From: Lachnospiraceae bacterium | Lineage (GTDB): Bacteria; Bacillota; Clostridia; Lachnospirales; Lachnospiraceae | NCBI GenBank assembly: GCA_017525525.1 | Contig: JAFXSQ010000012.1 | Location: forward strand, 1-64,000 | Direction: 5' to 3' | DNA length: 64,000 nt | In this document: positions 1 to 64,000 of the stretch, in pieces | Layout: each line of letters starts with the position of its first letter | Position numbering within the stretch: position 1 is the first letter of the stretch | Position numbers and translations under genes: made by a program | Notes under the pieces: model-generated | Told to the model about the DNA's origin: nothing | What the model saw: the letters and a program-made list of their open reading frames with translations, nothing else | The model's database searches: none

Positions 1-384
1 TACCGCCACCGAGGTAACAGTCTAAAGAATACAGGAAAACTGGGGCTTTGCAAAGAAGCGGTGTGAAAGAGTAAACGCTACTTATGAAAGACTAAACGCT
101 ACCCTTGGTTGTTGGAGTAGAATTTCCAAATACATTTCAGGTGAGAATGAATTTTATTACTTACGATATCCATTTCAGCCAATATATGTTATACTGAATG
201 TCAAAGAGCGCATGGATTGAATACCCATATATACCGGCTACCCGGACGCGCTTTGTTCAACCAGGAAAAATCGAAATTGATGCAAACGAAAGGGCAGTTA
301 TCGAAGAGTTCAAGGCTGCTTTTTCGTTTGCACCACCTTCGATTCTTTCCTTAACGATTTGTATTTGAAGGACAGGAGGAGAAA
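1..384. other. Left-edge stretch without an intact gene
   Basis: No convincing coding region is visible before the start at 388. A 10-base direct repeat TAAACGCTAC occurs at 72-81 and 93-102, spaced 21 bases. An in-frame stretch near 264-370 reads like degraded coding sequence, but I cannot assign it. The tract fits the fragment-rich character of the first 10 kb. No transposase or terminal inverted repeat was seen. Confidence 0.4.
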
Positions 385-387
385 GTG

Positions 388-990
388 ATGAAGATTGACG
401 CAAGTTCAATGGAATGGATTAGAAAACCTAAATCATGTCGGGTCACAAAGGATAAGGTTGAAATCATGACCGAACCTCATACTGATCTATGGCAGAGGAC
501 CTATTATCACTTCAGAAATGACAATGCCCCTGTCTTGCAAATGAAAACAATCGACCAATTCTTCTCGTTTGTGGTACGGACAGAGTTTGATTCCAAGGTA
601 CGCTATGATCAGAGTGGGGTAATCATGTACTTGGATAGTGACAATTGGCTTAAGGCTGCTATGGAATATGAAAATGAAAAGATTCAGAGATTAGGAAGTG
701 TTGTCACAAATAATGGCTACTCTGATTGGGCATCTACAGATGTTGATGCCGCAATAAAGTCTGTATGGTTTCGTCTAAGTCGCAGGGAAGATGATTTCTG
801 TGTAGAAAATTCTTTTGATGGAATAGATTTTAAACAGATGAGGATATGTCATATGTTCAATGCTCCAAAGGAAATTCGTTTTGGCATCTATGCATGCAGC
901 GCCGAGGAGTCATCTTTTTTGGCTGCTTTTACAGATATGGAAATCACTGAATGCGCATGGAAGGCGCATGATGGTCAGCAACCGGATTAG
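388..990 (+). CDS. DUF1349 family protein (concanavalin-like fold)
   Basis: A protein of about 200 residues resembling the DUF1349 family of beta-sandwich (concanavalin-like) proteins. Family hallmarks include an early Trp-rich strand (residues ~30-40, LWQRTYYHF), the central DQSGVIMYLDSDNWLKAAMEYE block where a Gly-x-hydrophobic strand precedes Trp-Leu-Lys, and the closing phrase in which the protein is said to match a size and surface area (KEIRFGIYACS). The function of the family is not firmly known; it is often called regulation-of-enolase-like. The start is taken at ATG 388, 7 bases after AGGAGGA (374-380); a GTG at 385 is the alternative. It stands alone among gene fragments. Confidence 0.75.
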   Translation: MKIDASSMEWIRKPKSCRVTKDKVEIMTEPHTDLWQRTYYHFRNDNAPVLQMKTIDQFFSFVVRTEFDSKVRYDQSGVIMYLDSDNWLKAAMEYENEKIQRLGSVVTNNGYSDWASTDVDAAIKSVWFRLSRREDDFCVENSFDGIDFKQMRICHMFNAPKEIRFGIYACSAEESSFLAAFTDMEITECAWKAHDGQQPD

Positions 991-1068
991 AAGTATTACA
1001 ATATGGTGTATTCCTGTTGAGGTGACAAGTTAAACCGGAATAATACATGATTTATGGAGGCAAAACCA

Positions 1069-1612
1069 ATGCTTATAGATTTTAACAAAATAGATTCAAT
1101 GACCTTCCCGGGGATGGATAACGGTACCGGTACTATGAGTGCCCGTATGTATAATGATGATTCCTATCTCCTCAAATTCTGCATATGTGTTACCGAAGAT
1201 ACTCATAAACAAAAAGACATTTGCCCTTGCTGAAACAGATGAAACAAAATTTATAGCAAAATGTATCAAAACAAGTAACCTTGCCAGAACTGATTATCAG
1301 AAGTCGGGTTTTGCGTATGCTCTATCCAAGAGCTTTGTTGTCTGGTATGCACAGAAGTGCGCTTTTGAATACGGGGAAAAAGGAATCCGTGTGTGCTCTT
1401 TAAGTCCCGGACTGATTGCAACTGATATGGGTAAGCTTGAAGAAAAAGAGGGTGGAAGCATGCTTGCTTATGCAGCAGAAAAGAGAATGGGTACTCCTGA
1501 AGAACTTGGATTTGCGATCGCAACTGTAGCAGATGAAAGGAATGGTTACCTTGCAGGTGTAGATGTGCTTGTCGATGGAGGCAGCACAAACGGAAAGAAC
1601 TTCAGAAAATAA
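1069..1612 (+). pseudogene. Cupin N-terminus joined to the C-terminal half of an SDR
   Basis: Two broken genes are fused. From ATG 1069 (after TTTATGGAGG) the first ~30 codons read like the N-terminus of a small cupin protein (MLIDFNKIDSMTFPGMDN, then GTGTMSARMYND). Near 1160 the sequence switches, with a frame change, to the middle of a short-chain dehydrogenase: ISSNSAYVLP, the active-site motif YALSK, LSPGLIATDMG and the C-terminal DVLVDGG. The SDR lacks its whole nucleotide-binding Rossmann half (no TGxxxGIG), so neither product can be functional. The longest open frame, 1139-1612, starts at an internal ATG that has no Shine-Dalgarno site. The simplest reading is a deletion that joined two neighbouring genes. 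Confidence 0.7.
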
Positions 1613-1848
1613 TAACAAAGATAGAAAAGCGTTATCATAACGGAAAAGCTCAGGATATGATGCCATCCCGGACAGATGGCTTTCCAAACTTCAGAAGCGA
1701 GAGTACCTGGAATCATTTTGTGTATAACAGTTTACGGGTTCGGCGATTTGCCGGACCCTTTTTGCTGACAAGAAAGGCGAGAAGTGGTAGAATATATAAG
1801 GGTTTGCAGAGATGCGTAGCAAGTTACACGATTTTGAGATATAGTATT

Positions 1849-2082
1849 ATGAAGTATGAGAATATCGTCCGTGCAGTGTTTTTAAACCGTCCAAACCGCT
1901 TTATTGCTGAAGTGGATATCAGCGGACAAAGAGAAATTGTGCACGTGAAGAATACAGGAAGATGTAAGGAATTGTTGATTCCGGGATGTGAAGTATGGCT
2001 GACTGCGCCAGGGACACCGGGCAGAAAGACAAAGTATGACGAGGAGGGACCCGCCGCAAAGCGATGGAAGGAGCCCTTGTGA
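1849..2082 (+). pseudogene. sfsA: SfsA N-terminal fragment
   Basis: From ATG 1849 the frame encodes the start of SfsA, a DNA-binding-type protein named for stimulation of sugar fermentation. MKYENIVRAVFLNRPNRF, a strand with VHVKNTGRCKELLIPG and the R-K-T-K-Y-D motif are typical of residues 1-65 of the family. Full-length SfsA has about 230 residues, but here similarity stops after TKYD (~2040) and the frame ends at 2082. Everything that would carry the rest is missing. The upstream part of this open frame (1657-1848) does not resemble SfsA. Confidence 0.75.
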
Positions 2083-2559
2083 CGGTGTGTGATAACGCGG
2101 GAGGCAGCCCGGCGGAGCATTCACGGTGTTGCAGGCGTTTTTTATATAATACGATCATTGTGTCTGTCGGGCTGGGTGATCTGGTCATGCACAATCCGGT
2201 GATCGTCAGCTAGTCCGGAGAGTATGAGACGGAGGAACCTTGTATAGGATACATATCCAAAAAGGACTGTGCAAGAGTAACTTCTATATTTGACGTTTTA
2301 GGCCAAACTGCTGGTTTCTACTTGCTTTTTACAGTTAGTTGGTACAAAAATTTTTGTTGCAAAATAAAAAGTGTCATTGCCAGTGATACAAACTATAGGG
2401 CTGATAGAAGCTCTCTTGTAAATTATAATCCTCGGAAATAACTTTAAATAACATTTAAACCGAGGATTATAATTCTTGAATAGGCGGAAAAGCTGGGATA
2501 TGAATATGATCATGAATATACGGCATATGAGGTGTCGGGTGAGGAAGGGACATATTGAT
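2083..2559. other. Degraded stretch between sfsA fragment and the acetyltransferase gene
   Basis: No intact gene. Around 2063-2210 an unassigned remnant can be read. Around 2242-2295 the phrase GYISKKDCARV resembles part of an NmrA-like or SDR-like NAD(P)-binding oxidoreductase, followed by unrelated AT-rich sequence. The right part contains a 15-bp inverted repeat (separate entry) and the GAGGAAGGGA ribosome-binding site (2541-2550) of the next gene. Confidence 0.45.
2421..2474 (+). repeat. Perfect 15-bp inverted repeat before the acetyltransferase gene
   Basis: AATTATAATCCTCGG (2421-2435) is followed after 24 AT-rich bases by its exact reverse complement (2460-2474). The transcript could form a strong hairpin 66 bases before the Shine-Dalgarno site. 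There is no T-tract after it, so it is not a classical terminator. It could be a leader hairpin, an operator or the trace of a small mobile element. Confidence 0.75.
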
Positions 2560-3222
2560 ATGAATTATAGAGTTATAGACAAGGAAAAGTATTATCGGAG
2601 CGGAGTCTTCCGCCATTTTTCGGAGGACTGTAAGTGTTCTGTTTCTATGACTGCGAGAATAGATGTCACAGATCTGGTGGAGCATTCCAAACAGACAGGC
2701 ACTAAGTTCTATATCAACTTTTTGTATCTGCTCTCAAAGGTGCTTAATTCAAGGGATGATTACAAGATGGGTTATCTTTGGCAGTCGGAGGAACTGATCT
2801 GCTATGACAGCATAAATCCAATTCAGTATGTTTTTCATGAGGATACGGAAACTTGTACGCCGGTCTACACGAGATATTGTGAAGACTATGAAGTGTTTTA
2901 CCGGAATGCTGTAAATGATGTGGAGAACGCAAAGAAAACAAGGGAATACGGGCTGGATATGATGAATCATCCGAACTGGTTTGATGCATCGTATATATCC
3001 TGGCTGTCATATGATTCACTGAATGTTGAACTGCCGGACGGATATTTGCATTTTGCTCCAATCATCAACTGGGGTAAATACCGGGAGGAAAACGGACGCC
3101 TGATGATGCCGCTGAGTGTCCGCCTGAATCATGCAATAGCAGACGGATTTCTTGTAGCAAATGTTTACAGGATGTTGGAGAAGGAAATGATGGCTTTCTG
3201 CAATGATGAAAAAAAGCTGTAG
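2560..3222 (+). CDS. Chloramphenicol acetyltransferase-like protein
   Basis: A 220-residue member of the trimeric type A chloramphenicol acetyltransferase family, of the usual length. These enzymes transfer acetyl from acetyl-CoA to a hydroxyl of the antibiotic. The catalytic motif is present as LNHAIADGF: His191 is in the place of the catalytic His, with Asp four residues later, and the residue before it is Asn rather than the frequent His. Other family blocks include FYINFLYLLSKVLNS and the FAPIINWGKY strand. The start at 2560 follows GAGGAAGGGA; an in-frame ATG at 2476 has no such site. Whether it acts on chloramphenicol or on another acceptor cannot be told from sequence; many clostridial members are untested. 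Confidence 0.85.
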   Translation: MNYRVIDKEKYYRSGVFRHFSEDCKCSVSMTARIDVTDLVEHSKQTGTKFYINFLYLLSKVLNSRDDYKMGYLWQSEELICYDSINPIQYVFHEDTETCTPVYTRYCEDYEVFYRNAVNDVENAKKTREYGLDMMNHPNWFDASYISWLSYDSLNVELPDGYLHFAPIINWGKYREENGRLMMPLSVRLNHAIADGFLVANVYRMLEKEMMAFCNDEKKL

Positions 3223-3253
3223 TAGAGAAAACCGGAGAGGAGTTTTGCTTATC

Positions 3254-3445
3254 ATGGTCACAAAGGAAATGTTAAAAAATGCGTTGACTCAACTTGGGGT
3301 AGAGAAGGGCATGGTATTAGAGGTTCACTCATCACTTAGCAGTTTTGGAGAACTTGAAGGCGGAGCTGAAACAGTGATAAATACGCTAAAAGAGATTGTC
3401 ACGGAGGAAGGCTGGCATGATAGGCAGGAAGCGGGAAATTGCTGA
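3254..3445 (+). pseudogene. AAC(3)-type aminoglycoside acetyltransferase, N-terminal fragment
   Basis: About 53 codons from ATG 3254 match the N-terminus of the AAC(3) (YokD-like) family: MVTKEMLKNALTQLGVEKGM, then VHSSLSSFGELEGGAETVI and LKEIVTEEG. Full members have about 260-270 residues, and the acetyl-CoA and substrate sites lie in the missing part. Similarity ends at about 3410, exactly where a new ribosome-binding site and start for another broken gene begin. It is therefore a truncated, non-functional resistance-type gene. Confidence 0.75.
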
Positions 3446-3836
3446 ATTAAATAGTAGAAATATTAGAGTTAAATATGAAGAATTAGGTCCATTACCTTCG
3501 CTCCAAATATGCGTTTGGGAAGAGGATAATAAGTTGCATTTTTCTTGGTATTATCCTTATATCAATAAAATGAAACTGAATCAAGTGAATGATGGTGAAA
3601 GTGAAATTTCTGTTAATCTATTGAATCAAAAAATCTGTTTTTTGGGGGATGATAGCGTTATTACTAAGTCGGGAAAACGGAGCATTGATCCAGTTTCATA
3701 TTCTCTAAGGATAATAAACTCTGATGGTAAAGAAATAATATACAATTGGAGCGAAGATGATATTATACCTGCAGAAATTAAAAACTTTATTGCTTTCATT
3801 GGTGATATTATAGGAGAAACTCCTTTTACGCCATAA
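3417..3836 (+). CDS. Hypothetical protein, probably a chimera
   Basis: An open frame of 139 codons that begins at ATG 3417, 6 bases after GGAGGAAGG. Its first dozen residues (MIGRKREIAELN) look like the conserved start of archaeal-type or DUF234-linked AAA ATPases. The rest has none of the P-loop that should follow. Instead comes an AT-rich, Trp/Tyr-rich acidic segment (ICVWEEDNKLHFSWYYPYIN) that I do not recognise. The likeliest reading is a small ATPase-start remnant joined to another gene body. The body might still be a functional small protein, of the kind seen among immunity proteins, but there is no direct support. Confidence 0.4.
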   Translation: MIGRKREIAELNSRNIRVKYEELGPLPSLQICVWEEDNKLHFSWYYPYINKMKLNQVNDGESEISVNLLNQKICFLGDDSVITKSGKRSIDPVSYSLRIINSDGKEIIYNWSEDDIIPAEIKNFIAFIGDIIGETPFTP

Positions 3837-3911
3837 TAAGAGAGTGAAAGAATATTGCTTAGTGAGTAAAATCTCGGATTTAACGTGCGAAAGAAGAACT
3901 GAACCGAAGTC

Positions 3912-4133
3912 ATGAAGATATACATTGAAAGAAATGAAAAGAAAACGGAAGATGTGAGTTTAGCTCTTACAACATACATTTCAATAGATGCAATAAAGCC
4001 GTATGACTTGGATTATGAAGAATGGAATGTGATCGAAGCATATGTCGAGAGTATCTATAATAGAGAGACTAAGAGCTATACAGATATTAAAGCACAGGGG
4101 TGTTGGTTTGACCAGGAAAATGATAATACCTGA
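3912..4133 (+). CDS. Hypothetical 73-residue protein
   Basis: A small acidic open frame beginning MKIYIERNEKKTEDVS and ending in Asp-Asn-Thr. Its last 14 bases overlap the sirtuin start. No family was recognised. There is no strong Shine-Dalgarno sequence. It lies in a local AT-rich patch (about 3420-4130) that contrasts with the sirtuin gene, so it may be a remnant of transferred DNA. Confidence 0.3.
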   Translation: MKIYIERNEKKTEDVSLALTTYISIDAIKPYDLDYEEWNVIEAYVESIYNRETKSYTDIKAQGCWFDQENDNT

Positions 4134-4926
4134 TTTTAATTCACAAAGGGATAAAGATCGGTTCTTCCGAAGCTTGACGGATGAGCAGAAGATCGAAGCT
4201 TTGAACGAGATGGTTCGCACCTCGGAGCATATTGTGTTTCTCGGAGGAGCGGGTGTATCTACGGAAAGCGGGATTCCTGATTTTCGAAGCAAGGATGGTT
4301 TGTATCATAGGAAGGATAAGAAGTTCGGAAGCTACAGACCGGAATACCTTCTGAGTTATGATTGTCTGAATCATAAACCGAAGGTGTTCTTTGAATACTT
4401 CAGGGAGAACCTGGACTGTCGAAGCATTCAGTCGAATGATGCACACAGAAAGCTTGCTGAAATGGAACAGAAAGGCAAGCTGGATGGTGTGATCACGCAG
4501 AACATTGACGGACTTCATCAGAAGGGCGGCAGCAGGAAAGTGTGGGAGATCCACGGGAGTGCACTGCGTAGTTACTGCGTGAGCTGTCGTAAGGAGTACG
4601 GGCAGGATTACATTTTTGAAAACACGGAGGAGGTGCCGCGCTGTCCGAAGTGTGGGAAGATGATCCGTCCGGATGTGACTTTGTATGGAGAACTTCTGCC
4701 TGAACCTGCTTACGAAGAGGCAGTAGCGCTTATTCGATATGCGGATATGCTGATCATCGGTGGTACATCCCTGGAGGTTGGTTCCGCGGCGCAGCTGGCG
4801 CATATGTATCACGGAAAGTACCTGGTGATCATCAACAAAGGGAAGACGAAAATGGAAGGCAAGGCTGATCTGGTGTTCCACGACAGCATCGGAAAGGTTA
4901 TGAATCAAATTGTGCTTGGATGTTGA
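4120..4926 (+). CDS. Sir2-family NAD-dependent protein deacylase
   Basis: A sirtuin of 268 residues, typical of bacterial CobB-like enzymes, which use NAD+ to remove acyl groups from protein lysines and release nicotinamide and O-acyl-ADP-ribose. The NAD-binding motif GGAGVSTESGIPDFRS, the TQNIDGLHQKGG block, the catalytic His in WEIHGS, a zinc site made of two cysteine pairs (CVSC and CPKC), and the C-terminal GGTSLEVGSA motif are all present. The start is set at ATG 4120 (MIIPDFN), after a weak CCAGG. A longer frame from 4042 adds residues atypical of the family. The following SDR gene starts 35 bases downstream. Confidence 0.88.
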   Translation: MIIPDFNSQRDKDRFFRSLTDEQKIEALNEMVRTSEHIVFLGGAGVSTESGIPDFRSKDGLYHRKDKKFGSYRPEYLLSYDCLNHKPKVFFEYFRENLDCRSIQSNDAHRKLAEMEQKGKLDGVITQNIDGLHQKGGSRKVWEIHGSALRSYCVSCRKEYGQDYIFENTEEVPRCPKCGKMIRPDVTLYGELLPEPAYEEAVALIRYADMLIIGGTSLEVGSAAQLAHMYHGKYLVIINKGKTKMEGKADLVFHDSIGKVMNQIVLGC

Positions 4927-4961
4927 TAAAGTTTAGCGTTTTTCTTTGGAGAGGGGGCACT

Positions 4962-5672
4962 ATGGAGAAAACAGAAAAGAAAGTTGCAGTAATTACAGGC
5001 GGAGGCCATGGAATAGGAAAAGCAATAGCGGAACTTTTCCTTGCTGATGGAATGATCGTATACATTATCGATAAAAAAGAAGGCGACTGGTTTGTTGGTG
5101 ATGTCAGTGTTAAGGAAACACTTGAACAGTTTGCAAGACATGTTATCGAAAGCTCCGGGCGTGTGGATTATCTGATCAATAATGCTCTTCCGCTTATGAA
5201 AGGTATAGATGAGTGCAGTTTTGAAGAGTTCCAGTATGCGCTTTCGGTAGGTATTACAGCACCGTTTTATCTGACAAAGCTTCTTATGCCTGCTTTTACT
5301 GAAAATGCATCGGTAATAAATATTTCTTCGTCGAGAGATCGCATGAGCCAGCCTCAAACGGAGAGCTATACAGCTGCAAAGGGAGGAATCGCTGCGCTTA
5401 CTCATGCCATGGCTGTCAGTCTGGCAGGCAGGGTACGTGTGAACAGCATCTCGCCCGGATGGATCAATACATCGGATGATCTTATTGAAGGCGCGGATGC
5501 TTTGCAGCAACCGGTGGGACGAGTAGGAAGACCGGAGGATATTGCGGAGCTTGTCAGGTTTCTGTGTTCTGATAAGGCCGGCTTTATAACAGGAGAGAAT
5601 ATTTGTGTTGATGGTGGTATGACGAAACAGATGATCTATCATGGTGAACACGGATGGGTATATGAAAACTGA
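4962..5672 (+). CDS. Short-chain dehydrogenase/reductase
   Basis: A complete classical SDR of 236 residues. The cofactor motif TGGGHGIG lies at residues ~12-19, NNA in place of NNAG at ~75, and the active-site Ser (INISSSRD) and YTAAK follow. The tail contains SPGWINTSDD and the usual FITGENICVDGGMT. Such proteins oxidise or reduce hydroxy/keto groups with NAD(P)(H); the substrate is unknown. After DKKEG an acidic stretch suggests NAD(H). The start at 4962 is preceded by GGAGAGGGGG. It probably forms a transcription unit with the sirtuin gene. Confidence 0.85.
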   Translation: MEKTEKKVAVITGGGHGIGKAIAELFLADGMIVYIIDKKEGDWFVGDVSVKETLEQFARHVIESSGRVDYLINNALPLMKGIDECSFEEFQYALSVGITAPFYLTKLLMPAFTENASVINISSSRDRMSQPQTESYTAAKGGIAALTHAMAVSLAGRVRVNSISPGWINTSDDLIEGADALQQPVGRVGRPEDIAELVRFLCSDKAGFITGENICVDGGMTKQMIYHGEHGWVYEN

Positions 5673-5734
5673 GGAAGTACACGTGAGGGTGAATTAATTT
5701 GGCGGATTGATCAGTGTTTGTAGAGAGGATAGCA

Positions 5735-6244
5735 ATGTCAGACAAAAAAGCATTTATTGTTATTGATATGCAGAAAGACTATCTGTGGGATAAAAGAAAA
5801 GCAATGTTTATTTATGATTCGAAAAAGCTTGTAGAGAACGTTAATTCGGCTATAAAATCATACACTGAAAAAGGATATGACATCATATATGTAAAACACA
5901 TCTTGCCCAAGGTATTATGGGGAGTGGGCTTCTCAATTAAGGGAAGCGAAGGAGCTGAGTTATATGATGGGTTGGACATTGTTTCGGATCTTTGCTTTGA
6001 AAAAAACAGATCTGACTCGTATACATCGAAGGCGTTTCGAGATCACATGAAGCGCAATGCGTACAAGGAGGTTGTTTTAGCCGGACTCGATGAATGTGGA
6101 TGTGTTGGTGCTACAGCAAAGGGGGCTGTTAAAACAGGCATTAGTGTAAAGATGTTCGCAGATTGTATAGAAAGCAGGTTTTCTGAAGAAAGAATATTAA
6201 AAATGAGAACGCAGCTAGTTAACCTGGGAGTAGAATATATTTGA
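5735..6244 (+). CDS. Isochorismatase-family cysteine hydrolase
   Basis: A 169-residue member of the cysteine hydrolase (isochorismatase/nicotinamidase-like) family. Asp11 (VIDMQKDY), the middle Lys region (YVKHILPK) and the nucleophile region GLDECGCVGATA make up the expected Asp-Lys-Cys triad, and AKGAVKTGISVKMFADC is a typical C-terminal block. The physiological substrate (nicotinamide, an isochorismate-like ester or an N-carbamoyl compound) cannot be told. The start at ATG 5735 is placed 5 bases after AGAGAGGA. Confidence 0.85.
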   Translation: MSDKKAFIVIDMQKDYLWDKRKAMFIYDSKKLVENVNSAIKSYTEKGYDIIYVKHILPKVLWGVGFSIKGSEGAELYDGLDIVSDLCFEKNRSDSYTSKAFRDHMKRNAYKEVVLAGLDECGCVGATAKGAVKTGISVKMFADCIESRFSEERILKMRTQLVNLGVEYI

Positions 6245-6258
6245 AAGGAAAACAGCTG

Positions 6259-6414
6259 ATGATGCAAGATATGGCAATATGGAATCCGTGGCATGGTTGT
6301 AAGAAGATTAGTCCCGGTTGTGCGAACTGTTATGTATACAGGCGTGATGAAAACATCGGGAAGGATGCATCTGTTGTAACAAAGACAGGTGATTACAATC
6401 TTCCGCATGGTTGA
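6259..6414 (+). pseudogene. DUF5131/Gp37-type protein, N-terminal fragment
   Basis: Fifty-one codons from ATG 6259 match the start of the DUF5131 (phage Gp37/Gp68-like, radical-SAM-related) family: AIWNPWHGCKKISPGCANCY with its Cys cluster, followed by YRRDENIGKDASVVTKT. Full proteins have over 200 residues. Here a stop comes right after NLPHG. The cysteine motif at the start is conserved, but the core domain is lost. Confidence 0.7.
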
Positions 6415-6631
6415 TTACAGTATCTGTAACGTAGAGGTGGATAATGACAAGCCCTATGGGAAATCACTCATTATCCGCAAAGATGCCGACGGGAATGAGA
6501 TCAGAGGAGAACTTCAGCAGGATTCAACAGGTGTACGGGAGTTTTTTGCATGGGCTGTGCAGATATATATTCCCTGGCTGACTTCCCGGAAGTCAGATAT
6601 GAGACTGCCAAGGTCTATGAGTTTTATATGA
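6407..6631 (+). pseudogene. Unassigned gene remnant
   Basis: An open frame overlapping the end of the previous fragment encodes MVDYSICNVEVDNDKPYG, a charged segment IIRKDADGNEIRGELQQ and then an abnormal tail. From about 6550 a different frame gives RYETAKVYEFYMKG, which looks more like genuine protein, so the frame appears broken. I cannot name the family. It is one more piece of the fragment mosaic. Confidence 0.35.
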
Positions 6632-6655
6632 AGGGTATTTTGGGAGGTACGGCAT

Positions 6656-6790
6656 TTGAGTAGAAAACAGCGTGTATTAAAGAAACGTTACGCTATTTTC
6701 TGCGAAGGTGATACCGAATACAATTATACTGATAAGATGCGAAAAAAGCAGGGAGTGGAGCTTGTTCTGAAACCAATCAATATGCTTTAA
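6656..6790 (+). pseudogene. RloB-like protein, N-terminal fragment
   Basis: From a TTG at 6656, 44 codons run to TAA at 6788-6790. The motif RYAIFCEGDTEYNYTDKM resembles the TOPRIM-like beginning of RloB-type proteins (…FCEGxTExxY), which are found in abortive-infection or restriction-linked loci next to RloA ATPases. The rest of the protein (~150 residues) is missing and no RloA partner is present. The annotation rests only on this short motif. Confidence 0.5.
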
Positions 6791-6791
6791 C

Positions 6792-6890
6792 TGGCTACGA
6801 AAACAAGAAAAACGGATTGATAGCCAAATAAAAAAGCAATATCATGCGATTAAAGTGGCTGCGAAAACAAAAAAATACAGTTCATAGCCA
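6792..6890 (+). repeat. Two 35-bp direct repeats, each with inverted TGGCT/TAGCCA arms
   Basis: Copy 1 spans 6792-6826 and copy 2 6856-6890. Each is 35 bases, starts TGGCT(A/G)CGAAAACAA and ends in TAGCCA, so the ends can pair with each other. The period is 64 bases. The second copy ends 16 bases before the nitroreductase start and next to its ATGAGGAG ribosome-binding site. This suggests either a duplicated operator or leader hairpin, or a mini-repeat from a mobile element. Confidence 0.6.
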
Positions 6891-6906
6891 ATATGAGGAG
6901 TAAAGT

Positions 6907-7569
6907 ATGGATATCAGGGATGCAATACAGGAAAGACACTCGGTTAGGAGTTTTAAGAATCTTCCGATTGAGGATGAAGTGAAAAATAAGCTGAATGCTC
7001 TGATTGAGCAGGCAAATGAAGAAAGCGGATTGAACATGCAGCTGGTTTGCGATGATCCGGAGTGCTTTGATACATTTCTTGCACATTATGGAAAGTTCTC
7101 CAATGCAAAGAATTATATTGCGGTGGTTGGAAAGAAGTCTATGGAGAACCTCGATGAGCTATGTGGTTATTATGGTCAAAGCATAGTGCTTGAGGCGCAA
7201 ATGCTTGGGCTGAATACCTGCTGGGTGGGAGGAACCTACGGTAAAGGAAAGTGCAAGGCTGATACTGAAGCTGGCGAGAAGATAGTGTGTGTGATAGCTA
7301 TTGGTTATGGAGAGACGGAAGGCGTGAAGCATAAATCAAAGCCGGTTGAGAAGCTGTGTAATGTATCGCGTGATGATATGCCTACATGGTTCAAAAATGG
7401 AATGGTGGCTGCGATGTTGGCACCTACGGCATTGAATCAGCAAAAGTTTTTCGTTTCGCTTGTCGGTGATGAGGTAATGATTACAGCGAAGCGGGGACCG
7501 TTTACCAAGGTTGATTTAGGAATTGTGAAGTACAATTTTGAAGCGGCTTGTGGGCATAAGTGTAAATGA
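6907..7569 (+). CDS. Nitroreductase-family flavoprotein
   Basis: A 220-residue nitroreductase-like protein. The N-terminal IQERHSVRSFKN motif binds the FMN phosphate, and GLNTCWVGG and the PTALNQQKF block near the C-terminus complete the family pattern. Such FMN enzymes reduce nitro compounds, quinones or related electrophiles with NAD(P)H; the natural substrate is unknown. The start at 6907 follows TGAGGAGT. Downstream (7570-7715) a short in-frame piece (FEAPGDSEHLKRILEFVK) reads like another unassigned gene remnant. Confidence 0.85.
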   Translation: MDIRDAIQERHSVRSFKNLPIEDEVKNKLNALIEQANEESGLNMQLVCDDPECFDTFLAHYGKFSNAKNYIAVVGKKSMENLDELCGYYGQSIVLEAQMLGLNTCWVGGTYGKGKCKADTEAGEKIVCVIAIGYGETEGVKHKSKPVEKLCNVSRDDMPTWFKNGMVAAMLAPTALNQQKFFVSLVGDEVMITAKRGPFTKVDLGIVKYNFEAACGHKCK

Positions 7570-7715
7570 GAATCTGAACTGGCAGTCCTAATCGAAAAGG
7601 ATATGTGTGTATTTGAAGCACCGGGGGATTCCGAGCATCTGAAAAGGATACTTGAATTTGTGAAGATCAGTAAGAGATCACTGTATAGGCCCCCCATGAG
7701 ACTATGTGCCCGCCA

Positions 7716-8132
7716 TTATAAATTTCTTACCATATCAGCGAGTTTTAAAAAATCTTTGGCTTTTACGACGGCAAGACCCTGTCCCTCGTCACCGAGTATA
7801 ATCAATTGGTCGCCGGGTTCTATATTAAAAATCTTACGGGCTTTGGCCGGAATGACTATCTGTCCCTTCTCGCCAACCTTAACCATACCAAATATATGCT
7901 TGCCTTTAGGTGGAACTGACAGCCCCATGTTATCTTCCGGTTCATAATTAGTCAGGTCATCAAGGGATACACCAAATATTTCTGCTATAGATTTGCATCT
8001 GTCAATATCAGGAAGACTGTCGCCGGCTTCCCATTTTGCTACAGACTGTCTGGAAACGCCAATCTTTTCAGCAAGATCTTCTTGTGTCATTTCGTGAGCT
8101 TTTCTGAGTTGAACTAAATTATCTTTAAACAT
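7716..8132 (-). CDS. XRE-type HTH regulator with C-terminal AbrB domain
   Basis: A 138-residue transcription factor. Residues ~5-58 form an XRE helix-turn-helix (LRKAHEMTQEDLAEKIGVSR, then SVAKWEAGDSLPD). Residues ~82-130 form a SpoVT/AbrB swapped-hairpin domain (VGEKGQIVIPAKARKIFNIE, then GDQLIILGDE). The combination is seen in Firmicutes regulators of cell-surface or stationary-phase genes. Its ATG overlaps the stop of the upstream acyltransferase gene by one base (TAATG), so the two are translationally coupled. It may regulate the acyltransferase or itself. Confidence 0.85.
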   Translation of the reverse strand: MFKDNLVQLRKAHEMTQEDLAEKIGVSRQSVAKWEAGDSLPDIDRCKSIAEIFGVSLDDLTNYEPEDNMGLSVPPKGKHIFGMVKVGEKGQIVIPAKARKIFNIEPGDQLIILGDEGQGLAVVKAKDFLKLADMVRNL

Positions 8133-9238
8133 TATTTATCTCCTTTTTTGATACCGAGTACCATCCATCTATAAATAGGAATTCTTGAAATAATTGCATA
8201 TAAACCAAATCCAAATATAAATCCTGCAATCAGACTAAGTAAATAAACCAGTGGAACCGGAAGTGTCCATATCTTTGCAAACAGAAGTGTGACTGTTGAG
8301 AGGCCGAGATAATGGAAAACATATAATCCAAAGCTTCTCTTTGACATCCACTCTGAAAACTTATTGCTAAAATCTCCGAAACGTGCCATGCCACTAAGCA
8401 TTGCAAGTGAACCGAAGTAGGCGGTTGCTGCAAAAATAGGATATCTGTTTACCGGAGCGTCAGCATAATTAGCGCCATCCTTTATTACAAAATAAATAAT
8501 GCAGAAAATGGTACATAAAACTGCTGCTATTATAATGAATGGTACCGCGTATTTTTTGATTTTTTCTATTACTTCCTCATGTGAAAAAACGAAGTATCCC
8601 AAGATAAAAAATACAAAATAGAATCCAATTCTATAAACAACAATTACAGGAGTGTTAAATAAGTAACCTGCTCCCCAAACCGGCAGACAGAAGAGTACGA
8701 TCATCCATATAGGCGTCTTTGCTCCGGCACTTAGTAAACGATTCTTCTCAATCATTCTGATAAGAACAAGTATAAGACTGTATGCCCAAAGAAGCTGAAT
8801 AAACCACAGAACTCCTGTTCCTGAAAGAACCATAATAAAATATGTTACGATTTTAGGAACTTCGTTTATTGTTTCAAAAGCATTATTGAGGCGCATACTC
8901 ACATAACCCTGTATAAACTGGAATGCAAACAGACCTATAGTGGAAGGAACTAAAAGCTTAACGGTTCTGCTTTTTATGAATTCCTTATTTGTATGTTTTT
9001 CCAGATATAATCTTGAGCTTATTCCTGCTACAAGAAACAGGATTGGCATAAACCATGGATAAACAAGATATAAAAAACTATCAAACCATTGGAAGTCCAT
9101 ATTTGATATTTGTTTGTATCCACCGGATATTCCTTCCGCGTTATAGATATAGATGACATGGAAGATGACTACTATAGTCACCGTAATCCACCGGATGTTA
9201 TCAATATAATGCCTTCTTTCATTTGTATTAGATTTCAT
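8132..9238 (-). CDS. Acyltransferase-3 family membrane protein
   Basis: A polytopic protein of 368 residues with ~10 hydrophobic segments, of the acyltransferase-3 (OafA/WecH-like) family. These transfer acyl groups (often acetyl) to exported sugars, peptidoglycan or other surface molecules. The N-terminal block RRHYIDNIRWITVTIVVIFH contains the family motif region, with the catalytic-type His at the end of helix 1, and the YPWFMPILFLVAGISSR block follows. ATG 9238 is preferred because AAAGGTGTGA precedes it; an upstream in-frame ATG at 9256 has no Shine-Dalgarno site. The gene is coupled to the XRE-AbrB gene. Confidence 0.85.
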   Translation of the reverse strand: MKSNTNERRHYIDNIRWITVTIVVIFHVIYIYNAEGISGGYKQISNMDFQWFDSFLYLVYPWFMPILFLVAGISSRLYLEKHTNKEFIKSRTVKLLVPSTIGLFAFQFIQGYVSMRLNNAFETINEVPKIVTYFIMVLSGTGVLWFIQLLWAYSLILVLIRMIEKNRLLSAGAKTPIWMIVLFCLPVWGAGYLFNTPVIVVYRIGFYFVFFILGYFVFSHEEVIEKIKKYAVPFIIIAAVLCTIFCIIYFVIKDGANYADAPVNRYPIFAATAYFGSLAMLSGMARFGDFSNKFSEWMSKRSFGLYVFHYLGLSTVTLLFAKIWTLPVPLVYLLSLIAGFIFGFGLYAIISRIPIYRWMVLGIKKGDK

Positions 9239-9478
9239 TATTTTCACACCTTTCATAATAATCTAACATTTCGTACATTTGCAACTATTTTTTGCATTTA
9301 TTATATATTGACAATCTGGAAAGTCTATCAACCGTATTTTACATTTTTATCTAATTTTTGTTATTTTTAGTTGCAATTTCTGTTTGAAGGAGCTATTTAC
9401 CGGCTAATGTTGTATTTTCGCTCAATTCATGTTACCCTGACACATAACTTCTTTCAGTTTAACATGCTATGAACATAT

Positions 9479-9494
9479 GGTCATTATAATGACC
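9479..9494. promoter_or_regulatory. 16-bp perfect palindrome
   Basis: GGTCATTATAATGACC is a perfect two-fold symmetric site and contains a TATAAT-like centre (CATTATAATG). It lies 48 bases upstream of the truncated GNAT start and could be an operator overlapping a -10 element. This is sequence symmetry only. Confidence 0.45.
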
Positions 9495-9541
9495 TCAAAA
9501 AGCGTTGAAGTGACAGAAACAAGATAAGGAGTATAATAGTG

Positions 9542-9676
9542 ATGGAATACAGGAAGGCGAAAATCAACGAGTCGAAAATCGTATGTGATATAGTACAAGG
9601 AACAAAAGAAGCGGTTTATCCGCACTATTATATACAGGCGGTAGTTGATTTCTTTGGGCGATGTACTAACGATTGA
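9542..9676 (+). pseudogene. GNAT acetyltransferase, N-terminal fragment
   Basis: Forty-four codons from ATG 9542 (after AAGGAG at ~9527) match the N-terminus of a GNAT N-acetyltransferase: MEYRKAKINESKIVCDIVQG followed by TKEAVYPHYYIQAVVDFF. The acetyl-CoA-binding motif A and the rest are absent, and the frame closes with TGA at 9674-9676. Confidence 0.65.
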
Positions 9677-9734
9677 TGAGAAGACGACAAAACACCACGT
9701 GAAGAAATAACGAAGAACCTGAGAAAAGAGAAAA

Positions 9735-11072
9735 ATGATTTCGTGGGTCTGGATGATAATTTTATCGATTGGGTGGATGCTTTTGGTCTACCTTACTGTT
9801 GTGTTTCTGTTGATTCATGACAAAAAAAATAAAATCGGACTGGGTGCAATAGTTCTTACCTTTATGGCGATGATCATTCCGGTCATCATTTTCGTGTTCA
9901 CCAATATTATGTGCTGGGTGAATGAAGCAAATGAGACGGCATATTGGGTAATTATGGCTGTTATGTCCGGCGTATTCATTGGCGGTCCGATTCTTTACGG
10001 CATAGGGAGCATTTTGTATCGACTGATCAGGTATTCTCCGAAGCGTATGGCGGTTTACGCAAGAAAAAAGGTAGGATCCTTTCACGCTTTTCGTAAGAGG
10101 AGAACAAATCACCGGGCGCATGAGGATAATCATGAAGCTGAAAAAAATTATATAGAAGAACAGCTTTGGATTGCACAAAAAAAACTGGGAATTCTGTACC
10201 GCGTGAGAAGCCGGAACGGGAAGGACCGGTTGGTCCGGGCAATCATGGATGTCAACCAAAAAGAGATTTCCGAAATAATAGGATGGGAGTACCGGACAAT
10301 CCTGGCGGAAAAATTCAAAGCAAAGACGGATATTCTCGTTTCTTTTTGCGACGGAAAAAATACGTTGGTATATCTGCATTGGCCGAAAAAGAGCTTTACG
10401 CCGGAAGAGCTGATGGAGGAAGACCGAAAGAAGCTTGCGCTTGCGAAGCGATTCCGGAATATTACCATGACCGGCAGACTGATCTATATTTTTATGTGTA
10501 TCGAACGATATCTGGTATCTATGTATCCGGACAGAGACTGGATCCCGGTTGCGAGCAGGATGTGGAACCGGACGAAGGAGACCGAAAGATGGAGCGAGGG
10601 TACCCCGGGGGATCTTTTGAGGGAAATTGTTCCGGAACGAATCATGCGATTTTATAGGTATGGATACGGATATGAGAAACTAAACTCTATGGTATTTGAT
10701 AAACAGCTGTCTTTGGAGGATTATACTCTGCTCCGCGGGCTTTACGAAGGGATATCAAAGGGAGATCCGAATGAGGAAATCAATCAGCTTGTGGGGCTTC
10801 CTGAAAAGCTGATTTATATGGTGAATCTGAGGAATTATGCGTTTGATTTCAGTGATCAGAGGACGATTGAAGCTATCCTGACAGCGGAGGACATTCTGAT
10901 AAAAAACGGGATTGAACTTCCGGAATATGCTTCGGTGGAAGGATTCTCCTATGAGAGAACTTCTGATGAAATGCCGGATGAATACAGGAATGTTTTCTTT
11001 GGCTTCGGTGTGGACGCAGACGAACTCTCCATCCTGCTAAATGGGGCAAATGCACCGGGGCTCAGAGACTGA
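9735..11072 (+). CDS. Hypothetical membrane-anchored protein
   Basis: A 445-residue protein that I do not recognise. Three hydrophobic segments occupy about residues 5-27, 35-58 and 68-92. A basic stretch (residues ~100-130, YSPKRMAVYARKKVG and RKRRTNHR) follows, and then ~310 soluble residues with alternating helical, charged sequence. By the positive-inside rule the large domain is probably cytoplasmic. Tryptophan- and arginine-rich patches (DRDWIPVASRMWNRTKETER) are notable, but no catalytic motif stands out. The start has only a weak ribosome-binding site (GAGAAAAGAG). No partner gene is close by. Confidence 0.65.
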   Translation: MISWVWMIILSIGWMLLVYLTVVFLLIHDKKNKIGLGAIVLTFMAMIIPVIIFVFTNIMCWVNEANETAYWVIMAVMSGVFIGGPILYGIGSILYRLIRYSPKRMAVYARKKVGSFHAFRKRRTNHRAHEDNHEAEKNYIEEQLWIAQKKLGILYRVRSRNGKDRLVRAIMDVNQKEISEIIGWEYRTILAEKFKAKTDILVSFCDGKNTLVYLHWPKKSFTPEELMEEDRKKLALAKRFRNITMTGRLIYIFMCIERYLVSMYPDRDWIPVASRMWNRTKETERWSEGTPGDLLREIVPERIMRFYRYGYGYEKLNSMVFDKQLSLEDYTLLRGLYEGISKGDPNEEINQLVGLPEKLIYMVNLRNYAFDFSDQRTIEAILTAEDILIKNGIELPEYASVEGFSYERTSDEMPDEYRNVFFGFGVDADELSILLNGANAPGLRD

Positions 11073-11445
11073 GAATAAGGTGGAAGGTTGATAATGATAC
11101 AAGATATTTATAGATGATGAAGATGTTCAAGGAAGGCTTCGTTCTAAGGTGAAAGCAGGTTTAACGAGGACAGTAATATGTTGAAGTTTATACATTTATT
11201 TAAAACTACTATTTTGGAATATCGTTTATTGGGATAGCTGCATTTGTGATACAGGAAAAAAGATAAAAAATGAAACAGATAAATGAAAGAGGCGGTGTCG
11301 GGAAATCATCCTGACACCGCTTTTGCATGTGAGCAATATTTCTGTATCATTTGGGGGGTGTTTTGTGGTACAATCGGTGTATAAATTCGTGAAAACAGCC
11401 CCAATAAGCAAGTTGTCAAAATAAAGATTGGAGAGTGACCTTGAA
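11073..11445. other. Intergenic region before the EAL gene
   Basis: This stretch holds a terminator (11292-11324) and upstream of it a short remnant-like frame near 11110-11180 that cannot be assigned. Downstream of the terminator, ~120 bases lead to the EAL gene and must contain its promoter; TACAAT at 11367-11372 is a possible -10 element, but no good -35 partner was found. Confidence 0.45.
11292..11324 (+). terminator. Rho-independent terminator
   Basis: GCGGTGTC (11292-11299) pairs with GACACCGC (11313-11320), extended by a G-T and two G-C pairs into an 11-bp stem, and is followed by TTTTG. It would end transcription of the gene at 9735-11072. Confidence 0.8.
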
Positions 11446-13143
11446 ATGAATACTTACAAAAGGGATTTGTTCCTGAAAGAGTTTGCTGAGATGATCGATT
11501 CAATGGTTGATTATGAGCACTTTTCAAGAGAAAGATTAGTAGACAATCTGTGCCGTATGGCTCGTTTGTTTCGCCTTACCAAAGTTATTACGGAGTTTTA
11601 TAAAAACATTACAGATGAAAAAGACGGCAAAGGTGAAGTACTTTGTGATTTTGATGAGGGTCCGGCTGAAGTAGTAGTGATGAAAAAAGAAATCATAACT
11701 AAAATCGGCGCTATTGTGCGTGTTACAGCCTATTCTTCGAAAGATATGGAAGAACTTGATGAAGAGGAAGAGCGATATCTTGCCATCGTTTTACGTTCAT
11801 TAATGAGTTATGTCGGCCGTAACCGGCTGCAGACTGCTGTAGAAGTCCTGGCATACCATGACGGAAATGGTTATCCTAATTTCGCGTATTATTTCCGTCA
11901 TCTTGAAAAAATGAACAGACAGGGTGGCTTATATGGTTATACTGCTATCATGTACAACCTTAAACAGTTTTCTCTGATCAATCGCGACATAGGTTTAGAG
12001 CATGGTGACGTGGTGATGAGAGCTCATTTTGAGACTGTAAAAGCTTTGGTTGCGGATAAGGGCGCAGTATGCCGCGTCGGTGGTGATAATTTCGCAGCAA
12101 TCTTTCCGACTGAGCTTTTAGAGAGTGTTATTTCTTTTTTGGATAATGCATCCATAGGATATGATCCTCAGATTTCAAGCACTGTAGAGGTATCTGCATA
12201 CGTGGGAGTTTTTGTCATTCCGAAAGAATTCAGGTTTGAGAGGCCGGGAAATATCGTTGAGATGATTATGCCTGCGTGCCAGGCTGCAAAAGCATCCGAT
12301 AAGGGTGATGTGTATTATGCAAGCCTTAAGAATCTTGAGATGAAGGAGAATGTCTCGAGAGTCCGCAGGCATTTTGAAGAGGCATTGGAAAAAGGCGAAT
12401 TTAAGGCATACTATCAGCCCAAGGTAGATGTTGAAACCGGAAAGATCATCGGGGCAGAGGCTCTTTGCAGATGGATCAGGGATGGAAAGACTATTCAGCC
12501 GATGGAATTCATTCCCATACTGGAGAGAAATACAGATATCTGCAGGCTTGATTTTTACATGCTTGATCTTGCATGCAAGGATATAAGAAGATGGCTGGAT
12601 GAAGGGAAAAAAGCGGTTAGAGTTTCAGTAAACTTTTCGAGAAAGCATTTGGTTAATCCGAAACTGCTTGATGATATTGTAAATGTTTTGCAAAGAAATA
12701 ATGTTCCGTATGAATATATCGAGATCGAGCTGACAGAGACCACATCTGAAGGTGATTACCAAAAACTGAAAAATCTTGTTGAAGATTTCAGGGAAAATGG
12801 GATACATACCTCTATTGATGATTTTGGCGTCGGTTATTCTTCCTTAAACATCATAAGGGAGCTTCCCTGGAATGTAATGAAAATAGACAGAAGCCTTCTA
12901 CCTATGAGCCATGCTGAAAAATATAACTCGTCAGCGGTTGTCTACAAACACATAACAGCCATGGCTTCCGAGATGGGAATCGAGTGTCTTACGGAAGGCG
13001 TTGAGACTCTCGAGCAGCTTGAGATTCTCAAAGAGAATTCCTGTATGTATGCACAGGGCTACTATTTTGATAAACCGCTTCCGTTAGATGAATATGAGAA
13101 AAGAATGGAGAGCGGATCATACAGTGTAAAGGATGATGAATAA
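11446..13143 (+). CDS. Degenerate GGDEF-EAL protein, probable c-di-GMP phosphodiesterase
   Basis: About 565 residues. After an N-terminal sensory-like region (~1-140) comes a GGDEF-fold domain whose signature reads RVGGDNF instead of GGDEF, so cyclase activity is unlikely. The C-terminal EAL domain (from ~315) keeps AYYQPKVDVETGKIIGAEAL, VSVNFSRK, IEIELTET, IDDFGVGYSSL, MKIDRSLL, TEGVET and QGYYFDKPLP. All metal- and substrate-binding residues that I can check are therefore present, and hydrolysis of c-di-GMP to pGpG is likely. The N-terminus lacks membrane segments, so it is cytosolic. ATG 11446 is used; an in-frame TTG lies at 11428. In these bacteria c-di-GMP typically governs motility and adhesion. 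Confidence 0.85.
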   Translation: MNTYKRDLFLKEFAEMIDSMVDYEHFSRERLVDNLCRMARLFRLTKVITEFYKNITDEKDGKGEVLCDFDEGPAEVVVMKKEIITKIGAIVRVTAYSSKDMEELDEEEERYLAIVLRSLMSYVGRNRLQTAVEVLAYHDGNGYPNFAYYFRHLEKMNRQGGLYGYTAIMYNLKQFSLINRDIGLEHGDVVMRAHFETVKALVADKGAVCRVGGDNFAAIFPTELLESVISFLDNASIGYDPQISSTVEVSAYVGVFVIPKEFRFERPGNIVEMIMPACQAAKASDKGDVYYASLKNLEMKENVSRVRRHFEEALEKGEFKAYYQPKVDVETGKIIGAEALCRWIRDGKTIQPMEFIPILERNTDICRLDFYMLDLACKDIRRWLDEGKKAVRVSVNFSRKHLVNPKLLDDIVNVLQRNNVPYEYIEIELTETTSEGDYQKLKNLVEDFRENGIHTSIDDFGVGYSSLNIIRELPWNVMKIDRSLLPMSHAEKYNSSAVVYKHITAMASEMGIECLTEGVETLEQLEILKENSCMYAQGYYFDKPLPLDEYEKRMESGSYSVKDDE

Positions 13144-13282
13144 AAAACCGGAAATGGATTTATCATGATGACGGCAGGTCTGCACAACGATTGTGAAGGC
13201 GACCGCAAAGTCGCTGCGAATATAGGTTTGATTCTTGCGGCAGTTTACGCCACATGGCAAAGAAAAGCATTTGGAGGAACCT

Positions 13283-14455
13283 ATGGGTTCATTACTTTTA
13301 GCAGTGATATATTTGATATTTATAAGTCTTGGACTGCCGGATTCACTTCTCGGATCAGGCTGGCCTAAGATGCAGATTGATTTTGGCGTCCCGTCATCAT
13401 ATGCCGGTTACGTGTCGATGACTATATCCTTTATGACAATCATATCTGCGCTGTTAAGTCCTTGGCTGATCAAGAGATTTCATACGAAATGGATCGTGAT
13501 CGTATCCATATTAATGACGATACTGGGACTTTGGGGCTTTTCGGTATCAAAGCAATACCTGATGCTGTTTCTCATCGCTGTTCCTTACGGACTTGGCGCG
13601 GGAGCTATAGATGCATCTGTAAATCATTATGTGGCAAATCATTATTCGAGCTCGGCAATGAATTTCCTTCACTGTTTTTATGGAGTGGGTGCTGTGATCA
13701 GTCCTTATATCATGGCTCTGGCGTTAAGTAAAGCACGGTGGAATGAAGGCTATCGCTGGACTGCATATGTTCAAGTGGGAATCCTGTCAGTATGTATTCT
13801 TTCACTTCCTTTGTGGAAAAAGACGGAAGAAGCATCGGACGAGGAGGAGATCAGGAACAGTGCGGGTATAAAGGAAACACTTAAGGTTCCGGGAGTAATC
13901 CTGACATTGATTGCGTTTTATGCTTACTGTTCCGGTGAAGCGACATGCTTTTTATGGACACCCAGCTATTTTGCGGGAACGAAGGAGGGGTTGTCTGATG
14001 AGCTCATAGCTTCCTTCGGCTCTCTTATATTCGGGGGACTGATGTTTGGAAGACTGATATCGGGCTTTGTTTCAAATAAACTGGGCGACCGGCTTCTAAT
14101 CAGAATAGGGATAGCGGTTGAACTGCTTGGAATCATCTTGGTATTCATTCCGGGCGCTCATTATATGGTTGCTGCGATTGGTTTTGTGATTATAGGAACC
14201 GGAATGGGACCTGTATATCCGGCGATACAGCATATGACACCTATAAACTTCGGAAAAAGGTATTCTGCAGCTGCAATCGGCCTTCAGATGGCATCAGCGT
14301 ACGTGGGCAGTACATTCATGCCGATGGTATTCGGAATTATGCAGGAGAGCATAGGAATAGCCATTATGCCTGTGTATCTGCTGATATTTGCGGTTTTAAG
14401 CATAAGCCTTTTGGAGACAGCATACCGAAAGGCAGACGCTAACATGGAGAAATAA
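13283..14455 (+). CDS. Major facilitator superfamily transporter
   Basis: A 390-residue, 12-helix MFS permease similar in outline to the FucP/sugar-type branch. The first helix is followed by LGLPDSLLGSGWPKMQ, a typical start for this group. The conserved loop after helix 2 reads ISALLSPWLIKRF, and VPYGLGAGAIDASVNHYVAN matches the helix-4/5 region. The halves are joined by the charged loop KKTEEASDEEE. The start at ATG 13283 follows GGAGGA; the frame is open further upstream but without Met or plausible protein. Substrate unknown (sugars or drugs are possible). Confidence 0.85.
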   Translation: MGSLLLAVIYLIFISLGLPDSLLGSGWPKMQIDFGVPSSYAGYVSMTISFMTIISALLSPWLIKRFHTKWIVIVSILMTILGLWGFSVSKQYLMLFLIAVPYGLGAGAIDASVNHYVANHYSSSAMNFLHCFYGVGAVISPYIMALALSKARWNEGYRWTAYVQVGILSVCILSLPLWKKTEEASDEEEIRNSAGIKETLKVPGVILTLIAFYAYCSGEATCFLWTPSYFAGTKEGLSDELIASFGSLIFGGLMFGRLISGFVSNKLGDRLLIRIGIAVELLGIILVFIPGAHYMVAAIGFVIIGTGMGPVYPAIQHMTPINFGKRYSAAAIGLQMASAYVGSTFMPMVFGIMQESIGIAIMPVYLLIFAVLSISLLETAYRKADANMEK

Positions 14456-14458
14456 GAA

Positions 14459-14743
14459 GTGCAGGAATATGTATGGGTGGTTTTGCTATACCTTGGGATT
14501 ATGAATTTGCTTGGTGTAGCGATAATGGGAATAGATAAGTCGAAAGCAAAGCGCGGTGCTTGGAGAATTCCGGAAAAAGCGTTGTTTCTTGTGAGCTTTT
14601 TAGGAGGAAGCATAGGCACATGGGCGGGTATGTATTTGTTTAGACATAAGACGAAACATTGGTATTTTGTGGTTGGCATGCCACTGATTATGATCTTGCA
14701 TATCGTAGTGGCAGTGATGGTTATGAAGGGGAATATACTGTAA
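14459..14743 (+). CDS. DUF1294 membrane protein
   Basis: A 94-residue protein with the family pattern IMGIDKSKAKRGAWRIPEKA, LLxxSFLGGSIGTWAGMYLFRHKTKH (split here) and a final hydrophobic helix. The family is widespread and uncharacterised. GTG 14459 sits 3 bases after the MFS stop and 9 bases after GGAG; ATG 14468 is an alternative start. The tight spacing suggests co-transcription with the transporter. Confidence 0.8.
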   Translation: MQEYVWVVLLYLGIMNLLGVAIMGIDKSKAKRGAWRIPEKALFLVSFLGGSIGTWAGMYLFRHKTKHWYFVVGMPLIMILHIVVAVMVMKGNIL

Positions 14744-14771
14744 TGAAATCAATTCATTTGCGGAGGAAAGC

Positions 14772-15209
14772 ATGAGAGAAATCGAAGCTAAAGAAGTATA
14801 TAGACTGAATAATTGCCTGCAAGCATTAGCAGATCATCATAACAGAGTTTCTGTAAACTTCAAAGGGTGTTATCCGAAAAGACCGTTTGAAGAAACACTC
14901 AGTCACTTTACATCTGACATCAATGCCGGCAATTCTTCCATTGCTGTGATTGAAGCAGAAGACAGGGTTGTTGGTTTTTGTAAAATCAATTATGGCAGTG
15001 ATGTCGGCGTCATTGAATATCTCATTGTTTTAGAGGAATACAGAGGAAAGGGGTGCGGAGCTCAATTGATGGAATGGGCGCTGAACCGCTTTAATGAGCT
15101 GGGCCTCCATGATGTTGATGTAAAAGTGGCAGATGGTAATGATGCGATTTCTCTTTACGAAAAATACGGTTTCAAAATGAATGCGCATATTTTGCGCTTG
15201 AGTAGATAA
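14772..15209 (+). CDS. GNAT-family N-acetyltransferase
   Basis: A complete GNAT of 145 residues. Motif A is VLEEYRGKGCGAQLMEWAL (R/Q-x-x-G-x-G/A), and the C-terminal motif is DAISLYEKYGFKMN, where the Tyr and the EKYGF pattern fit the acetyl-CoA fold. Acceptor unknown. The ribosome-binding site GCGGAGGAAAG lies just before ATG 14772. Confidence 0.85.
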   Translation: MREIEAKEVYRLNNCLQALADHHNRVSVNFKGCYPKRPFEETLSHFTSDINAGNSSIAVIEAEDRVVGFCKINYGSDVGVIEYLIVLEEYRGKGCGAQLMEWALNRFNELGLHDVDVKVADGNDAISLYEKYGFKMNAHILRLSR

Positions 15210-15240
15210 CTATAGCTAAACAATAAGAGGTTTTTACATC

Positions 15241-15336
15241 ATGTTATATAAGAATAAAAATATTAGACAGCCTAAACAAGTGCAACTTGAAAATTTTTCG
15301 GCAGAGCTTTCAAGGAAAAATAGTATTAAAGTGTAA
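15241..15336 (+). CDS. Small open frame, 31 residues, unassigned
   Basis: ATG 15241, preceded at 10 bases by AGAGG, starts a 31-codon frame (MLYKNKNIRQPKQVQ…, ending KNSIKV). It could be a small peptide or a truncated gene start like those in the first 10 kb. No similarity was recognised. Confidence 0.25.
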   Translation: MLYKNKNIRQPKQVQLENFSAELSRKNSIKV

Positions 15337-15375
15337 AGAAATGAAGGAAACGGAGGCAGAACAGTAAGTAATCTG

Positions 15376-16272
15376 ATGAATGAAAAAACGCCGGAAGAAC
15401 TTCGGGAATGGCCGAAGGATTCAAATGAACTTATAGATATCAGAGAAGAAAAACAGCATCAAGCAGAAGAAAGTATACGCAAAAAGTATCATAGACAGCT
15501 TTTTACGCCTTTTGCAAAGGCGTGCAAAACGTATCAGCTTATTCAAGAGGGAGATCATATCGCCGTCTGTATATCCGGCGGTAAGGATTCCATGCTGATG
15601 GCAAAGCTTTTCCAGGAGATACAAAGACACAGGCAGTGTAACTTTGAACTGACATTTCTTGTAATGGATCCCGGATATAAAAGGGAAAACCGTGAACTGA
15701 TCGAAAGTAATGCCAAGACACTCGGAATCCCTGTTACGATATTTGAAAGCGATATTTTCGATGCGGTGGATACCATAGAGAAAAGTCCTTGCTATATCTG
15801 TGCGAGAATGCGTCGAGGGTATCTGTATAGTAAAGCGAAGGCTCTGGGCTGCAACAAGATTGCGCTGGGACATCATTATGATGACGTCATCGAAACTATC
15901 CTTATGGGAATGATGCATGGGGCGCAGATACAGACTATGATGCCGAAGCTTCACAGCACTAACTTCGAAGGAATGGAGCTTATCAGACCGCTGTATCTGG
16001 TTCGTGAGAGCGATATCTGCGCATGGAGGGATTACAATGACCTTCATTTCCTGCAGTGTGCATGTCATTTCACAGAAACATGCGCCACATGTCACGAGGA
16101 CGGAACAACTTCGTCGAAGCGTTTGGAGACAAAGAAGCTGATCGCGGAGCTTAAGAAGACCAATCCGTTTGTCGAAGCGAATATCTTTAAGAGTGTTGAG
16201 AATGTAAATCTTGATACGATTATTGCCTATAAGAAGAACGGGGAAAGACATCACTTTCTGGACGAATATTGA
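15376..16272 (+). CDS. TtcA-like PP-loop ATPase
   Basis: A 298-residue N-type ATP pyrophosphatase of the TtcA/TtuA group, which adenylates and thiolates tRNA, often with an Fe-S cluster. The PP-loop CISGGKDSM lies at ~63-71. The CYICARMRRG pair at ~135 and the HH-D motif GHHYDDVIET follow, and further cysteines (FLQCACHFTETCATC) occur near 225-240. The enzyme lacks the terminal zinc ribbon of some relatives, so the exact target base is open. The best Shine-Dalgarno site (GGAGG, 15352-15356) is 19 bases from ATG 15376, which makes the start uncertain. Confidence 0.8.
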   Translation: MNEKTPEELREWPKDSNELIDIREEKQHQAEESIRKKYHRQLFTPFAKACKTYQLIQEGDHIAVCISGGKDSMLMAKLFQEIQRHRQCNFELTFLVMDPGYKRENRELIESNAKTLGIPVTIFESDIFDAVDTIEKSPCYICARMRRGYLYSKAKALGCNKIALGHHYDDVIETILMGMMHGAQIQTMMPKLHSTNFEGMELIRPLYLVRESDICAWRDYNDLHFLQCACHFTETCATCHEDGTTSSKRLETKKLIAELKKTNPFVEANIFKSVENVNLDTIIAYKKNGERHHFLDEY

Positions 16273-16287
16273 AAGAAGGATACAACG

Positions 16288-16881
16288 ATGAACATTTATG
16301 TTGATTATGATGATTGCCTTTGCGAAACAGGCCGGTCATTTTCGGCTCTTGTCTATGAGCTGTTTAAGATAAATGTCCCATACGAAAAGATGAGATATTT
16401 CAATCTGCAGAAGGCCTTTGATCTTGATGATGAGCAGTATGCCCTGTTACTGGAAAGGGGACATGAACCGGATGTAATCTTATCCTATGAAGAGACACCC
16501 GGAGCATCGGCAGTCATAAATGAATGGCTAAAAAAAGGGCATAATGTGTCCGTTATTACGGGCCGGCCGTTCAATACATATGAGCCTTCACGCATATGGC
16601 TGGACAGACATGGGTTTGAGAATGTCAAGCTGTACTGCCTGGATAAATACGGTAGAGAACAGATGCTTAAGGACAGCGAATTCAGTCTGGAGATTGAGGA
16701 TTATCTGAAGATGAAATTTGATTTTGCCATAGAGGATTCACCCTCTGCTTTTCGGTTCTTCGATCATCTGCCGGACCTGAAGGTCCTTGTGTTTGACAGA
16801 CCGTGGAACAGGACGGCGGAGCTTGTAAATGACAACTATCGCAGGTGCGCCGACTGGGAGATCATAAGGGCGATAGTCTGA
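16288..16881 (+). CDS. HAD-superfamily 5'-nucleotidase, NT5C-like
   Basis: A 197-residue HAD hydrolase resembling the deoxy(pyrimidine) 5'-nucleotidase type C family. Motif I is DYDDCLCET (nucleophile Asp, acid two residues later), motif II is VITGRP, and motif IV is the acidic AIEDSPSA. An LDRHGF block fits the core. Such enzymes dephosphorylate nucleoside monophosphates; substrate range is unproven. It begins 15 bases after the TtcA-like gene and is followed by a terminator, so the two may be one operon. Confidence 0.78.
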   Translation: MNIYVDYDDCLCETGRSFSALVYELFKINVPYEKMRYFNLQKAFDLDDEQYALLLERGHEPDVILSYEETPGASAVINEWLKKGHNVSVITGRPFNTYEPSRIWLDRHGFENVKLYCLDKYGREQMLKDSEFSLEIEDYLKMKFDFAIEDSPSAFRFFDHLPDLKVLVFDRPWNRTAELVNDNYRRCADWEIIRAIV

Positions 16882-16902
16882 ATAATATACAGATAGAAAC
16901 AG

Positions 16903-16937
16903 CGGAGAGGTTGCGGTAGCGCCTCTCCGTTTTGTTT
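16903..16937 (+). terminator. Rho-independent terminator
   Basis: CGGAGAGG (16903-16910) pairs with CCTCTCCG (16922-16929) over an 11-base loop and is followed by TTTTGTTTT. It closes the TtcA-like/nucleotidase unit. Confidence 0.85.
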
Positions 16938-16985
16938 TAGGAGAATGGGGCAGTCGCGCTTAATGAAAAAATTAAAAGACTATGC

Positions 16986-17033
16986 TTGACAAAGTGTATA
17001 TAAGTGTATATAATGCATATATACAATAATTAT
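16986..17033 (+). promoter_or_regulatory. Sigma-A promoter with symmetric operator for the GntR/ABC operon
   Basis: TTGACA (16986-16991), a 17-base spacer and TATAAT (17009-17014) form a consensus promoter. It is overlapped by GTGTATATAA direct repeats and by a near-palindrome of GTATAT and ATATAC arms around 17006-17024. YtrA-type GntR repressors commonly bind such AT-rich symmetric sites over their own promoter, so autoregulation by the next gene is likely. Confidence 0.8.
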
Positions 17034-17095
17034 TGCAGGTGGGAGGGCCATGCGCAGGCCGACTCACTCGAAAGCGCTAAGAAAAGGTAAGAGAT

Positions 17096-17479
17096 ATGGA
17101 TATTATAATCAATAACTCCTCGGGAGTGCCAATCTACGAGCAGATCGAGGAGCAGATCAAGGGCCTGATCATGACAGGCGAGCTTGCGGCGGGGGACGCC
17201 CTTCCGTCAATGCGTATCCTTGCAAAGGAATTGAAGATCAGTGTGATCACGACAAAGAGAGCCTACGAAGACCTGGAGAGAGACGGGTACATAGAATCCG
17301 TGATAGGAAAGGGAAGCTTCGTAAAGGGCATAAACAACGAGGTGCTGAAGGAGAGTATGCTCTGCACCATAGAAGAGTACCTTGACAAGGCCTGCGACAA
17401 GGCTTTGATAGGGAAGGTTTCGCTTGATGAACTCAAGGAGATACTCTCTATAATCTACGAGGAAAAGAAGAATGAGTGA
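17096..17479 (+). CDS. GntR-family repressor, YtrA subfamily
   Basis: A 127-residue regulator. The winged-helix domain occupies residues ~8-75 (GVPIYEQIEEQIKGLIMTGE, then LAAGDALPSMRILAKEL and RDGYIESVIGKGSFV). The short C-terminal helices, ~50 residues, lack a ligand-binding domain of FadR or HutC size, which is the YtrA signature. Such proteins usually repress a linked ABC exporter and respond to cell-envelope antibiotics. Its stop overlaps the ABC ATPase start by 8 bases. Confidence 0.88.
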   Translation: MDIIINNSSGVPIYEQIEEQIKGLIMTGELAAGDALPSMRILAKELKISVITTKRAYEDLERDGYIESVIGKGSFVKGINNEVLKESMLCTIEEYLDKACDKALIGKVSLDELKEILSIIYEEKKNE

Positions 17480-18362
17480 TACCACAAATGTTATAGAATT
17501 GAAGAATGTTATTGAATTAAAAAATGTCACTAAGGACTACGGCGATTTCAAGCTGGACAATGTTAGCTTCGCAGTGCCGGAGGGTTCGGTGTGCGGCTTT
17601 ATAGGCCAGAACGGTGCGGGAAAGACCACGACCATCAACCTGATCCTTGATGTGATCAAGAAAGATGCGGGAGAGATCAGCCTGTTCGGCAAGATCGTGG
17701 ACAAGGACAGCGCTCCTCTTCGCGAGGATATAGGCGTTGTTTTCGATGAGATGGGCTTTCATGAGTTTATGACCGCGAAGGACATCAACATTATGATGAA
17801 GAACATCTACAAGAACTGGGACAGTGATGAATTCTTCGCTTATCTGAAGAAGTTTTCTCTGCCGGCGAAGAAGAAGTGTGGTACATTTTCAAGAGGTATG
17901 AGGATGAAGCTGCAGATCGCGGTTGCGCTCTCGCACCATGCGAAGCTTCTTGTGATGGACGAGCCTACAAGCGGACTTGATCCGATAGTTAGGAACGAGA
18001 TGATAGGTATCTTCCGCGAGTTTGTGCTTGAGGAGGATCACACGATACTGCTTTCGTCGCACATAACCGGCGATCTCGAGAAGATTGCGGATGAGGTTGT
18101 CTTCATAGACGGTGGCAGGATAGTGCTCGCCGGGAATAAGGATGAGATTCTTGAAAAGCACGGTATCCTAAAGTGCAAAAAGGATGACGTTGAGAAGGTC
18201 AGCAAGTCCCTGGTCGTGAGTATGGAGACAAGCAGCTTCGGGGCTGAAGTAATGGTGAACGACAGGCAGGCGGCCGCAAAGCTGTACCCGGAGATGGTAC
18301 TTGAGCCGGCGCAGCTTGAGCAGATCATGATCTACTATGTAAATGCGGGAAAGAAACTGTAG
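17472..18362 (+). CDS. ABC transporter ATP-binding protein (YtrB-like)
   Basis: A 296-residue ATPase. The Walker A GQNGAGKTT lies at ~43-51, the signature is the variant FSRGMRMKLQIA, Walker B LLVMDEPTSGLD, and the switch His is in SSHITGDLEK. The variant signature and the C-terminal extension are usual for YtrB/EcsA-type exporters. Near the N-terminus the phrase NVIELK occurs twice in a row (residues 6-17), a tandem duplication of six codons. It presumably energises the two permeases that follow. Confidence 0.9.
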   Translation: MSDTTNVIELKNVIELKNVTKDYGDFKLDNVSFAVPEGSVCGFIGQNGAGKTTTINLILDVIKKDAGEISLFGKIVDKDSAPLREDIGVVFDEMGFHEFMTAKDINIMMKNIYKNWDSDEFFAYLKKFSLPAKKKCGTFSRGMRMKLQIAVALSHHAKLLVMDEPTSGLDPIVRNEMIGIFREFVLEEDHTILLSSHITGDLEKIADEVVFIDGGRIVLAGNKDEILEKHGILKCKKDDVEKVSKSLVVSMETSSFGAEVMVNDRQAAAKLYPEMVLEPAQLEQIMIYYVNAGKKL

Positions 18363-18377
18363 GTTTGTTTTATTAAG

Positions 18378-18419
18378 AAGATTCTTCGGGCTAAAGCCCT
18401 CAGACAGGAAGGATCTTAA
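18378..18419 (+). repeat. Dispersed palindromic repeat, copy A (short form)
   Basis: AAGATTCTTCGGGCTAAAGC, then CCTCAGACAGGAAGGATC and TTAA. The outer ends can pair and GGGCTAAAGCCC forms an inner hairpin. It fills the gap between the ATPase and the first permease, and its right end supplies GGAAGG in front of the permease start. The family is described under the copy at 56270. Confidence 0.75.
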
Positions 18420-19213
18420 TGGGTGATCATATGAAAGGTTTGATAATCAAAGACATAATGTGCTTGAAAAAGCAGCTGATGATCTTCACCTTCGTTATCA
18501 TCGGAGTGCTGGTAGTCTCGGTAATGTATGTTCTCTCCGCAAGGTTCGGGAATATAGCGTCCGTAGGACAGGAGATGCTCAACATGAAGGAAAACCATCT
18601 GACCGAAATCGATGTGAAGAACTTAGGAAGTATGGCGCTTATAATGTTCATGCTCCTTCCGATAGTGACCGTGTGTGATATGGTAAATGTATTCGCTGCA
18701 GACGGCAAGGCGGGCTTCTTTAGGATAGCCGGTTCATTTCCGGTATCCCTGAAGAAGAGGGTGCTTGCGAGATATATGACCATATATGCGCTCTTTGGGA
18801 TCGGTATGGCGGTGGATATCGTCATAGCCTTTGTGCTCTCGTTGATCACAGACATGATTAAGTTTACGGATTTTCTGGGAATCATCATATCTGCTGCTTC
18901 GCTGATGAGCATATACAGTGCGTGTTCCATACTGTTCTGCCTGCTTCTTGGCTATGGGAAGGAGATGTACGCCCAGCTTCTGTCCATCGTCTCGATAATC
19001 ATAGGAGTGCTCCTTGCCAACTTTGGCAGTGTCAGGAAGGCAATAGAAAAGATGATGGAGGCTGACGGCGAAGGGGATATCTCGGGCTTATGGAAGATAC
19101 TTGATTTCATAAAGCACAAGTCGTACATCATGCTGATCGCGGCAGTGATCGTGAGCGTTGCCTCTTACGTGTTGTCGTACATGGTTGCGGAGAGAAAGCG
19201 GGGTGTGATCTGA
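18419..19213 (+). CDS. ABC-2-type permease, first subunit
   Basis: About 264 residues with six predicted membrane segments, resembling the ABC-2 permeases of YtrB-like exporters. The first helix follows MKGLIIKDIMCLKKQL, and a segment DGKAGFFRIAGSFPVSLKKRV between helices 2 and 3 is typical of these subunits. The start at 18419 uses GGAAGG from the upstream repeat; ATG 18431 is an alternative, after GGGTGATC. It ends by overlapping the next permease start by one base. Together with its neighbours it probably exports an antibiotic or peptide. Confidence 0.82.
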   Translation: MGDHMKGLIIKDIMCLKKQLMIFTFVIIGVLVVSVMYVLSARFGNIASVGQEMLNMKENHLTEIDVKNLGSMALIMFMLLPIVTVCDMVNVFAADGKAGFFRIAGSFPVSLKKRVLARYMTIYALFGIGMAVDIVIAFVLSLITDMIKFTDFLGIIISAASLMSIYSACSILFCLLLGYGKEMYAQLLSIVSIIIGVLLANFGSVRKAIEKMMEADGEGDISGLWKILDFIKHKSYIMLIAAVIVSVASYVLSYMVAERKRGVI

Positions 19214-19992
19214 TGCTGGGATTTTTATACAAGGATTTTACAGCTGTAAAGGGCAGGAAGTTTCTGGTGTTTACAGCGGCAATGACGCTTATATTCGTGG
19301 TTCTGCGCGTTGCATTTCCGGGAACGGCGGAGCTTGAGGGCTTTATGGCTATGGATAATAACGGAAATGAGGTTAATATAATCGATTCCTTCTTTTTGAT
19401 GTTCGTGATTTTTAACCTCATTATGGCGGGGAATTGGATCAACGTGCTTGTTGGTCGTGCAGTGGCAAATGATGAGAAGAATAAGATACGAAATTATATA
19501 TCGACCATGCCGGTTAGTAAGAAAGCTTATATTGTATCCAAGTACTGCTTTGTCCTTACGGCAACGGTGTTCGTAGCACTGGTTCTTTATATATGGTGTG
19601 TCGTGCTTGAAGCATTTATCGGTCTGAACTTTACAGATGGCGTGGTTAAGCTTATTAAGGATTTTTTACCTTCGTTTTTTGCAATCTTTCTTTTGATTGC
19701 TTCGTTTGAGCTGCCGATGAATATCTTCTGGGGCAGGGGTAAGGCGATGATCGTGAAGATTAGCTTTCTGATGCTGTGCGGGTTCTTCGTTATAGGATTT
19801 ATACTGTTCGGAGACCTCTCCGGGTTTGACGGAATAGACATGGAAAAAGTAATGATATGGGTTGCAACACACGCCGAGGGAATAAAGATGTTCACGCGCC
19901 TGTTCCCCGTCGGAGCGCTGGCGGTATTCGCGGGCTCATGCGTCCTGACATCTTTGTCATACGAAAAAAAGGAAATAAGTCTGGAGGGTTGA
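19213..19992 (+). CDS. ABC-2-type permease, second subunit
   Basis: A 259-residue protein with about six membrane segments, starting one base inside the first permease (TGATG). The NDEKNKIRNYISTMPVSKKA loop corresponds to the DGK…PVSLKK region of its neighbour, so the two are related subunits that likely form a heterodimer. A GNAT gene follows six bases after the stop. Confidence 0.82.
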   Translation: MLGFLYKDFTAVKGRKFLVFTAAMTLIFVVLRVAFPGTAELEGFMAMDNNGNEVNIIDSFFLMFVIFNLIMAGNWINVLVGRAVANDEKNKIRNYISTMPVSKKAYIVSKYCFVLTATVFVALVLYIWCVVLEAFIGLNFTDGVVKLIKDFLPSFFAIFLLIASFELPMNIFWGRGKAMIVKISFLMLCGFFVIGFILFGDLSGFDGIDMEKVMIWVATHAEGIKMFTRLFPVGALAVFAGSCVLTSLSYEKKEISLEG

Positions 19993-19997
19993 ATGTA

Positions 19998-20468
19998 ATG
20001 ATAGTAAGAAGAGCTGAAACAAAGGATATACCGGGGCTGTTAAAGCTGTTGGTACAGGTGGATATGGTTCATCATATCGGGCGACCGGATATTTTTAAAG
20101 GTCCGGCAACAAAGTATAATAAAGAAGAACTGGAAGCAATTATCGATAGTGATACAACGCCGATTTTTGTATGCGTGGATGAAAAGGACGAGGTAGCAGG
20201 CCATGCTTTTTGCATTCATAAACAGGAAAAAGAAAACTCGGTGCTGACGGATATAAGAACGCTTTACATAGATGATATCTGCGTGGATGAGAATCAGAGA
20301 AGAAAGCATATCGGGAAGATGCTATATGATTATGTTTTGGAATATGCGAAAAAGAACGGATTCTATAACGTTACCCTAAATGTATGGGCTTGTAATCCGG
20401 AGGCGATAAAATTCTATGAATCACTCGGTTTTGCGCCTCAAAAAATAGGGATGGAACTGATTCTGTAA
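19998..20468 (+). CDS. GNAT-family N-acetyltransferase
   Basis: A 156-residue GNAT. Motif A reads ICVDENQRRKHIGKMLYDYVL, preceded by the LYIDD strand, and the end contains WACNPEAIKFYESLGFAPQK. The start is ATG 19998 after GGAGGG. It is close behind the exporter operon and could be co-transcribed, for example to modify the exported compound, though this is inference. Confidence 0.85.
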   Translation: MIVRRAETKDIPGLLKLLVQVDMVHHIGRPDIFKGPATKYNKEELEAIIDSDTTPIFVCVDEKDEVAGHAFCIHKQEKENSVLTDIRTLYIDDICVDENQRRKHIGKMLYDYVLEYAKKNGFYNVTLNVWACNPEAIKFYESLGFAPQKIGMELIL

Positions 20469-20538
20469 TATAGTTCAAAGTGATAATATAACAGGGCTTG
20501 ATGATTATTTGAAAGAATGGAGATTAAGGACGTAAAAG

Positions 20539-21291
20539 ATGTTTAAGGAATACTATGAAAAGCTATTGGCACAGTTGGCAATCGAGCTTAACTGTAACGG
20601 GGCGGATTTTCTGGCAACGGAGAATGTCATCACAACTCCGGCATGGAATGAGGGGAGAAGAAACTATGGTCCCGATTTATTCCTTCAGATGGCGACATGC
20701 GGAGTGAATACGGTTATTATGGCGGATGAACGCCTTCATGAGTTCCTGCGCGAATGGTGCAAAGCTGTGGAAGGACATCATCTGTTTGAATTTGAGAGTC
20801 TTCCGGAGCTTAATGAAGAGTTGAAGCGGTATGGTTATCAGATGAATCCGACACATCATATGTTTTTGCCTTGCCGTGAAGTACGCGTAGAGGAACGCTT
20901 CAGGGTGAAGTGGCTTTATGGCGATGAAATAACCCCCTTTTATGGGGATCAGCGTTTTCCAAATGCTATCGCATATCCGGAACCCTGCCCGGTAAGGCCG
21001 GATAGGATAGTTGTCATTGCCTGCGATGGGGATGACATCATGGGTATGGCCGGCTGTTCGGAGGATGCGCCTCATTGGCAGCAGATCGGAATTGATGTTC
21101 TTCCGGAATACAGGTCAAGGGGAGTCGGCTCCTATCTGGTGACTCTGTTAAAGAACAAGATCATTGAGATGGGCGATATTCCGTTTTATGGTACCGGCGC
21201 GGCAAATGTTCATTCTCAAAACATTGCAATCAAAAGCGGATTTAAGCCTGCGTGGGTCGAAACCGAAGCAGCGAAGATTTCGAAGCAATGA
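20539..21291 (+). CDS. GNAT-domain protein with extra N-terminal domain
   Basis: A 250-residue protein. The last ~110 residues are a GNAT domain with motif A IDVLPEYRSRGVGSYLVTLL and a C-terminal GAANVHSQNIAIKSGFKPAW pattern. The first ~130 residues (NGADFLATENVITTP and RNYGPDLFLQMATCG) form a separate domain seen in some GNAT-like proteins of Clostridia. Specificity unknown. The start at 20539 lies after a weak AGGA. It is followed by the esterase gene at 13 bases. Confidence 0.8.
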   Translation: MFKEYYEKLLAQLAIELNCNGADFLATENVITTPAWNEGRRNYGPDLFLQMATCGVNTVIMADERLHEFLREWCKAVEGHHLFEFESLPELNEELKRYGYQMNPTHHMFLPCREVRVEERFRVKWLYGDEITPFYGDQRFPNAIAYPEPCPVRPDRIVVIACDGDDIMGMAGCSEDAPHWQQIGIDVLPEYRSRGVGSYLVTLLKNKIIEMGDIPFYGTGAANVHSQNIAIKSGFKPAWVETEAAKISKQ

Positions 21292-21304
21292 TGGTTTTTC
21301 AATA

Positions 21305-22045
21305 ATGCTTTTCGGGCAGAAACGAACAGTCATAAGAGAGGCTGAAATTATTTGGGAAAGATGGATGACGCAGATGGGATGGTCGGAAAATCTTATAGTA
21401 TATGGAAACAAAGAATCAAATATCGTATTGCTTCAGGTGACCGGAGATCATGAACTTAAGCTTTTGGAGAATGAATATGATATGATCAAAAAAACGGTAC
21501 CAGCTGATTTTTGTCTGTTCTGCTTTCGGGTGGAGGATTGGAACAAGAACTTATCGCCATGGGAGGCTCCGGCGGTTTTTGGAAAAGAAGTTTTCGAAGG
21601 AAAAGCGGAAGATACGCTGAACCTGATCATTGAGAATATTCTGCCGGCGGTTCTTGCCGGGAGAACTTTGGATGAAGTAAAACTCTATATCGGCGGGTAT
21701 TCGCTGGCGGGGCTTTTTGCGCTTTGGAGCACATTTCGGACTGATGTATTCACAGGGTGCGCCGCAGTTTCACCGTCGGTCTGGTTTCCGGGTTTTACGG
21801 ACTATGTAAAGGAACAAGATATCCTCACGGATAAGGTTTATCTGAGTCTGGGAGATGCGGAGGAGAAAACCAAGAATGCAGTCATGAAAACAGTGGGGCA
21901 GTCCATACGTGATATCGGTGAACATATCAAAACTAAAACGGAATGTGTGTTGGAGTGGAATAAGGGCGGACATTTCAAGGATACTCATATGCGCATGGCA
22001 AGAGGATTTACATGGCTGTTGGACAAAAATGAGGCGCATATTTGA
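21305..22045 (+). CDS. Alpha/beta-hydrolase, putative esterase
   Basis: About 246 residues. The nucleophile elbow GGYSLAG puts the serine at residue 133. Asp184 (SLGDAEE) and His223 (KGGHF) lie in the order and spacing expected for an esterase D or siderophore-esterase-like hydrolase. The substrate is unknown. The start is uncertain: ATG 21305 lacks a good ribosome-binding site, and the open frame extends upstream into the previous gene, while an internal ATG at 21365 would delete little. Confidence 0.75.
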   Translation: MLFGQKRTVIREAEIIWERWMTQMGWSENLIVYGNKESNIVLLQVTGDHELKLLENEYDMIKKTVPADFCLFCFRVEDWNKNLSPWEAPAVFGKEVFEGKAEDTLNLIIENILPAVLAGRTLDEVKLYIGGYSLAGLFALWSTFRTDVFTGCAAVSPSVWFPGFTDYVKEQDILTDKVYLSLGDAEEKTKNAVMKTVGQSIRDIGEHIKTKTECVLEWNKGGHFKDTHMRMARGFTWLLDKNEAHI

Positions 22046-22100
22046 CCCGGAAGGCAGATGTTTATTTCAAAGAGAAAACAGCAAAGCTTTATATTAGAAA

Positions 22101-22133
22101 AGTTGCGGACTCGAAGTTCGCGACTTTTTTTGT
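22101..22133 (+). terminator. Rho-independent terminator
   Basis: AGTTGCG pairs with CGCGACT (one G-T pair) around an 11-base loop, followed by a run of seven T. It lies after the esterase gene. Confidence 0.75.
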
Positions 22134-22229
22134 ACGGTAAGTGTCCCCGTTTTTAATTGATTGTTAGGGCGCTATGTGATAAGCTCATCTTTATAGGTAA
22201 ATAGAAAAAATGTCGGAGGTGAAAATATT

Positions 22230-24272
22230 ATGGACGGATCGGAATTTGTGATAAAAAAACAGCCGTACGAGGATAACTACGAAGAGAATTTTAATATTGA
22301 TCAGTATTTGGAGAAGGACGAGGAGCTTGAGAAGGGGAAGGATAGTGAATACAGACAGGCGTATAATAATCATATGACTATAGCTGAACGCGTGCAGCAG
22401 GATGTTAACCGACAGAGCGGCGGCGACAGTGAAGAAATGCGTGATGTGAAGGAAAAACTCAGCCTTGTGACAGAAACACTGAAAAACGAGATGAGCAAGG
22501 ATTTCAATGATTTTAATAATCAGCTTAAGGATACTCATATACTTTATCAAAACCTGATCAGATCCTGCGATTGTTATCTGAAGACAAAATGGAAGGCAAA
22601 GTATGCTTTGTACGGCGAGGGCAAGCGACGGAGAAAGATGGTGACAGAGCTTCGCGAATGGGCGAGGAAGGAAGCCGTATGCTTTCGGGAGGTTGCTTCA
22701 AACCGCGAACTCCACTCGCAGCGGGTCAACGGTATGCTCGTGGGTAATGCGCTTGGCAATGTGGTTCGGGATTATCTGGCAACAAAACTGTATGCCACGG
22801 TAACCGAGAGATGGAAACAGGATGAAGTATCTTACGAAACCAAAATATCGAATGAGGAGCGTGGCTTAAGCGATGTAGTTATAGTGTCGAAGCAGAGCGG
22901 TGAAAAGCCGGATTTTGTCAAGAACATGGCCGGCGCTTCGAGGTTGGCAAGGTTTATCGGTATGGAGGGCATCTGCAGACGAACGGATTTATTGATAGGC
23001 AATAATCCGGATAATAAACGTTCTTACGGAATCCGCATGGAAGGCATAATGGATAACCAGAAGACGTATCGGGAGATTAAAAAGGCGGAGAAAGGAAAGA
23101 ACCTTCGTTTTATCTACTCTCAGGATGCCATACGTCAGTTGACTGACGTAAAGCTTTTTTATCTTTTGCTCGGAGGGGAGCAGCTGGATGAAACAAGGGA
23201 AATACGTTTGATCTTCGACAGACAGGAGTATGCGGACGGCACAGTCAATTACTACGTGTCCGGCGCTTTCCTTGACAATATTATGGATGTTTTTTCAAGT
23301 GATATGGACGGAAAAGGGCTTGAAAGACGATTGAAGGAAGGAAAGGTGAATTGTCTGGATTATGAAACTGTAAGCAGCATAATGAGCATGGATCCTGACG
23401 ATCTTTCGTTTATATGCACAGACCTTTTGAGCAAGTCACAGCTGAAGGCGTTTTCTTCGCGTTTAAAAAAGCTGCAGGAGATAATAAAGCGTAACGAAAA
23501 GCCTCACAAGGAGGGCGAATTCCGCTTCACAGTCCTTAAAGGCTGGGAGGCTGACTGGGAAGAAGAGGACAACGCAAAATTACATGAGCAGATGAATGCC
23601 TTGACCGGTAACGGCAGAGAGAGCTTTCTTCCTACGCTGCTTGGAGGAAATGTGGGCTTCGACTGGAAGGGATGCGAGGGTGAGACCCAAAACGAAAAAG
23701 CATACAGGGAAGCCTATGCGGCAATTATGAAAACCACCCGGGATGCCAGAAATAACAAAAACAAAAATGGGGATATAGAAAAAGATTATAAGAAGATTAT
23801 CCGTCTTGTGGGTCAGACGTTGCTTGCTGATTCGAACTCGGCGGAGCCTGCCCGCGAACAAAACAACATTGCACTTTCAGCTCTGAAGAGATTTGTGGCT
23901 GAGAATGTGGATGAAGGTTTTTTGTGGGCATTTTTTGAAGAGGAACGCAGGGTAAATATGGAGATTCATCGTCTCATGGAAGAGAAGAAGCAGGCGGGGG
24001 AGGTTCCTAAGGAACAGCTTGCACATCTTGTTTTTGATGAGAACAGGGAGCTTGCCGAAGAAAAGAGACTGATTGAAAGCGTGTCGGAGCTTGTTACAAG
24101 CGGGCAAAGCGCGCTGCGTAATAAGAATATATACAAATTCGGGATCAGTTTTTGGGGAGAACAGATCAAATGGACGGACAAAATGGGGACGGAACGGAAA
24201 AAAGAGTATAATAAGATATCGGACGAGGTTACAGGTCTTTACAGGGAATTTGAAAAATCAAAAAAAGCATAG
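22230..24272 (+). CDS. Large charged protein, paralogue of the 1533-residue protein
   Basis: A 680-residue soluble protein without signal peptide or membrane segment; function unknown. Its residues ~65-430 match residues ~55-420 of the protein at 41160-45761. Shared blocks are EM-x-x-VK-x-x-L, the SGEKPDFVKNMAGASRLARF block against SGRKPDLVKNSAAAGRMMEY, the SYGIRMEG/YYGMKES pair, YSQDAIRQLTDVKLFYLLLG against YAPDALKMISNIKLIKLLLG, and DDLSFICTDLLSKSQLKAF against DDLSYITGDLLSKDQRRAF. Its C-terminal 240 residues are charged helices and it lacks the peptidase domain of the paralogue. The start at 22230 follows GGAGGTG. Downstream, after a 266-base gap, lies the 2103-residue protein gene. Confidence 0.75.
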   Translation: MDGSEFVIKKQPYEDNYEENFNIDQYLEKDEELEKGKDSEYRQAYNNHMTIAERVQQDVNRQSGGDSEEMRDVKEKLSLVTETLKNEMSKDFNDFNNQLKDTHILYQNLIRSCDCYLKTKWKAKYALYGEGKRRRKMVTELREWARKEAVCFREVASNRELHSQRVNGMLVGNALGNVVRDYLATKLYATVTERWKQDEVSYETKISNEERGLSDVVIVSKQSGEKPDFVKNMAGASRLARFIGMEGICRRTDLLIGNNPDNKRSYGIRMEGIMDNQKTYREIKKAEKGKNLRFIYSQDAIRQLTDVKLFYLLLGGEQLDETREIRLIFDRQEYADGTVNYYVSGAFLDNIMDVFSSDMDGKGLERRLKEGKVNCLDYETVSSIMSMDPDDLSFICTDLLSKSQLKAFSSRLKKLQEIIKRNEKPHKEGEFRFTVLKGWEADWEEEDNAKLHEQMNALTGNGRESFLPTLLGGNVGFDWKGCEGETQNEKAYREAYAAIMKTTRDARNNKNKNGDIEKDYKKIIRLVGQTLLADSNSAEPAREQNNIALSALKRFVAENVDEGFLWAFFEEERRVNMEIHRLMEEKKQAGEVPKEQLAHLVFDENRELAEEKRLIESVSELVTSGQSALRNKNIYKFGISFWGEQIKWTDKMGTERKKEYNKISDEVTGLYREFEKSKKA

Positions 24273-24538
24273 TGTGATGCTTTTGTGACCCGCAAAAGAT
24301 ATAATAAAAGCATAAAAAATCGGAACCTTATCATCTTAAGGCAATCGATAGACATATAGGCTTATATCATGGTATAATACCACTTGTCTGGGGCCTGTTA
24401 TTTGGGAAAAAGACGGTGCTTTCAATACCGTGGGCGCGCTTGTCGAATTGGGACTTAAGAAGATCAGAGGTGTAGAAGACGAGGACGAATAGTATTATCC
24501 GTTCACGGGAGTTTAAACAATGAGAACAGGGGGTTAAT
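24273..24538. other. Gap with a promoter-like site and a gene tail
   Basis: Promoter-like boxes TAGACA (24349-24354) and TATAAT (24373-24378) are 18 bases apart; the latter sits in a short palindrome GGTATAATACC. The frame from 24391 to the TAG at 24490-24492 reads like the acidic C-terminal end of a lost gene (GPVIWEKDGAFNTVGALVEL, ending EDEDE). The ribosome-binding site GGGGGTT of the next gene is at 24529-24535. Confidence 0.4.
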
Positions 24539-27500
24539 ATGGACGAATTATTTCAGAAAAAACTAAAGGAAGATCAGAAGAAGCATGTGAATTCTGCCAA
24601 CGAGACGAATGATCATTTTGCCGAGCGCTACGCGAAGGTAAACGAAACCATGAAGACAAATCTTCAGGAAGTGCGCACCTTTGTGGACCAGAAGGTATTT
24701 GACGGGGACATGGATAAACAGGCACAGTTAAATAAGCTTGACTATAACCATGACTTTATTTTTACCGATGTGAAGCAGAATGTATTTTCCGCAAACCGTC
24801 AGGTATACAATAATATCAAGAAATACGGCAAGGCAGAGCCGACAGCGGAAGACAAGAAAAAGAAGCTGGATATCAAGGGCTTCTTTAAGACCTTTTCAAA
24901 CAAGTGCGTGGAGAAGTTTAAGGGTAAGGAAGCGAGCTTCCAGACAGCGCTTCTTGAGACGGCAAGAGAGCAGAATGAGAATGTGGATAAAACAACCGCA
25001 TATGAGCTTTCAAAGCTTATAAACTATTCGGACGAAATAGCCAAGTATCTCGATCTGAAGAATAAGGGAGGGATAATAGCCAAGGGCTCCCTGTATAATG
25101 AGCTTGTTAAAAAGCATTTGGACAAAGTTCCGAGAACTCAGAAGAAGAAGGAAGAGGACAGACTGTACAACAAGCTCCGGTTTAAGATGCTTCCTTTTAT
25201 GAAGATGTACAAGACCAAGTGGTTTTTCGGAACCAAGTACTATAATCTGGACGGCAAGCGGTTAAAGACTAAAGACGGCGAATTAAATCCGGAGGATTAT
25301 AACAAGGCTCTTGTGGAAGCATTTATGCTTGACACGGACGCAGATAAAGTAAAAGACGCTAAAACCCTGAAGAAAAACCGTGAGAAGAAGGCTGCCGTTC
25401 TTTCAAGAATTACAAAAGAGATGATCGAATACGGCCGCAAGTTCGATCCGACGAAGATGACGGATCTCTATGTGGCAAATCATATTATCGAATTGCAGGA
25501 ATACTATGCCCGATTGAACGCCTTCCAGGATCTGGTAACGGATAACCAGTGGTTTTTCATGGGCAAGGAGGATGTCAAAAAGGAATCAAAGAAATTATTA
25601 ATGACCCCGGCCGAGCAGATCAATGCTTCTCTTGATCCGGATTTTGCTAACCTTGTAAAGACACACATTCTGGATATGCGTTTTCCGATATCGAATTTCC
25701 TGGAGGCGCATATGCGTTCGCATTGTCTGCAGGTTAATATGAATTTTAAAAATAGAGAGCATTATTTCAGGACGGATGAAAAGCTTCCGATCGTGGTTGT
25801 TGGCGAGGAAGAGGATGAAATCGATGATTTAAAATTTGAAGATAAAGCCGATTTAGATGAGATGAATGCCGATTTGAATGATGCCAAGGAAAGAAACGAA
25901 CGCTTTAAGGCATTCGGACAGGAATTCAATGTGGTAGACATGTCCAAGATGGACGTTGTGGAAGCAAAAAGATACAAGGAACGATTGAAGAAGGAAAGAG
26001 ACGACTGGAAAAACGGCGCTACCGGACAACGACTGGCAAACAGCCTTCGAAAGATCCGTTACAGACAGACCTATATGGCTTCAAAGGACGTTACCACGAT
26101 AATCAAGCCTCAGCTTGATACATTAAAGAAGAATGCGGCGGAGGATGTTCAGGCTTGGAATAAGGAACAAAAGAAAGAAAAGGATAAGTTCATCGAGATA
26201 CCCTATGCTTCTCCGCTCGGTGGAGAGTTAGCGGAAACCGTGTACGTTGACATTAATTTCATACATGACAAAATGCGTTCGGAAACCGGTACGGTCATGT
26301 ATATGCATTTTGAACCGGAAATAAAGCATATATACGGAAAGCTGTATACCGCAATCAGGCTGCAGGCAGAGTATTGTGCGCGCAAAAAGGCTATCGACCA
26401 GAAATTCAAATTCAGTGAGATACACGAATTAAAGAAGGGATTAAAGAAGAAAAACGTAGCGAAGCCATTAAGAAAATCCTGGCAGGATCAGCTTGATAAA
26501 TTAAATAAGGAGAATCTGAAAGCGGCGAAGGATGCTTCCAAAACCAAGAACACCTATGTAAAGTTCTCAGAGGATATCCTTGCGAGCACACGCCTGCAGC
26601 GCGCGGAGCAGGAATATGATGAGATTGCAAAGAAGCTTGAGTATACAATGGCACAGATTGCTGTGTGCTCTAAAACCTTAAGATTCTTCCTGTCCGATCC
26701 GACTCAGGAGCTCTTTGTAAGGGATGGCGATTATCCGATTATTGAGAAATTCCTGAAGAAGGAAAAACTCGATTATATGTATAATGTAAACAAGATAGAC
26801 GGTTTCGATAAGGTGCTTGACGAAGCACTTGAGGATACGGAAAAGGATCTTCAGGCTGAGGCAGGAAAGGATAAGAAGATACAGCCTTTAAAGAGAAGGG
26901 ACAAGAACCCGAGGGCAAGATCTGCCAGAATTAACGAGGTTCGCCGACGCGGAAGGGTGGCTGTGAATATGGAGCAGGCACAAAGAGAACGCATCGGAGA
27001 GTTCACGGATAGTGATGCTGAGTTTGACAAGCTTGTCATGATGAAACCGGAGGAGTTGTCCAGATTCAATTATAAGGGTGAGATTCCTGTTGGAACGAAG
27101 GAAGAAAGAAAAAGGATGATGGATAATGTTGCCCTGTTGAACCGCGTGATTTCAAGGGAGGGCAAGTTTAATCCGAGTTTTTATACCAAAAACAAGAATA
27201 TGGTTCCGCTCTTTCGAAAGTATAAGCAAATGGGACTCTATCCGAGAAGTTATTCGTTTTCGAAGTTTAAGAATGAAGTTCGGGTAAAGATTGAAATGCT
27301 TTACAAGTGGAATAACTATTTTGTGAACCAATTCATCAATCAGACGGATAATGATTATTTATATCTTGACACCGAAGTCTTGCAGGGCATGAGCATTCAC
27401 GCCTTAGAACTCTTGTATAATAATTTGAGCGAAAAGGCTGAGCAGTATAAAAAGGAAGCAGATGAAATTGCAAAACAGCTCGGCCGCAAGGGTGCGAAAA

Positions 27501-30500
27501 AGAATAAAAAAGAAGAAGAGAACAATCAGATCGTTATCATAAACGAGGAAAAACAGGAGGATGATAAGGATACTAAGTCCCTGGTATACAGGTACAGAAA
27601 AAACAAAGAGGACAACTGCAGAGTCCTGATGAAGGCGATTAAAAGGAAGATTGCGATGCAGAAGTCCGCGGATAACTATGTAGAATTTAGTTCCGAAGCT
27701 TACTACCGCGAATTGGATTACCTGAATCTGGAGGACGATATTGACTACGCAACAAGTGAACAATACCCTATGGCTGACCGGACATATCTTGTGTTGAGGA
27801 AATACTCTGACACAGTACAGGCTAGAAAGTACGCGTTAAGCAGTCTGGATTACAGGATTAAAGAGAAGAAAGTGAAGGATCCGAAGTATCTGGATGATGC
27901 AAAGAATATAGAAGCGGAAGCAATTGAGTTATTGGTAAGACTTCGTGAGATAAAGATTGGTCCCGAGTTTGTCGAGCTTGTGGAGAGATTATTAAAGAAG
28001 CGTTCCACTGTTCCTACGGAAGAGGAGCTGTCCACTCTGCTTTCTTATGCGACCGCAATAAATGATGCCAAATTCGTCCTTCAGGCTGATCCGGCGTTCT
28101 CGGATAAGGAGTATCTTGCTATACGCGATTACTTCTATAAAGAAGAGAATAAGCAGCTTCTCGATGAATTGAAAGAAAAATACGAGTTATTGAAGCCGTT
28201 TTATACCGCTTTTGATCACTTTGGCCAAGCCTACGACCTTTCGAGTCTGCGTGTATTCTCTATGACCGATGCGTATGCCACGGAAAAGAATAAAATCAGG
28301 GATGACAAAAAATTAAGCGTTGATGAGAAAAAGGCAAAAATCGAGGAGTTGGATTCCAAGATACGGAATACGTATTACAAAGAGTTGCAGGACTGTGATG
28401 AAGCCTGTGATGAGCTTTTTGACAATCTGAAAAAGGCCGAAGAAAAACAGCAAAAAGAGCAGGCGGACTCCATGAAGAAGCTGTTTGCGCTGGTTGCTGA
28501 GGGCGGAGAAAAGCTTGACCTTTCCAAGATGGATGAATGGAAGAAGATACTTGAAACCATTAAGGATAAGGGATACTACAAAAAGGCGCCCGAAAAGGGT
28601 AAAGAAGGAGATAAAGTATGGATGAAGGCAGCAGCGAGCCATGCTTTGTTCCTGTGGCCTCACAGCTTTGAGGATTTTGTTGCGGAGCGCGCAAAATTAG
28701 ATACAGGTAAGGCACTTGATGTGACTCTGAAAGAGAAGACAAATGCTGACATAAAGTCCTTCTCAAAGGATCCTGCGCATGCGGCCGATATTTCCGCAAC
28801 TATTACCAAGAAGCAGCAGTTTGTGTATAATTCGCTTCCGCAGGATCTGCACAAGGAATTGGATGAAAACCTGGTTCGCTCCGGTTACGATCCCAAGATT
28901 TTTAAGTATATCTTCGAGGATGTAGAGGTAAACGGTGCAGGCCTGCCTATCAATGCGGAAGAAAGCCAAAAGCGTTTCTCAAACCGTGTTCTGGCTTTAG
29001 ATTTCATAAAGCGTAATCAAAAAGCGGAGGCGGGAAAGGAAGAGCCTAAGATTACCTGGCAGAATACCGCTATAAAAGAGCTGGTGAAAGGTGCTGAATT
29101 CGAGATTAAAAAAGAGATGCTCGAGCCTGCTTACATTAAGAAGCACTTTGCTTACCTGTACGGAAAGACCAGAAAGTTTGCGGCTTTAAAGCAGATTTAT
29201 GATCATGAAAAGGATATACTTGATGATCCGGAGATATTAAAGAGAAATGGTTTTAACGCCAATCAGGCGAAGTCAGTTCATAATGCGTTCGGTCCTCAGG
29301 TCAGAAGCATGTATGCGATGTTCTTCGAGATGATAGAGGCATACGCACAAACCTATTTCGTGAATAAGGAAGGCCGCTTTGACTTCGGACTTACGAACGA
29401 AGAAATAAACGGCAAGGCAGGACAGGAGATAGATAAGGAAGCAAACAAGGAAAAGCTTCATAAAATCCAGCAGGAGAGAGATGACTACTTCAAGAGAATG
29501 ACCCGTCGCGTGGCTTCGGAAATCGAAAGAAACGATCTTGCCAAGCAGGTGGCCAAGGCCGATGAAATCAACAACACACTTGATGTAATTCAGGTACAGG
29601 GAGATGAACAGGTAGTAAAGATTGCGCGTAAGAAGGAATTCTCCGGAATTATTACCGACTTTAACTTCCTGATGTATAACCCTGAGCATGCTAAAAAAGT
29701 GCAGATGTACAACGAAGGAAACGCTGCGGTTGAAGAGGTTGAAAAGCAGATAAAGCCCCTGCGTGACGAATATGATAAGCTTGTTGCGGAAGGTAAAAAG
29801 GATGAGCCGGCGGCAGTCGAGCTCAAAGCGAAGATTGAAATGATCAATGCGGGAATGGCGCCGTTCAAGATGCAGATTGGTGAAGCTGAGTTTTATATCA
29901 AGGAACGCCAGAAAGAGTATAAGATTGTATACGAACGCTATAACGAGTGTCATAAGAAGGACGGAAGCCTGAATATTATTGAGAAACTGGAGGACGGCTC
30001 AACCAGAAATCAGATTGCAAAATATGTTGAGTTCCAGAGCCTTGTTTCAAAAAACTGTGCCGAAGTATATCGCGAATTAAAGAAGTTTTTTGGCGATAAG
30101 AAGAATCTGACAAAGGATACATTTACGGCAGATAGTATTGTAAAGCAGTTCCGGAGTTCCGAGATGGTTGAAAAGCTGCGTAACCTTCGACAGATAGACC
30201 TTTATCTATCACTTTTTGAGGTGGACAAGAAGGGCTTTAAAACCGGTGGCAGCGATGTCATGAAACAGATGAACGATTATGTGGAACAGCTTACGAAGCA
30301 AAGGAATAAGTGGCCGGAGAATTCCGGTGACCCGCTTCAGGATAGTTACAGGTCGATGCTTACCAATCAGATTAATGACACGGACAATGCAAGGAAATTC
30401 ATGTTGGAAGTCATGAAGGATATGGAAGCAGGGGAAAACGGACCTATCCGGCTGATCCATGATTATGTACGATTGGTATTCCTTACCTTAAAGTCCTACG

Positions 30501-30850
30501 GTGTAACTCTTTCGGGCGAAATTGAAGATGTAAAGATTGGCGAAGATGTAAAGGATAAGCTGACAGAGCAGCAGATCAAGAATGTTGCGTATGAAGAAGC
30601 TGACAAGATCGGTGACGCTCACCTTGAGCTGCAGCATGAGCTCAACCGGCGCCTTGGCTTCGAGGAAAACCCGCAGGCAAAAGCAAAAGCAAAACCCAAG
30701 ACAAAGCCAAAAGAAAAAACAAAAGAAAAGGAAAAGCCGAAAGCGGCTGTGAAGAGTACCAAGAAGGCGGAGCCGAAAGCAACTGAGAAGACTACCAAGA
30801 AGGCGGAGCCAAAAGCAACAGAAAAAAAGAAAGGTAAGGGAGGAAAGTAA
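24539..30850 (+). CDS. Giant coiled-coil protein with lysine-rich tail
   Basis: A 2103-residue protein, very rich in Lys, Glu, Asp and Asn, with no signal peptide or transmembrane segment visible. Long helical and coiled-coil stretches alternate with more globular blocks, for example around residues 225-250 (FMKMYKTKWFFGTKYYNL), 340-420 and 550-580 (ETVYVDINFIHDKMRSETG). The last ~55 residues are a Lys/Ala/Pro/Thr-rich tail with the 12-residue unit TKKAEPKATEK(T/K) repeated twice. The tail resembles histone-H1-like or nucleic-acid-binding tails. I do not recognise a family. The start follows GGGGGTT. A tandem-GNAT gene begins five bases after the stop, so the two are certainly co-transcribed. 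Confidence 0.75.
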   Translation: MDELFQKKLKEDQKKHVNSANETNDHFAERYAKVNETMKTNLQEVRTFVDQKVFDGDMDKQAQLNKLDYNHDFIFTDVKQNVFSANRQVYNNIKKYGKAEPTAEDKKKKLDIKGFFKTFSNKCVEKFKGKEASFQTALLETAREQNENVDKTTAYELSKLINYSDEIAKYLDLKNKGGIIAKGSLYNELVKKHLDKVPRTQKKKEEDRLYNKLRFKMLPFMKMYKTKWFFGTKYYNLDGKRLKTKDGELNPEDYNKALVEAFMLDTDADKVKDAKTLKKNREKKAAVLSRITKEMIEYGRKFDPTKMTDLYVANHIIELQEYYARLNAFQDLVTDNQWFFMGKEDVKKESKKLLMTPAEQINASLDPDFANLVKTHILDMRFPISNFLEAHMRSHCLQVNMNFKNREHYFRTDEKLPIVVVGEEEDEIDDLKFEDKADLDEMNADLNDAKERNERFKAFGQEFNVVDMSKMDVVEAKRYKERLKKERDDWKNGATGQRLANSLRKIRYRQTYMASKDVTTIIKPQLDTLKKNAAEDVQAWNKEQKKEKDKFIEIPYASPLGGELAETVYVDINFIHDKMRSETGTVMYMHFEPEIKHIYGKLYTAIRLQAEYCARKKAIDQKFKFSEIHELKKGLKKKNVAKPLRKSWQDQLDKLNKENLKAAKDASKTKNTYVKFSEDILASTRLQRAEQEYDEIAKKLEYTMAQIAVCSKTLRFFLSDPTQELFVRDGDYPIIEKFLKKEKLDYMYNVNKIDGFDKVLDEALEDTEKDLQAEAGKDKKIQPLKRRDKNPRARSARINEVRRRGRVAVNMEQAQRERIGEFTDSDAEFDKLVMMKPEELSRFNYKGEIPVGTKEERKRMMDNVALLNRVISREGKFNPSFYTKNKNMVPLFRKYKQMGLYPRSYSFSKFKNEVRVKIEMLYKWNNYFVNQFINQTDNDYLYLDTEVLQGMSIHALELLYNNLSEKAEQYKKEADEIAKQLGRKGAKKNKKEEENNQIVIINEEKQEDDKDTKSLVYRYRKNKEDNCRVLMKAIKRKIAMQKSADNYVEFSSEAYYRELDYLNLEDDIDYATSEQYPMADRTYLVLRKYSDTVQARKYALSSLDYRIKEKKVKDPKYLDDAKNIEAEAIELLVRLREIKIGPEFVELVERLLKKRSTVPTEEELSTLLSYATAINDAKFVLQADPAFSDKEYLAIRDYFYKEENKQLLDELKEKYELLKPFYTAFDHFGQAYDLSSLRVFSMTDAYATEKNKIRDDKKLSVDEKKAKIEELDSKIRNTYYKELQDCDEACDELFDNLKKAEEKQQKEQADSMKKLFALVAEGGEKLDLSKMDEWKKILETIKDKGYYKKAPEKGKEGDKVWMKAAASHALFLWPHSFEDFVAERAKLDTGKALDVTLKEKTNADIKSFSKDPAHAADISATITKKQQFVYNSLPQDLHKELDENLVRSGYDPKIFKYIFEDVEVNGAGLPINAEESQKRFSNRVLALDFIKRNQKAEAGKEEPKITWQNTAIKELVKGAEFEIKKEMLEPAYIKKHFAYLYGKTRKFAALKQIYDHEKDILDDPEILKRNGFNANQAKSVHNAFGPQVRSMYAMFFEMIEAYAQTYFVNKEGRFDFGLTNEEINGKAGQEIDKEANKEKLHKIQQERDDYFKRMTRRVASEIERNDLAKQVAKADEINNTLDVIQVQGDEQVVKIARKKEFSGIITDFNFLMYNPEHAKKVQMYNEGNAAVEEVEKQIKPLRDEYDKLVAEGKKDEPAAVELKAKIEMINAGMAPFKMQIGEAEFYIKERQKEYKIVYERYNECHKKDGSLNIIEKLEDGSTRNQIAKYVEFQSLVSKNCAEVYRELKKFFGDKKNLTKDTFTADSIVKQFRSSEMVEKLRNLRQIDLYLSLFEVDKKGFKTGGSDVMKQMNDYVEQLTKQRNKWPENSGDPLQDSYRSMLTNQINDTDNARKFMLEVMKDMEAGENGPIRLIHDYVRLVFLTLKSYGVTLSGEIEDVKIGEDVKDKLTEQQIKNVAYEEADKIGDAHLELQHELNRRLGFEENPQAKAKAKPKTKPKEKTKEKEKPKAAVKSTKKAEPKATEKTTKKAEPKATEKKKGKGGK

Positions 30851-30855
30851 GAGGC

Positions 30856-31809
30856 ATGAAATCTCGTGATAAAGAAATACCTGAAATGGAAGTATATGCA
30901 CTTCACAAATCCAATATAGACAGTTTTGAGCACCTGGTTGATCCCTCTGCCGTAGAGGTAATCAAGTGGGATGAAGCACACGGATTTTGCGTAAAGACCG
31001 ACGGCGTCCATGTGGGCGCCCTGGTCGGACGCTTTACGGATGACAAGGATTACGAGATACTTTCGCTGTTTGTCCTTCCGGAATACCGTAAGAGGGGTGT
31101 CGGAGAATTATTGCTCGAAACGCTGTGGGAGGTGCTGGATAATCTGGAGGCCAATGTGAAAATCTCCTTCCTGTGTCTATCGGACGATGAAAGCGAGCTG
31201 GCGGATTTTCTGGAGAAAAACGGCTTTGAGGAATACAGGAACATGAACAGCCATGTATTTGCCGTGACCATCGAGGAGCTTAAAAAGACGAAGCTTTTCG
31301 CAGATAAGGTAAGCGTACACTTCCCGAATTTTAACGATCTTACGAAGGCTCAGCTCACTGCGCTCGACAACTTAACCGGGGCAGGGTTTGTTCCGAAGCC
31401 GGACGGAGGCTTTACTTCAAAGCAGATTGAAAAGGAAATGAGCGCCGCGTTCTTCAAGAGAGGCAAGCCGGTTGCGTATGCGGTAATTGAGCGTGAGAAT
31501 GACGACCTGCTTATTCTTTCGTCGTTATATGTAAGTGAGAAGGAGCCCCCCGCAACGCTGATGAAGCTGCTTCGAAGCGTGCTGGAAGCGCTTGATGAAA
31601 AGTATACGGAAGACACTGTGCTCCTGCTCCCGACTGTCAATGAGGATTCGGAGCGGCTGTTCTCCGATCTTTTCGAGGATGTGTTTGAAAAAGAAGATGT
31701 GTTCTGCACCTATCAGCGCTTCTATCCCGGGCGCAGGGAACCGGATTACGAAGCGGGAACGCTCTCGGATTTTTTGTACACGGAAGAGGAATTGCTTACA
31801 GGTATGTAA
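30856..31809 (+). CDS. Tandem-GNAT acetyltransferase-like protein
   Basis: A 317-residue protein with two GNAT-fold halves. The first (residues ~15-140) keeps motif A, LFVLPEYRKRGVGELLLETL, so it can bind acetyl-CoA. The second (~150-300) has lost motif A (LYVSEKEPPATLMKLLRSVL) and ends VFCTYQRFY. It begins five bases after the stop of the 2103-residue protein, so a modifier-substrate link with its lysine-rich neighbour is conceivable but unproven. The similar protein at 59448-60311 has the same two-half layout. Confidence 0.8.
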   Translation: MKSRDKEIPEMEVYALHKSNIDSFEHLVDPSAVEVIKWDEAHGFCVKTDGVHVGALVGRFTDDKDYEILSLFVLPEYRKRGVGELLLETLWEVLDNLEANVKISFLCLSDDESELADFLEKNGFEEYRNMNSHVFAVTIEELKKTKLFADKVSVHFPNFNDLTKAQLTALDNLTGAGFVPKPDGGFTSKQIEKEMSAAFFKRGKPVAYAVIERENDDLLILSSLYVSEKEPPATLMKLLRSVLEALDEKYTEDTVLLLPTVNEDSERLFSDLFEDVFEKEDVFCTYQRFYPGRREPDYEAGTLSDFLYTEEELLTGM

Positions 31810-31820
31810 AGATAAGCTTA

Positions 31821-31849
31821 GGGGACGGTTTAAGAGCCGTCCCCTTTTT
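31821..31849 (+). terminator. Rho-independent terminator
   Basis: GGGGACGG (31821-31828) pairs with CCGTCCCC (31837-31844) over an 8-base loop, followed by TTTTTC. It ends the giant-protein/GNAT operon. Confidence 0.88.
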
Positions 31850-31896
31850 CTTTACAAAAAAATGGTTATCTGAGTTACTTTCTATAAAAAAAATAC

Positions 31897-31934
31897 TTGA
31901 CAAAATACATTTGATAAAATATAATCTGATAAAA
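31897..31934 (+). promoter_or_regulatory. Sigma-A promoter of the peroxidase gene
   Basis: TTGACA (31897-31902), a 17-base spacer and TATAAT (31920-31925) form a consensus promoter. It is overlaid by direct repeats TTTGATAAAA (31910-31919) and TCTGATAAAA (31925-31934). They may be an operator for the OhrR-like regulator encoded two genes downstream; the sites are not palindromic, so this is a weak inference. Confidence 0.75.
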
Positions 31935-31960
31935 CACAAAATACAAAGGAGGATAAATCT

Positions 31961-32503
31961 ATGGGATTTTACGATCAGAGTGTAACTGCAGCTAACGGCG
32001 AGGAGATATCAATGAAGGCTTATGAGGGCAAGGTGGTTCTCGTGGTGAATACAGCTACAGGATGCGGCTTCACGCCTCATTATAAGGATATCGAAGCTAT
32101 GTATGAGAATTTTCACGACAGGGGATTTGAGGTTATCGATGTTCCGTGCAACCAGTTTGCGGGACAGACTCCGGGAACGGATGATGAGATTCACGAGTTC
32201 TGTCAGCTTAAGTACAACACACAGTTTCCTCAGATGAAGAAGTCTGATGTGAACGGAGAGACAGCGATTCCGCTATTCAAGTACCTGAAAGAACAGAAGG
32301 GCTTCGAGGGCTTCGGAAAAGGACCTAAGGCTCTTGCCATGAGCGCGATGCTTAAGAAGATAGACAAGGATTATAAGAACAATTCCGAGATTAAGTGGAA
32401 CTTTACCAAATTCGTGGTTGATCGAAGCGGAAATGTTGTGGCCAGATTTGAGCCTACGGTAAAGATGGACGAGGTTGCAGAATTTGTAGAGGGATTGTTA
32501 TAA
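31961..32503 (+). CDS. Glutathione peroxidase-family thiol peroxidase
   Basis: A 180-residue GPx-like enzyme. The peroxidatic Cys35 is in NTATGCGFTPHY, the GPx Gln in CNQFAGQTPG and the Trp/Asn pair in KWNFTKFVVDRSG. Members of this group in anaerobes usually use thioredoxin to reduce hydroperoxides. The ribosome-binding site is AAAGGAGG. It lies just before an OhrR-type regulator gene, which supports a role in peroxide defence. Confidence 0.9.
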   Translation: MGFYDQSVTAANGEEISMKAYEGKVVLVVNTATGCGFTPHYKDIEAMYENFHDRGFEVIDVPCNQFAGQTPGTDDEIHEFCQLKYNTQFPQMKKSDVNGETAIPLFKYLKEQKGFEGFGKGPKALAMSAMLKKIDKDYKNNSEIKWNFTKFVVDRSGNVVARFEPTVKMDEVAEFVEGLL

Positions 32504-32552
32504 ATATTGAGGAAGGATAATTCCGAAACAACTATTAAGAAGGACAACGGAT

Positions 32553-32984
32553 ATGGCACAGGAATACGAACAGCTTTTACTTAAAAACCAGATATGCTTT
32601 CCGCTATATGCATGCGGAAGAAAGATTGTTGCGGCATATACTCCGTACCTGAAACCGCTGGGACTTACCTATACGCAGTATGTTGTGTTCATGGTTCTGT
32701 GGGAGAAGGAGAGTGTAACCGTCGGACAGCTTGGCGGCATCCTTCATCTGGATGCGGGAACGCTCACCCCTCTCTTAAAGAATCTTGAGAAGGAAGGGTA
32801 TGTTACAAGACAGCGGTCAAAGGAGGATGAGCGTGTTACACTGATCAGCATCACAAAGAAGGGCAACGAATTAAAGGAAAAGTGTAAGGACATCCCCTTT
32901 GAAATTGCCAAAAAGGAATCCGGCTTATCTGAGAAGGAGGCGTCTCAGCTATACAAGCTTCTATACAAGTTTCTCGGTGCTTGA
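32553..32984 (+). CDS. OhrR/MarR-family redox regulator
   Basis: A 143-residue MarR-type winged-helix protein. Its N-terminal block QICFPLYACGRKI contains Cys15 at the position of the peroxide-sensing cysteine of OhrR. The DNA-binding part has LGGILHLDAGTLTPLLKNLE followed by GYVTRQRSKEDER and the dimerisation helices. It sits 49 bases after the peroxidase gene and probably represses it until organic peroxide oxidises Cys15. A second Cys occurs at residue ~108 (EKCKD). Confidence 0.85.
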   Translation: MAQEYEQLLLKNQICFPLYACGRKIVAAYTPYLKPLGLTYTQYVVFMVLWEKESVTVGQLGGILHLDAGTLTPLLKNLEKEGYVTRQRSKEDERVTLISITKKGNELKEKCKDIPFEIAKKESGLSEKEASQLYKLLYKFLGA

Positions 32985-33045
32985 CGGATGTGCAAAGCAG
33001 ATATGTAAAGCTATCGGCGCAGAGCTTCTAAGGAAATACCGGGGA

Positions 33046-33570
33046 CTAACCGATAATACCTCGCACGGTATCTTCGACGGTATCTTCGATGGTATTTTTA
33101 ACAGAAGCCCCGGTTTCCTCGATTGTGATGTCTGCATACTTTTCATACAGTTTTGCGCGGGTTTCGTATATCGTCTCAAGAGTTTCTCCGTCACGCAGCA
33201 CGACACCGCGTCCTTTGATATCTGACAGACGCTTTTTGAGAACGTCAAGCTCAACCTTAAGATAGACAATGCATGAATTCTCGGCAAGATGTGCCATGGA
33301 GGCAGCGCTATATACGGCGCTGCCTCCTGTGGCTATAACCGTATTCGTTACATTAATCCCGAGGATGGCAGCTTCCTCACGGCGCATAAAGTCATCAACG
33401 CCGTACTTTTCAATCAGCTCGTTTAAACGGGCGCCCTCTCTTTTCTGAATAACTAGGTCACTGTCTATGAAATCCATTCCCAGGACCTTGGCAAGAATTA
33501 CACCGACCGTGCTCTTCCCTGAGGCCGGCATTCCGATCAATACTATGTTTGTCTTTTTTTCGTTTGGCAT
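33046..33570 (-). CDS. aroK: Shikimate kinase
   Basis: A 174-residue AroK-like enzyme that phosphorylates shikimate at position 3 in chorismate synthesis. The P-loop GMPASGKST lies at residues ~13-21, the DSD motif (MDFIDSDLVI) follows with the shikimate-binding Asp, then RREEAAIL and the GGSA loop (IATGGSAVY). The RGVVLRDG stretch matches the lid. The C-terminal end has three 12-bp direct repeats encoding IEDTVEDTV, beyond the catalytic core. It is transcribed leftward, toward the OhrR gene, after a dispersed-repeat copy. Confidence 0.85.
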   Translation of the reverse strand: MPNEKKTNIVLIGMPASGKSTVGVILAKVLGMDFIDSDLVIQKREGARLNELIEKYGVDDFMRREEAAILGINVTNTVIATGGSAVYSAASMAHLAENSCIVYLKVELDVLKKRLSDIKGRGVVLRDGETLETIYETRAKLYEKYADITIEETGASVKNTIEDTVEDTVRGIIG

Positions 33571-33600
33571 AATATAAACCTCCAGCTCCTTCGCCTCCTG

Positions 33601-33624
33601 TTGAGGGCTTAAGCCCGAAGAATC
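33601..33624 (-). repeat. Dispersed palindromic repeat, copy B
   Basis: On the minus strand GATTCTTCGGGCTTAAGC is followed by CCTCAA. GGGCTTAAGCCC is a perfect 12-bp palindrome. The copy lies 31 bases upstream of the shikimate kinase start and is oriented with that gene, like the other copies. Only the left half of the family consensus is present. Confidence 0.7.
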
Positions 33625-33797
33625 ATTTTCTCAATCTGTTATAATACCACAACCGCCTTTTTAGTTACAGAGAAAAAAATGAAATTATACATCATATACA
33701 GTGTTTCTGAAACCGCCGAAAAAATACGGTTGATTTTTTGTCACTAACTTGTCACTAACAGATATATTGTCAACCGTTTTCAAATGATAAAATGAAA

Positions 33798-33876
33798 TTG
33801 TAAAATGCTTATTTTACAAGGCTTTGCATGCTTTTATAAAAACAATGATTTTGTAAAATTTTAATCTAATTCTAAT
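33798..33876 (+). promoter_or_regulatory. Operator-like repeats upstream of the FtsX permease
   Basis: TTGTAAAAT (33798-33806) and its reverse complement ATTTTACAA (33811-33819) form a perfect 9-bp inverted repeat with 4-base spacing. The same half-site recurs at 33851-33859. It continues into TTTTAAT (33859-33865) and TTCTAAT (33870-33876), two 7-base repeats spaced 11 bases, the spacing at which OmpR/PhoB-type regulators bind. A similar 11-base-spaced pair occurs at 46210-46227. Confidence 0.55.
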
Positions 33877-33974
33877 TTTTCTTAAAAGTCTGATTAATTT
33901 TCGGCCCTTATATTGGTGGCATCAGGCAGGGATACAAAGTGCCTATGCCACTACAATATGAGGGAGGAATTCAC

Positions 33975-36515
33975 ATGAAAGTTTTTTTGAAGTACATTTC
34001 AAAAAACATGCTTGAGAAGAAGGGAAGGTTGTTCCTGCTCATCTTCTCGATTGCAATGAGTACGGCGCTGCTGGTTGCCAGTGCGGGGATTGTCGACATC
34101 ATATTCGACAGCTTCACGAAGCCGTACGAGCTTGCAAACGGAGCGGACATAGGAATAGTTTCGACACAGGACGATCCGTTTTTTGATGAGACACAATTTG
34201 ACACCGGAAGGCTTGAGAACATCACCCGTGAACTTAGCAGCATGGGTGTGATGAACAAAGAGGACAAGCTTCGTTATGTAAGTCTTCACGGCCGGGAAAG
34301 CTTCTCGGGCAAGATGAAGGAAGGAAATTCGGATTTCCTTTATTCCTACAAGGTAACGGAGGCGGAAAGTGCAGATGCTGAGGCGGACACAGGTGAGCAA
34401 GCGCAGACGGCTGAGCTTGGATGCGTCATCTCGGAGAGGATAGCAACGGAGCTTGGGCTTGCCAAGGGGAGTACCGTAACGCTCTACATCTTAGGTGAAC
34501 CAATAGAGCTTACGGTTAACGCAATAGCCGTAAACGACGGGCTCTTCTATGCGGATACCACAAGTCAGTTTAATCTGATCATTCCCTACGAATACTTGAA
34601 CAGCATGATGCATGCTGACGGAAAATACAATTACATTTCGGCGGATCTTAAGGAAGGGGAGTTAAAGCCTTACCTGGATGAGTTCAACGAAGCTTATCCT
34701 AAGTTAAACGCATACAGCCTGCAGGGCGAGCTCGTGGTTGACTCATCGATCACGGCTTTGCTCTACGCCATGCTGGCCATAGTGGTGGTAGTAAGTGCGA
34801 TCATTATCAAGGGAGTGTTCAAGCTCATCATGACAGAGAGGCTAACGGTGATCGGTACCTTCATGAGTCAGGGAGCGACAAGGAAGAAGATCGAGAAGAT
34901 CGTTCTTCTTGAAGGCATGATGTACGCAGTACTCGGCGGAGCTGTGGGCTGCGCCTTGGGCGAGGTTATGCTTTTTGCTATAGGACGCCTGGTTTCACCG
35001 CTTGCCGAATACGGTATATATACACCGTTCCACATGAACCCGATCCACATAGCTGCAGGCTTCCTGTTCGCCATAGTCCTTTCGGTCGTATCGGCCTACA
35101 TCCCGGTAAGATCCATAAGGAAGTACGAGGTGAAGGATGTGATCTTGAACCGTGCGGAGGCAAAGCAGACAAGCAGTGTGTTCAAGGTGATCACAGGCAG
35201 CGCGCTTATGATCTTTGCGATAGTTGTAGCGCTTACCAACGACAAGTCGGAGAGCGTGGCATCGATGATAGCAATTATAACCGCATTTGCGGGACTTATC
35301 CTGATAACACCGAGTTTAGTAAAGCTTCTGGCCGGACTCCTGTGCCGGGTATTTAAGAACAACACGACCATTTATCTTACCATGAATAATATAAGGACCT
35401 CCAAGCTTCTCAGGAGCAACATAGTTCTCATAGTGGTTTCGCTTTCGGCGGTGCTGCTCATCTCATCCTTCGGTGTGAGCATGACCGAGCTGGTTACAGG
35501 CGCCTACGACTCCATGACCTACGATTACAGTATCAACACTGTTAAGACCGGAAGCGGAGAGGAGGTAACCGCGGATCTTATCACGAAGAAGCTTAATGAG
35601 ATCCCGGGCATAGATAAGGACTCGATATTAACAGTGGGATATGCTGAAGCCACGATAGACGGTGAGACTGTGGTCGTTACAGCGACGGATATCCTGCCCT
35701 ACGGCAGGTACCTGGACGGCTATACACCGCTTATCTCGGCAGAGGGAAATGATTACGAGGAGTTCGCGAAGGCTACAGACAATGCGGTATTCATTACAAG
35801 CAAGATATCAAAGATCATAAACAAGGACAAGGGAGACACGGTGACACTTGAGGTGAATTCCAGAAAGGAAAGCTTCAGGGTGGCAGGCGTGTATGACGGA
35901 AAAGTATACAACAACGGATTGTCTATGATAGTAGACAAAGAGTGCGCAAGACGCGTGTTTAACATAGAGGGCGGAGAAAGCATAGCCTTTTCGCTTGACA
36001 ACAGCAGATCCGCCGCAGCTGTGGAGCAGGAGTTTAAGAGTTACCTTACGACCCTGGGAGCAACCTACAGCACAAAGGATGAGGACTGCAGGGCGAACAA
36101 CGAGCAGAACGCCATAATCGTGAATATCATGTCGGTCTTCTCCTATCTGGCGCTGATCATAGCCTCCATAGGAGTGTTCAACAACATCACGATCAGCTTC
36201 CACCAGCGCAGAAAGGAGTTCGCAGTCATGAGTTCGGCGGGAATGACCAAGAAGCGCAGAAGGAATATGATTCTTTTGGAGAGTATGTTCAGTGTGATCA
36301 TAAGCGTGATCATAACAACGCCGTTCATGCTGCTGCTCACGGATCTATTCACGGGATGCACCTACTTCTTAGGAATCCCGATGGTTACAACACTCAGCTG
36401 GGAGATACTGCCGAAGTTCTCACTGGCAGTGGCAGCCATCGTGTTCGTAGCTTCGCTTTCAACCATGGTAAAGAGCAGAAAGCTCAGTATAGTTCAAGAA
36501 TTGAAGTATGAATAA
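33975..36515 (+). CDS. FtsX-like ABC permease
   Basis: An 846-residue permease of the MacB/BceB type. It has one N-terminal helix (residues ~20-45), a large extracellular region (~50-260), three helices with two FtsX domains (FKLIMTERLTVIGTFMSQGA and FHQRRKEFAVMSSAGMTKKR are the two coupling regions) and about ten helices in all. Start ATG 33975 follows AGGGAGGA. The ATPase gene follows after 78 bases. Such modules usually export or remove peptides or lipids from the envelope. Confidence 0.85.
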   Translation: MKVFLKYISKNMLEKKGRLFLLIFSIAMSTALLVASAGIVDIIFDSFTKPYELANGADIGIVSTQDDPFFDETQFDTGRLENITRELSSMGVMNKEDKLRYVSLHGRESFSGKMKEGNSDFLYSYKVTEAESADAEADTGEQAQTAELGCVISERIATELGLAKGSTVTLYILGEPIELTVNAIAVNDGLFYADTTSQFNLIIPYEYLNSMMHADGKYNYISADLKEGELKPYLDEFNEAYPKLNAYSLQGELVVDSSITALLYAMLAIVVVVSAIIIKGVFKLIMTERLTVIGTFMSQGATRKKIEKIVLLEGMMYAVLGGAVGCALGEVMLFAIGRLVSPLAEYGIYTPFHMNPIHIAAGFLFAIVLSVVSAYIPVRSIRKYEVKDVILNRAEAKQTSSVFKVITGSALMIFAIVVALTNDKSESVASMIAIITAFAGLILITPSLVKLLAGLLCRVFKNNTTIYLTMNNIRTSKLLRSNIVLIVVSLSAVLLISSFGVSMTELVTGAYDSMTYDYSINTVKTGSGEEVTADLITKKLNEIPGIDKDSILTVGYAEATIDGETVVVTATDILPYGRYLDGYTPLISAEGNDYEEFAKATDNAVFITSKISKIINKDKGDTVTLEVNSRKESFRVAGVYDGKVYNNGLSMIVDKECARRVFNIEGGESIAFSLDNSRSAAAVEQEFKSYLTTLGATYSTKDEDCRANNEQNAIIVNIMSVFSYLALIIASIGVFNNITISFHQRRKEFAVMSSAGMTKKRRRNMILLESMFSVIISVIITTPFMLLLTDLFTGCTYFLGIPMVTTLSWEILPKFSLAVAAIVFVASLSTMVKSRKLSIVQELKYE

Positions 36516-36547
36516 TAAATAGATTAGGAAAAAGATAATGAAACAAA

Positions 36548-36579
36548 GGTGTCACTCTGAGCGAAGCGAAGAGTCTTAA
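36548..36579 (+). repeat. Dispersed palindromic repeat, copy C (right half)
   Basis: GGTGTCACTCTGAGCGAAGC followed by GAAGAGTCTTAA. Only the right half of the family is present here. It lies between the permease and ATPase of one ABC module and ends next to the AGGAGG Shine-Dalgarno sequence of the ATPase gene. Confidence 0.75.
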
Positions 36580-36593
36580 AAGGAGGAATAACA

Positions 36594-37298
36594 ATGAGTA
36601 CAATAGAGGTTAAGAATATCAATAAATCATTTACAAACGGTAAGGAGATTACGGCGGTATTGAAGGATATAAGCTTCAATGTGGAGAAGGGCGAGTTCGT
36701 GTCCATTATGGGACCTTCGGGCAGCGGTAAGTCAACCTTACTCTACCTGTTGGGTGGTTTGGATCAGCCGACCGCCGGAAGTGTTATGATCAACGGAACG
36801 GATCTTTCCGCATTGTCAGACAAGAAGCTCTGCAGCATGAGAAACGAGGAGGTTGGGTTCGTGTTCCAGTTTTACAACTTGGTTCCGAACCTGAATGTGG
36901 AGGACAATATCGCGCTTCCGCTCATGTTAAGCGGCAAGAAGATCAGTGATTATAAGGACAAGATCAACGAGTGTTTAGAGATCATAGGCATGAAGGATAA
37001 GAGGAAGCTAACACCGCGTGAGCTCTCAGGCGGACAGCAGCAGCGCGTAGCCATCGCAAGGTCGCTTGTGTTTGATCCGGACATCATATTCTTAGATGAG
37101 CCCATAGGAAACCTTGATACCAAGACCGGTATGAAGATCATGCAGCTCTTCAAGGATATCAACCGCAAGTACGGTAAGACCATCGTACAGGTAACCCACT
37201 CCGAGGAAGCCGCGAAATACGGCACAAGACTCATACGTATCGTGGATGGTGAGATTGCAGCCAATCAGGATCTTAACCAAAAAGCACGTATAGCATAG
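36594..37298 (+). CDS. ABC transporter ATP-binding protein (LolD/MacB type)
   Basis: A 234-residue ATPase. The Walker A GPSGSGKST lies at ~40-48, FQFYNLVPNLNVEDNIALPL follows the Q-loop, and the signature is LSGGQQQRVAIAR. Walker B reads IIFLDEPIGNLD, with Ile where the family usually has Thr. The switch His is in VTHSEEAAKYGTR. It is the energising partner of the FtsX-like permease upstream. AGGAGG at the end of the repeat sets the start at 36594. Confidence 0.9.
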   Translation: MSTIEVKNINKSFTNGKEITAVLKDISFNVEKGEFVSIMGPSGSGKSTLLYLLGGLDQPTAGSVMINGTDLSALSDKKLCSMRNEEVGFVFQFYNLVPNLNVEDNIALPLMLSGKKISDYKDKINECLEIIGMKDKRKLTPRELSGGQQQRVAIARSLVFDPDIIFLDEPIGNLDTKTGMKIMQLFKDINRKYGKTIVQVTHSEEAAKYGTRLIRIVDGEIAANQDLNQKARIA

Positions 37299-37335
37299 TC
37301 GTGTAATATGTTTCGGGACTGCTTTCCCGACAAAG

Positions 37336-37395
37336 AACAGTCTTTCAAAAAATGCATTATTAGGGTATAATGCAGACATTGGAAGACTGTTTTTA
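37336..37395 (+). terminator. Terminator with nested hairpins
   Basis: The outer arms AACAGTCTT (37336-37344) and AAGACTGTT (37383-37391) are followed by TTTA. Inside them TGCATTAT (37353-37360) and ATAATGCA (37367-37374) form a second perfect stem. It follows the ABC ATPase gene. The two-tier structure is unusual for a plain terminator. Confidence 0.65.
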
Positions 37396-37426
37396 TGTGC
37401 AGGGACACCTCCTGCGCGAATTAGAA

Positions 37427-37641
37427 AAGATTCTTCGGGCTAAAGCGATAGTATTAACACGATTCATTCTTAACTTTGTATAAGTTCGACTGACGAAATC
37501 AAAGATTTCGAGTCTCACTTACATCGTGTTATGTCGTCGAAACGCATTGAAAAAATGACTTCGTCATTTGCGTTTCTCCTCTCAGAATGACACCTGAGCG
37601 TTGCTTAAGTGTCATGTCTTACGTGAAGCTAAGAGTCTTAA
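37427..37641 (+). repeat. Dispersed palindromic repeat, copy D (expanded)
   Basis: Left half AAGATTCTTCGGGCTAAAGC at 37427-37446, right half from 37575 to 37641 ending AAGAGTCTTAA. About 130 bases separate the halves and contain several small inverted repeats: TAACACGAT with ATCGTGTTA, CGAAATCAAAGATTTCG, and AAATGAC with GTCATTT. From AAATGAC to GAATGACAC the sequence is shared almost exactly with copy E. It ends just before the AGGAGG of copA. Confidence 0.75.
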
Positions 37642-37656
37642 ATCAGGAGGAAAAAA

Positions 37657-40230
37657 ATGACTCAATTTATTGTGACCGGAATGACTTGCGCCGCCTGTCA
37701 GGCAAGGGTGGAGAAGGCAGTAAGAAAAGTGGCGGGCGTGAGCTCCGTAAGTGTATCGCTTCTAACAAACTCAATGGGTGTTGAAGGTGATGTAAGTGAA
37801 GCCGAGATTATTCGGGCGGTGGAGGAAGCCGGCTACGGAGCTAAGTTAAAGAACGGAGCGGATTCAAAAGAGAATACGGGAAGAAGCGCTTCTGAAAAGC
37901 TTGCTGCTGAAGAAGAGGCGTTAAAGGATCATGAGACACCGAAGCTTGTGAAAAGGCTTGCCTGGTCCGTCGGTTTTCTTTTAGTCCTTATGTATATTAC
38001 CATGGGACATAATATGCTCGGCCTTCCGGTCCCGGCATTTCTCGAGCATAATCATCTCGGACTTGCGCTTACCCAGATGCTACTTTCGATAATCGTAATG
38101 TTTATAAACCGGGCATTCTTTATATCCGGTTTCAGGTCTCTTTTTCACGGCAGTCCGAATATGGATGCTTTGGTAGCCCTCGGGTCATCGGTATCCTTTG
38201 GATGGTCTCTGTATGTATATTATAAAATGACAGTCATGATAACTCAGGGAACACCCAATGCTGACCTGATGGAGCTTTATCACAGTCAGCTGTATTTTGA
38301 ATCGGCGGCTATGATACCGGCTCTTATCACGGTTGGAAAAACCTTAGAATCCCTGTCCAAGGGAAGAACCACCGATGCACTTAAGAACCTTATGAAGCTG
38401 GCCCCCAAAACGGCAACGCTAGAGCGTGACGGAAAAGAAGTTATCGTGGACATCGATGAGGTGCTTGAAGGAGATATATTTGTTGTAAAGCCGGGAGAGG
38501 CTGTGCCGGTTGACGGAGTAATTACAGAGGGTGATACCGCTGTTGATGAATCGGCGCTTACGGGAGAATCGATTCCTGTTGATAAATCAATCGGCGACTT
38601 AGTCAGCGCCGCAACCATTAATCAGTCGGGGTTCTTCAAGGCAAAAGCAAGCCGGGTGGGGGAGGATACAACCTTCTCGAAGATCATACAGATGGTCAGT
38701 GATGCGGCGGCTACCAAGGCGCCTATAGCAAGAATTGCGGATAAGGTATCCGGTGTATTTGTCCCGGCAGTTATAGCTGTTTCGATAGTTGTATTTATCA
38801 TATGGATGCTTATGGGCGAAGGCGCGGCATTTGCATTGGAGCGGGCGATAAGCGTTCTTGTAATAAGCTGCCCATGTGCGCTTGGACTTGCAACGCCTGT
38901 AGCTATCATGGTGGGTAACGGCGTGGGTGCCAAAAACGGCATCCTGTTCAAGACGAGTGAATCTCTTGAGACGACCGGTAAAGTGCAGATCATTGCACTT
39001 GATAAAACAGGAACCGTTACTGCGGGAAAGCCTGAAGTGACGGATGTCATACCTGCGGACGGAGTGACGAAAGAAGAGCTTATAACGACAGCGTATCTGA
39101 TGGAAGCAAGGAGCGAGCATCCTCTTGCGAAAGCAATCGTAAGCTCGGTCGACAATCAGCCTTGTCCGGTTCATCCTGTCACAGGCTGGAGGGCTCTGCC
39201 GGGGAACGGAATATCCGCAGAGCAGGACGGACAGGCTCTGCATGCGGGATCGGGAAAGTATATCTGTACCGTCTGTAAGGTGGATCAGGTTATGGACCGC
39301 AAGGAAAAGAGCCTTGCTGAAGAAGGCAAGACTCCACTCTTTTTTGCAAGGGGCGGAAAGCTTCTGGGAATAATCGCCGTAGCCGATGTCATCAAGGAGG
39401 ATTCGGCCGGAGCTATAAGGGAATTGCGGAATATGGGCATAGAGGTGGTCATGCTCACCGGAGATAATGAAAGGACAGCACAGGCGATCGGAAAACAGGC
39501 GGGTATTGATAAGGTTATTGCAGGCGTGCTTCCGGACGGCAAAGAAGCTGTGATCAGGGACCTTCAGAAGTGTGGCAAGGTGGCCATGGTGGGAGACGGT
39601 ATAAATGATTCACCGGCGCTTACCCGCGCGGATATCGGAATTGCCATAGGCGCCGGGGCAGATGTCGCGGTGGATTCGGCGGATGTTGTGCTGATGAATT
39701 CAAAGCTTACGGATGTATCGGCTGCGGTAAGACTAAGCCGCGGAACGCTTAAGAATATATATGAGAATCTCTTCTGGGCATTTGCCTATAATATTATCCT
39801 GATACCGATGGCGGCGGGGCTTTATCCCGGCATACACATGAACCCGATGTGGGGAGCGGCGGCCATGTCCCTGTCAAGCTTCACTGTATGCATGAACGCA
39901 CTGAGGCTTAATCTGTTCAGGGTGCATGATGATTCTCATGACCGCAAGATGAAGCATACCGCTTCTTTAGAGAATATACCGGAAAACAACATCAATAATA
40001 ATAAAACGGAGGAAATGAACATGACAAAGACACTTAAGGTTGAAGGAATGATGTGTGCGCACTGTGAGGCTCGTGTAAAGAAGGTTCTTGAGGCAATCGA
40101 TGGAGTAGAGAGCGCGGTTGCGGACCACAATGCCAATACAGCGGTTGTTACGCTTAGCGCGGATGTTTCGGATGATGTACTCCGCAAGGCTGTTGAAGAC
40201 CAGGATTACAAGGTGCTCGGGGTAGAATAA
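37657..40230 (+). CDS. copA: Copper-exporting P1B-type ATPase with C-terminal CopZ domain
   Basis: An 857-residue P-type ATPase that pumps Cu(I) out of the cell. The N-terminal metal-binding domain has GMTCAAC (Cys11, Cys14). The membrane metal site is Cys405-Pro-Cys407, the phosphorylated Asp449 is in DKTGT, and SEHPLAKAI, TGDN and VGDGINDSP complete the cytoplasmic domains. Eight helices are expected. Unusually, after an Asn-rich linker (residues ~770-788) the protein ends with a second HMA domain (GMMCAHC, Cys800 and Cys803) typical of a free CopZ chaperone. The domain is preceded by an in-frame ribosome-binding site and ATG. No copY/csoR repressor is nearby. Confidence 0.93.
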   Translation: MTQFIVTGMTCAACQARVEKAVRKVAGVSSVSVSLLTNSMGVEGDVSEAEIIRAVEEAGYGAKLKNGADSKENTGRSASEKLAAEEEALKDHETPKLVKRLAWSVGFLLVLMYITMGHNMLGLPVPAFLEHNHLGLALTQMLLSIIVMFINRAFFISGFRSLFHGSPNMDALVALGSSVSFGWSLYVYYKMTVMITQGTPNADLMELYHSQLYFESAAMIPALITVGKTLESLSKGRTTDALKNLMKLAPKTATLERDGKEVIVDIDEVLEGDIFVVKPGEAVPVDGVITEGDTAVDESALTGESIPVDKSIGDLVSAATINQSGFFKAKASRVGEDTTFSKIIQMVSDAAATKAPIARIADKVSGVFVPAVIAVSIVVFIIWMLMGEGAAFALERAISVLVISCPCALGLATPVAIMVGNGVGAKNGILFKTSESLETTGKVQIIALDKTGTVTAGKPEVTDVIPADGVTKEELITTAYLMEARSEHPLAKAIVSSVDNQPCPVHPVTGWRALPGNGISAEQDGQALHAGSGKYICTVCKVDQVMDRKEKSLAEEGKTPLFFARGGKLLGIIAVADVIKEDSAGAIRELRNMGIEVVMLTGDNERTAQAIGKQAGIDKVIAGVLPDGKEAVIRDLQKCGKVAMVGDGINDSPALTRADIGIAIGAGADVAVDSADVVLMNSKLTDVSAAVRLSRGTLKNIYENLFWAFAYNIILIPMAAGLYPGIHMNPMWGAAAMSLSSFTVCMNALRLNLFRVHDDSHDRKMKHTASLENIPENNINNNKTEEMNMTKTLKVEGMMCAHCEARVKKVLEAIDGVESAVADHNANTAVVTLSADVSDDVLRKAVEDQDYKVLGVE
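40008..40023 (+). promoter_or_regulatory. Internal ribosome-binding site and start inside copA
   Basis: GGAGGA (40008-40013) lies 7 bases before an in-frame ATG at 40021 that opens MTKTLKVEGMMCAHC, a complete 69-residue CopZ-like domain. The site is as good as that of any gene here. Internal initiation would make free CopZ in addition to the fused domain; alternatively it is the relic of a recent copA-copZ fusion. Confidence 0.7.
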
Positions 40231-40239
40231 TACTGCGAT

Positions 40240-41112
40240 ATGACAGGGGTATATGAGCAGATACAGGAAAAGTTCATACTTAAGAATGCATGGAATGACT
40301 GGCAGGATTACCGGCATGAGCTGACCTCACTCGTAAATGAATATGCGGGAGGTAAGCTTGCCGTCGTCGGTGCCGGAAGGTGTAATGACATTGACCTTTC
40401 CATGCTTGATTTTGATTATATTGAATTAATCGATGTGAATGCCGGTGCGATGAGGGACGCAATCGAAAGGCTGCCAAAGGATGTACGTGGGAAGGTATCC
40501 GTACGGGAGTTGTCACTCACGGGTATAACGGAAGCCGATTTGGAACTGTTTTGCGAGCGAATCTTGGGATATACAAGAAGTAAAGGCATGGAGCTTTCGA
40601 AGGATGCGTATGAGACGTGCCTGAACTCTGAGCTTGACACTTTGGAAGAAAAGCTTTTTGATGCGGAGAAGACATTATCTGCGGCTTTGCCCGAGGGAGC
40701 ATATGATGTGGTTTTGTGCAGCGGGGTATGCAGCCAGTTGTTCACGATGATCTCGTTCTTCATCCGTTCAATCTCGCAAAGTGTGGCAGCCCAGTTGTTT
40801 CCCGAGGCAGTGATGATCGGTGAGAAGGCGGAGCAAAGATTGAGGGGGATGAATGATCGTGCGGTCCCGCTTATAGACCGGGCAATCATAAGCGCATCAA
40901 AAAAAGCTGCCGTATTCGGGAACGAAGATCCGCCGTGTGACCGCGTCGAGGGAGCGTATCAGAGCATTCGGTATCTGCGGGATAATTACAAAACTATTGA
41001 GCGAAGCCTGCAGTGGGATTTCAATCCTGCAAACCGGGTGCGGTACCGCATGACGGTGCAGATAGTTTTGGGTAAGTCTTGTGACTTAGTCCGTGATAGA
41101 ATTGCGACATGA
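40240..41112 (+). CDS. Putative SAM-dependent methyltransferase-like protein
   Basis: A 290-residue protein whose residues ~40-65 (GKLAVVGAGRCNDIDLSML, then DYIELIDVNAG) match the glycine-rich motif I and acidic motif II of class I methyltransferases. A later YDVVLCSGVCSQLF block is at the place of motif IV. The C-terminal NPANRVRYRMTVQIVLG segment resembles the closing strands. No substrate can be proposed. It starts 9 bases after copA without a strong ribosome-binding site. Confidence 0.6.
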   Translation: MTGVYEQIQEKFILKNAWNDWQDYRHELTSLVNEYAGGKLAVVGAGRCNDIDLSMLDFDYIELIDVNAGAMRDAIERLPKDVRGKVSVRELSLTGITEADLELFCERILGYTRSKGMELSKDAYETCLNSELDTLEEKLFDAEKTLSAALPEGAYDVVLCSGVCSQLFTMISFFIRSISQSVAAQLFPEAVMIGEKAEQRLRGMNDRAVPLIDRAIISASKKAAVFGNEDPPCDRVEGAYQSIRYLRDNYKTIERSLQWDFNPANRVRYRMTVQIVLGKSCDLVRDRIAT

Positions 41113-41159
41113 ATGTAGGAGAAGGAGATTCTATTCACTATATATAGAGGAGGGGCGAT

Positions 41160-44100
41160 ATGGACGAGAACAATATACATGCAGAGAGAGAAATAATCGA
41201 TCATCATGAGGTTCAGGATAAGGAGCAGCTGGATGTAAAGAACCGTTATGCGCTTGAAATGCAGGCGCACAATACGGCTGTGAATAATCTCAACGCTGCG
41301 AGAAAGAAAAATGACGCGACTGACAGCACAGAGATGCAGAACGTAAAGGCATGTCTGACGCAGGTAAATACTACCCTGAACAAGCAGATAGCCGGAGATT
41401 TTGATGCCTTCAAATTGCAGATTCTTGAGCTTTCCGAGGAATACAAGCAGCTGATCGCCGCGTGTGAAACATATTTGTCTGAAAAATCGATGGCAAAATA
41501 CCGCTACTTTACCAGAGGTAAAAAGAGATATGAAAGGGTTAAGGCGCTTCTTGCGGTTGCTAAAAAAGAAAGTATAGAGATAAGGAATCTCGGAAAAAAC
41601 AGGGAATTGTTTGATATGCGTATGGAAGGCGCGCTTGTGGGCACCGCGCTTGTGCATTCGCTTAGGGATAATGCCGCATTGGATACTAAGCTTAACCTGG
41701 CGGCCGAAGGATGGGTTCAGCAGGGTAATCTGCGCATGAAGATGATAGGTGATAAGAAGTACACCATGTCAAGGCGTTCCGGGAGAAAACCTGATTTAGT
41801 GAAGAATTCGGCGGCAGCAGGACGTATGATGGAATACATGGGAGCGGAGATGTTCGGTAACGAACCGGCTCTTGTATTGGCGCGCGAAAGGAATTCGGCA
41901 TATTACGGTATGAAGGAATCAAGGAAAGGGGATATGCTTACCATGAGCCAGATTGAGGAACAGGCAGGCGGCAATCCGGACATAACCTATGCACCTGATG
42001 CGCTTAAAATGATTTCCAATATCAAGCTGATCAAGCTGCTTTTAGGCATTGAAAACTTCGATGCGAAGAACGATATAGCATTTTCTTATGAGATAAAGAA
42101 TGTAAAGGGCAAATCGGTTTACCTGATCAACTCTGCCCGGATATGTAATTTCTCCAAAGCATTTTCAAAGAACATAACAAGAAGAACTTTGCAGCAGGAA
42201 ATCGGGGAAACCAATATCGCCCTTGCCGATTTGGAGTTGTGTAACTTTATACGTTATATTGAAGCAGATGATCTCAGTTATATAACAGGTGATCTTCTGA
42301 GCAAGGATCAAAGAAGGGCTTTCATGGGTCGGCTTGAATTTATAAAGGAACGGATTCAGCACAGTGCTGTAAATGATATCGATGAGTGGGAGAACGGTCT
42401 TCATAAGATAGATTCGGATGATTGGGAAGATAAGGGAATAAGAGACAAAGTCTGTGGCCAGATCATGAAAGATAGTCACAGCTCATTTTCGGTGCTCTTT
42501 GGGGCTAATTGCCATATGGAAGGAAAGAAGGGCGACAGTATCTGGGAGGCTGAGGAGGAAGAAAAGGAGAATCAGCGTCGTGAGGCGGAAAGACTCAGAT
42601 TACAGGAGGAAGAGCGTAAGAGAGAAGAAGCGCGCAGGCAGGAAGAAGAACGTAAGAGGCAGGAAGAGGAACGTCAGAAGGAACTGGCGAGAAAGTATCA
42701 GCAATTCCTTAAAGAGGAAGAAGAGCATATGAAACAACTCCGGATCAGGGCGGCGGAAGAAGAACGTAAGAGAAAGGAAGAAGAGGCGCGTCTGGAGAAG
42801 GAAAGGATAGAACGAGAGAAGGAAGAAGCGCGCAGAAAAAAGGAAGAAGAGGAACGACGGGAGAAGGAAAGGATAGAGCGTGAGAAGGAAGAAGCACGTC
42901 GAAGAGAAGAGGCAGAGCGTCATCAAAAGGAGTATAGAGAAGCATACTGGAACGAAAGCGAAAAATCCCGTATAGAAGAGGAACAAAAAAGCAAGGAAGA
43001 AAAAGAGAGCAAAGCTCGCAAGAAGGAAGAAAACAGGAAGAAACGCAAGTTCAAAAGGGATGCTAAGCTTGTTGAAGAGATCAACAAAGCAAAAGAGGAG
43101 TACGAAGAGAGAGAAAAAGAAGACGACATAGTCAATTACGAGACAAAAATCCTGAGCCTTTATACAAAGGAGGAGATTAAAGAGGCAGTTATCAACGGAG
43201 CGAGAGAAACTGAGCTTGATGAGAAACTGAAAAACTTCCTTGAACAACGAGAGGAGATAAAAAAATACAGCGCTAAAGTTAACGAATTATGGAAAGAACG
43301 AGATGAAAACGGAGAAATAGACGAGTTTGCTGATGATGTGCCGTTTATCAATTTGAGTGATAAAAAACAGGCAGAGATGGTTGCAAAGGAGAAAGAGAGA
43401 TTTAGAAAATTCTTCTATAGCACCGTTAAACCGTTTTATGATTTGTACATCAGTATGCTCAAACAGCAGGAAATCTGTATTCTCAGGGGTAATCTTTCCG
43501 GCAAATTCGAGGACAGATTATATAAAGCGGATCAATTGATAAAGGTCATAAAAAAAGCGTGTAAAGAACCAAAAGGGGATCTGCTGCTCATCCATAATCA
43601 TGAGGCTTATGGGCAAGAACTCGATGCGGAATTACTGATTCTTGAAGACATGGAAAATCAGAGGACGGAATTAAAAACGTATCTGAAACAATTACGTAAA
43701 CGATGCAGTGAAAACGCAAGGAACTTGAGAGCGGAACATGACAGATGCCTTAGTGAGGTGCGCTATGCAAAGGATGAAGACCGCTCGGAGGAGAAGGTAA
43801 GAGAGATAGATCAGCTTACAAAAGAGCTTGTTGAATTAAAAAACAGCGGAAAAGAAAAGAAAGAATTCCGGGAGAAGGAAAATGAAATTCTTGCGGATTA
43901 TAAGAGACGCGGTCTTACTTTAGAACAGCTGACGGAAGAAGAGTTTGACGATATAAAGTATGTGAATGAGCGTTTTGCCTATAAGCTTTATATTGATTAC
44001 ATAAGCAGAAACCGTAATCTGCTGAAGAAGGAGATAATCGAACAGGATAAAGATGGCGCTGTTCTGTTCGACAAGACGAGAGTGAATGCTTCTTCCCACA

Positions 44101-45761
44101 AGAGGGAGGACGACGGAAGTATAAGCTATATTTCATGTATTAAATGTGATAATACGGAAGAGCTTAAAAAAGATGGAATACTGGCAGATGCAGGCGGAGA
44201 GATTAACTGCCGGGTATATCCGTGTCCGAACAGTATTCGATGGACTAACAACAGCGAACAGGGGGCTGATAATAATTATCTCGGAATCAGCGGAACCTGC
44301 GGCCCCTCATCCATGTCGCAGATCGTAAACCAAATTTATGGTATGAATATCACGAATGAGAGCTTTAATCTCTATCTGCTTAAGAAGTTTTCCGGTTTCA
44401 ATGTGAACAGGCTGCCGGACAGGGATGAAAACGGAGTGGTTAAGGCAGAGGATGGCGTTAGGCTTAATCTTGAACATTGCGGCGGAACTGATGAGGAAAA
44501 TATGTCCGATATTCTGGAAATCTTCGGCATAAAGCACAAGGTATACAATAAAAAACTCTCTCCTGCTAATTCGGAGGAAAATCGGGATAAGGCAACCGGA
44601 CTTGATAATGACCTGCTGTTGTTTGCCGAGACATTGAAAAAGGGTGGTTCTGTTCAGGTGGCCATACGATCCGAAATTCTTTGGAACAAGGGTGAGGATC
44701 CGAGAAATAAGGAAGGCTTCTATGATGATAAACCCTACAGACTGAGAGAACAGATGAGAGAGGGGTTGATATACTCAAACCATTGGATCAACCTTTGCGG
44801 CGTGTGCTACCAGAATGAGGAACTGTCCGGTTTTATCTATAAGGATACCGGCTCCGGGAAGTCGGGTTTTGTTTCCGCAAAGCTTTTGGATAAAGCATAC
44901 AGGGGTATTCAGGACAAAGACAATCCTCTTTCAATCATATCAGGCGATTTTCTTCTTGTTGAGAAGTCAGAGCATGCGAAGGAAATTGAACGTTTGACGT
45001 ACAGTGAGAAGGAAAACCGGATGCTTGATGATATTGTGAAAAACACGGATGAAATGGTTCGTATATTGCTTGAATATGAAAATCTGATTACAGATCTGAA
45101 GAACAGACTGGATGGTTTGCAATTCGTTGATGAGGAGGCTTACAAGAATAGGAGTGAGATAGAGAAAAAATGGAAGAAAAATGAAGCTGATTTTAAAACG
45201 CTGACAAAGGATAGCAAAACATTTGAGGCGATAAAGAAAAGAGATGCCTGTGCCGTAGTTCTTAATCAAAGAAAGGAGAACGCAGAAAGAGCAAACAAAA
45301 TATGGGATAGTCTTATAGATACATATAGGCCGTTAGTTACAGATAAGGTGAAAAAGGCAAGTAAAACAATTGAAGCCGAATTCCCGGGAACTAAACTGAC
45401 AACAGTAGGGGTAGTGAATTCCAGAATGTTCGATGCTTTCTTCAAAGAATGGGAGAAGGAAATCGGCTCAGCGGATTATACGGAGGAAAAACACGCAGAG
45501 TGGTTTAAGAAGATAGAAGACATAAGGAAGACATATACGGATGCGATGGAGAGGTATTACGATCTTTTAGAGAAAGACGGTGTCAATATTCGAACTTATA
45601 AGCTTATGCGAGACTGCACGTTCTTTGACAGAAAGGTTATCTGGGCAAGGAAAACGATAACCAAATGGATCGAAATACTTGAGAAAAAGCATAAGGACGT
45701 CTTTGACAAGTATAAGAAACCCGAAGTTGAGTCTGAGGAAGGAAAGCAGGTGAAGGCATGA
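41160..45761 (+). CDS. Large multidomain protein with C39/papain-like peptidase domain
   Basis: A 1533-residue protein, not described as far as I recognise. Residues ~55-420 are paralogous to the protein at 22230-24272 (see there). Residues ~465-690 are an uninterrupted Glu/Lys/Arg-rich helix, whose DNA contains near-repeats of a 30-40 base unit. Residues ~690-1000 are coiled. Residues ~1015-1290 look like a cysteine peptidase of C39 or papain-like fold: GTCGPSSMSQIVNQ with Cys1047, NHWINLCGV with His1208 and KDTGSG with Asp1229. The Cys-Gly-Pro-Ser and His-Trp-x-x-Leu patterns are typical of C39-like enzymes. A further ~240-residue helical region ends the protein. No signal peptide or membrane segment is visible. 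Its stop overlaps the ATG of the next gene. Confidence 0.75.
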   Translation: MDENNIHAEREIIDHHEVQDKEQLDVKNRYALEMQAHNTAVNNLNAARKKNDATDSTEMQNVKACLTQVNTTLNKQIAGDFDAFKLQILELSEEYKQLIAACETYLSEKSMAKYRYFTRGKKRYERVKALLAVAKKESIEIRNLGKNRELFDMRMEGALVGTALVHSLRDNAALDTKLNLAAEGWVQQGNLRMKMIGDKKYTMSRRSGRKPDLVKNSAAAGRMMEYMGAEMFGNEPALVLARERNSAYYGMKESRKGDMLTMSQIEEQAGGNPDITYAPDALKMISNIKLIKLLLGIENFDAKNDIAFSYEIKNVKGKSVYLINSARICNFSKAFSKNITRRTLQQEIGETNIALADLELCNFIRYIEADDLSYITGDLLSKDQRRAFMGRLEFIKERIQHSAVNDIDEWENGLHKIDSDDWEDKGIRDKVCGQIMKDSHSSFSVLFGANCHMEGKKGDSIWEAEEEEKENQRREAERLRLQEEERKREEARRQEEERKRQEEERQKELARKYQQFLKEEEEHMKQLRIRAAEEERKRKEEEARLEKERIEREKEEARRKKEEEERREKERIEREKEEARRREEAERHQKEYREAYWNESEKSRIEEEQKSKEEKESKARKKEENRKKRKFKRDAKLVEEINKAKEEYEEREKEDDIVNYETKILSLYTKEEIKEAVINGARETELDEKLKNFLEQREEIKKYSAKVNELWKERDENGEIDEFADDVPFINLSDKKQAEMVAKEKERFRKFFYSTVKPFYDLYISMLKQQEICILRGNLSGKFEDRLYKADQLIKVIKKACKEPKGDLLLIHNHEAYGQELDAELLILEDMENQRTELKTYLKQLRKRCSENARNLRAEHDRCLSEVRYAKDEDRSEEKVREIDQLTKELVELKNSGKEKKEFREKENEILADYKRRGLTLEQLTEEEFDDIKYVNERFAYKLYIDYISRNRNLLKKEIIEQDKDGAVLFDKTRVNASSHKREDDGSISYISCIKCDNTEELKKDGILADAGGEINCRVYPCPNSIRWTNNSEQGADNNYLGISGTCGPSSMSQIVNQIYGMNITNESFNLYLLKKFSGFNVNRLPDRDENGVVKAEDGVRLNLEHCGGTDEENMSDILEIFGIKHKVYNKKLSPANSEENRDKATGLDNDLLLFAETLKKGGSVQVAIRSEILWNKGEDPRNKEGFYDDKPYRLREQMREGLIYSNHWINLCGVCYQNEELSGFIYKDTGSGKSGFVSAKLLDKAYRGIQDKDNPLSIISGDFLLVEKSEHAKEIERLTYSEKENRMLDDIVKNTDEMVRILLEYENLITDLKNRLDGLQFVDEEAYKNRSEIEKKWKKNEADFKTLTKDSKTFEAIKKRDACAVVLNQRKENAERANKIWDSLIDTYRPLVTDKVKKASKTIEAEFPGTKLTTVGVVNSRMFDAFFKEWEKEIGSADYTEEKHAEWFKKIEDIRKTYTDAMERYYDLLEKDGVNIRTYKLMRDCTFFDRKVIWARKTITKWIEILEKKHKDVFDKYKKPEVESEEGKQVKA

Positions 45762-46198
45762 AGCTTGGAGATATAGAAGAAAAGATATGGGATATGCGGG
45801 AATTTAAAGGAAAAGGCGGCCCGGAGAAGGGAGTTTCATTCCCACTTTTCAGAGAAACCTCGGAAGGAGGCTTTATAGTGCATATGGTATATGAGGACAG
45901 CGCTTATATTCCTTCGGGTTTTGTGCTCACAAAGCTGCCTGGCGGTGATCCCGTTTATTACGGGATTTCGGATGGTTTGAGGCTTCTCGGCATGAAAGCG
46001 GATGATTTTAAGAGAAGCGGGGATGTGGACCGTGAACCGGCGCGCGACCCGGACGAAATGAATGAGTATACGGTAGAGTCTTTTTATCGCCTCGTATCTC
46101 AACCCGACTTTGACAGGGACATATACGCGGGATATGTATATTCAATCCTGCCGTTCCTTGAGCCGAGAGAGAGAATGTACTATAAAGCATTTATATAA
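45758..46198 (+). CDS. Small acidic protein coupled to the peptidase-domain protein
   Basis: A 146-residue protein, translationally coupled to the upstream gene (ATGA overlap). It contains FKGKGGPEKGVSFPLFRE, a VYYGISDGLRLLGM segment and ends LEPRERMYYKAFI. No family was recognised. The size, acidity and coupling are those of immunity proteins, chaperones or adaptors of a larger partner, but this is inference from arrangement only. Confidence 0.7.
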   Translation: MKLGDIEEKIWDMREFKGKGGPEKGVSFPLFRETSEGGFIVHMVYEDSAYIPSGFVLTKLPGGDPVYYGISDGLRLLGMKADDFKRSGDVDREPARDPDEMNEYTVESFYRLVSQPDFDRDIYAGYVYSILPFLEPRERMYYKAFI

Positions 46199-46204
46199 TT
46201 TTCC

Positions 46205-46245
46205 GGGAGTTCTTAATAACTCCTTAATCTGTTCTATGCTATAAA
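46205..46245 (+). promoter_or_regulatory. Promoter region with OmpR-type direct repeats
   Basis: TTCTTAA (46210-46216) and TCCTTAA (46221-46227) are spaced 11 bases and lie 12 bases upstream of TATAAA (46240-46245), where a -35 element would be. This is the classical arrangement of promoters activated by OmpR/PhoB-family regulators. GGAGTT and AACTCC flank the first repeat as a small inverted repeat. The likely regulator is the one encoded at 49565. Confidence 0.6.
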
Positions 46246-46283
46246 AGTATTGTAACCAAACGGAAACTTTCGGAGGAAGGGAC

Positions 46284-47111
46284 ATGAAATCAATGCAGCA
46301 ATCATCTATTCAGAAGAAAACAATACTTTCGGCAAAGAACGTACAGAAAACCTTTTCAAATAACGGCGTACAGGTGCATGTGTTATCGAATGTAAACGCG
46401 GATATCTATTCGGGGGACTTCACGGTCATCATGGGTGCGTCGGGATCAGGAAAGTCCACGCTTTTATATGCGCTTTCGGGTATGGATAAGGCAACGGCGG
46501 GAGAGGTGCTTTATTACAGGGACAACTCCGAACCGATTGACATCACATCCCTTAAGGAAGCGGGACTCGCGGAGCTCAGGGTGAAGGACTTCGGCTTTGT
46601 GTTCCAGCAGATGCATCTGGTAAGCAACCTGACGCTGTTTGAGAATGTGGCGGTAACGGGATATCTGGATAAAAGAAAGAGCGCAGCAGAGACCAAGGCC
46701 AAGGCAGACGAATTACTTGACCGCGTGGGATTGAAGGGGGTTAAGAACCACCTGCCGGCAAGGGTATCCGGCGGTGAGCAGCAAAGATGCGCTATCGCAA
46801 GAGCGGTCATTAACACTCCGACACTTCTTTTTGCGGATGAGCCGACCGGAGCGCTTAACCGAAACAACACTAAAGAGGTTTTGAACCTGCTTACGGAGCT
46901 TAACGACCGTGGACAGAGCATAGTAATGGTAACGCATGATATTAAGGCGGCGCTCAGAGCCAACAGACTTCTCTACTTAGAGGACGGCAACATCGTCGGC
47001 GAGCTGGAGCTTACCGGGTATAACGAGACGGATGCCTCGGGAGAGAAGATTCAAAGCGACAAGGCAAGGGAAGCACAGGTCAATGCATGGCTTGAGTCTC
47101 TTGACTGGTAG
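46284..47111 (+). CDS. ABC transporter ATP-binding protein (LolD/BceA type)
   Basis: A 275-residue ATPase. The Walker A GASGSGKST lies at ~53-61, the Q-loop FVFQQMHLVSNLTLFENVAV, signature VSGGEQQRCAIAR, Walker B LLFADEPTGALN and VTHDIKAALRANR with the switch His. A 40-residue tail after VGELELTGYN is longer than usual. The ribosome-binding site is CGGAGGAAGGG. It forms a module with the permease and two-component genes that follow. Confidence 0.9.
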   Translation: MKSMQQSSIQKKTILSAKNVQKTFSNNGVQVHVLSNVNADIYSGDFTVIMGASGSGKSTLLYALSGMDKATAGEVLYYRDNSEPIDITSLKEAGLAELRVKDFGFVFQQMHLVSNLTLFENVAVTGYLDKRKSAAETKAKADELLDRVGLKGVKNHLPARVSGGEQQRCAIARAVINTPTLLFADEPTGALNRNNTKEVLNLLTELNDRGQSIVMVTHDIKAALRANRLLYLEDGNIVGELELTGYNETDASGEKIQSDKAREAQVNAWLESLDW

Positions 47112-47123
47112 GGGGTGATCAGG

Positions 47124-49553
47124 ATGGGTATTTTCACTCTCGTTAAAGCAGAGATAAGAAACAGAAAAGGTATCTTCTTCGGGTTTATCCTTCTGACAGC
47201 TTTGATCGTGATGAGCACCATGACCATGCTGGGCGTGAACAAAAACTATGACGACGCCATAAAAAGGGCCTTTAAGGTAGAGGCCAAGGGTGAGCTTTTT
47301 ACCTTTTTCCGCTACGGGGTCTACACGGATGAATTACGTAAGCGTCTTACGGAAAGTGAGCTTGTGGATAAGGTTGAGGAATACCCGGGGTTGGTTGGCA
47401 CCAATATTAAGTGCAACGGGCAAAGCGACGGCAATGCTTTCAATGTGCTTTCCGTGTTCGATACGCTTCCGGTGTATAATGAGGCCGCGGATGGTTTTGT
47501 GAACCTTAAGGTAAACTCGGAAAGTATAGAGCCGCTCCCGGAAGAAAACCGGCTGAAAAAGGGCGAGATATATCTGCCGTACGGCTTGAAATCCGAATTC
47601 GGCGCAAAGTCCGGTGATAAGATATCCATGGAATTCCTGGGAGAAACAAGGGAATTTACCATAAAGGGATTTGTGCAGGAAGCCTTTATGGGTACGAATA
47701 TAATGGGTTACAAGACAGTGTTCATAAGTCCGGAAGAATTTACTGAACTTCACGATACTGTAGTCGGACGCATAGAGGATGACAGTGACATCTGGGCCGC
47801 AGGCGATGTGGTCTTCGTCTTCGCTTCGGACAAGGCCGACAAGTCTATGCTTGTTACCTTGCGCAAGCTGAATCTGGAAACCAAGGTCACCGACCTGGCA
47901 TGGATGAATGTGGACCGCGAGAGTTCGGAGCACTACTCGGGTATGTTCATCAAGATTATCATGGCGGTGGTAACGGGCTTCAGTGTCCTGTTGTTCATCA
48001 TCTTCCTGATAATCGCAGGCCACAATATCAGCACTGAAATGGATATAGATTATGTGAATTTGGGCGTTTTGAAAAGCCAGGGCGTAACAAACGGGATGAT
48101 CCGCAGAATGTACATGCTTGAGTACCTTGCCGCAGAGCTTATCGGCATACTGCTCGGCATGGGCATCTCTATTCCGGTGGAGCGCGTTATGAGCAGACTG
48201 TTCTTCTCCATGACAGGTATCCTGCCCATGCACAGACTGATGATATTTGAGGGACTGATTATCACGGCAATACTGTTTTTGGTAACGGCGCTTTGCATTT
48301 TGATCTTTACAAAGAAGGTTACGAAGGTGACGCCGGTAAAGGCTATCACGAACGGCAAGGACGACTTCTATTTCTCGAACAGTTTCAATGCACCCATCAC
48401 GAAGCGCGGTCTTATGCTGTCTTTAGGGTTTAGGCAGATTACGTCTGCGCCGAAAAGATACATAAGCATTATGGTAGTCACGACCTTGCTGATCTTCATG
48501 GTTATCACCTCACAGCTTATGTCGGGCTTTATCCGCTCAAAGAATGCGCTTGCCTCCATGGGTGAACCCTTCTGTGAGGTAGAGTTCGCGCCAAAGGGCA
48601 GCGATGTGGATTTTAAGGTAAAGGATGTAGAGGATATCGTTGAGAAGTACACCGGGATTCGGGGCAGGGTATACAAGTCGCATACTTATGTGTCTGTCAA
48701 CGGAGAAAACACGCTGGTACAGATCAAGGCTTATCCCGAGGAATTCAGTTCAGTCTACCATGGCAGGGTCAATAAATACGACAACGAGATCGTCATTACG
48801 GAGCAGATTGCCAAGCTGCTCGATATAGACATAGGAGACACTGTCACTGTTGCCCGGGGAGAAATAAGCGCTGAGTACGTGGTGACGGGTATATACCAGA
48901 CCGTGAACGATGTGGGCAAAGCAATTTCAATGTCTTTGGACGGATTCAGCCGCTTGAGAAAGGACACGAGCAATAAATACACTGTTGACAGGCTGAACAT
49001 GTACGGAATCTCGATTGAAGATGAAGATGCCGGGGATAAGATAAAGGCAGAGGTAAAGGAAAAGTACGGAGACGGCGTGGCTATAGAGACCTATAAATAC
49101 TCTGACATTGATAGCAGCAACGGTCCGAATGGCAGTGAATTCTACATGGCGGCAGACGGTTCGGGATTCCTGATTTATGCTTTGACATTTGTGTTTGCGC
49201 TTGTTACAGTAGTGATGATATGCGCAAAGACATTTATTCAGGAGCGCAGGGATATCGCCATCACGCGGGCACTGGGTATGAAGGTCAGGGCGATCCGCCT
49301 GCAGTTTGCTCTTAGGTTTGCGTTGATTGCATTGCTCAGCGGACTTATCGCAGGCCTTATCGGCAGATGTCTGGCACACAGGCTGCTGGCGCTGGTATTC
49401 TCACTCTTTGGAGCTCCGCATATCGAGCTTACCTACAATCCGCTTGCATTCGTTATACCGGTTCTGGCATTCACGGCGTGCTACATGCTGTTTGGCTACA
49501 TGTCCGCACGAAAGGTAAAGAAGGTAAGCACCAGAGAGCTGATTACCGAATAA
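47124..49553 (+). CDS. FtsX-like ABC permease
   Basis: An ~809-residue permease with an N-terminal helix (~15-38), a ~200-residue extracellular region, a central group of helices (~270-400), a second extracellular region and three C-terminal helices. ITKKGLMLSLGFRQITSAPKR-type and FIQERRDIAITRALGMKVRA blocks are the FtsX signatures. GGGGGTGATC, a 9/10 match to the anti-16S sequence, lies 3 bases before ATG 47124; an in-frame GTG at 47115 overlaps that site and is less likely. Confidence 0.87.
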   Translation: MGIFTLVKAEIRNRKGIFFGFILLTALIVMSTMTMLGVNKNYDDAIKRAFKVEAKGELFTFFRYGVYTDELRKRLTESELVDKVEEYPGLVGTNIKCNGQSDGNAFNVLSVFDTLPVYNEAADGFVNLKVNSESIEPLPEENRLKKGEIYLPYGLKSEFGAKSGDKISMEFLGETREFTIKGFVQEAFMGTNIMGYKTVFISPEEFTELHDTVVGRIEDDSDIWAAGDVVFVFASDKADKSMLVTLRKLNLETKVTDLAWMNVDRESSEHYSGMFIKIIMAVVTGFSVLLFIIFLIIAGHNISTEMDIDYVNLGVLKSQGVTNGMIRRMYMLEYLAAELIGILLGMGISIPVERVMSRLFFSMTGILPMHRLMIFEGLIITAILFLVTALCILIFTKKVTKVTPVKAITNGKDDFYFSNSFNAPITKRGLMLSLGFRQITSAPKRYISIMVVTTLLIFMVITSQLMSGFIRSKNALASMGEPFCEVEFAPKGSDVDFKVKDVEDIVEKYTGIRGRVYKSHTYVSVNGENTLVQIKAYPEEFSSVYHGRVNKYDNEIVITEQIAKLLDIDIGDTVTVARGEISAEYVVTGIYQTVNDVGKAISMSLDGFSRLRKDTSNKYTVDRLNMYGISIEDEDAGDKIKAEVKEKYGDGVAIETYKYSDIDSSNGPNGSEFYMAADGSGFLIYALTFVFALVTVVMICAKTFIQERRDIAITRALGMKVRAIRLQFALRFALIALLSGLIAGLIGRCLAHRLLALVFSLFGAPHIELTYNPLAFVIPVLAFTACYMLFGYMSARKVKKVSTRELITE

Positions 49554-49564
49554 AGGAACATGCC

Positions 49565-50239
49565 ATGAAGAGGATACTTATCGTAGATGATGACCGGGCA
49601 CTTTCCGACATCATGCGGGATATGCTTGAAAATTATGAATATGAAGTGGAACAGGCAGGCAGCGTGGACGAGGCGTTCACGCTGCTTACCGATAAAAAGT
49701 ACGATATGGTACTTTTGGATATCAACCTACCGGACGGGACGGGCTTTGACGTATGCTCCGAGCTGCGCAGAGTATCCGACGTTCCGGTTATTTTTGCGAG
49801 CGCGCGTACGAGCCTCGACGACAAGGTGACGGGCTTTGAGGCCGGAGCGGACGACTATCTGCCGAAGCCATATTCCTTAAAGGAGCTCCTTGTGCGTGTA
49901 AATGCGCTGATGCGCAGAACCTACGGCATGGGTGAGAAGGATGAGCAGGTAAGCTTTGGGAATGTGTGTGTGAATCTTTCGGCCAGGAGTGTTACAAAGG
50001 ACGGAAAGCCGGTTAACCTTTCACTCAAGGAATTCGATCTGTTGGCATATCTGTGCCGCAACAGGGGCGTGGCCATAGAAAAAGATAAGCTGTTAAGCGA
50101 GGTATGGGGAGCTTTCAGCGAGGTGGATACATCAACTCTGACGGTTCACATTCGATGGCTCAGGGAGAAGCTTGAGGATACACCGTCAAAGCCCGAGCAT
50201 ATCAAGACGGTATTTAAGGTAGGATACATGCTGGAGTAG
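49565..50239 (+). CDS. OmpR-family response regulator
   Basis: A 224-residue regulator. The receiver domain has the acidic pair DDDRA, the phosphorylated Asp52 (LLDINLPDG), the Thr/Ser switch (FASARTS) and the Lys in DYLPKPY. The winged-helix DNA-binding domain (~125-224) contains LSLKEFDLLAYLCRNRG and VDTSTLTVHIRWLREKL. It starts 11 bases after the permease and ends 3 bases before the kinase. By the layout it controls the ABC module and probably the sites at 46210 and 33859. Confidence 0.92.
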   Translation: MKRILIVDDDRALSDIMRDMLENYEYEVEQAGSVDEAFTLLTDKKYDMVLLDINLPDGTGFDVCSELRRVSDVPVIFASARTSLDDKVTGFEAGADDYLPKPYSLKELLVRVNALMRRTYGMGEKDEQVSFGNVCVNLSARSVTKDGKPVNLSLKEFDLLAYLCRNRGVAIEKDKLLSEVWGAFSEVDTSTLTVHIRWLREKLEDTPSKPEHIKTVFKVGYMLE

Positions 50240-50242
50240 ACC

Positions 50243-51418
50243 ATGAACAGGAAATTGATCATCATAGGAATCGTATTCATTGTAATTATCGGAATTGCTT
50301 CCGCGGTCATTTTATTTCTTGCCGGTGGCGAGAAGAAGGCTGTGGATGACAGGGACCGCACGCTTGCGGTGTCCGTAAATGAGATCAGGCAGAATATTAT
50401 CGCGGGGGATGACGAAACGGCACTTGAAGCCTGTGACAGCCTGACTGCTGAGAATGAGAAACAAAAGAATAATAGTCTCTGGCTGCTGATTACGCCATTG
50501 ATGATAAGTGTTGTTGCAGTTATAATTATGCTTATTTACCTTGACAGGCAGGTCTTAAAGCCGTTCCGAGACCTTAAGGAATATGCAGCGGAGGTCTCTA
50601 AGGGCAACTTAGAGGTACCGCTTAATGTGAGCCGCGGGAATTACTTCGGCGACTTTACCTGGGCTTTTGACAACATGCGTCACGAGCTTATCAAGGCCAG
50701 GGCTGCGGAGCGAGAGGCGGTGCAGAACAACAAGACGGTAATTGCCACCCTGTCCCATGACATCAAGACTCCCATCGCATCCGTGCGCGCCTATGCGGAA
50801 GCATTTGAGGCAAATATGGACACCACTCCGGAGAAAAAGCAGAAGTATCTTTCTACCATCATGCAGAAATGTGACGAGGTCACAAAGCTTACAAATGACC
50901 TTTTCTTACATTCCATATCCGAGATGGACAGGCTCGAGGTTCATGCTGAACAGGCGGATATGGTTGCATTTATGGGCGATGAGGTCTCAAGCCTGTTCGT
51001 GGACGAAGGTTGCCATATCAGGTTCGTGACAAAAGAGGGCAGCGCATCGCCGGAGGAGATGCCGGCACCGGTCTACGTAAGCGCAGACAAGAAGCGCTTG
51101 CTGCAGATCATGGAGAACCTGAAGAATAACTCGGAAAAGTACGCGAAGACAAAGATAGAGATTGAAATTGATGTGACACGTGAAGGTGAAGCGCAGATAC
51201 ATTTCCGTGACTTCGGCCCGGGCATACCGGAGGAGGAGATCCCGTTTATCACCGGCAAATTCTACAGAGGGAAGAATGCCGGGCAGGAGAATGGCTCCGG
51301 ATTGGGCTTATACATAGTGAGCGAACTTATGCGCAGGATGAACGGCAAGCTTTCTTTGTATAACAAAAATCCCGGACTGGATGCGGTGCTTACATTTGCT
51401 TTGTCAAAGGGTAATTAA
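50243..51418 (+). CDS. Membrane sensor histidine kinase
   Basis: A 391-residue kinase with helices at ~4-27 and ~80-103, a short ~50-residue extracellular loop, a HAMP-like linker and HisKA domain with His172 (TLSHDIKTPIASVR), an N box (LLQIMENLKNNSEKYA), G1 (FGPGIPEE) and G2 (ENGSGLGLYIVSEL). The cytoplasmic-facing small sensor loop is typical of kinases paired with BceAB-like transporters, in which the transporter itself is the sensor. It phosphorylates the regulator encoded just upstream. Confidence 0.9.
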   Translation: MNRKLIIIGIVFIVIIGIASAVILFLAGGEKKAVDDRDRTLAVSVNEIRQNIIAGDDETALEACDSLTAENEKQKNNSLWLLITPLMISVVAVIIMLIYLDRQVLKPFRDLKEYAAEVSKGNLEVPLNVSRGNYFGDFTWAFDNMRHELIKARAAEREAVQNNKTVIATLSHDIKTPIASVRAYAEAFEANMDTTPEKKQKYLSTIMQKCDEVTKLTNDLFLHSISEMDRLEVHAEQADMVAFMGDEVSSLFVDEGCHIRFVTKEGSASPEEMPAPVYVSADKKRLLQIMENLKNNSEKYAKTKIEIEIDVTREGEAQIHFRDFGPGIPEEEIPFITGKFYRGKNAGQENGSGLGLYIVSELMRRMNGKLSLYNKNPGLDAVLTFALSKGN

Positions 51419-51454
51419 TGGCTATACATTTTTAATATACGAGGAGGAACGGCT

Positions 51455-52015
51455 ATGAATATTTGGCATGATATTGACGACAAAAGGATTTCGTCCGGAG
51501 ATTTTGTATCGGTAATAGAGATAAGCAAGGGAAGCAATATGAAGTACGAGCTTGACAAGGAGACGGGTCTGCTTGTACTTGACCGTGTGCTTTACACATC
51601 GACGCACTATCCGGCAAACTACGGATTTATCCCCAAGACTCTCGGCGACGACAATGACCCGCTGGACGTGCTTGTGCTCTGCAGCGAGAATATCCAGCCC
51701 ATGACACTCGTTAGAAGCTACCCGATCGGAGTTATGAAGATGCTCGACAGCGGTATGGGCGATGAGAAGATCATAGCCATGCCCTTCGGAGATCCGACCT
51801 ACAACTCGTATAAGGACATCAAGGATCTGCCGAAGCACATTTTCGATGAAATCCAGCACTTCTTCACGGTGTACAAAAACCTTGAGGGCAAGGAAACCAA
51901 GGTCGACGAGATCGAAAGCGCAGACGAGGCGATCAGGGTTATCGAATACTGCATGGAGAATTATAAGAAAAAATACGGAAAAAATAATTATATAGATTTT
52001 TGTAACTCATTGTAA
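51455..52015 (+). CDS. ppa: Inorganic pyrophosphatase (family I)
   Basis: A 186-residue soluble pyrophosphatase that hydrolyses PPi to phosphate with Mg2+. The signature region DDNDPLDVLV contains the metal-binding acidic residues. The N-terminal ISKGSNMKYELDKETG block and the DRVLYTSTHYPANYGF block are typical of the family. Ribosome-binding site GGAGGAACGG. No link to the neighbouring two-component genes is evident; it is probably a constitutive housekeeping gene. Confidence 0.93.
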   Translation: MNIWHDIDDKRISSGDFVSVIEISKGSNMKYELDKETGLLVLDRVLYTSTHYPANYGFIPKTLGDDNDPLDVLVLCSENIQPMTLVRSYPIGVMKMLDSGMGDEKIIAMPFGDPTYNSYKDIKDLPKHIFDEIQHFFTVYKNLEGKETKVDEIESADEAIRVIEYCMENYKKKYGKNNYIDFCNSL

Positions 52016-52039
52016 CCTTTTGGCATTCCCATTCGTATA
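52011..52039 (+). promoter_or_regulatory. ECF-type promoter for the sigma/anti-sigma pair
   Basis: TGTAAC (52011-52016), a 17-base spacer and CGTATA (52034-52039) resemble the -35 (TGxAAC) and -10 (CGTA) elements used by ECF sigma factors in Firmicutes. A second TGTAAC is located 10 bases upstream (52001-52006). It lies in front of an ECF sigma gene, which suggests autoregulation. Confidence 0.65.
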
Positions 52040-52097
52040 TTCTATGAAAGGCCTTTTAAAGAAAGTGAAATACGGCAGAAGGATGAGGTAAGGAATT

Positions 52098-52577
52098 ATG
52101 AGAGAACCCGTAGAAGACTTAATCAGGGAATATAAGAATAGCCTTTTTGCTGCTGCATTCAGTATATGCAAGAGCGCTTCCGATGCGGATGATGTAGTGC
52201 AGGATACGTTTATGAAGTATCATTTCAGTAAAAAACAGTTTTCATCAAGGGAGCATATTCGTGCATGGCTGCTTCGTGTGGCAATCAACAACGCTAAGGA
52301 TGTCAATCGTTCGTTCTGGAAACAAAAGAGCGAATCTATAGAGGATTACATCGAGACGCTGGAGTTCGAGGATAGCGACGATAAAGATCTTCTGACAGAG
52401 GTATTGGCACTTCCGGAGAAGTACAGGGTTGTCATACATTTATTCTACTACGAAGAGTATTCCGTGGCGGAGATTGCGGATATACTGAAGACGAGCGAAA
52501 GCAATGTCAAGACCAGGCTTTCGCGTGGAAGATGTATGCTAAAGGAAAGGTTACAGGAGGACAGAGTCTATGAATGA
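52098..52577 (+). CDS. ECF-subfamily RNA polymerase sigma factor
   Basis: A 159-residue sigma-70 factor. Region 2 contains DADDVVQDTFMKYH, a linker follows, and region 4 reads LFYYEEYSVAEIADILKTSE followed by NVKTRLSRGR, the helix-turn-helix that binds the -35 element. It has no extension. The downstream gene overlaps its last 8 bases and encodes a membrane-anchored partner, so the sigma factor is presumably held inactive at the membrane until an envelope signal arrives. Confidence 0.92.
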   Translation: MREPVEDLIREYKNSLFAAAFSICKSASDADDVVQDTFMKYHFSKKQFSSREHIRAWLLRVAINNAKDVNRSFWKQKSESIEDYIETLEFEDSDDKDLLTEVLALPEKYRVVIHLFYYEEYSVAEIADILKTSESNVKTRLSRGRCMLKERLQEDRVYE

Positions 52578-53319
52578 GAATGAAAGATACAGAAGCTTAT
52601 TTGATGCTATAGAGAGTGACAGCGAGATCAGCGTTGATACATTGACCAAGAGGAGAAAGGCAAAGAGGGCGGGAAGGATTAAGAAGGCAGCCTATACATT
52701 TTCGGCGCTTGCGTTATTCTTCTTAGGCTCCAACATGATCTCATACGCGAAGACCGGAGAATTCTGGGTAACTTCGGTATTAAGCTTTAAGACTGCAGGC
52801 GGCGCAGAGATTACAATCGAGGATCAGCAGATAGATGAAAACACCTGGAACTCAAAGGTTACCTTTGGTGATGATTACGAGAAAGAATTCTACGAAGTTG
52901 AGGACGGAAAGCTGTACTTTACCTATGACGGCGAGAAGAAGGACATTACCGCAGAGTGCGACGAGAGCAGATACTTCAAGCATGAGTTTACGGATGATAA
53001 CGGCTTAAGGCATGTGCTCGTAGTCGGCGGAACAGTCGAGAATCCCGGCTCGGTTGAGTACATCTTCGATAAGGATGGCAGAATGTTCTTCTCGACATCG
53101 GTCGGCGGAGTACCCTTCGGTGATTTGAACATGGTATCTCAGACAATAAATGTATCGCAAAACGGAGACGATTTGATCGTCTCAACTGAGGAAGGCTTCG
53201 AAGATCTCAAGGAGGATTTGCAGGAGTATGTAATCTCTGATGAGGAGATGGATAAACTTATTGAGGAAGCTCCGGAATGGCTTAAGAACGCAGAGAAGGA
53301 TCTTGGAGTCGAATACTAA
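52570..53319 (+). CDS. Putative membrane-bound anti-sigma factor
   Basis: A 249-residue protein with ~45 cytosolic residues, one helix at ~42-62 (AAYTFSALALFFLGSNMIS), and an extracellular domain of ~185 residues rich in Asp, Glu, Gly and Tyr. It resembles the DUF4367/DUF4179-like anti-sigma partners of clostridial ECF factors in layout, though no zinc-binding HxxxCxxC motif is present in the N-terminus. It overlaps the sigma gene by 8 bases and is followed by a strong terminator. Confidence 0.75.
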   Translation: MNENERYRSLFDAIESDSEISVDTLTKRRKAKRAGRIKKAAYTFSALALFFLGSNMISYAKTGEFWVTSVLSFKTAGGAEITIEDQQIDENTWNSKVTFGDDYEKEFYEVEDGKLYFTYDGEKKDITAECDESRYFKHEFTDDNGLRHVLVVGGTVENPGSVEYIFDKDGRMFFSTSVGGVPFGDLNMVSQTINVSQNGDDLIVSTEEGFEDLKEDLQEYVISDEEMDKLIEEAPEWLKNAEKDLGVEY

Positions 53320-53331
53320 GCATTATAATAA

Positions 53332-53376
53332 AACAGGCCGTTGCAATATCAGACTGCAACGGCCTGTTTTTTTTCT
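53332..53376 (+). terminator. Strong Rho-independent terminator
   Basis: AACAGGCCGTTGCA (53332-53345) pairs perfectly with TGCAACGGCCTGTT (53355-53368), followed by eight T. It ends the sigma/anti-sigma operon. Confidence 0.92.
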
Positions 53377-53443
53377 TTTCACGGAGCCTTTCTTATAGTA
53401 TAATGATAAAAATATCGACTTTTTTTAGAAATGGTGTCTTTAT

Positions 53444-56257
53444 ATGAATGATAACACAAAAGAAAACAGAAAAAGCAGTATGTTTATCTTCGGAAGAATT
53501 CTTATTTATGCTACGATGATGATTTTTTTCATTTGCGTTATCATGATCTATTATCGTATGATCTACGATGAGACCAAGGAGAACATTATCAATACAGGGC
53601 GTTGCCATGCTATCGAGACGGCAGATGTCATAGACAAAAAGCTTTCATCCTATATAGATATCCTGAGGCTTGCGAGTTATTCCCTGGATAATATGATCAG
53701 GGATGAGCGCTCAAATGGAGAGATTCTTGACTATCTTGTCAACGAAACGGTTGCATTCAAGGAATCCTTAAGCAGTGAATCAACGGGACTATACGGTTAT
53801 ATAAACGATGAGTATATGGATGGTTCCGGATGGGTTCCGGATGATGACTATGTCGCATCGGAGAGACCGTGGTATGCCCAGTCCAAGGCCGGAAGCGGAA
53901 GGATAGTACTAGGTGATCCTTATCTGGATCTTGATACGGGCACCTATACCATAACCATCGGCAAGGTCCTTTGCGATGCCCAGAGCGTTATCGCTATAGA
54001 CCTTCTCTTGTCACAGCTTCAGATGATAACCGATGATCCGGATAATTCATCCGGCATTTATTCTGAGATTATAATAAATGCGCATGGAGAGATTATGACA
54101 CATTCCGATCCGGAGCGCATCGGAACTTATCTCTCATCGAGTGATGATCCGCTGGAAATTGCAATCTCAAAGAGGCTTAACAGAGAGAACGAATCCTTCT
54201 TCTATCTGAAGAGCGGTGGCAAGGACTATATGGTCTATGTCATGCCGCTGCAGTTCAAGTGGGCATCCATCACCGTGATCGATGCCACGGAGGATATCGG
54301 TCGCCTGATAATTCCGCTTTCAATAACCATTTTCATGGTTGTTGTCATCGTTTTTGTTGTCGCTATTTCGATGTTTATTTCCGACAAGAGGAGACGAATC
54401 TCCCGAGACCTTGAGATTGAGACAGAACGTGCGACTGCGGCAAGTGATGCCAAGTCCGAGTTCCTGTCCAATATGTCGCATGAGATCCGTACGCCTATCA
54501 ATGCGATACTCGGTATGAACGAGATGGTTCTCCGAGTGTCGGATGACAGTGAGGTTCAGGAATATTCGGAGAATATAAAGAATGCCGGCAAGACACTTCT
54601 CGGTATAGTAAATGATATTCTGGACTTCTCCAAGATCGAAGCGGGCAAGATGGAAATCATCCCCGAGGAGTATGAGCTTGCCTCCATGCTCAACGATCTT
54701 GTGACTATGATCGATATCCGTGTGGAGAGCAAGGGACTGGTTCTTAAGCTTGATTTCGATAAGGATACGCCGGAAGCGCTGTATGGTGACGAAGGCAGGA
54801 TAAAGCAGATTATAACCAATCTTCTTACCAATGCCGTGAAGTATACGCAGAAGGGCAGTGTTACATTTAAGGTCGGCTATGAAAAAATAGCGGATGAAGA
54901 GGATTATATCCTGCTCAATGTATTCGTTGAGGATACCGGAAGCGGAATCAAGAAGGAAGATATGGATAAGCTCTTCCTGAAGTTTGAGAGGATCGATGAG
55001 GACAGGAACAGGAATATCGAAGGCACCGGTCTGGGAATGAGCATTACCATGAATCTGCTCAAGATGATGGGTTCAAATCTGGTGGTGGATAGTGTCTACG
55101 GCAAGGGTAGTTCATTCGGCTTCCAGCTGAAGCAGCGTGTTGTGCGCTGGGAGCCGCTTGGCGACTATGTAGCCACCTATCGGGATAATATAGCTAAGAA
55201 AACGCATTATCAGGAGAAGTTCACGGCTCCGGAAGCTAGGGTTCTTGTGGTAGATGATAATAAGATGAACCTTGTTGTATTCAGCAGTTTGCTTAAGCAG
55301 ACCGAGGTTAAGATTGACACCGCGGAAAGTGGTGATGAGGGAATTCGTCTATCCGGGCAGAAAAAGTATGATTTAATCTTCTTAGATCACATGATGCCGG
55401 GGAAGGACGGAATCGTCACTCTTCGGGAGATACGAAGAGACGAGAGCAATCCGAACGTTGCAACGCCGGTTGTATGCCTGACGGCAAATGCCATATCCGG
55501 CGCGAAGGATAAGTACATTGAAGCGGGCTTTAACGAGTATCTGTCTAAGCCGATAGACACTGTCAAGCTTGAACAGATGATGGTTGATTACCTTCCCGCA
55601 GACAAGGTTATTCTCAAAACTGTTGAAGCTGCTGATAACGCAAAGTCGGGAGGACAGATACCGGAGGATTTGAAGAAGCTTGTGGAGGCCGGAGTCGATG
55701 TCAAGACCGGACTTGGTAACAGTGGGGATGAAAAGTCATACAGATCTTTACTGAAGATATTCTACGAGTCCATAGACGAGCAGTACGGTCAGATAAACGG
55801 GTTTTATGAGGCAAAGGATTACAAAAACTATACTATAAAAGTACACGGGCTTAAGAGCACGGCAAGGATTATCGGAGCGACGGACTTTGGCGAGAGAGCG
55901 CAGAAACTCGAGGATGCGGGTAAGAAGGAGGATGTGGCATATATAAACGAGCATCATAAGGACTTTATGGAGAAGTATAGGAGCTTCGCACCGTATCTTG
56001 AGGAAATCTTTGGAGGCAGCGGATCGGATGCCGATAAGCCTCTGGCTGATGAAGCCATTATCTCGGAAATGTATCAGATGGTTAAAAGCGCAGCCGAAAG
56101 CATGGATTGTGATCAGCTCGAATACATATTTGCGGAGCTTGATGATTACAGGATACCGGATAAGGATAAGGCTGTATATGAGCGGCTTAGGGAGGCTTCC
56201 GACAAATATGAGTATGATAAGATACTTGAGATACTCAACAAGGAGATTGATGTATAG
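53444..56257 (+). CDS. Hybrid sensor histidine kinase (Cache, HisKA, REC, HPt)
   Basis: A 937-residue kinase. Helix ~18-40, extracellular Cache-type sensor (~45-270, with ERPWYAQSKAGSGRIVLGDP and MPLQFKWASI), helix ~285-308, HisKA with His346 (MSHEIRTP), HATPase with N box LTNAVKYT and GTGLGMSI, receiver (~599-720) with Asp648 (FLDHMMPG), and an HPt domain with His801 (VHGLKSTAR). This is a complete intramolecular phosphorelay that lacks an output domain, so a separate response regulator must exist elsewhere. A solute-binding lipoprotein gene follows 142 bases later. Confidence 0.92.
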   Translation: MNDNTKENRKSSMFIFGRILIYATMMIFFICVIMIYYRMIYDETKENIINTGRCHAIETADVIDKKLSSYIDILRLASYSLDNMIRDERSNGEILDYLVNETVAFKESLSSESTGLYGYINDEYMDGSGWVPDDDYVASERPWYAQSKAGSGRIVLGDPYLDLDTGTYTITIGKVLCDAQSVIAIDLLLSQLQMITDDPDNSSGIYSEIIINAHGEIMTHSDPERIGTYLSSSDDPLEIAISKRLNRENESFFYLKSGGKDYMVYVMPLQFKWASITVIDATEDIGRLIIPLSITIFMVVVIVFVVAISMFISDKRRRISRDLEIETERATAASDAKSEFLSNMSHEIRTPINAILGMNEMVLRVSDDSEVQEYSENIKNAGKTLLGIVNDILDFSKIEAGKMEIIPEEYELASMLNDLVTMIDIRVESKGLVLKLDFDKDTPEALYGDEGRIKQIITNLLTNAVKYTQKGSVTFKVGYEKIADEEDYILLNVFVEDTGSGIKKEDMDKLFLKFERIDEDRNRNIEGTGLGMSITMNLLKMMGSNLVVDSVYGKGSSFGFQLKQRVVRWEPLGDYVATYRDNIAKKTHYQEKFTAPEARVLVVDDNKMNLVVFSSLLKQTEVKIDTAESGDEGIRLSGQKKYDLIFLDHMMPGKDGIVTLREIRRDESNPNVATPVVCLTANAISGAKDKYIEAGFNEYLSKPIDTVKLEQMMVDYLPADKVILKTVEAADNAKSGGQIPEDLKKLVEAGVDVKTGLGNSGDEKSYRSLLKIFYESIDEQYGQINGFYEAKDYKNYTIKVHGLKSTARIIGATDFGERAQKLEDAGKKEDVAYINEHHKDFMEKYRSFAPYLEEIFGGSGSDADKPLADEAIISEMYQMVKSAAESMDCDQLEYIFAELDDYRIPDKDKAVYERLREASDKYEYDKILEILNKEIDV

Positions 56258-56269
56258 TAGACTATGAAA

Positions 56270-56379
56270 AAGATTCTTCGGGCTAAAGAGGTGGTATTGA
56301 CAAATGACTGCGTCATTTGCGTTTCTCCTCTCAGAATGACACAGAGGTGTCATGTCTTACGCAAAGCGAAGAGTCTTAA
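56270..56379 (+). repeat. Dispersed palindromic repeat, copy E (full form)
   Basis: The most complete copy. The left half is AAGATTCTTCGGGCTAAAG, a middle with AAATGAC and GTCATTT arms follows, then CTCAGAATGACAC, GTGTCATGTCTTACG and AAGCGAAGAGTCTTAA. The left and right halves are approximately reverse complements, so the transcript can fold into a long hairpin. It lies 20 bases upstream of the lipoprotein start. Other copies are at 18378, 33601 (minus), 36548, 37427 and 62465. Confidence 0.8.
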
Positions 56380-56399
56380 TTATACGGGGGGATAAGGTT

Positions 56400-57203
56400 A
56401 TGAAGAAAAGGATGCGCGTTATATGGCTTTTATGCATAGTGATGATGTTAGCTTTAACAGGCTGCGGGCCAGAGAGAGAGAGAAAGGATTCGTCGTTTCA
56501 AAAGGTTCGTGACAAGGGAGAGCTGATTCTTGGGTTCGACGATAATTATCCTCCTATGGGTTTTACGGCAGCTGACGGAAGCTATACCGGTTTTGATATC
56601 GATATGGCTAAGGAGGTGTGCAAGCGACTTAATCTAACTCTGAAGCTTCAGCCGATTGTATGGGACGAGAAAGAGAAGGATCTCGAGGATGGCACGATTG
56701 ATTGTGTATGGTGCGGACTGTCGGTTAACGATGAACGACGCGCCAGTATGACTCTTTCGGGAATGTATATGGATAATGAGCAGATATTTGTTGTAAACAA
56801 GGGCAGCTCGTACAAATCCGTGAATGACCTTGAAGGAAAGGTAGTCGGTACCCAATCAGGGTCAAGTACCGAGACCACGCTTAAGTCGGCAAATAACCTT
56901 CCGAGTTTTGAGCTTATCACTGAAAAGGAGTATATCGATCTGTTTCAGATGATGGAAGACGGAAAGATTGATTCGGTCTTTATCGATTCGGTTCTGGCCT
57001 ATTATTATATAGCTGAGAACAACAAGCAATACTATGTATTGCCGGCAGTATTTGATACAGAGGGCTTTGCTGTGGGCTTCAGAAAAGGCGATGAATCACT
57101 CCGTGATGAGATACAGAAAACCCTGTCCGAGATGCGCGCAGACGGAACCCTGGCCAAAATCTCGACAGAATGGTTCGGAACGGATGTAACGACGGTTCAG
57201 TGA
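56400..57203 (+). CDS. Amino-acid-type ABC solute-binding lipoprotein
   Basis: A 267-residue periplasmic-binding-protein family 3 lipoprotein. The signal peptide (MKKRMRVIWLLCIVMMLAL) ends in the lipobox LTGC at residue ~22. The ligand-binding part begins with DKGELILGFDDNYPPMGFTA and contains DCVWCGLSVNDERR and VGTQSGSSTE, typical of polar amino-acid binders. No permease or ATPase gene is adjacent. The hybrid kinase upstream has an extracellular sensor, so this may be its ligand-delivering partner. The start at ATG 56400 follows GGGGGGATAAGG. Confidence 0.87.
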   Translation: MKKRMRVIWLLCIVMMLALTGCGPERERKDSSFQKVRDKGELILGFDDNYPPMGFTAADGSYTGFDIDMAKEVCKRLNLTLKLQPIVWDEKEKDLEDGTIDCVWCGLSVNDERRASMTLSGMYMDNEQIFVVNKGSSYKSVNDLEGKVVGTQSGSSTETTLKSANNLPSFELITEKEYIDLFQMMEDGKIDSVFIDSVLAYYYIAENNKQYYVLPAVFDTEGFAVGFRKGDESLRDEIQKTLSEMRADGTLAKISTEWFGTDVTTVQ

Positions 57204-57234
57204 CGATAAGATAATAATGCCGTTGAACTAAAAA

Positions 57235-57277
57235 AGCGGAAGATACTTGATGAAGAGTATTCTTCCGCTTTTTTTCT
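57235..57277 (+). terminator. Rho-independent terminator
   Basis: AGCGGAAGATACT (57235-57247) pairs with AGTATTCTTCCGCT (57256-57269) with one bulged T, followed by a T-tract. It closes the lipoprotein gene; the AT-flanked stem could also serve the converging FliD-like gene. Confidence 0.85.
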
Positions 57278-57364
57278 CTAAGATCCCATCATGCTTTGCA
57301 AACAAAGGCTTTCAGCTCTTATGATACTCACGAAAAACAGTTTTCGGAATACCGGTTAAGCGCA

Positions 57365-58636
57365 TCAAGCATAATTGTTATACATGAGCCCTGAATAAAG
57401 AGATTGAGTGTAGGTCGCGCCGGACGCCTTGTCCTCCTTATTGGGATAGGTTACGATAAGCTTGTTGATGTAAGCTATCGGGTCCAGCGTGAGTCTTTCG
57501 GTTGCCTTGTTTATGTCTTTGCGGAACTCTGAATTGTCCCTGAACAACTCGGCTAACTTTTCCTCCCTGAACAGATTGGTTTCGTCGCCTTCAGGCAGAT
57601 GCAGTCGTCCTGTGTCATCTACATGAATTCCGGCTTTCTCCAAGGTGTCCGTGTGCTTTTTAATCATTCCGGAGACGTCCTTGAGGAGGCTTCTGCTTCC
57701 TATATTGACGGGTCCTTCCTGCTCGGCCAGTTCAACCAGCTTGTTGTAGGAGTCGACAAAGCTTGTAAGCTGCTCCTTGGCTATCCTTGTGTCCGGTACG
57801 AACTGTATGTCCACCGGAGCCTTGGATACGGAGTGGAAGTCAAGCTCCACAATCTGGTTGATGGAGATGTGGTTAGACGTTGAGCTGTGAGCTTCACCGT
57901 TGATGGTGAATTCCGAATTCTGCGGTCTCGTGACTATATTTGATAGTCCGAGAGAATCTACTATACCCTGTCCACCGTTCTCATCCTTGAGAGAAAATTG
58001 CAGTCCGCTTGATGCGGCAGATGCACCGGTTTCAACCGATGAAAGCATGACGGCACTTGTGCTTCCGTCCCTTACGACAGATGCGTTGATACCGATATCG
58101 CGATTGTTAATCGCTTCCGTAAGCCTGCTCTGAACATCGAGGTTGCTGTCGTTTTCGGATACGGAGATTGAAAACTGTGAAAGTCCGTCTGCCGTATCTA
58201 TAGCGAAGCTGTGGCTGCCGGGAGTAATATCCCGACCGGAGGAGTAGAGGTATTCACCTACATTGACCTGCTCTGAGGCAAGCTGATCCACGGAAATGGT
58301 CAGCTCCGGAGGAAGATCGTCCTTGGGCTGCCTTCTGAAGCTGCCGGTTACGGACTCTTCGTCACTCGAGTAGAGAGTCTTCTCCGAGTAAACCCTGCTT
58401 TCGGGATCCGAGAAGCTTTCTGCCACATCGCGGAGGGTGATAGCCTGTTCCTTGATATCGATTACGTGCTCCTGCTTTTTGCCTGACATAGACACCAAGT
58501 AAAGCGGTGAGGTCTTGTTCAGCTTTGACATGCTGGAATACACCGCCTTGAGTTCGGAGGATTTATGAGTTGTTTCGCGTTTTTTGGGCACGAATTGCGT
58601 GCTCATATGATTGTAGATATTAGTATTGACAAGCAT
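57365..58636 (-). CDS. fliD: FliD-like flagellar hook-associated protein
   Basis: A 423-residue secreted-type protein without a cleavable signal, resembling the filament cap FliD/HAP2. Recognisable are the Ser-rich DADGLSQFSISVSEN-like N-domain phrase (ITPGSHSFAIDTADG), a flagellin-type DVQSRLTEAIN segment, the central beta-rich domain and the LTSFVDSYNKLVELAEQ block that begins the C-domain, as in FliD. It is shorter than the usual 450-700 residues, lacking part of the terminal coil. It stands alone, away from other flagellar genes. GGAAGGAGG precedes ATG 58636. Moderate certainty; it could be a related adhesin or hook-type protein. Confidence 0.6.
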   Translation of the reverse strand: MLVNTNIYNHMSTQFVPKKRETTHKSSELKAVYSSMSKLNKTSPLYLVSMSGKKQEHVIDIKEQAITLRDVAESFSDPESRVYSEKTLYSSDEESVTGSFRRQPKDDLPPELTISVDQLASEQVNVGEYLYSSGRDITPGSHSFAIDTADGLSQFSISVSENDSNLDVQSRLTEAINNRDIGINASVVRDGSTSAVMLSSVETGASAASSGLQFSLKDENGGQGIVDSLGLSNIVTRPQNSEFTINGEAHSSTSNHISINQIVELDFHSVSKAPVDIQFVPDTRIAKEQLTSFVDSYNKLVELAEQEGPVNIGSRSLLKDVSGMIKKHTDTLEKAGIHVDDTGRLHLPEGDETNLFREEKLAELFRDNSEFRKDINKATERLTLDPIAYINKLIVTYPNKEDKASGATYTQSLYSGLMYNNYA

Positions 58637-58758
58637 ATGAAATCCTCCTTCCCTGGAATCTTACGTACTGTTACCGGCCATCCTTAGCCGGTCGATATAT
58701 ACGCCTTTTTGAATAATGTGGTCACAAACAGAGCCACTCCGGCTAATATATCAACCTA

Positions 58759-58787
58759 ACCATACCACAAACGTCGTGGTTTGTCTA
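58759..58787 (-). promoter_or_regulatory. Possible promoter of the FliD-like gene
   Basis: On the minus strand TAGACA (58787-58782) and TATGGT (58764-58759) are separated by 17 bases. The spacer contains ACCACGACGTTTGTGGT, a quasi-palindrome that may be an operator. No sigma-28-like sequence was seen. Confidence 0.4.
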
Positions 58788-58817
58788 CACATTTCTTCAT
58801 ATAAATAAGAAAAAATG

Positions 58818-59000
58818 GTTACTATTCACAGCCGCGTAACCCACGACCCGTCCGCTGCGCGTCCGTCGCGGCTGCGCCGCTTATGGTCATGGGTATGCGC
58901 GGAGTTACTGCTTCGCAGTATTATCAAAAAAGCAAGTGTTGGTTCTTATGTGCAAGCACAACGAACAAACACTTGCTTTTTGATAACTGTGAATAGTAAC
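58818..59000. repeat. MITE-like element with nested inverted repeats
   Basis: The 183-base segment is bounded by perfect 14-base terminal inverted repeats GTTACTATTCACAG and CTGTGAATAGTAAC. Inside it a second pair, TATCAAAAAAGCAAGTGTT (58922-58940) and AACACTTGCTTTTTGATA (58968-58985), is almost perfect, with a small hairpin GTGCAAGCAC at its centre. A GC-rich run fills the left half. No protein is encoded. It resembles a non-autonomous transposable element or a structured RNA and ends 19 bases before the tRNA promoter. Confidence 0.7.
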
Positions 59001-59019
59001 AAAAAAATAAAATTTCTTC

Positions 59020-59048
59020 TTGACAAGTAGTAGTAGTATATGTATAAT
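59020..59048 (+). promoter_or_regulatory. tRNA promoter
   Basis: TTGACA (59020-59025), 17 bases, TATAAT (59043-59048): consensus sigma-A promoter 28 bases before tRNA-Pro. Confidence 0.85.
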
Positions 59049-59076
59049 GATGCTTGCGTTTGAAAAAGGGCACCTT

Positions 59077-59151
59077 CGGGGTGTGGCTCAGCTTGGCTAG
59101 AGTGCCTGATTTGGGATCAGGAGGTCGCAGGTTCGAATCCTGTCACCCCGA
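59077..59151 (+). tRNA. tRNA-Pro (TGG)
   Basis: Cloverleaf with acceptor CGGGGTG/CACCCCG, anticodon loop TTTGGGA giving anticodon TGG (reads CCA and other Pro codons), T loop GGTTCGAATCC. Discriminator A. No encoded CCA. Confidence 0.95.
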
Positions 59152-59195
59152 TTGGGTTTTCAAGTGCAGAGCAGTAAAATAAATATCTGTAACAT

Positions 59196-59266
59196 GCGGG
59201 TGTAGTTCAATGGTAGAACACTAGCCTTCCAAGCTAGATACGTGGGTTCGATTCCCATCACCCGCT
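59196..59266 (+). tRNA. tRNA-Gly (TCC)
   Basis: Acceptor GCGGGTG/CACCCGC, anticodon loop CTTCCAA giving TCC, T arm GGGTTCGATTCCC, discriminator T. It shares the promoter upstream of tRNA-Pro. A terminator follows. Confidence 0.95.
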
Positions 59267-59284
59267 TTTTACTATTTTTGAGAA

Positions 59285-59320
59285 AGTCTTTATCCATAAG
59301 GGTTTAAAGGCTTTTTTTCT
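59285..59320 (+). terminator. Terminator after tRNA-Gly
   Basis: AGTCTTTA (59285-59292) pairs with TAAAGGCT (59305-59312, one G-T pair), followed by seven T. Confidence 0.65.
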
Positions 59321-59447
59321 TGTTTCAAATTGATTCTTTTGTGAGCCTGTCTGTGCAGTTTGGACACATACCGGACTCTTAGTGTATTCGCGGCTTATTA
59401 TGATGTCGGGATAATAGCATAGCCAAAATCACAAAACAGTCACTCTG

Positions 59448-60311
59448 TCACAGGTATTTTATCATATAAACAGCGAGACCGGTGTCCTTGACATATCTGC
59501 CGAGCAGAGTACGTGCCAGCTTTTCGGCAGCGGGATTGTAAGTATGGAAGTGAATATCGATATCTTTATATCTTTCCTCCATCGCTTCGCAGGAGGCTTT
59601 CATAAGATTGATGACTATTGTCGGGTCTTTGGCAACCAAACTGACAAGGTAATCAACGGAGATATAGTTCTCGCCCTCGCGCATAAGCAGAGCGCCTGTC
59701 GGCACGCCGGACTTATCAAGAGCTAAAAAGCTTATTTTTTCTGTATAATAATTCTTAGGCTCCGGCATGATGTAAAGAAAACCGGAATTATCTCCGCGCC
59801 TTTTGTCCTGCTCGCTTCGCCTTTCCTCAAGCAGTCTGGTGAGTGCGTTCCAGTGGTTGACTGTTGCCATGCTGAGCGGGATTATGGTGCCTGAAGAGGA
59901 CTTTTGCTTTTTTACGGCTTCCAGTGCTATTGAAACTGATGAGAGAGTGGAGCTGAGCACGCCTGACTCACTCACTGTTTCAAAGCCTTTTCTTAAAGCG
60001 AATCTGTAGAGAGAATCGTTGTCATCGTCTCTTAAGAAACTTGCGGTGACAGCGCCGGCGCCTAAGTTTCTTACACTCATTATCAGAAGCTTAAGCATAT
60101 CCTCGCCGACACGGTGACCTCTCCATGCGTCATCCACATGAAGGAAGGTGATGTCCCAGCACTCGCTAAGAACTCTCTTAGCCGTAAGTATTCCGTAGAC
60201 TTCGGTTCCCCTAAGGGCAGCGATACAGATATCGCTGTCGTTGATGATGGTTTCCGGAAACAGTTCACAGAGCTGTTCCTTTTCTTTTTCGTTGACAATA
60301 GTGATGGTCAA
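59448..60311 (-). CDS. Tandem-GNAT acetyltransferase-like protein
   Basis: A ~287-residue protein on the minus strand, inserted between two tRNA blocks. The first GNAT half has motif A FLHVDDAWRGHRVGEDMLKL; the second half (~160-287) has no clear motif A and ends in a TGLAVYMIKYL strand. It is the same layout as the protein at 30856-31809 and probably a paralogue. The start is set at TTG 60311: GGAGGGAGG lies 9 bases upstream, while the in-frame ATG at 60344 precedes that site and has no Shine-Dalgarno sequence. Confidence 0.8.
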   Translation of the reverse strand: MTITIVNEKEKEQLCELFPETIINDSDICIAALRGTEVYGILTAKRVLSECWDITFLHVDDAWRGHRVGEDMLKLLIMSVRNLGAGAVTASFLRDDDNDSLYRFALRKGFETVSESGVLSSTLSSVSIALEAVKKQKSSSGTIIPLSMATVNHWNALTRLLEERRSEQDKRRGDNSGFLYIMPEPKNYYTEKISFLALDKSGVPTGALLMREGENYISVDYLVSLVAKDPTIVINLMKASCEAMEERYKDIDIHFHTYNPAAEKLARTLLGRYVKDTGLAVYMIKYL

Positions 60312-60515
60312 TTCTTTTTCCTCCCTCCGGACTCTTACAATCAAAGCGTTTTGATTGCCGTTTTCACTAAGACTTCAGATTGAATAAAACCGGAGACAGA
60401 TCATAAGACAGGCAGTCTCCGCACTGTGTAAAATCTTTTGTAAATATAGCATAGCTTCGGTTTTTCTTCAAGCATAACCGATATTCGGCAATTATGAATT
60501 TTTTTAAAATTTTAG

Positions 60516-60544
60516 TTGACAAACAGGACATTTTGAAATAATAT
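60516..60544 (+). promoter_or_regulatory. tRNA promoter (second block)
   Basis: TTGACA (60516-60521), 17 bases, TAATAT (60539-60544), 13 bases before tRNA-Arg. Confidence 0.7.
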
Positions 60545-60557
60545 ATAGGAGTTGCGT

Positions 60558-60631
<74 letters not shown>

Positions 60632-60703
60632 CTTTTATTATTTTACGGAATTCGGGAGACAGGGAGCGCCCTGTCTGACCGATGTTTCGTATAAGAAGGA
60701 TAT

Positions 60704-60778
60704 GGTGGATATGGCGCAGTTGGCTAGCGCGCCAGATTGTGGCTCTGGAGGCCGAGGGTTCGAGTCCCTCTATCCACC
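60704..60778 (+). tRNA. tRNA-His (GTG)
   Basis: G(-1) at 60704, acceptor GTGGATA/TATCCAC and C73 as required for HisRS, anticodon loop TTGTGGC giving GTG, T arm GGGTTCGAGTCCC. Confidence 0.95.
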
Positions 60779-60824
60779 CTTTTTACAAATAAATAGGCTT
60801 ATGCAAGAGTCTGTTTAGTGTTAA

Positions 60825-60896
60825 TGGGCTATCGCCAAGCGGTAAGGCACAGGACTTTGACTCCTGCATTCGTTGGTTCGAATCCAACTAGCCCAG
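60825..60896 (+). tRNA. tRNA-Gln (TTG)
   Basis: Acceptor TGGGCTA/TAGCCCA, anticodon loop CTTTGAC giving TTG, T arm TGGTTCGAATCCA, discriminator G. The weak first pair T-A is typical of tRNA-Gln. Confidence 0.95.
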
Positions 60897-60913
60897 TTTT
60901 CAAATTATCAAAA

Positions 60914-60986
60914 GGGCCACTAGCTCAGTCGGTAGAGCACATGACTTTTAATCATGGTGTCGCGGGTTCGATTCCCGCGTGGCTCA
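60914..60986 (+). tRNA. tRNA-Lys (TTT)
   Basis: Acceptor GGGCCAC/GTGGCTC (one wobble), anticodon loop CTTTTAA giving TTT, T arm CGGGTTCGATTCCCG, discriminator A. Last of the second tRNA block. Confidence 0.95.
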
Positions 60987-61036
60987 TTTTTTTTATGCTC
61001 TTTTATGATATGTTTGCTGTATGGAGAAGACTGTTT

Positions 61037-62452
61037 ATGGATCTTGGTAAGACAAACAGCTTTAATCTATTTATCTCGAAGCACGGCGTTAAGCTTCTTT
61101 ACTTTCTTTTTGCTTTATTAATCCTGGTTGAAGGCTTTACATTTTCAAAGATTGTGCCTTTTGGGCAGACGCCGGACGAGATTGCTCATTATGAGATGAT
61201 AGAAGAGGAGTTCGGAACAAGCGGCTATGTGGACGAGATGACCTATGTGCTCTGGTATATGGCCGGTTACGGCGGTTTGCCGAGAAGCGAGCAGACCGGA
61301 GTAAACACTGTTGCGGCTGAGGCCGTGTCCGGTATTAAGTTCACGCAGTCTCTGTCGATAACCGATTTTAAACCGAACATAAGGATACTCAGACATCTTC
61401 CCGCGGGACTCGGGTTTTATGCCGGAATTGCATTGGGACTTCCCATGGCATCTTGCGCAAGACTTGCCGAGATTTTGACAGTGCTCTTCTTTGTGGTGAT
61501 GAGTCTGCTCACGGTATGGGTTGCGCCGGTAAAAAAAGAGGTTTTTGCGCTTACCATGCTTCTTCCGACTTATCTGCAGCAGTGTACCTCGATTAACTAC
61601 GACTCGGTGCTTCTTCCGTGCTGCCTGTTTTTGTTCGCTTATATATTAAAGCTATATTACTCTGAGGATAAGGTGCGCTGGGGAAATATGGCGCTGATTC
61701 TGGCGCTGTCACTTGTGATCCTTGTGACGAAGCCGCCTTATATACTAATCCTCATTTCTATGTTTATTATCCCGCTTGACCATTATGAGCTTAAAATTGG
61801 AAGCAAGTTTGAGCTTGCGGGCTTTGTGAAGAAGTACATATGGTTTTTCGTGGCTGCGGGTGTCGCCATGGTGGCTATGCTTTTCTACATCGGCAGGAAC
61901 AATCCGGATATCAAAACCATTATGTCGGATATCTTTTCGCCGTTGGACTTTTTGAGGCTTCTGAAGCGCACATTTTTTGAGTATTTCCTGGCGCATATCA
62001 GGCAGGTGGTTGGAGTGTTCGGCTGGCTTGATTCCGGCGTTTCTGTGGCCTGTGTCGTGATTGTGCTTTTATTCATGGTCTATGTGATTGTGTTTAAGGC
62101 AGAGAAAACGGATTTGAAGCTCAATGTTAAAAGAAGGCTTATCCTGCTGCTTTCTTCCTTCGGAGTGTTCATGCTCATAGAGATTGCGCTTCAGTCGTGG
62201 ACTTACCTTCATCTTGGCTTCGGAAGGGATGTAGGGGTAGCGGTCTATAAGCAGTATATGAGAGAGATACCGCATATTATGGGTATACAGGGAAGGTATT
62301 GGCTGCCCTGCGTTCCCATAACCTTGATTGCGCTTTCGGGCAATAAGGAGCGGAAGTATAAATGGCTATACTTCGCGATACAGTTTGTGTTCTATGTCGG
62401 TTTGTTTATCTATGTGACAGCCCTGCTTTATGAAAGATATTGGGCTGCGTAA
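61037..62452 (+). CDS. DUF2142-like polytopic membrane protein
   Basis: A ~471-residue protein with about 11 membrane segments. The early PFGQTPDEIAHYEMI sequence is the characteristic motif of DUF2142, a GT-C-like family linked to cell-surface polysaccharide synthesis; NYDSVLLPCCLF and the KPPYILILI helix also fit. ATG 61037 is preferred because GGAGAAG lies 9 bases upstream; ATG 60995 is possible, while earlier starts would overlap the tRNA-Lys gene. It likely acts on lipid-linked sugars at the membrane. Confidence 0.75.
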   Translation: MDLGKTNSFNLFISKHGVKLLYFLFALLILVEGFTFSKIVPFGQTPDEIAHYEMIEEEFGTSGYVDEMTYVLWYMAGYGGLPRSEQTGVNTVAAEAVSGIKFTQSLSITDFKPNIRILRHLPAGLGFYAGIALGLPMASCARLAEILTVLFFVVMSLLTVWVAPVKKEVFALTMLLPTYLQQCTSINYDSVLLPCCLFLFAYILKLYYSEDKVRWGNMALILALSLVILVTKPPYILILISMFIIPLDHYELKIGSKFELAGFVKKYIWFFVAAGVAMVAMLFYIGRNNPDIKTIMSDIFSPLDFLRLLKRTFFEYFLAHIRQVVGVFGWLDSGVSVACVVIVLLFMVYVIVFKAEKTDLKLNVKRRLILLLSSFGVFMLIEIALQSWTYLHLGFGRDVGVAVYKQYMREIPHIMGIQGRYWLPCVPITLIALSGNKERKYKWLYFAIQFVFYVGLFIYVTALLYERYWAA

Positions 62453-62464
62453 GCCGGTGTGATT

Positions 62465-62531
62465 AGTTCTTCGTGCTAAAGCCTTCAGAATGATACGTGT
62501 CATCCTGGGCAACGCGAAGGATTTACTTAGG
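62465..62531 (+). repeat. Dispersed palindromic repeat, copy F
   Basis: AGTTCTTCGTGCTAAAGCC, then TTCAGAATGATACGTGTCAT, CCTGGGCAACGCGAAGGAT and TTACTTAGG. This is the most diverged copy, but both halves and the central GATACGTGTC turn are clear. It ends in the AGGAGAG ribosome-binding site of the next gene. Confidence 0.7.
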
Positions 62532-62540
62532 AGAGAAAAA

Positions 62541-64000
62541 ATGTCTGTGATTTATCTTATTTCGGTTGTCCTTCTTTGGACGGGATGTCTGCTTGTAAAA
62601 AAGAGCGACGAGAAGAAAAATGCTCTCGTGTGGAGCGTATGCAGTGTTATCCTCGTGTTTTCCGTCCAGGCGTTCTTTGCGGGGCTTTTCGGTTTTGTGC
62701 ATCTTGGCGTAGGTGTTGTGTCGATAGGTTTGACAAACATATTATGCGCCGCGGGTCTTTTCGTGTGGATATATAAAAAAGGCAGGCAGAGCTATTATGT
62801 AAGGCCGATAGATGTGATTACGCTGATCCTGATGCTTCTTGTTGTGATAAAATTCGCGCTTCATCGCTACGGAGCCGCTTCGCATATCAACTTTACCTCT
62901 GTAGATGCGTCGGTGCATATGAAGTTCGCAAAACAGATTGCGACTGAACACACGCTTCCTACGAATATGTATTTCTCGGCGCTTTCAACAGGTCTTTTCA
63001 TGGAAGCATTTTCCAAGCTGTCCGGCAGCAGCCCCTTCTATATGTATGAAGTCTTCGTAGTATGTGAGATTGTTTATACATTTCTTTCAGCGGCGCTTAT
63101 GTGGGCTGTTATCAGGGAGAGGGCAAAGTCGAAGGTCCTTCCGGAGCTTACCGCGGCGGGAATCATGCTGCTTTACTGGATAGGCTATCCTCTTTATACC
63201 ACGCTATTCGGCTTCTCTTATTTTACGATGTCGGTTATACTTATGACTCTTTTGCTCTTCCTGATGGATATGTATCTTAAGGAGGACTGCAACGTATATG
63301 TCACAATAGTAGCGTTAAATCTTGTGCTGTACGGAGTGTTTGTGTGCTATACGCTCTTTGTGCCTGTGGCGTTCCTCGGCTGCTTTATCACGGCTATGGT
63401 CAGGATGCTCAGGGAGGGAAAAGAGAATTCGGTTATAAAAAGGCTGTTTACTAAAAAGAATGTGATAAGGATGCTCAGCATCTTCCTTATACCGACCGTG
63501 CTTGGACTCTTGAAATCCATTGCAAATGTAAAGGAGCTTTCGGGTGATGATGCGGGTATAGCAAGGGACGGAGGCTGCTACACGGACCTTTACTCTAACT
63601 TCCTTCTGCTCATTCCCTTTGCGATGCTCGGAGGGTATTTCCTCTGGTCAAGGAAGGAGTCGGGTTACATACTTCCGGTACTTTTCGTGCTCCTTGGTTT
63701 TATGCTTTTGATGTTCCTCGGAGGCATGCTCGGAAGGGTTTCGGCTTACTATTATATGAAGAACAACAGCCTGCTATGGCTTTATCTGTGGGTGCTCACG
63801 GCCGAGGCAATATACGCCATGCTTGAAAAAAGCCGGCTTGCGGTCGCTTTTGTACTGTTTTTTGCGGCGATACTTGGCATCACGATATATGTGGAGCCGG
63901 AGATTATGAGAAGGAATGGAAGGTTCATAAGCGTGAGCGGAATGAACACCTTCCATGTGGTTTACTTCAACAGGAACTTTTACTTAAACGACGGGCCGCT
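62541..64000 (+). CDS. Polytopic membrane protein, 3' end beyond window
   Basis: An uninterrupted frame from ATG 62541 (after AGGAGAG) to the window edge, at least 486 residues. It has about 12-13 membrane segments. After three helices there is a loop with SVDASVHMKFAKQ, a DUF2142/GT-C-like acidic-loop feature. Later loops contain KENSVIKRLFTKKN and GGCYTDLYSNF. It is probably another GT-C-type glycosyltransferase or polymerase in the same surface-polysaccharide unit as the gene upstream. C-terminus not seen. Confidence 0.7.
   Translation, partial: MSVIYLISVVLLWTGCLLVKKSDEKKNALVWSVCSVILVFSVQAFFAGLFGFVHLGVGVVSIGLTNILCAAGLFVWIYKKGRQSYYVRPIDVITLILMLLVVIKFALHRYGAASHINFTSVDASVHMKFAKQIATEHTLPTNMYFSALSTGLFMEAFSKLSGSSPFYMYEVFVVCEIVYTFLSAALMWAVIRERAKSKVLPELTAAGIMLLYWIGYPLYTTLFGFSYFTMSVILMTLLLFLMDMYLKEDCNVYVTIVALNLVLYGVFVCYTLFVPVAFLGCFITAMVRMLREGKENSVIKRLFTKKNVIRMLSIFLIPTVLGLLKSIANVKELSGDDAGIARDGGCYTDLYSNFLLLIPFAMLGGYFLWSRKESGYILPVLFVLLGFMLLMFLGGMLGRVSAYYYMKNNSLLWLYLWVLTAEAIYAMLEKSRLAVAFVLFFAAILGITIYVEPEIMRRNGRFISVSGMNTFHVVYFNRNFYLNDGP

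What the first reader, a model, noticed from the sequence alone, without database searches (positions are those of the whole stretch)
44200..45000. C39/papain-like cysteine peptidase domain inside the 1533-residue protein
GTCGPSSMSQIVNQ (Cys1047), NHWINLCGV (His1208) and KDTGSG (Asp1229) are in the order Cys-His-Asp, with Cys at a helix start preceded by Gly-Thr and His followed 21 residues later by the acidic residue. C39 and related papain-fold enzymes use this pattern. In a protein without ABC domains and without a signal peptide this is unlike bacteriocin-processing C39 peptidases and fits a self-cleaving or host/target-directed enzyme better.
Basis: partly seen in the sequence, partly recalled or inferred. 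Interest (0 to 1): 0.8.

Follow-up and report, generated by a model that had tools for sequence, protein, structure and literature searches.

The report
Papain-fold enzyme in giant injection-system cargo
A rumen bacterium makes a giant protein that carries a protease-like enzyme and is probably loaded into a phage-tail-like syringe, paired with a small partner protein that may protect the producer.

Summary
In detail: ORF 41160-45761 (1533 aa) has Cys1047, His1208 and Asp1229 as stated. The domain matches no Pfam or NCBIfam model. I found four relatives; all keep the triad, three at about 26% identity. The domain model is poor (pLDDT 39), but most of its best structural matches are papain-fold, C39 domains among them. 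So papain-like is supported; membership of C39 is not.

The parts
41160..45761 (+). 1533-aa giant protein, start MDENN, the carrier of the Cys-His-Asp domain
   Evidence: ORF; relative of 1498 aa in G027: 48% over residues 1-461 and 33% over 663-1476
41160..41267 (+). residues 1-36: variable, very hydrophilic N-terminal tail, candidate loading signal (inference)
   Evidence: Kyte-Doolittle mean -1.34 over 35 residues; MD start in 18 of 56 ORFs of 600 aa or more in the loci looked at; 29% identical to G027
41268..42539 (+). residues 37-460: N-terminal module shared with paralogous giants; a helical part, then a kinase-like fold
   Evidence: 3 copies in this genome; 8-sequence alignment A2; model pLDDT 82.9, pTM 0.83
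41667..42407 (+). residues about 170-416: PI4K/CtkA/Fam20/HipA-like kinase fold, probably without catalytic activity
42570..43079 (+). residues about 471-640: Glu/Lys/Arg-rich, presumably coiled coil
   Evidence: read from the translation
44271..44984 (+). residues about 1038-1275: papain-like Cys-His-Asp domain
44298..44300 (+). Cys1047, inferred nucleophile
   Evidence: invariant in 5 of 5; followed by a predicted helix
44781..44783 (+). His1208, inferred catalytic base
   Evidence: invariant in 5 of 5; in a predicted strand
44844..44846 (+). Asp1229 (KDTG), inferred third triad residue
   Evidence: invariant in 5 of 5; end of the next predicted strand
44274..44276 (+). Asn1039, eight residues before Cys1047; possible oxyanion-hole residue (inference)
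   Evidence: invariant in 5 of 5
45758..46198 (+). 146-aa partner gene overlapping the giant's stop by 4 bases; inferred immunity protein or chaperone
   Evidence: 48% identical partner in G027; homologous partner in G674, E 3e-13 against G027's and 3e-7 against this one; similar-sized gene at the same place in G616 and G636
22230..24272 (+). 680-aa paralogue with the same N-terminal module and no Cys domain
   Evidence: 32% identity, E 1.4e-48
24539..30850 (+). 2103-aa giant of the same general kind (MDE start); a 2080-aa protein in G027 looks like its relative
   Evidence: relationship read by eye from the two ends and the shared following GNAT gene, not aligned
30856..31809 (+). GNAT-fold protein directly after the 2103-aa giant, the recurrent giant-plus-GNAT arrangement
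   Evidence: Pfam Acetyltransf_1 E 1.1e-13

Best explanation
The Cys-His-Asp stretch is a papain-fold cysteine enzyme domain, most likely a peptidase, of a sequence family with no Pfam or NCBIfam model. It is the enzyme payload of a giant cargo protein of a contractile injection system of the extracellular type (eCIS). Proposed working: the hydrophilic N-terminal tail is recognised by the AAA+ ATPase of the system and the giant is loaded into, or attached to, the phage-tail-like particle; on contraction it enters a target cell, where the domain cuts or modifies a target protein. The kinase-fold module, shared by many giants and probably non-catalytic, would serve docking or packaging. The small gene after the giant would make a partner that keeps the enzyme harmless in the producer (immunity) or helps fold and load it. 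Shown by computation: the conserved triad, the N-terminal kinase fold, eCIS core genes with their ATPase in the same genome, co-occurrence of the module with the eCIS in the genus, and the conserved two-gene unit. Supported but weak: the papain fold. Inferred: catalysis, loading, delivery, target, partner function.
Confidence: 0.55

Rival explanations
1. An intracellular regulatory or self-processing protease, not delivered anywhere: the papain-like domain cleaves the giant itself or acts inside the producer, with the small partner as its inhibitor.
For: Two of five carriers (G616, G636) have the pair beside other kinds of genes and show no Pvc16_N. No canonical export signal is apparent. The partner would then be an ordinary protease inhibitor.
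Against: Three of five carriers are in CIS-positive genomes and the N-module tracks the CIS in the genus. The cassette is gained and lost: G030 carries only the last 19 residues of the partner between the same two flanking genes as in G027, unlike a housekeeping regulator.
Confidence: 0.25
2. The domain is papain-fold but not a peptidase: a deamidase, transglutaminase, acyltransferase or similar enzyme that uses the same triad.
Against: 32 of 50 neighbours are peptidases by title; nothing in the sequence discriminates.
Confidence: 0.3
3. A true C39 leader peptidase for a bacteriocin-like peptide.
For: Residue order, and C39-type domains of HlyB, ComA and PCAT1 among structural neighbours.
Against: No Pfam C39 hit (the own-genome C39_2 search finds three other genes); no ABC transporter domain in the protein; Cys-His spacing 161 and 147 against 74-123 in the three own-genome C39 proteins.
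Confidence: 0.05
4. The domain is an inactive relative kept as a binding module.
For: A different papain-like domain family in giants of the same genus lacks the Cys in two of four aligned members, so dead versions occur in this kind of protein.
Against: Cys, His and Asp all kept in 5 of 5 sequences, three of them at about 26% identity.
Confidence: 0.1

Closest known systems
Peptidase family C39 / C39_2 (PF03412, PF13529)
   Same: Cys-His-Asp order, Cys at a helix start, His in a hydrophobic strand, Asp after the next strand; structural neighbours HlyB, ComA, PCAT1.
   Different: No HMM match, longer Cys-His spacing, no ABC transporter domain, inside a giant protein with a kinase fold.
Staphopain, GtgE and other papain-fold (clan CA) enzymes
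   Different: Only 10-13% identity; low-confidence model; different protein architecture.
eCIS-associated toxins/effectors (sets of PMC11297309 and PMC8213781; cargo of PVC and Afp)
   Same: Encoded in a genome with an eCIS and its AAA+ ATPase, hydrophilic N-terminus.
   Different: Gene lies on another contig than the CIS genes in the own genome; carries a kinase-fold module; packaging not shown.
Papain-like toxin/immunity pair (PDB 9l5u) and CdiA-CT/CdiI (8ssm)
   Different: Here the enzyme is internal in two carriers and C-terminal in three; inhibition by the partner is untested.
PI4K type II / CtkA / Fam20 / HipA kinase fold
   Different: No invariant Lys, Asp or Asn in the segment where catalytic residues are expected; probably a pseudokinase.

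Membership tests
Peptidase C39 / C39_2 | match to the family HMM | tested here: not met
   0 Pfam families for the domain at E<=10; the PF13529 search of the own genome finds C57, C62 and C63 but not C17; hhalign against those three E 0.29
Peptidase C39 / C39_2 | Cys-His-Asp order with Cys at a helix start | tested here: met
   order and conservation; helix start only in a low-confidence model
Peptidase C39 (bacteriocin-processing) | N-terminal to an ABC transporter in the same protein | tested here: not met
   no Pfam domain at all found in the protein
Papain-like cysteine enzymes (clan CA) | conserved catalytic triad in the right order | tested here: met
   invariant in 5 of 5 sequences
Papain-like cysteine enzymes (clan CA) | papain fold | tested here: inconclusive
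Papain-like cysteine enzymes (clan CA) | thiol-dependent catalysis | not testable with these tools
   needs enzyme assay
eCIS cargo / eCIS-associated toxin | genome encodes an eCIS with AAA+ ATPase | tested here: met
   own genome and G027; G674 structural genes, ATPase not seen in the stretch searched; G616 and G636 no Pvc16_N
eCIS cargo / eCIS-associated toxin | gene near the eCIS core genes | tested here: inconclusive
   other contig in the own genome (C17 against C30 and C50) and in G027 (C4 against C1); same contig, about 52 kb away, in G674
eCIS cargo / eCIS-associated toxin | hydrophilic disordered N-terminus without Sec signal | tested here: inconclusive
   mean Kyte-Doolittle -1.34 over 35 residues; residues 37-53 under pLDDT 50; residues 1-36 not modelled; no signal-peptide program run
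eCIS cargo / eCIS-associated toxin | packaging into particles and delivery | not testable with these tools
   needs particle purification
PI4K/CtkA/Fam20/HipA-like kinases | kinase fold | tested here: met
PI4K/CtkA/Fam20/HipA-like kinases | conserved catalytic residues | tested here: inconclusive
   no invariant Lys, Asp or Asn between A2 positions 193 and 300 over 8 sequences; no structure-based residue mapping was possible
Toxin-immunity pair | enzyme domain and small downstream gene kept together across carriers | tested here: met
   5 of 5 carriers; partners of window, G027 and G674 are homologous, those of G616 and G636 are homologous to each other but not detectably to the first three
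Toxin-immunity pair | partner inhibits the enzyme | not testable with these tools
   needs binding or inhibition assay

The most novel reading that the evidence does not exclude
Rumen Lachnospiraceae carry a contractile injection system with a large repertoire of giant (about 700-2200 aa) modular cargo proteins. They share a short hydrophilic start of the type MD[E/N/Q/S]; one group carries a pseudokinase-fold docking module; their cargo ends include three apparently distinct papain-fold enzyme families (this C39-like one, a GCWS type, a calpain-like one). Giants are typically followed by a dedicated helper gene, usually a GNAT-fold protein acting as adaptor or chaperone rather than as acetyltransferase, and for the C39-like enzyme a special 140-160 aa immunity partner. 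The enzyme-plus-partner cassette is gained and lost as a unit.
Probability: 0.35. Interest if true: 0.85.

Novelty: new variant of a known kind. Interest (0 to 1): 0.7.

Why it matters
Contractile injection systems and their toxins are known from many bacteria, clostridial Firmicutes included: PMC8213781 lists a toxin from Ruminiclostridium cellulolyticum (passage). For Lachnospiraceae or the rumen I found nothing in print in the held library: 'contractile injection system' with 'Lachnospiraceae' gave 1 paper and 'contractile injection' with 'rumen' gave 3; for the one paper in both lists I saw passages, in which the term stands in the reference list, and for the other two only the listing. 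If the reading is right, a rumen gut bacterium would use such syringes with giant papain-fold enzymes, in a habitat where protozoa, fungi and bacteria compete. The pair of enzyme and partner is compact enough to test directly, and the shared N-terminus gives a testable loading signal.

Tried and rejected
Pfam, NCBIfam and PADLOC scans of the giant: nothing for the Cys domain; a few sub-threshold chance matches for the N-terminal part. Sequence search of solved structures with the domain: nothing meaningful. Phages (domain), plasmids (whole protein) and viral contigs (domain): no relative. Genome contigs with the domain alone: none; with the N-module: three rumen MAGs, RUG12831, RUG655 and RUG12564.

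Profile comparison of the domain with own-genome C39 proteins, with the second papain-like family, and of the 146-aa partner with the GNAT partners: none significant. The alignments have 2 rows on the query side, so these are weak tests; the five-row alignment was not compared.

Rows dropped. G058, G054, G041 and G031, E 0.0016-0.046; the G058 stretch was read and is of low complexity, the G031 neighbourhood was listed and the match lies in a nuclease-like gene by its look, the other two were not followed. G456, G717, G457 and G632, E 0.002-0.007, short, not followed; also a second stretch inside the window protein; weak N-module matches were counted in the p-values as they stood.

Start codons in the MD count (18 of 56 ORFs of 600 aa or more against 9 of 177 smaller ORFs) are called mechanically. 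The loci were chosen because they hold giants or CIS genes, so this is description and no test of significance. The two CIS markers were joined after seeing them; the p-values ignore phylogeny.

Full report
What is there. ORF 41160-45761 encodes 1533 residues; Cys1047, His1208 and Asp1229 are where stated. No Pfam or NCBIfam model matches the domain, and sequence searches of solved structures give nothing meaningful.

Relatives of the domain. Of 36 other genomes of the genus only G027 has a clear relative, a 1498-aa protein with the same architecture. An order-wide draw gave 2 of 392 genomes at E<=0.001, these same two. A family-wide draw gave 9 of 397 at E<=0.01; I take 5 as real (G000, G027, G616, G636, G674; E<=1.6e-8) and left 4 weak, short ones. 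Identity of the four relatives to the window is 47, 26, 25 and 26%; 16 columns are invariant in the five, among them Cys1047, His1208 and Asp1229, the GGT at 1108-1110 and Asn1039. That points to selection on a catalytic triad. The domain is internal in the window and G027 proteins and C-terminal in the other three.

The system around it. The G027 array of giants holds an AAA+ ATPase with the PF22977 winged-helix domain. That domain is in 7 of 37 genus genomes and the phage-sheath family in 7 of 37; together 8 of 37. The own genome has Pvc16_N, DUF4280, sheath, gp19 tube, CIS_tube, Phage_base_V and gp25 on contig C30 and the ATPase on C50 (8 of 10 proteins scanned had a match). The N-module's 5 genomes are all among these 8 (p 1.3e-4; with the sheath alone 4 of 5, p 0.0025). 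At family level Pvc16_N is in 25 of 299 and the N-module in 10 of 299, overlap 5 (p 5e-4; without the own genus 3 of 8, p 0.018). The five without Pvc16_N are weak matches, but two of the five with it (G431, G530) are as weak. These p-values ignore phylogeny. In G027 a giant with the N-module lies 58 kb from the sheath gene, in a stretch where 43 of 45 mechanically called ORFs of at least 150 aa point the same way (some ORFs are counted twice where loci overlap). In G674, a different genus, tblastn with 12 own-genome CIS proteins finds 8, among them Pvc16 (78%), sheath (78%), tube (87%) and spike (53%), on the very contig that carries the Cys-domain gene, about 52 kb away; the two AAA proteins, one baseplate protein and the 2181-aa protein were not found in the stretch, which is cut inside the cluster. 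More giants and a GNAT gene lie near the Cys-domain gene there.

The partner gene. A 146-aa gene overlaps the giant's stop by 4 bases. G027 has it (48%); G674 has a 140-aa homologue at the same place (E 3e-13 to G027's; a profile of the first two finds it at 4e-11 while the best of 2000 shuffled decoys reaches 0.064). G616 and G636 have 158 and 160 aa genes there, homologous to each other but not detectably to the others. In the 37 genus genomes the intact partner is found only beside this giant, in G000 and G027. G030 retains just its last 19 residues between the same two genes that flank the unit in G027, an ArsC-like gene and a GH3-like gene (names recalled from their look), and the own genome has another remnant on C67. 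So enzyme and partner appear to come and go as a unit. Other giants are followed by GNAT-fold genes: 5 of 6 such neighbours scanned have a Pfam GNAT match, one (L026:9447) has none.

Literature. PMC11297309 (passages) describes eCIS-associated toxins with hydrophilic N-termini; its main text has 0 counts of C39, Lachnospira and Firmicutes and 2 of papain. PMC11495950 (abstract and passages) reports that the AAA+ ATPase Pvc15 loads cargo through disordered N-terminal signal peptides of 50-70 residues. PMC8213781 (passages) lists Firmicutes, one of them clostridial, among eCIS toxin sources. PMC12210884, a metagenome survey of these systems, has 0 counts of Lachnospir, rumen, Bacillota or Clostridia in its main text. 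The N-terminal tail here (mean hydropathy -1.34) fits the first two descriptions.

Judgement. Active papain-fold enzyme: about 0.85. Cargo of the injection system: about 0.6. Partner as immunity rather than chaperone: about 0.5. The main counter-evidence is G616 and G636, which have the enzyme and a small partner without a detected eCIS marker and beside zinc-ribbon/YARHG and SPFH genes; the enzyme-partner pair may be older and broader than its use as eCIS cargo.

Noticed in passing
L069:14418-18440 (G027:C1): A 1340-aa giant next to the eCIS ATPase has a different papain-like C-terminal domain (GCWS, GGHF, YDS). Relatives occur in 4 of 37 genus genomes, all among the 8 with a CIS marker; the Cys is kept in two of four aligned members and absent in two.
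   Followed up: partly
L117:903-5120 (G674:C7): A 1405-aa giant beside the C39-like one reads like a calpain-type enzyme (DIRQGLIGNCYMM and a later GSHEMSIL); label recalled, not tested.
   Followed up: no
window 24539-31809; L062; L069; L061: Giants are repeatedly followed by genes of about 280-320 aa, mostly GNAT-fold where scanned; possible adaptors or chaperones of the giants.
   Followed up: partly
L026:5605-9429 (G027:C1): A giant carries the N-terminal kinase-fold module and a second related copy near its C-terminus, with a weak Pfam Fam20C match (E 0.028) in that copy.
   Followed up: no
L030:669-1858 (G016:C128): N-module pieces in two overlapping frames, a likely broken copy next to another giant; read as pieces only.
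   Followed up: no
L107 (G030:C174) and L108 (G000:C67:15050): Remnants of the 146-aa partner gene: a 19-residue scar at the site occupied in G027, and a separate remnant elsewhere in the own genome.
   Followed up: yes
L088:3432-9977; L090:7153-13482; L091:6183-12521: A 2100-2180 aa protein stands between a second gene of about 810-870 aa and the AAA+WHD ATPase gene in the CIS clusters of three genomes; possible core component rather than cargo.
   Followed up: no
L115:5757-7323 and L116:7619-8677 (G616, G636): The carriers without Pvc16_N place the enzyme-partner pair beside zinc-ribbon/YARHG and SPFH/Band_7 genes.
   Followed up: partly
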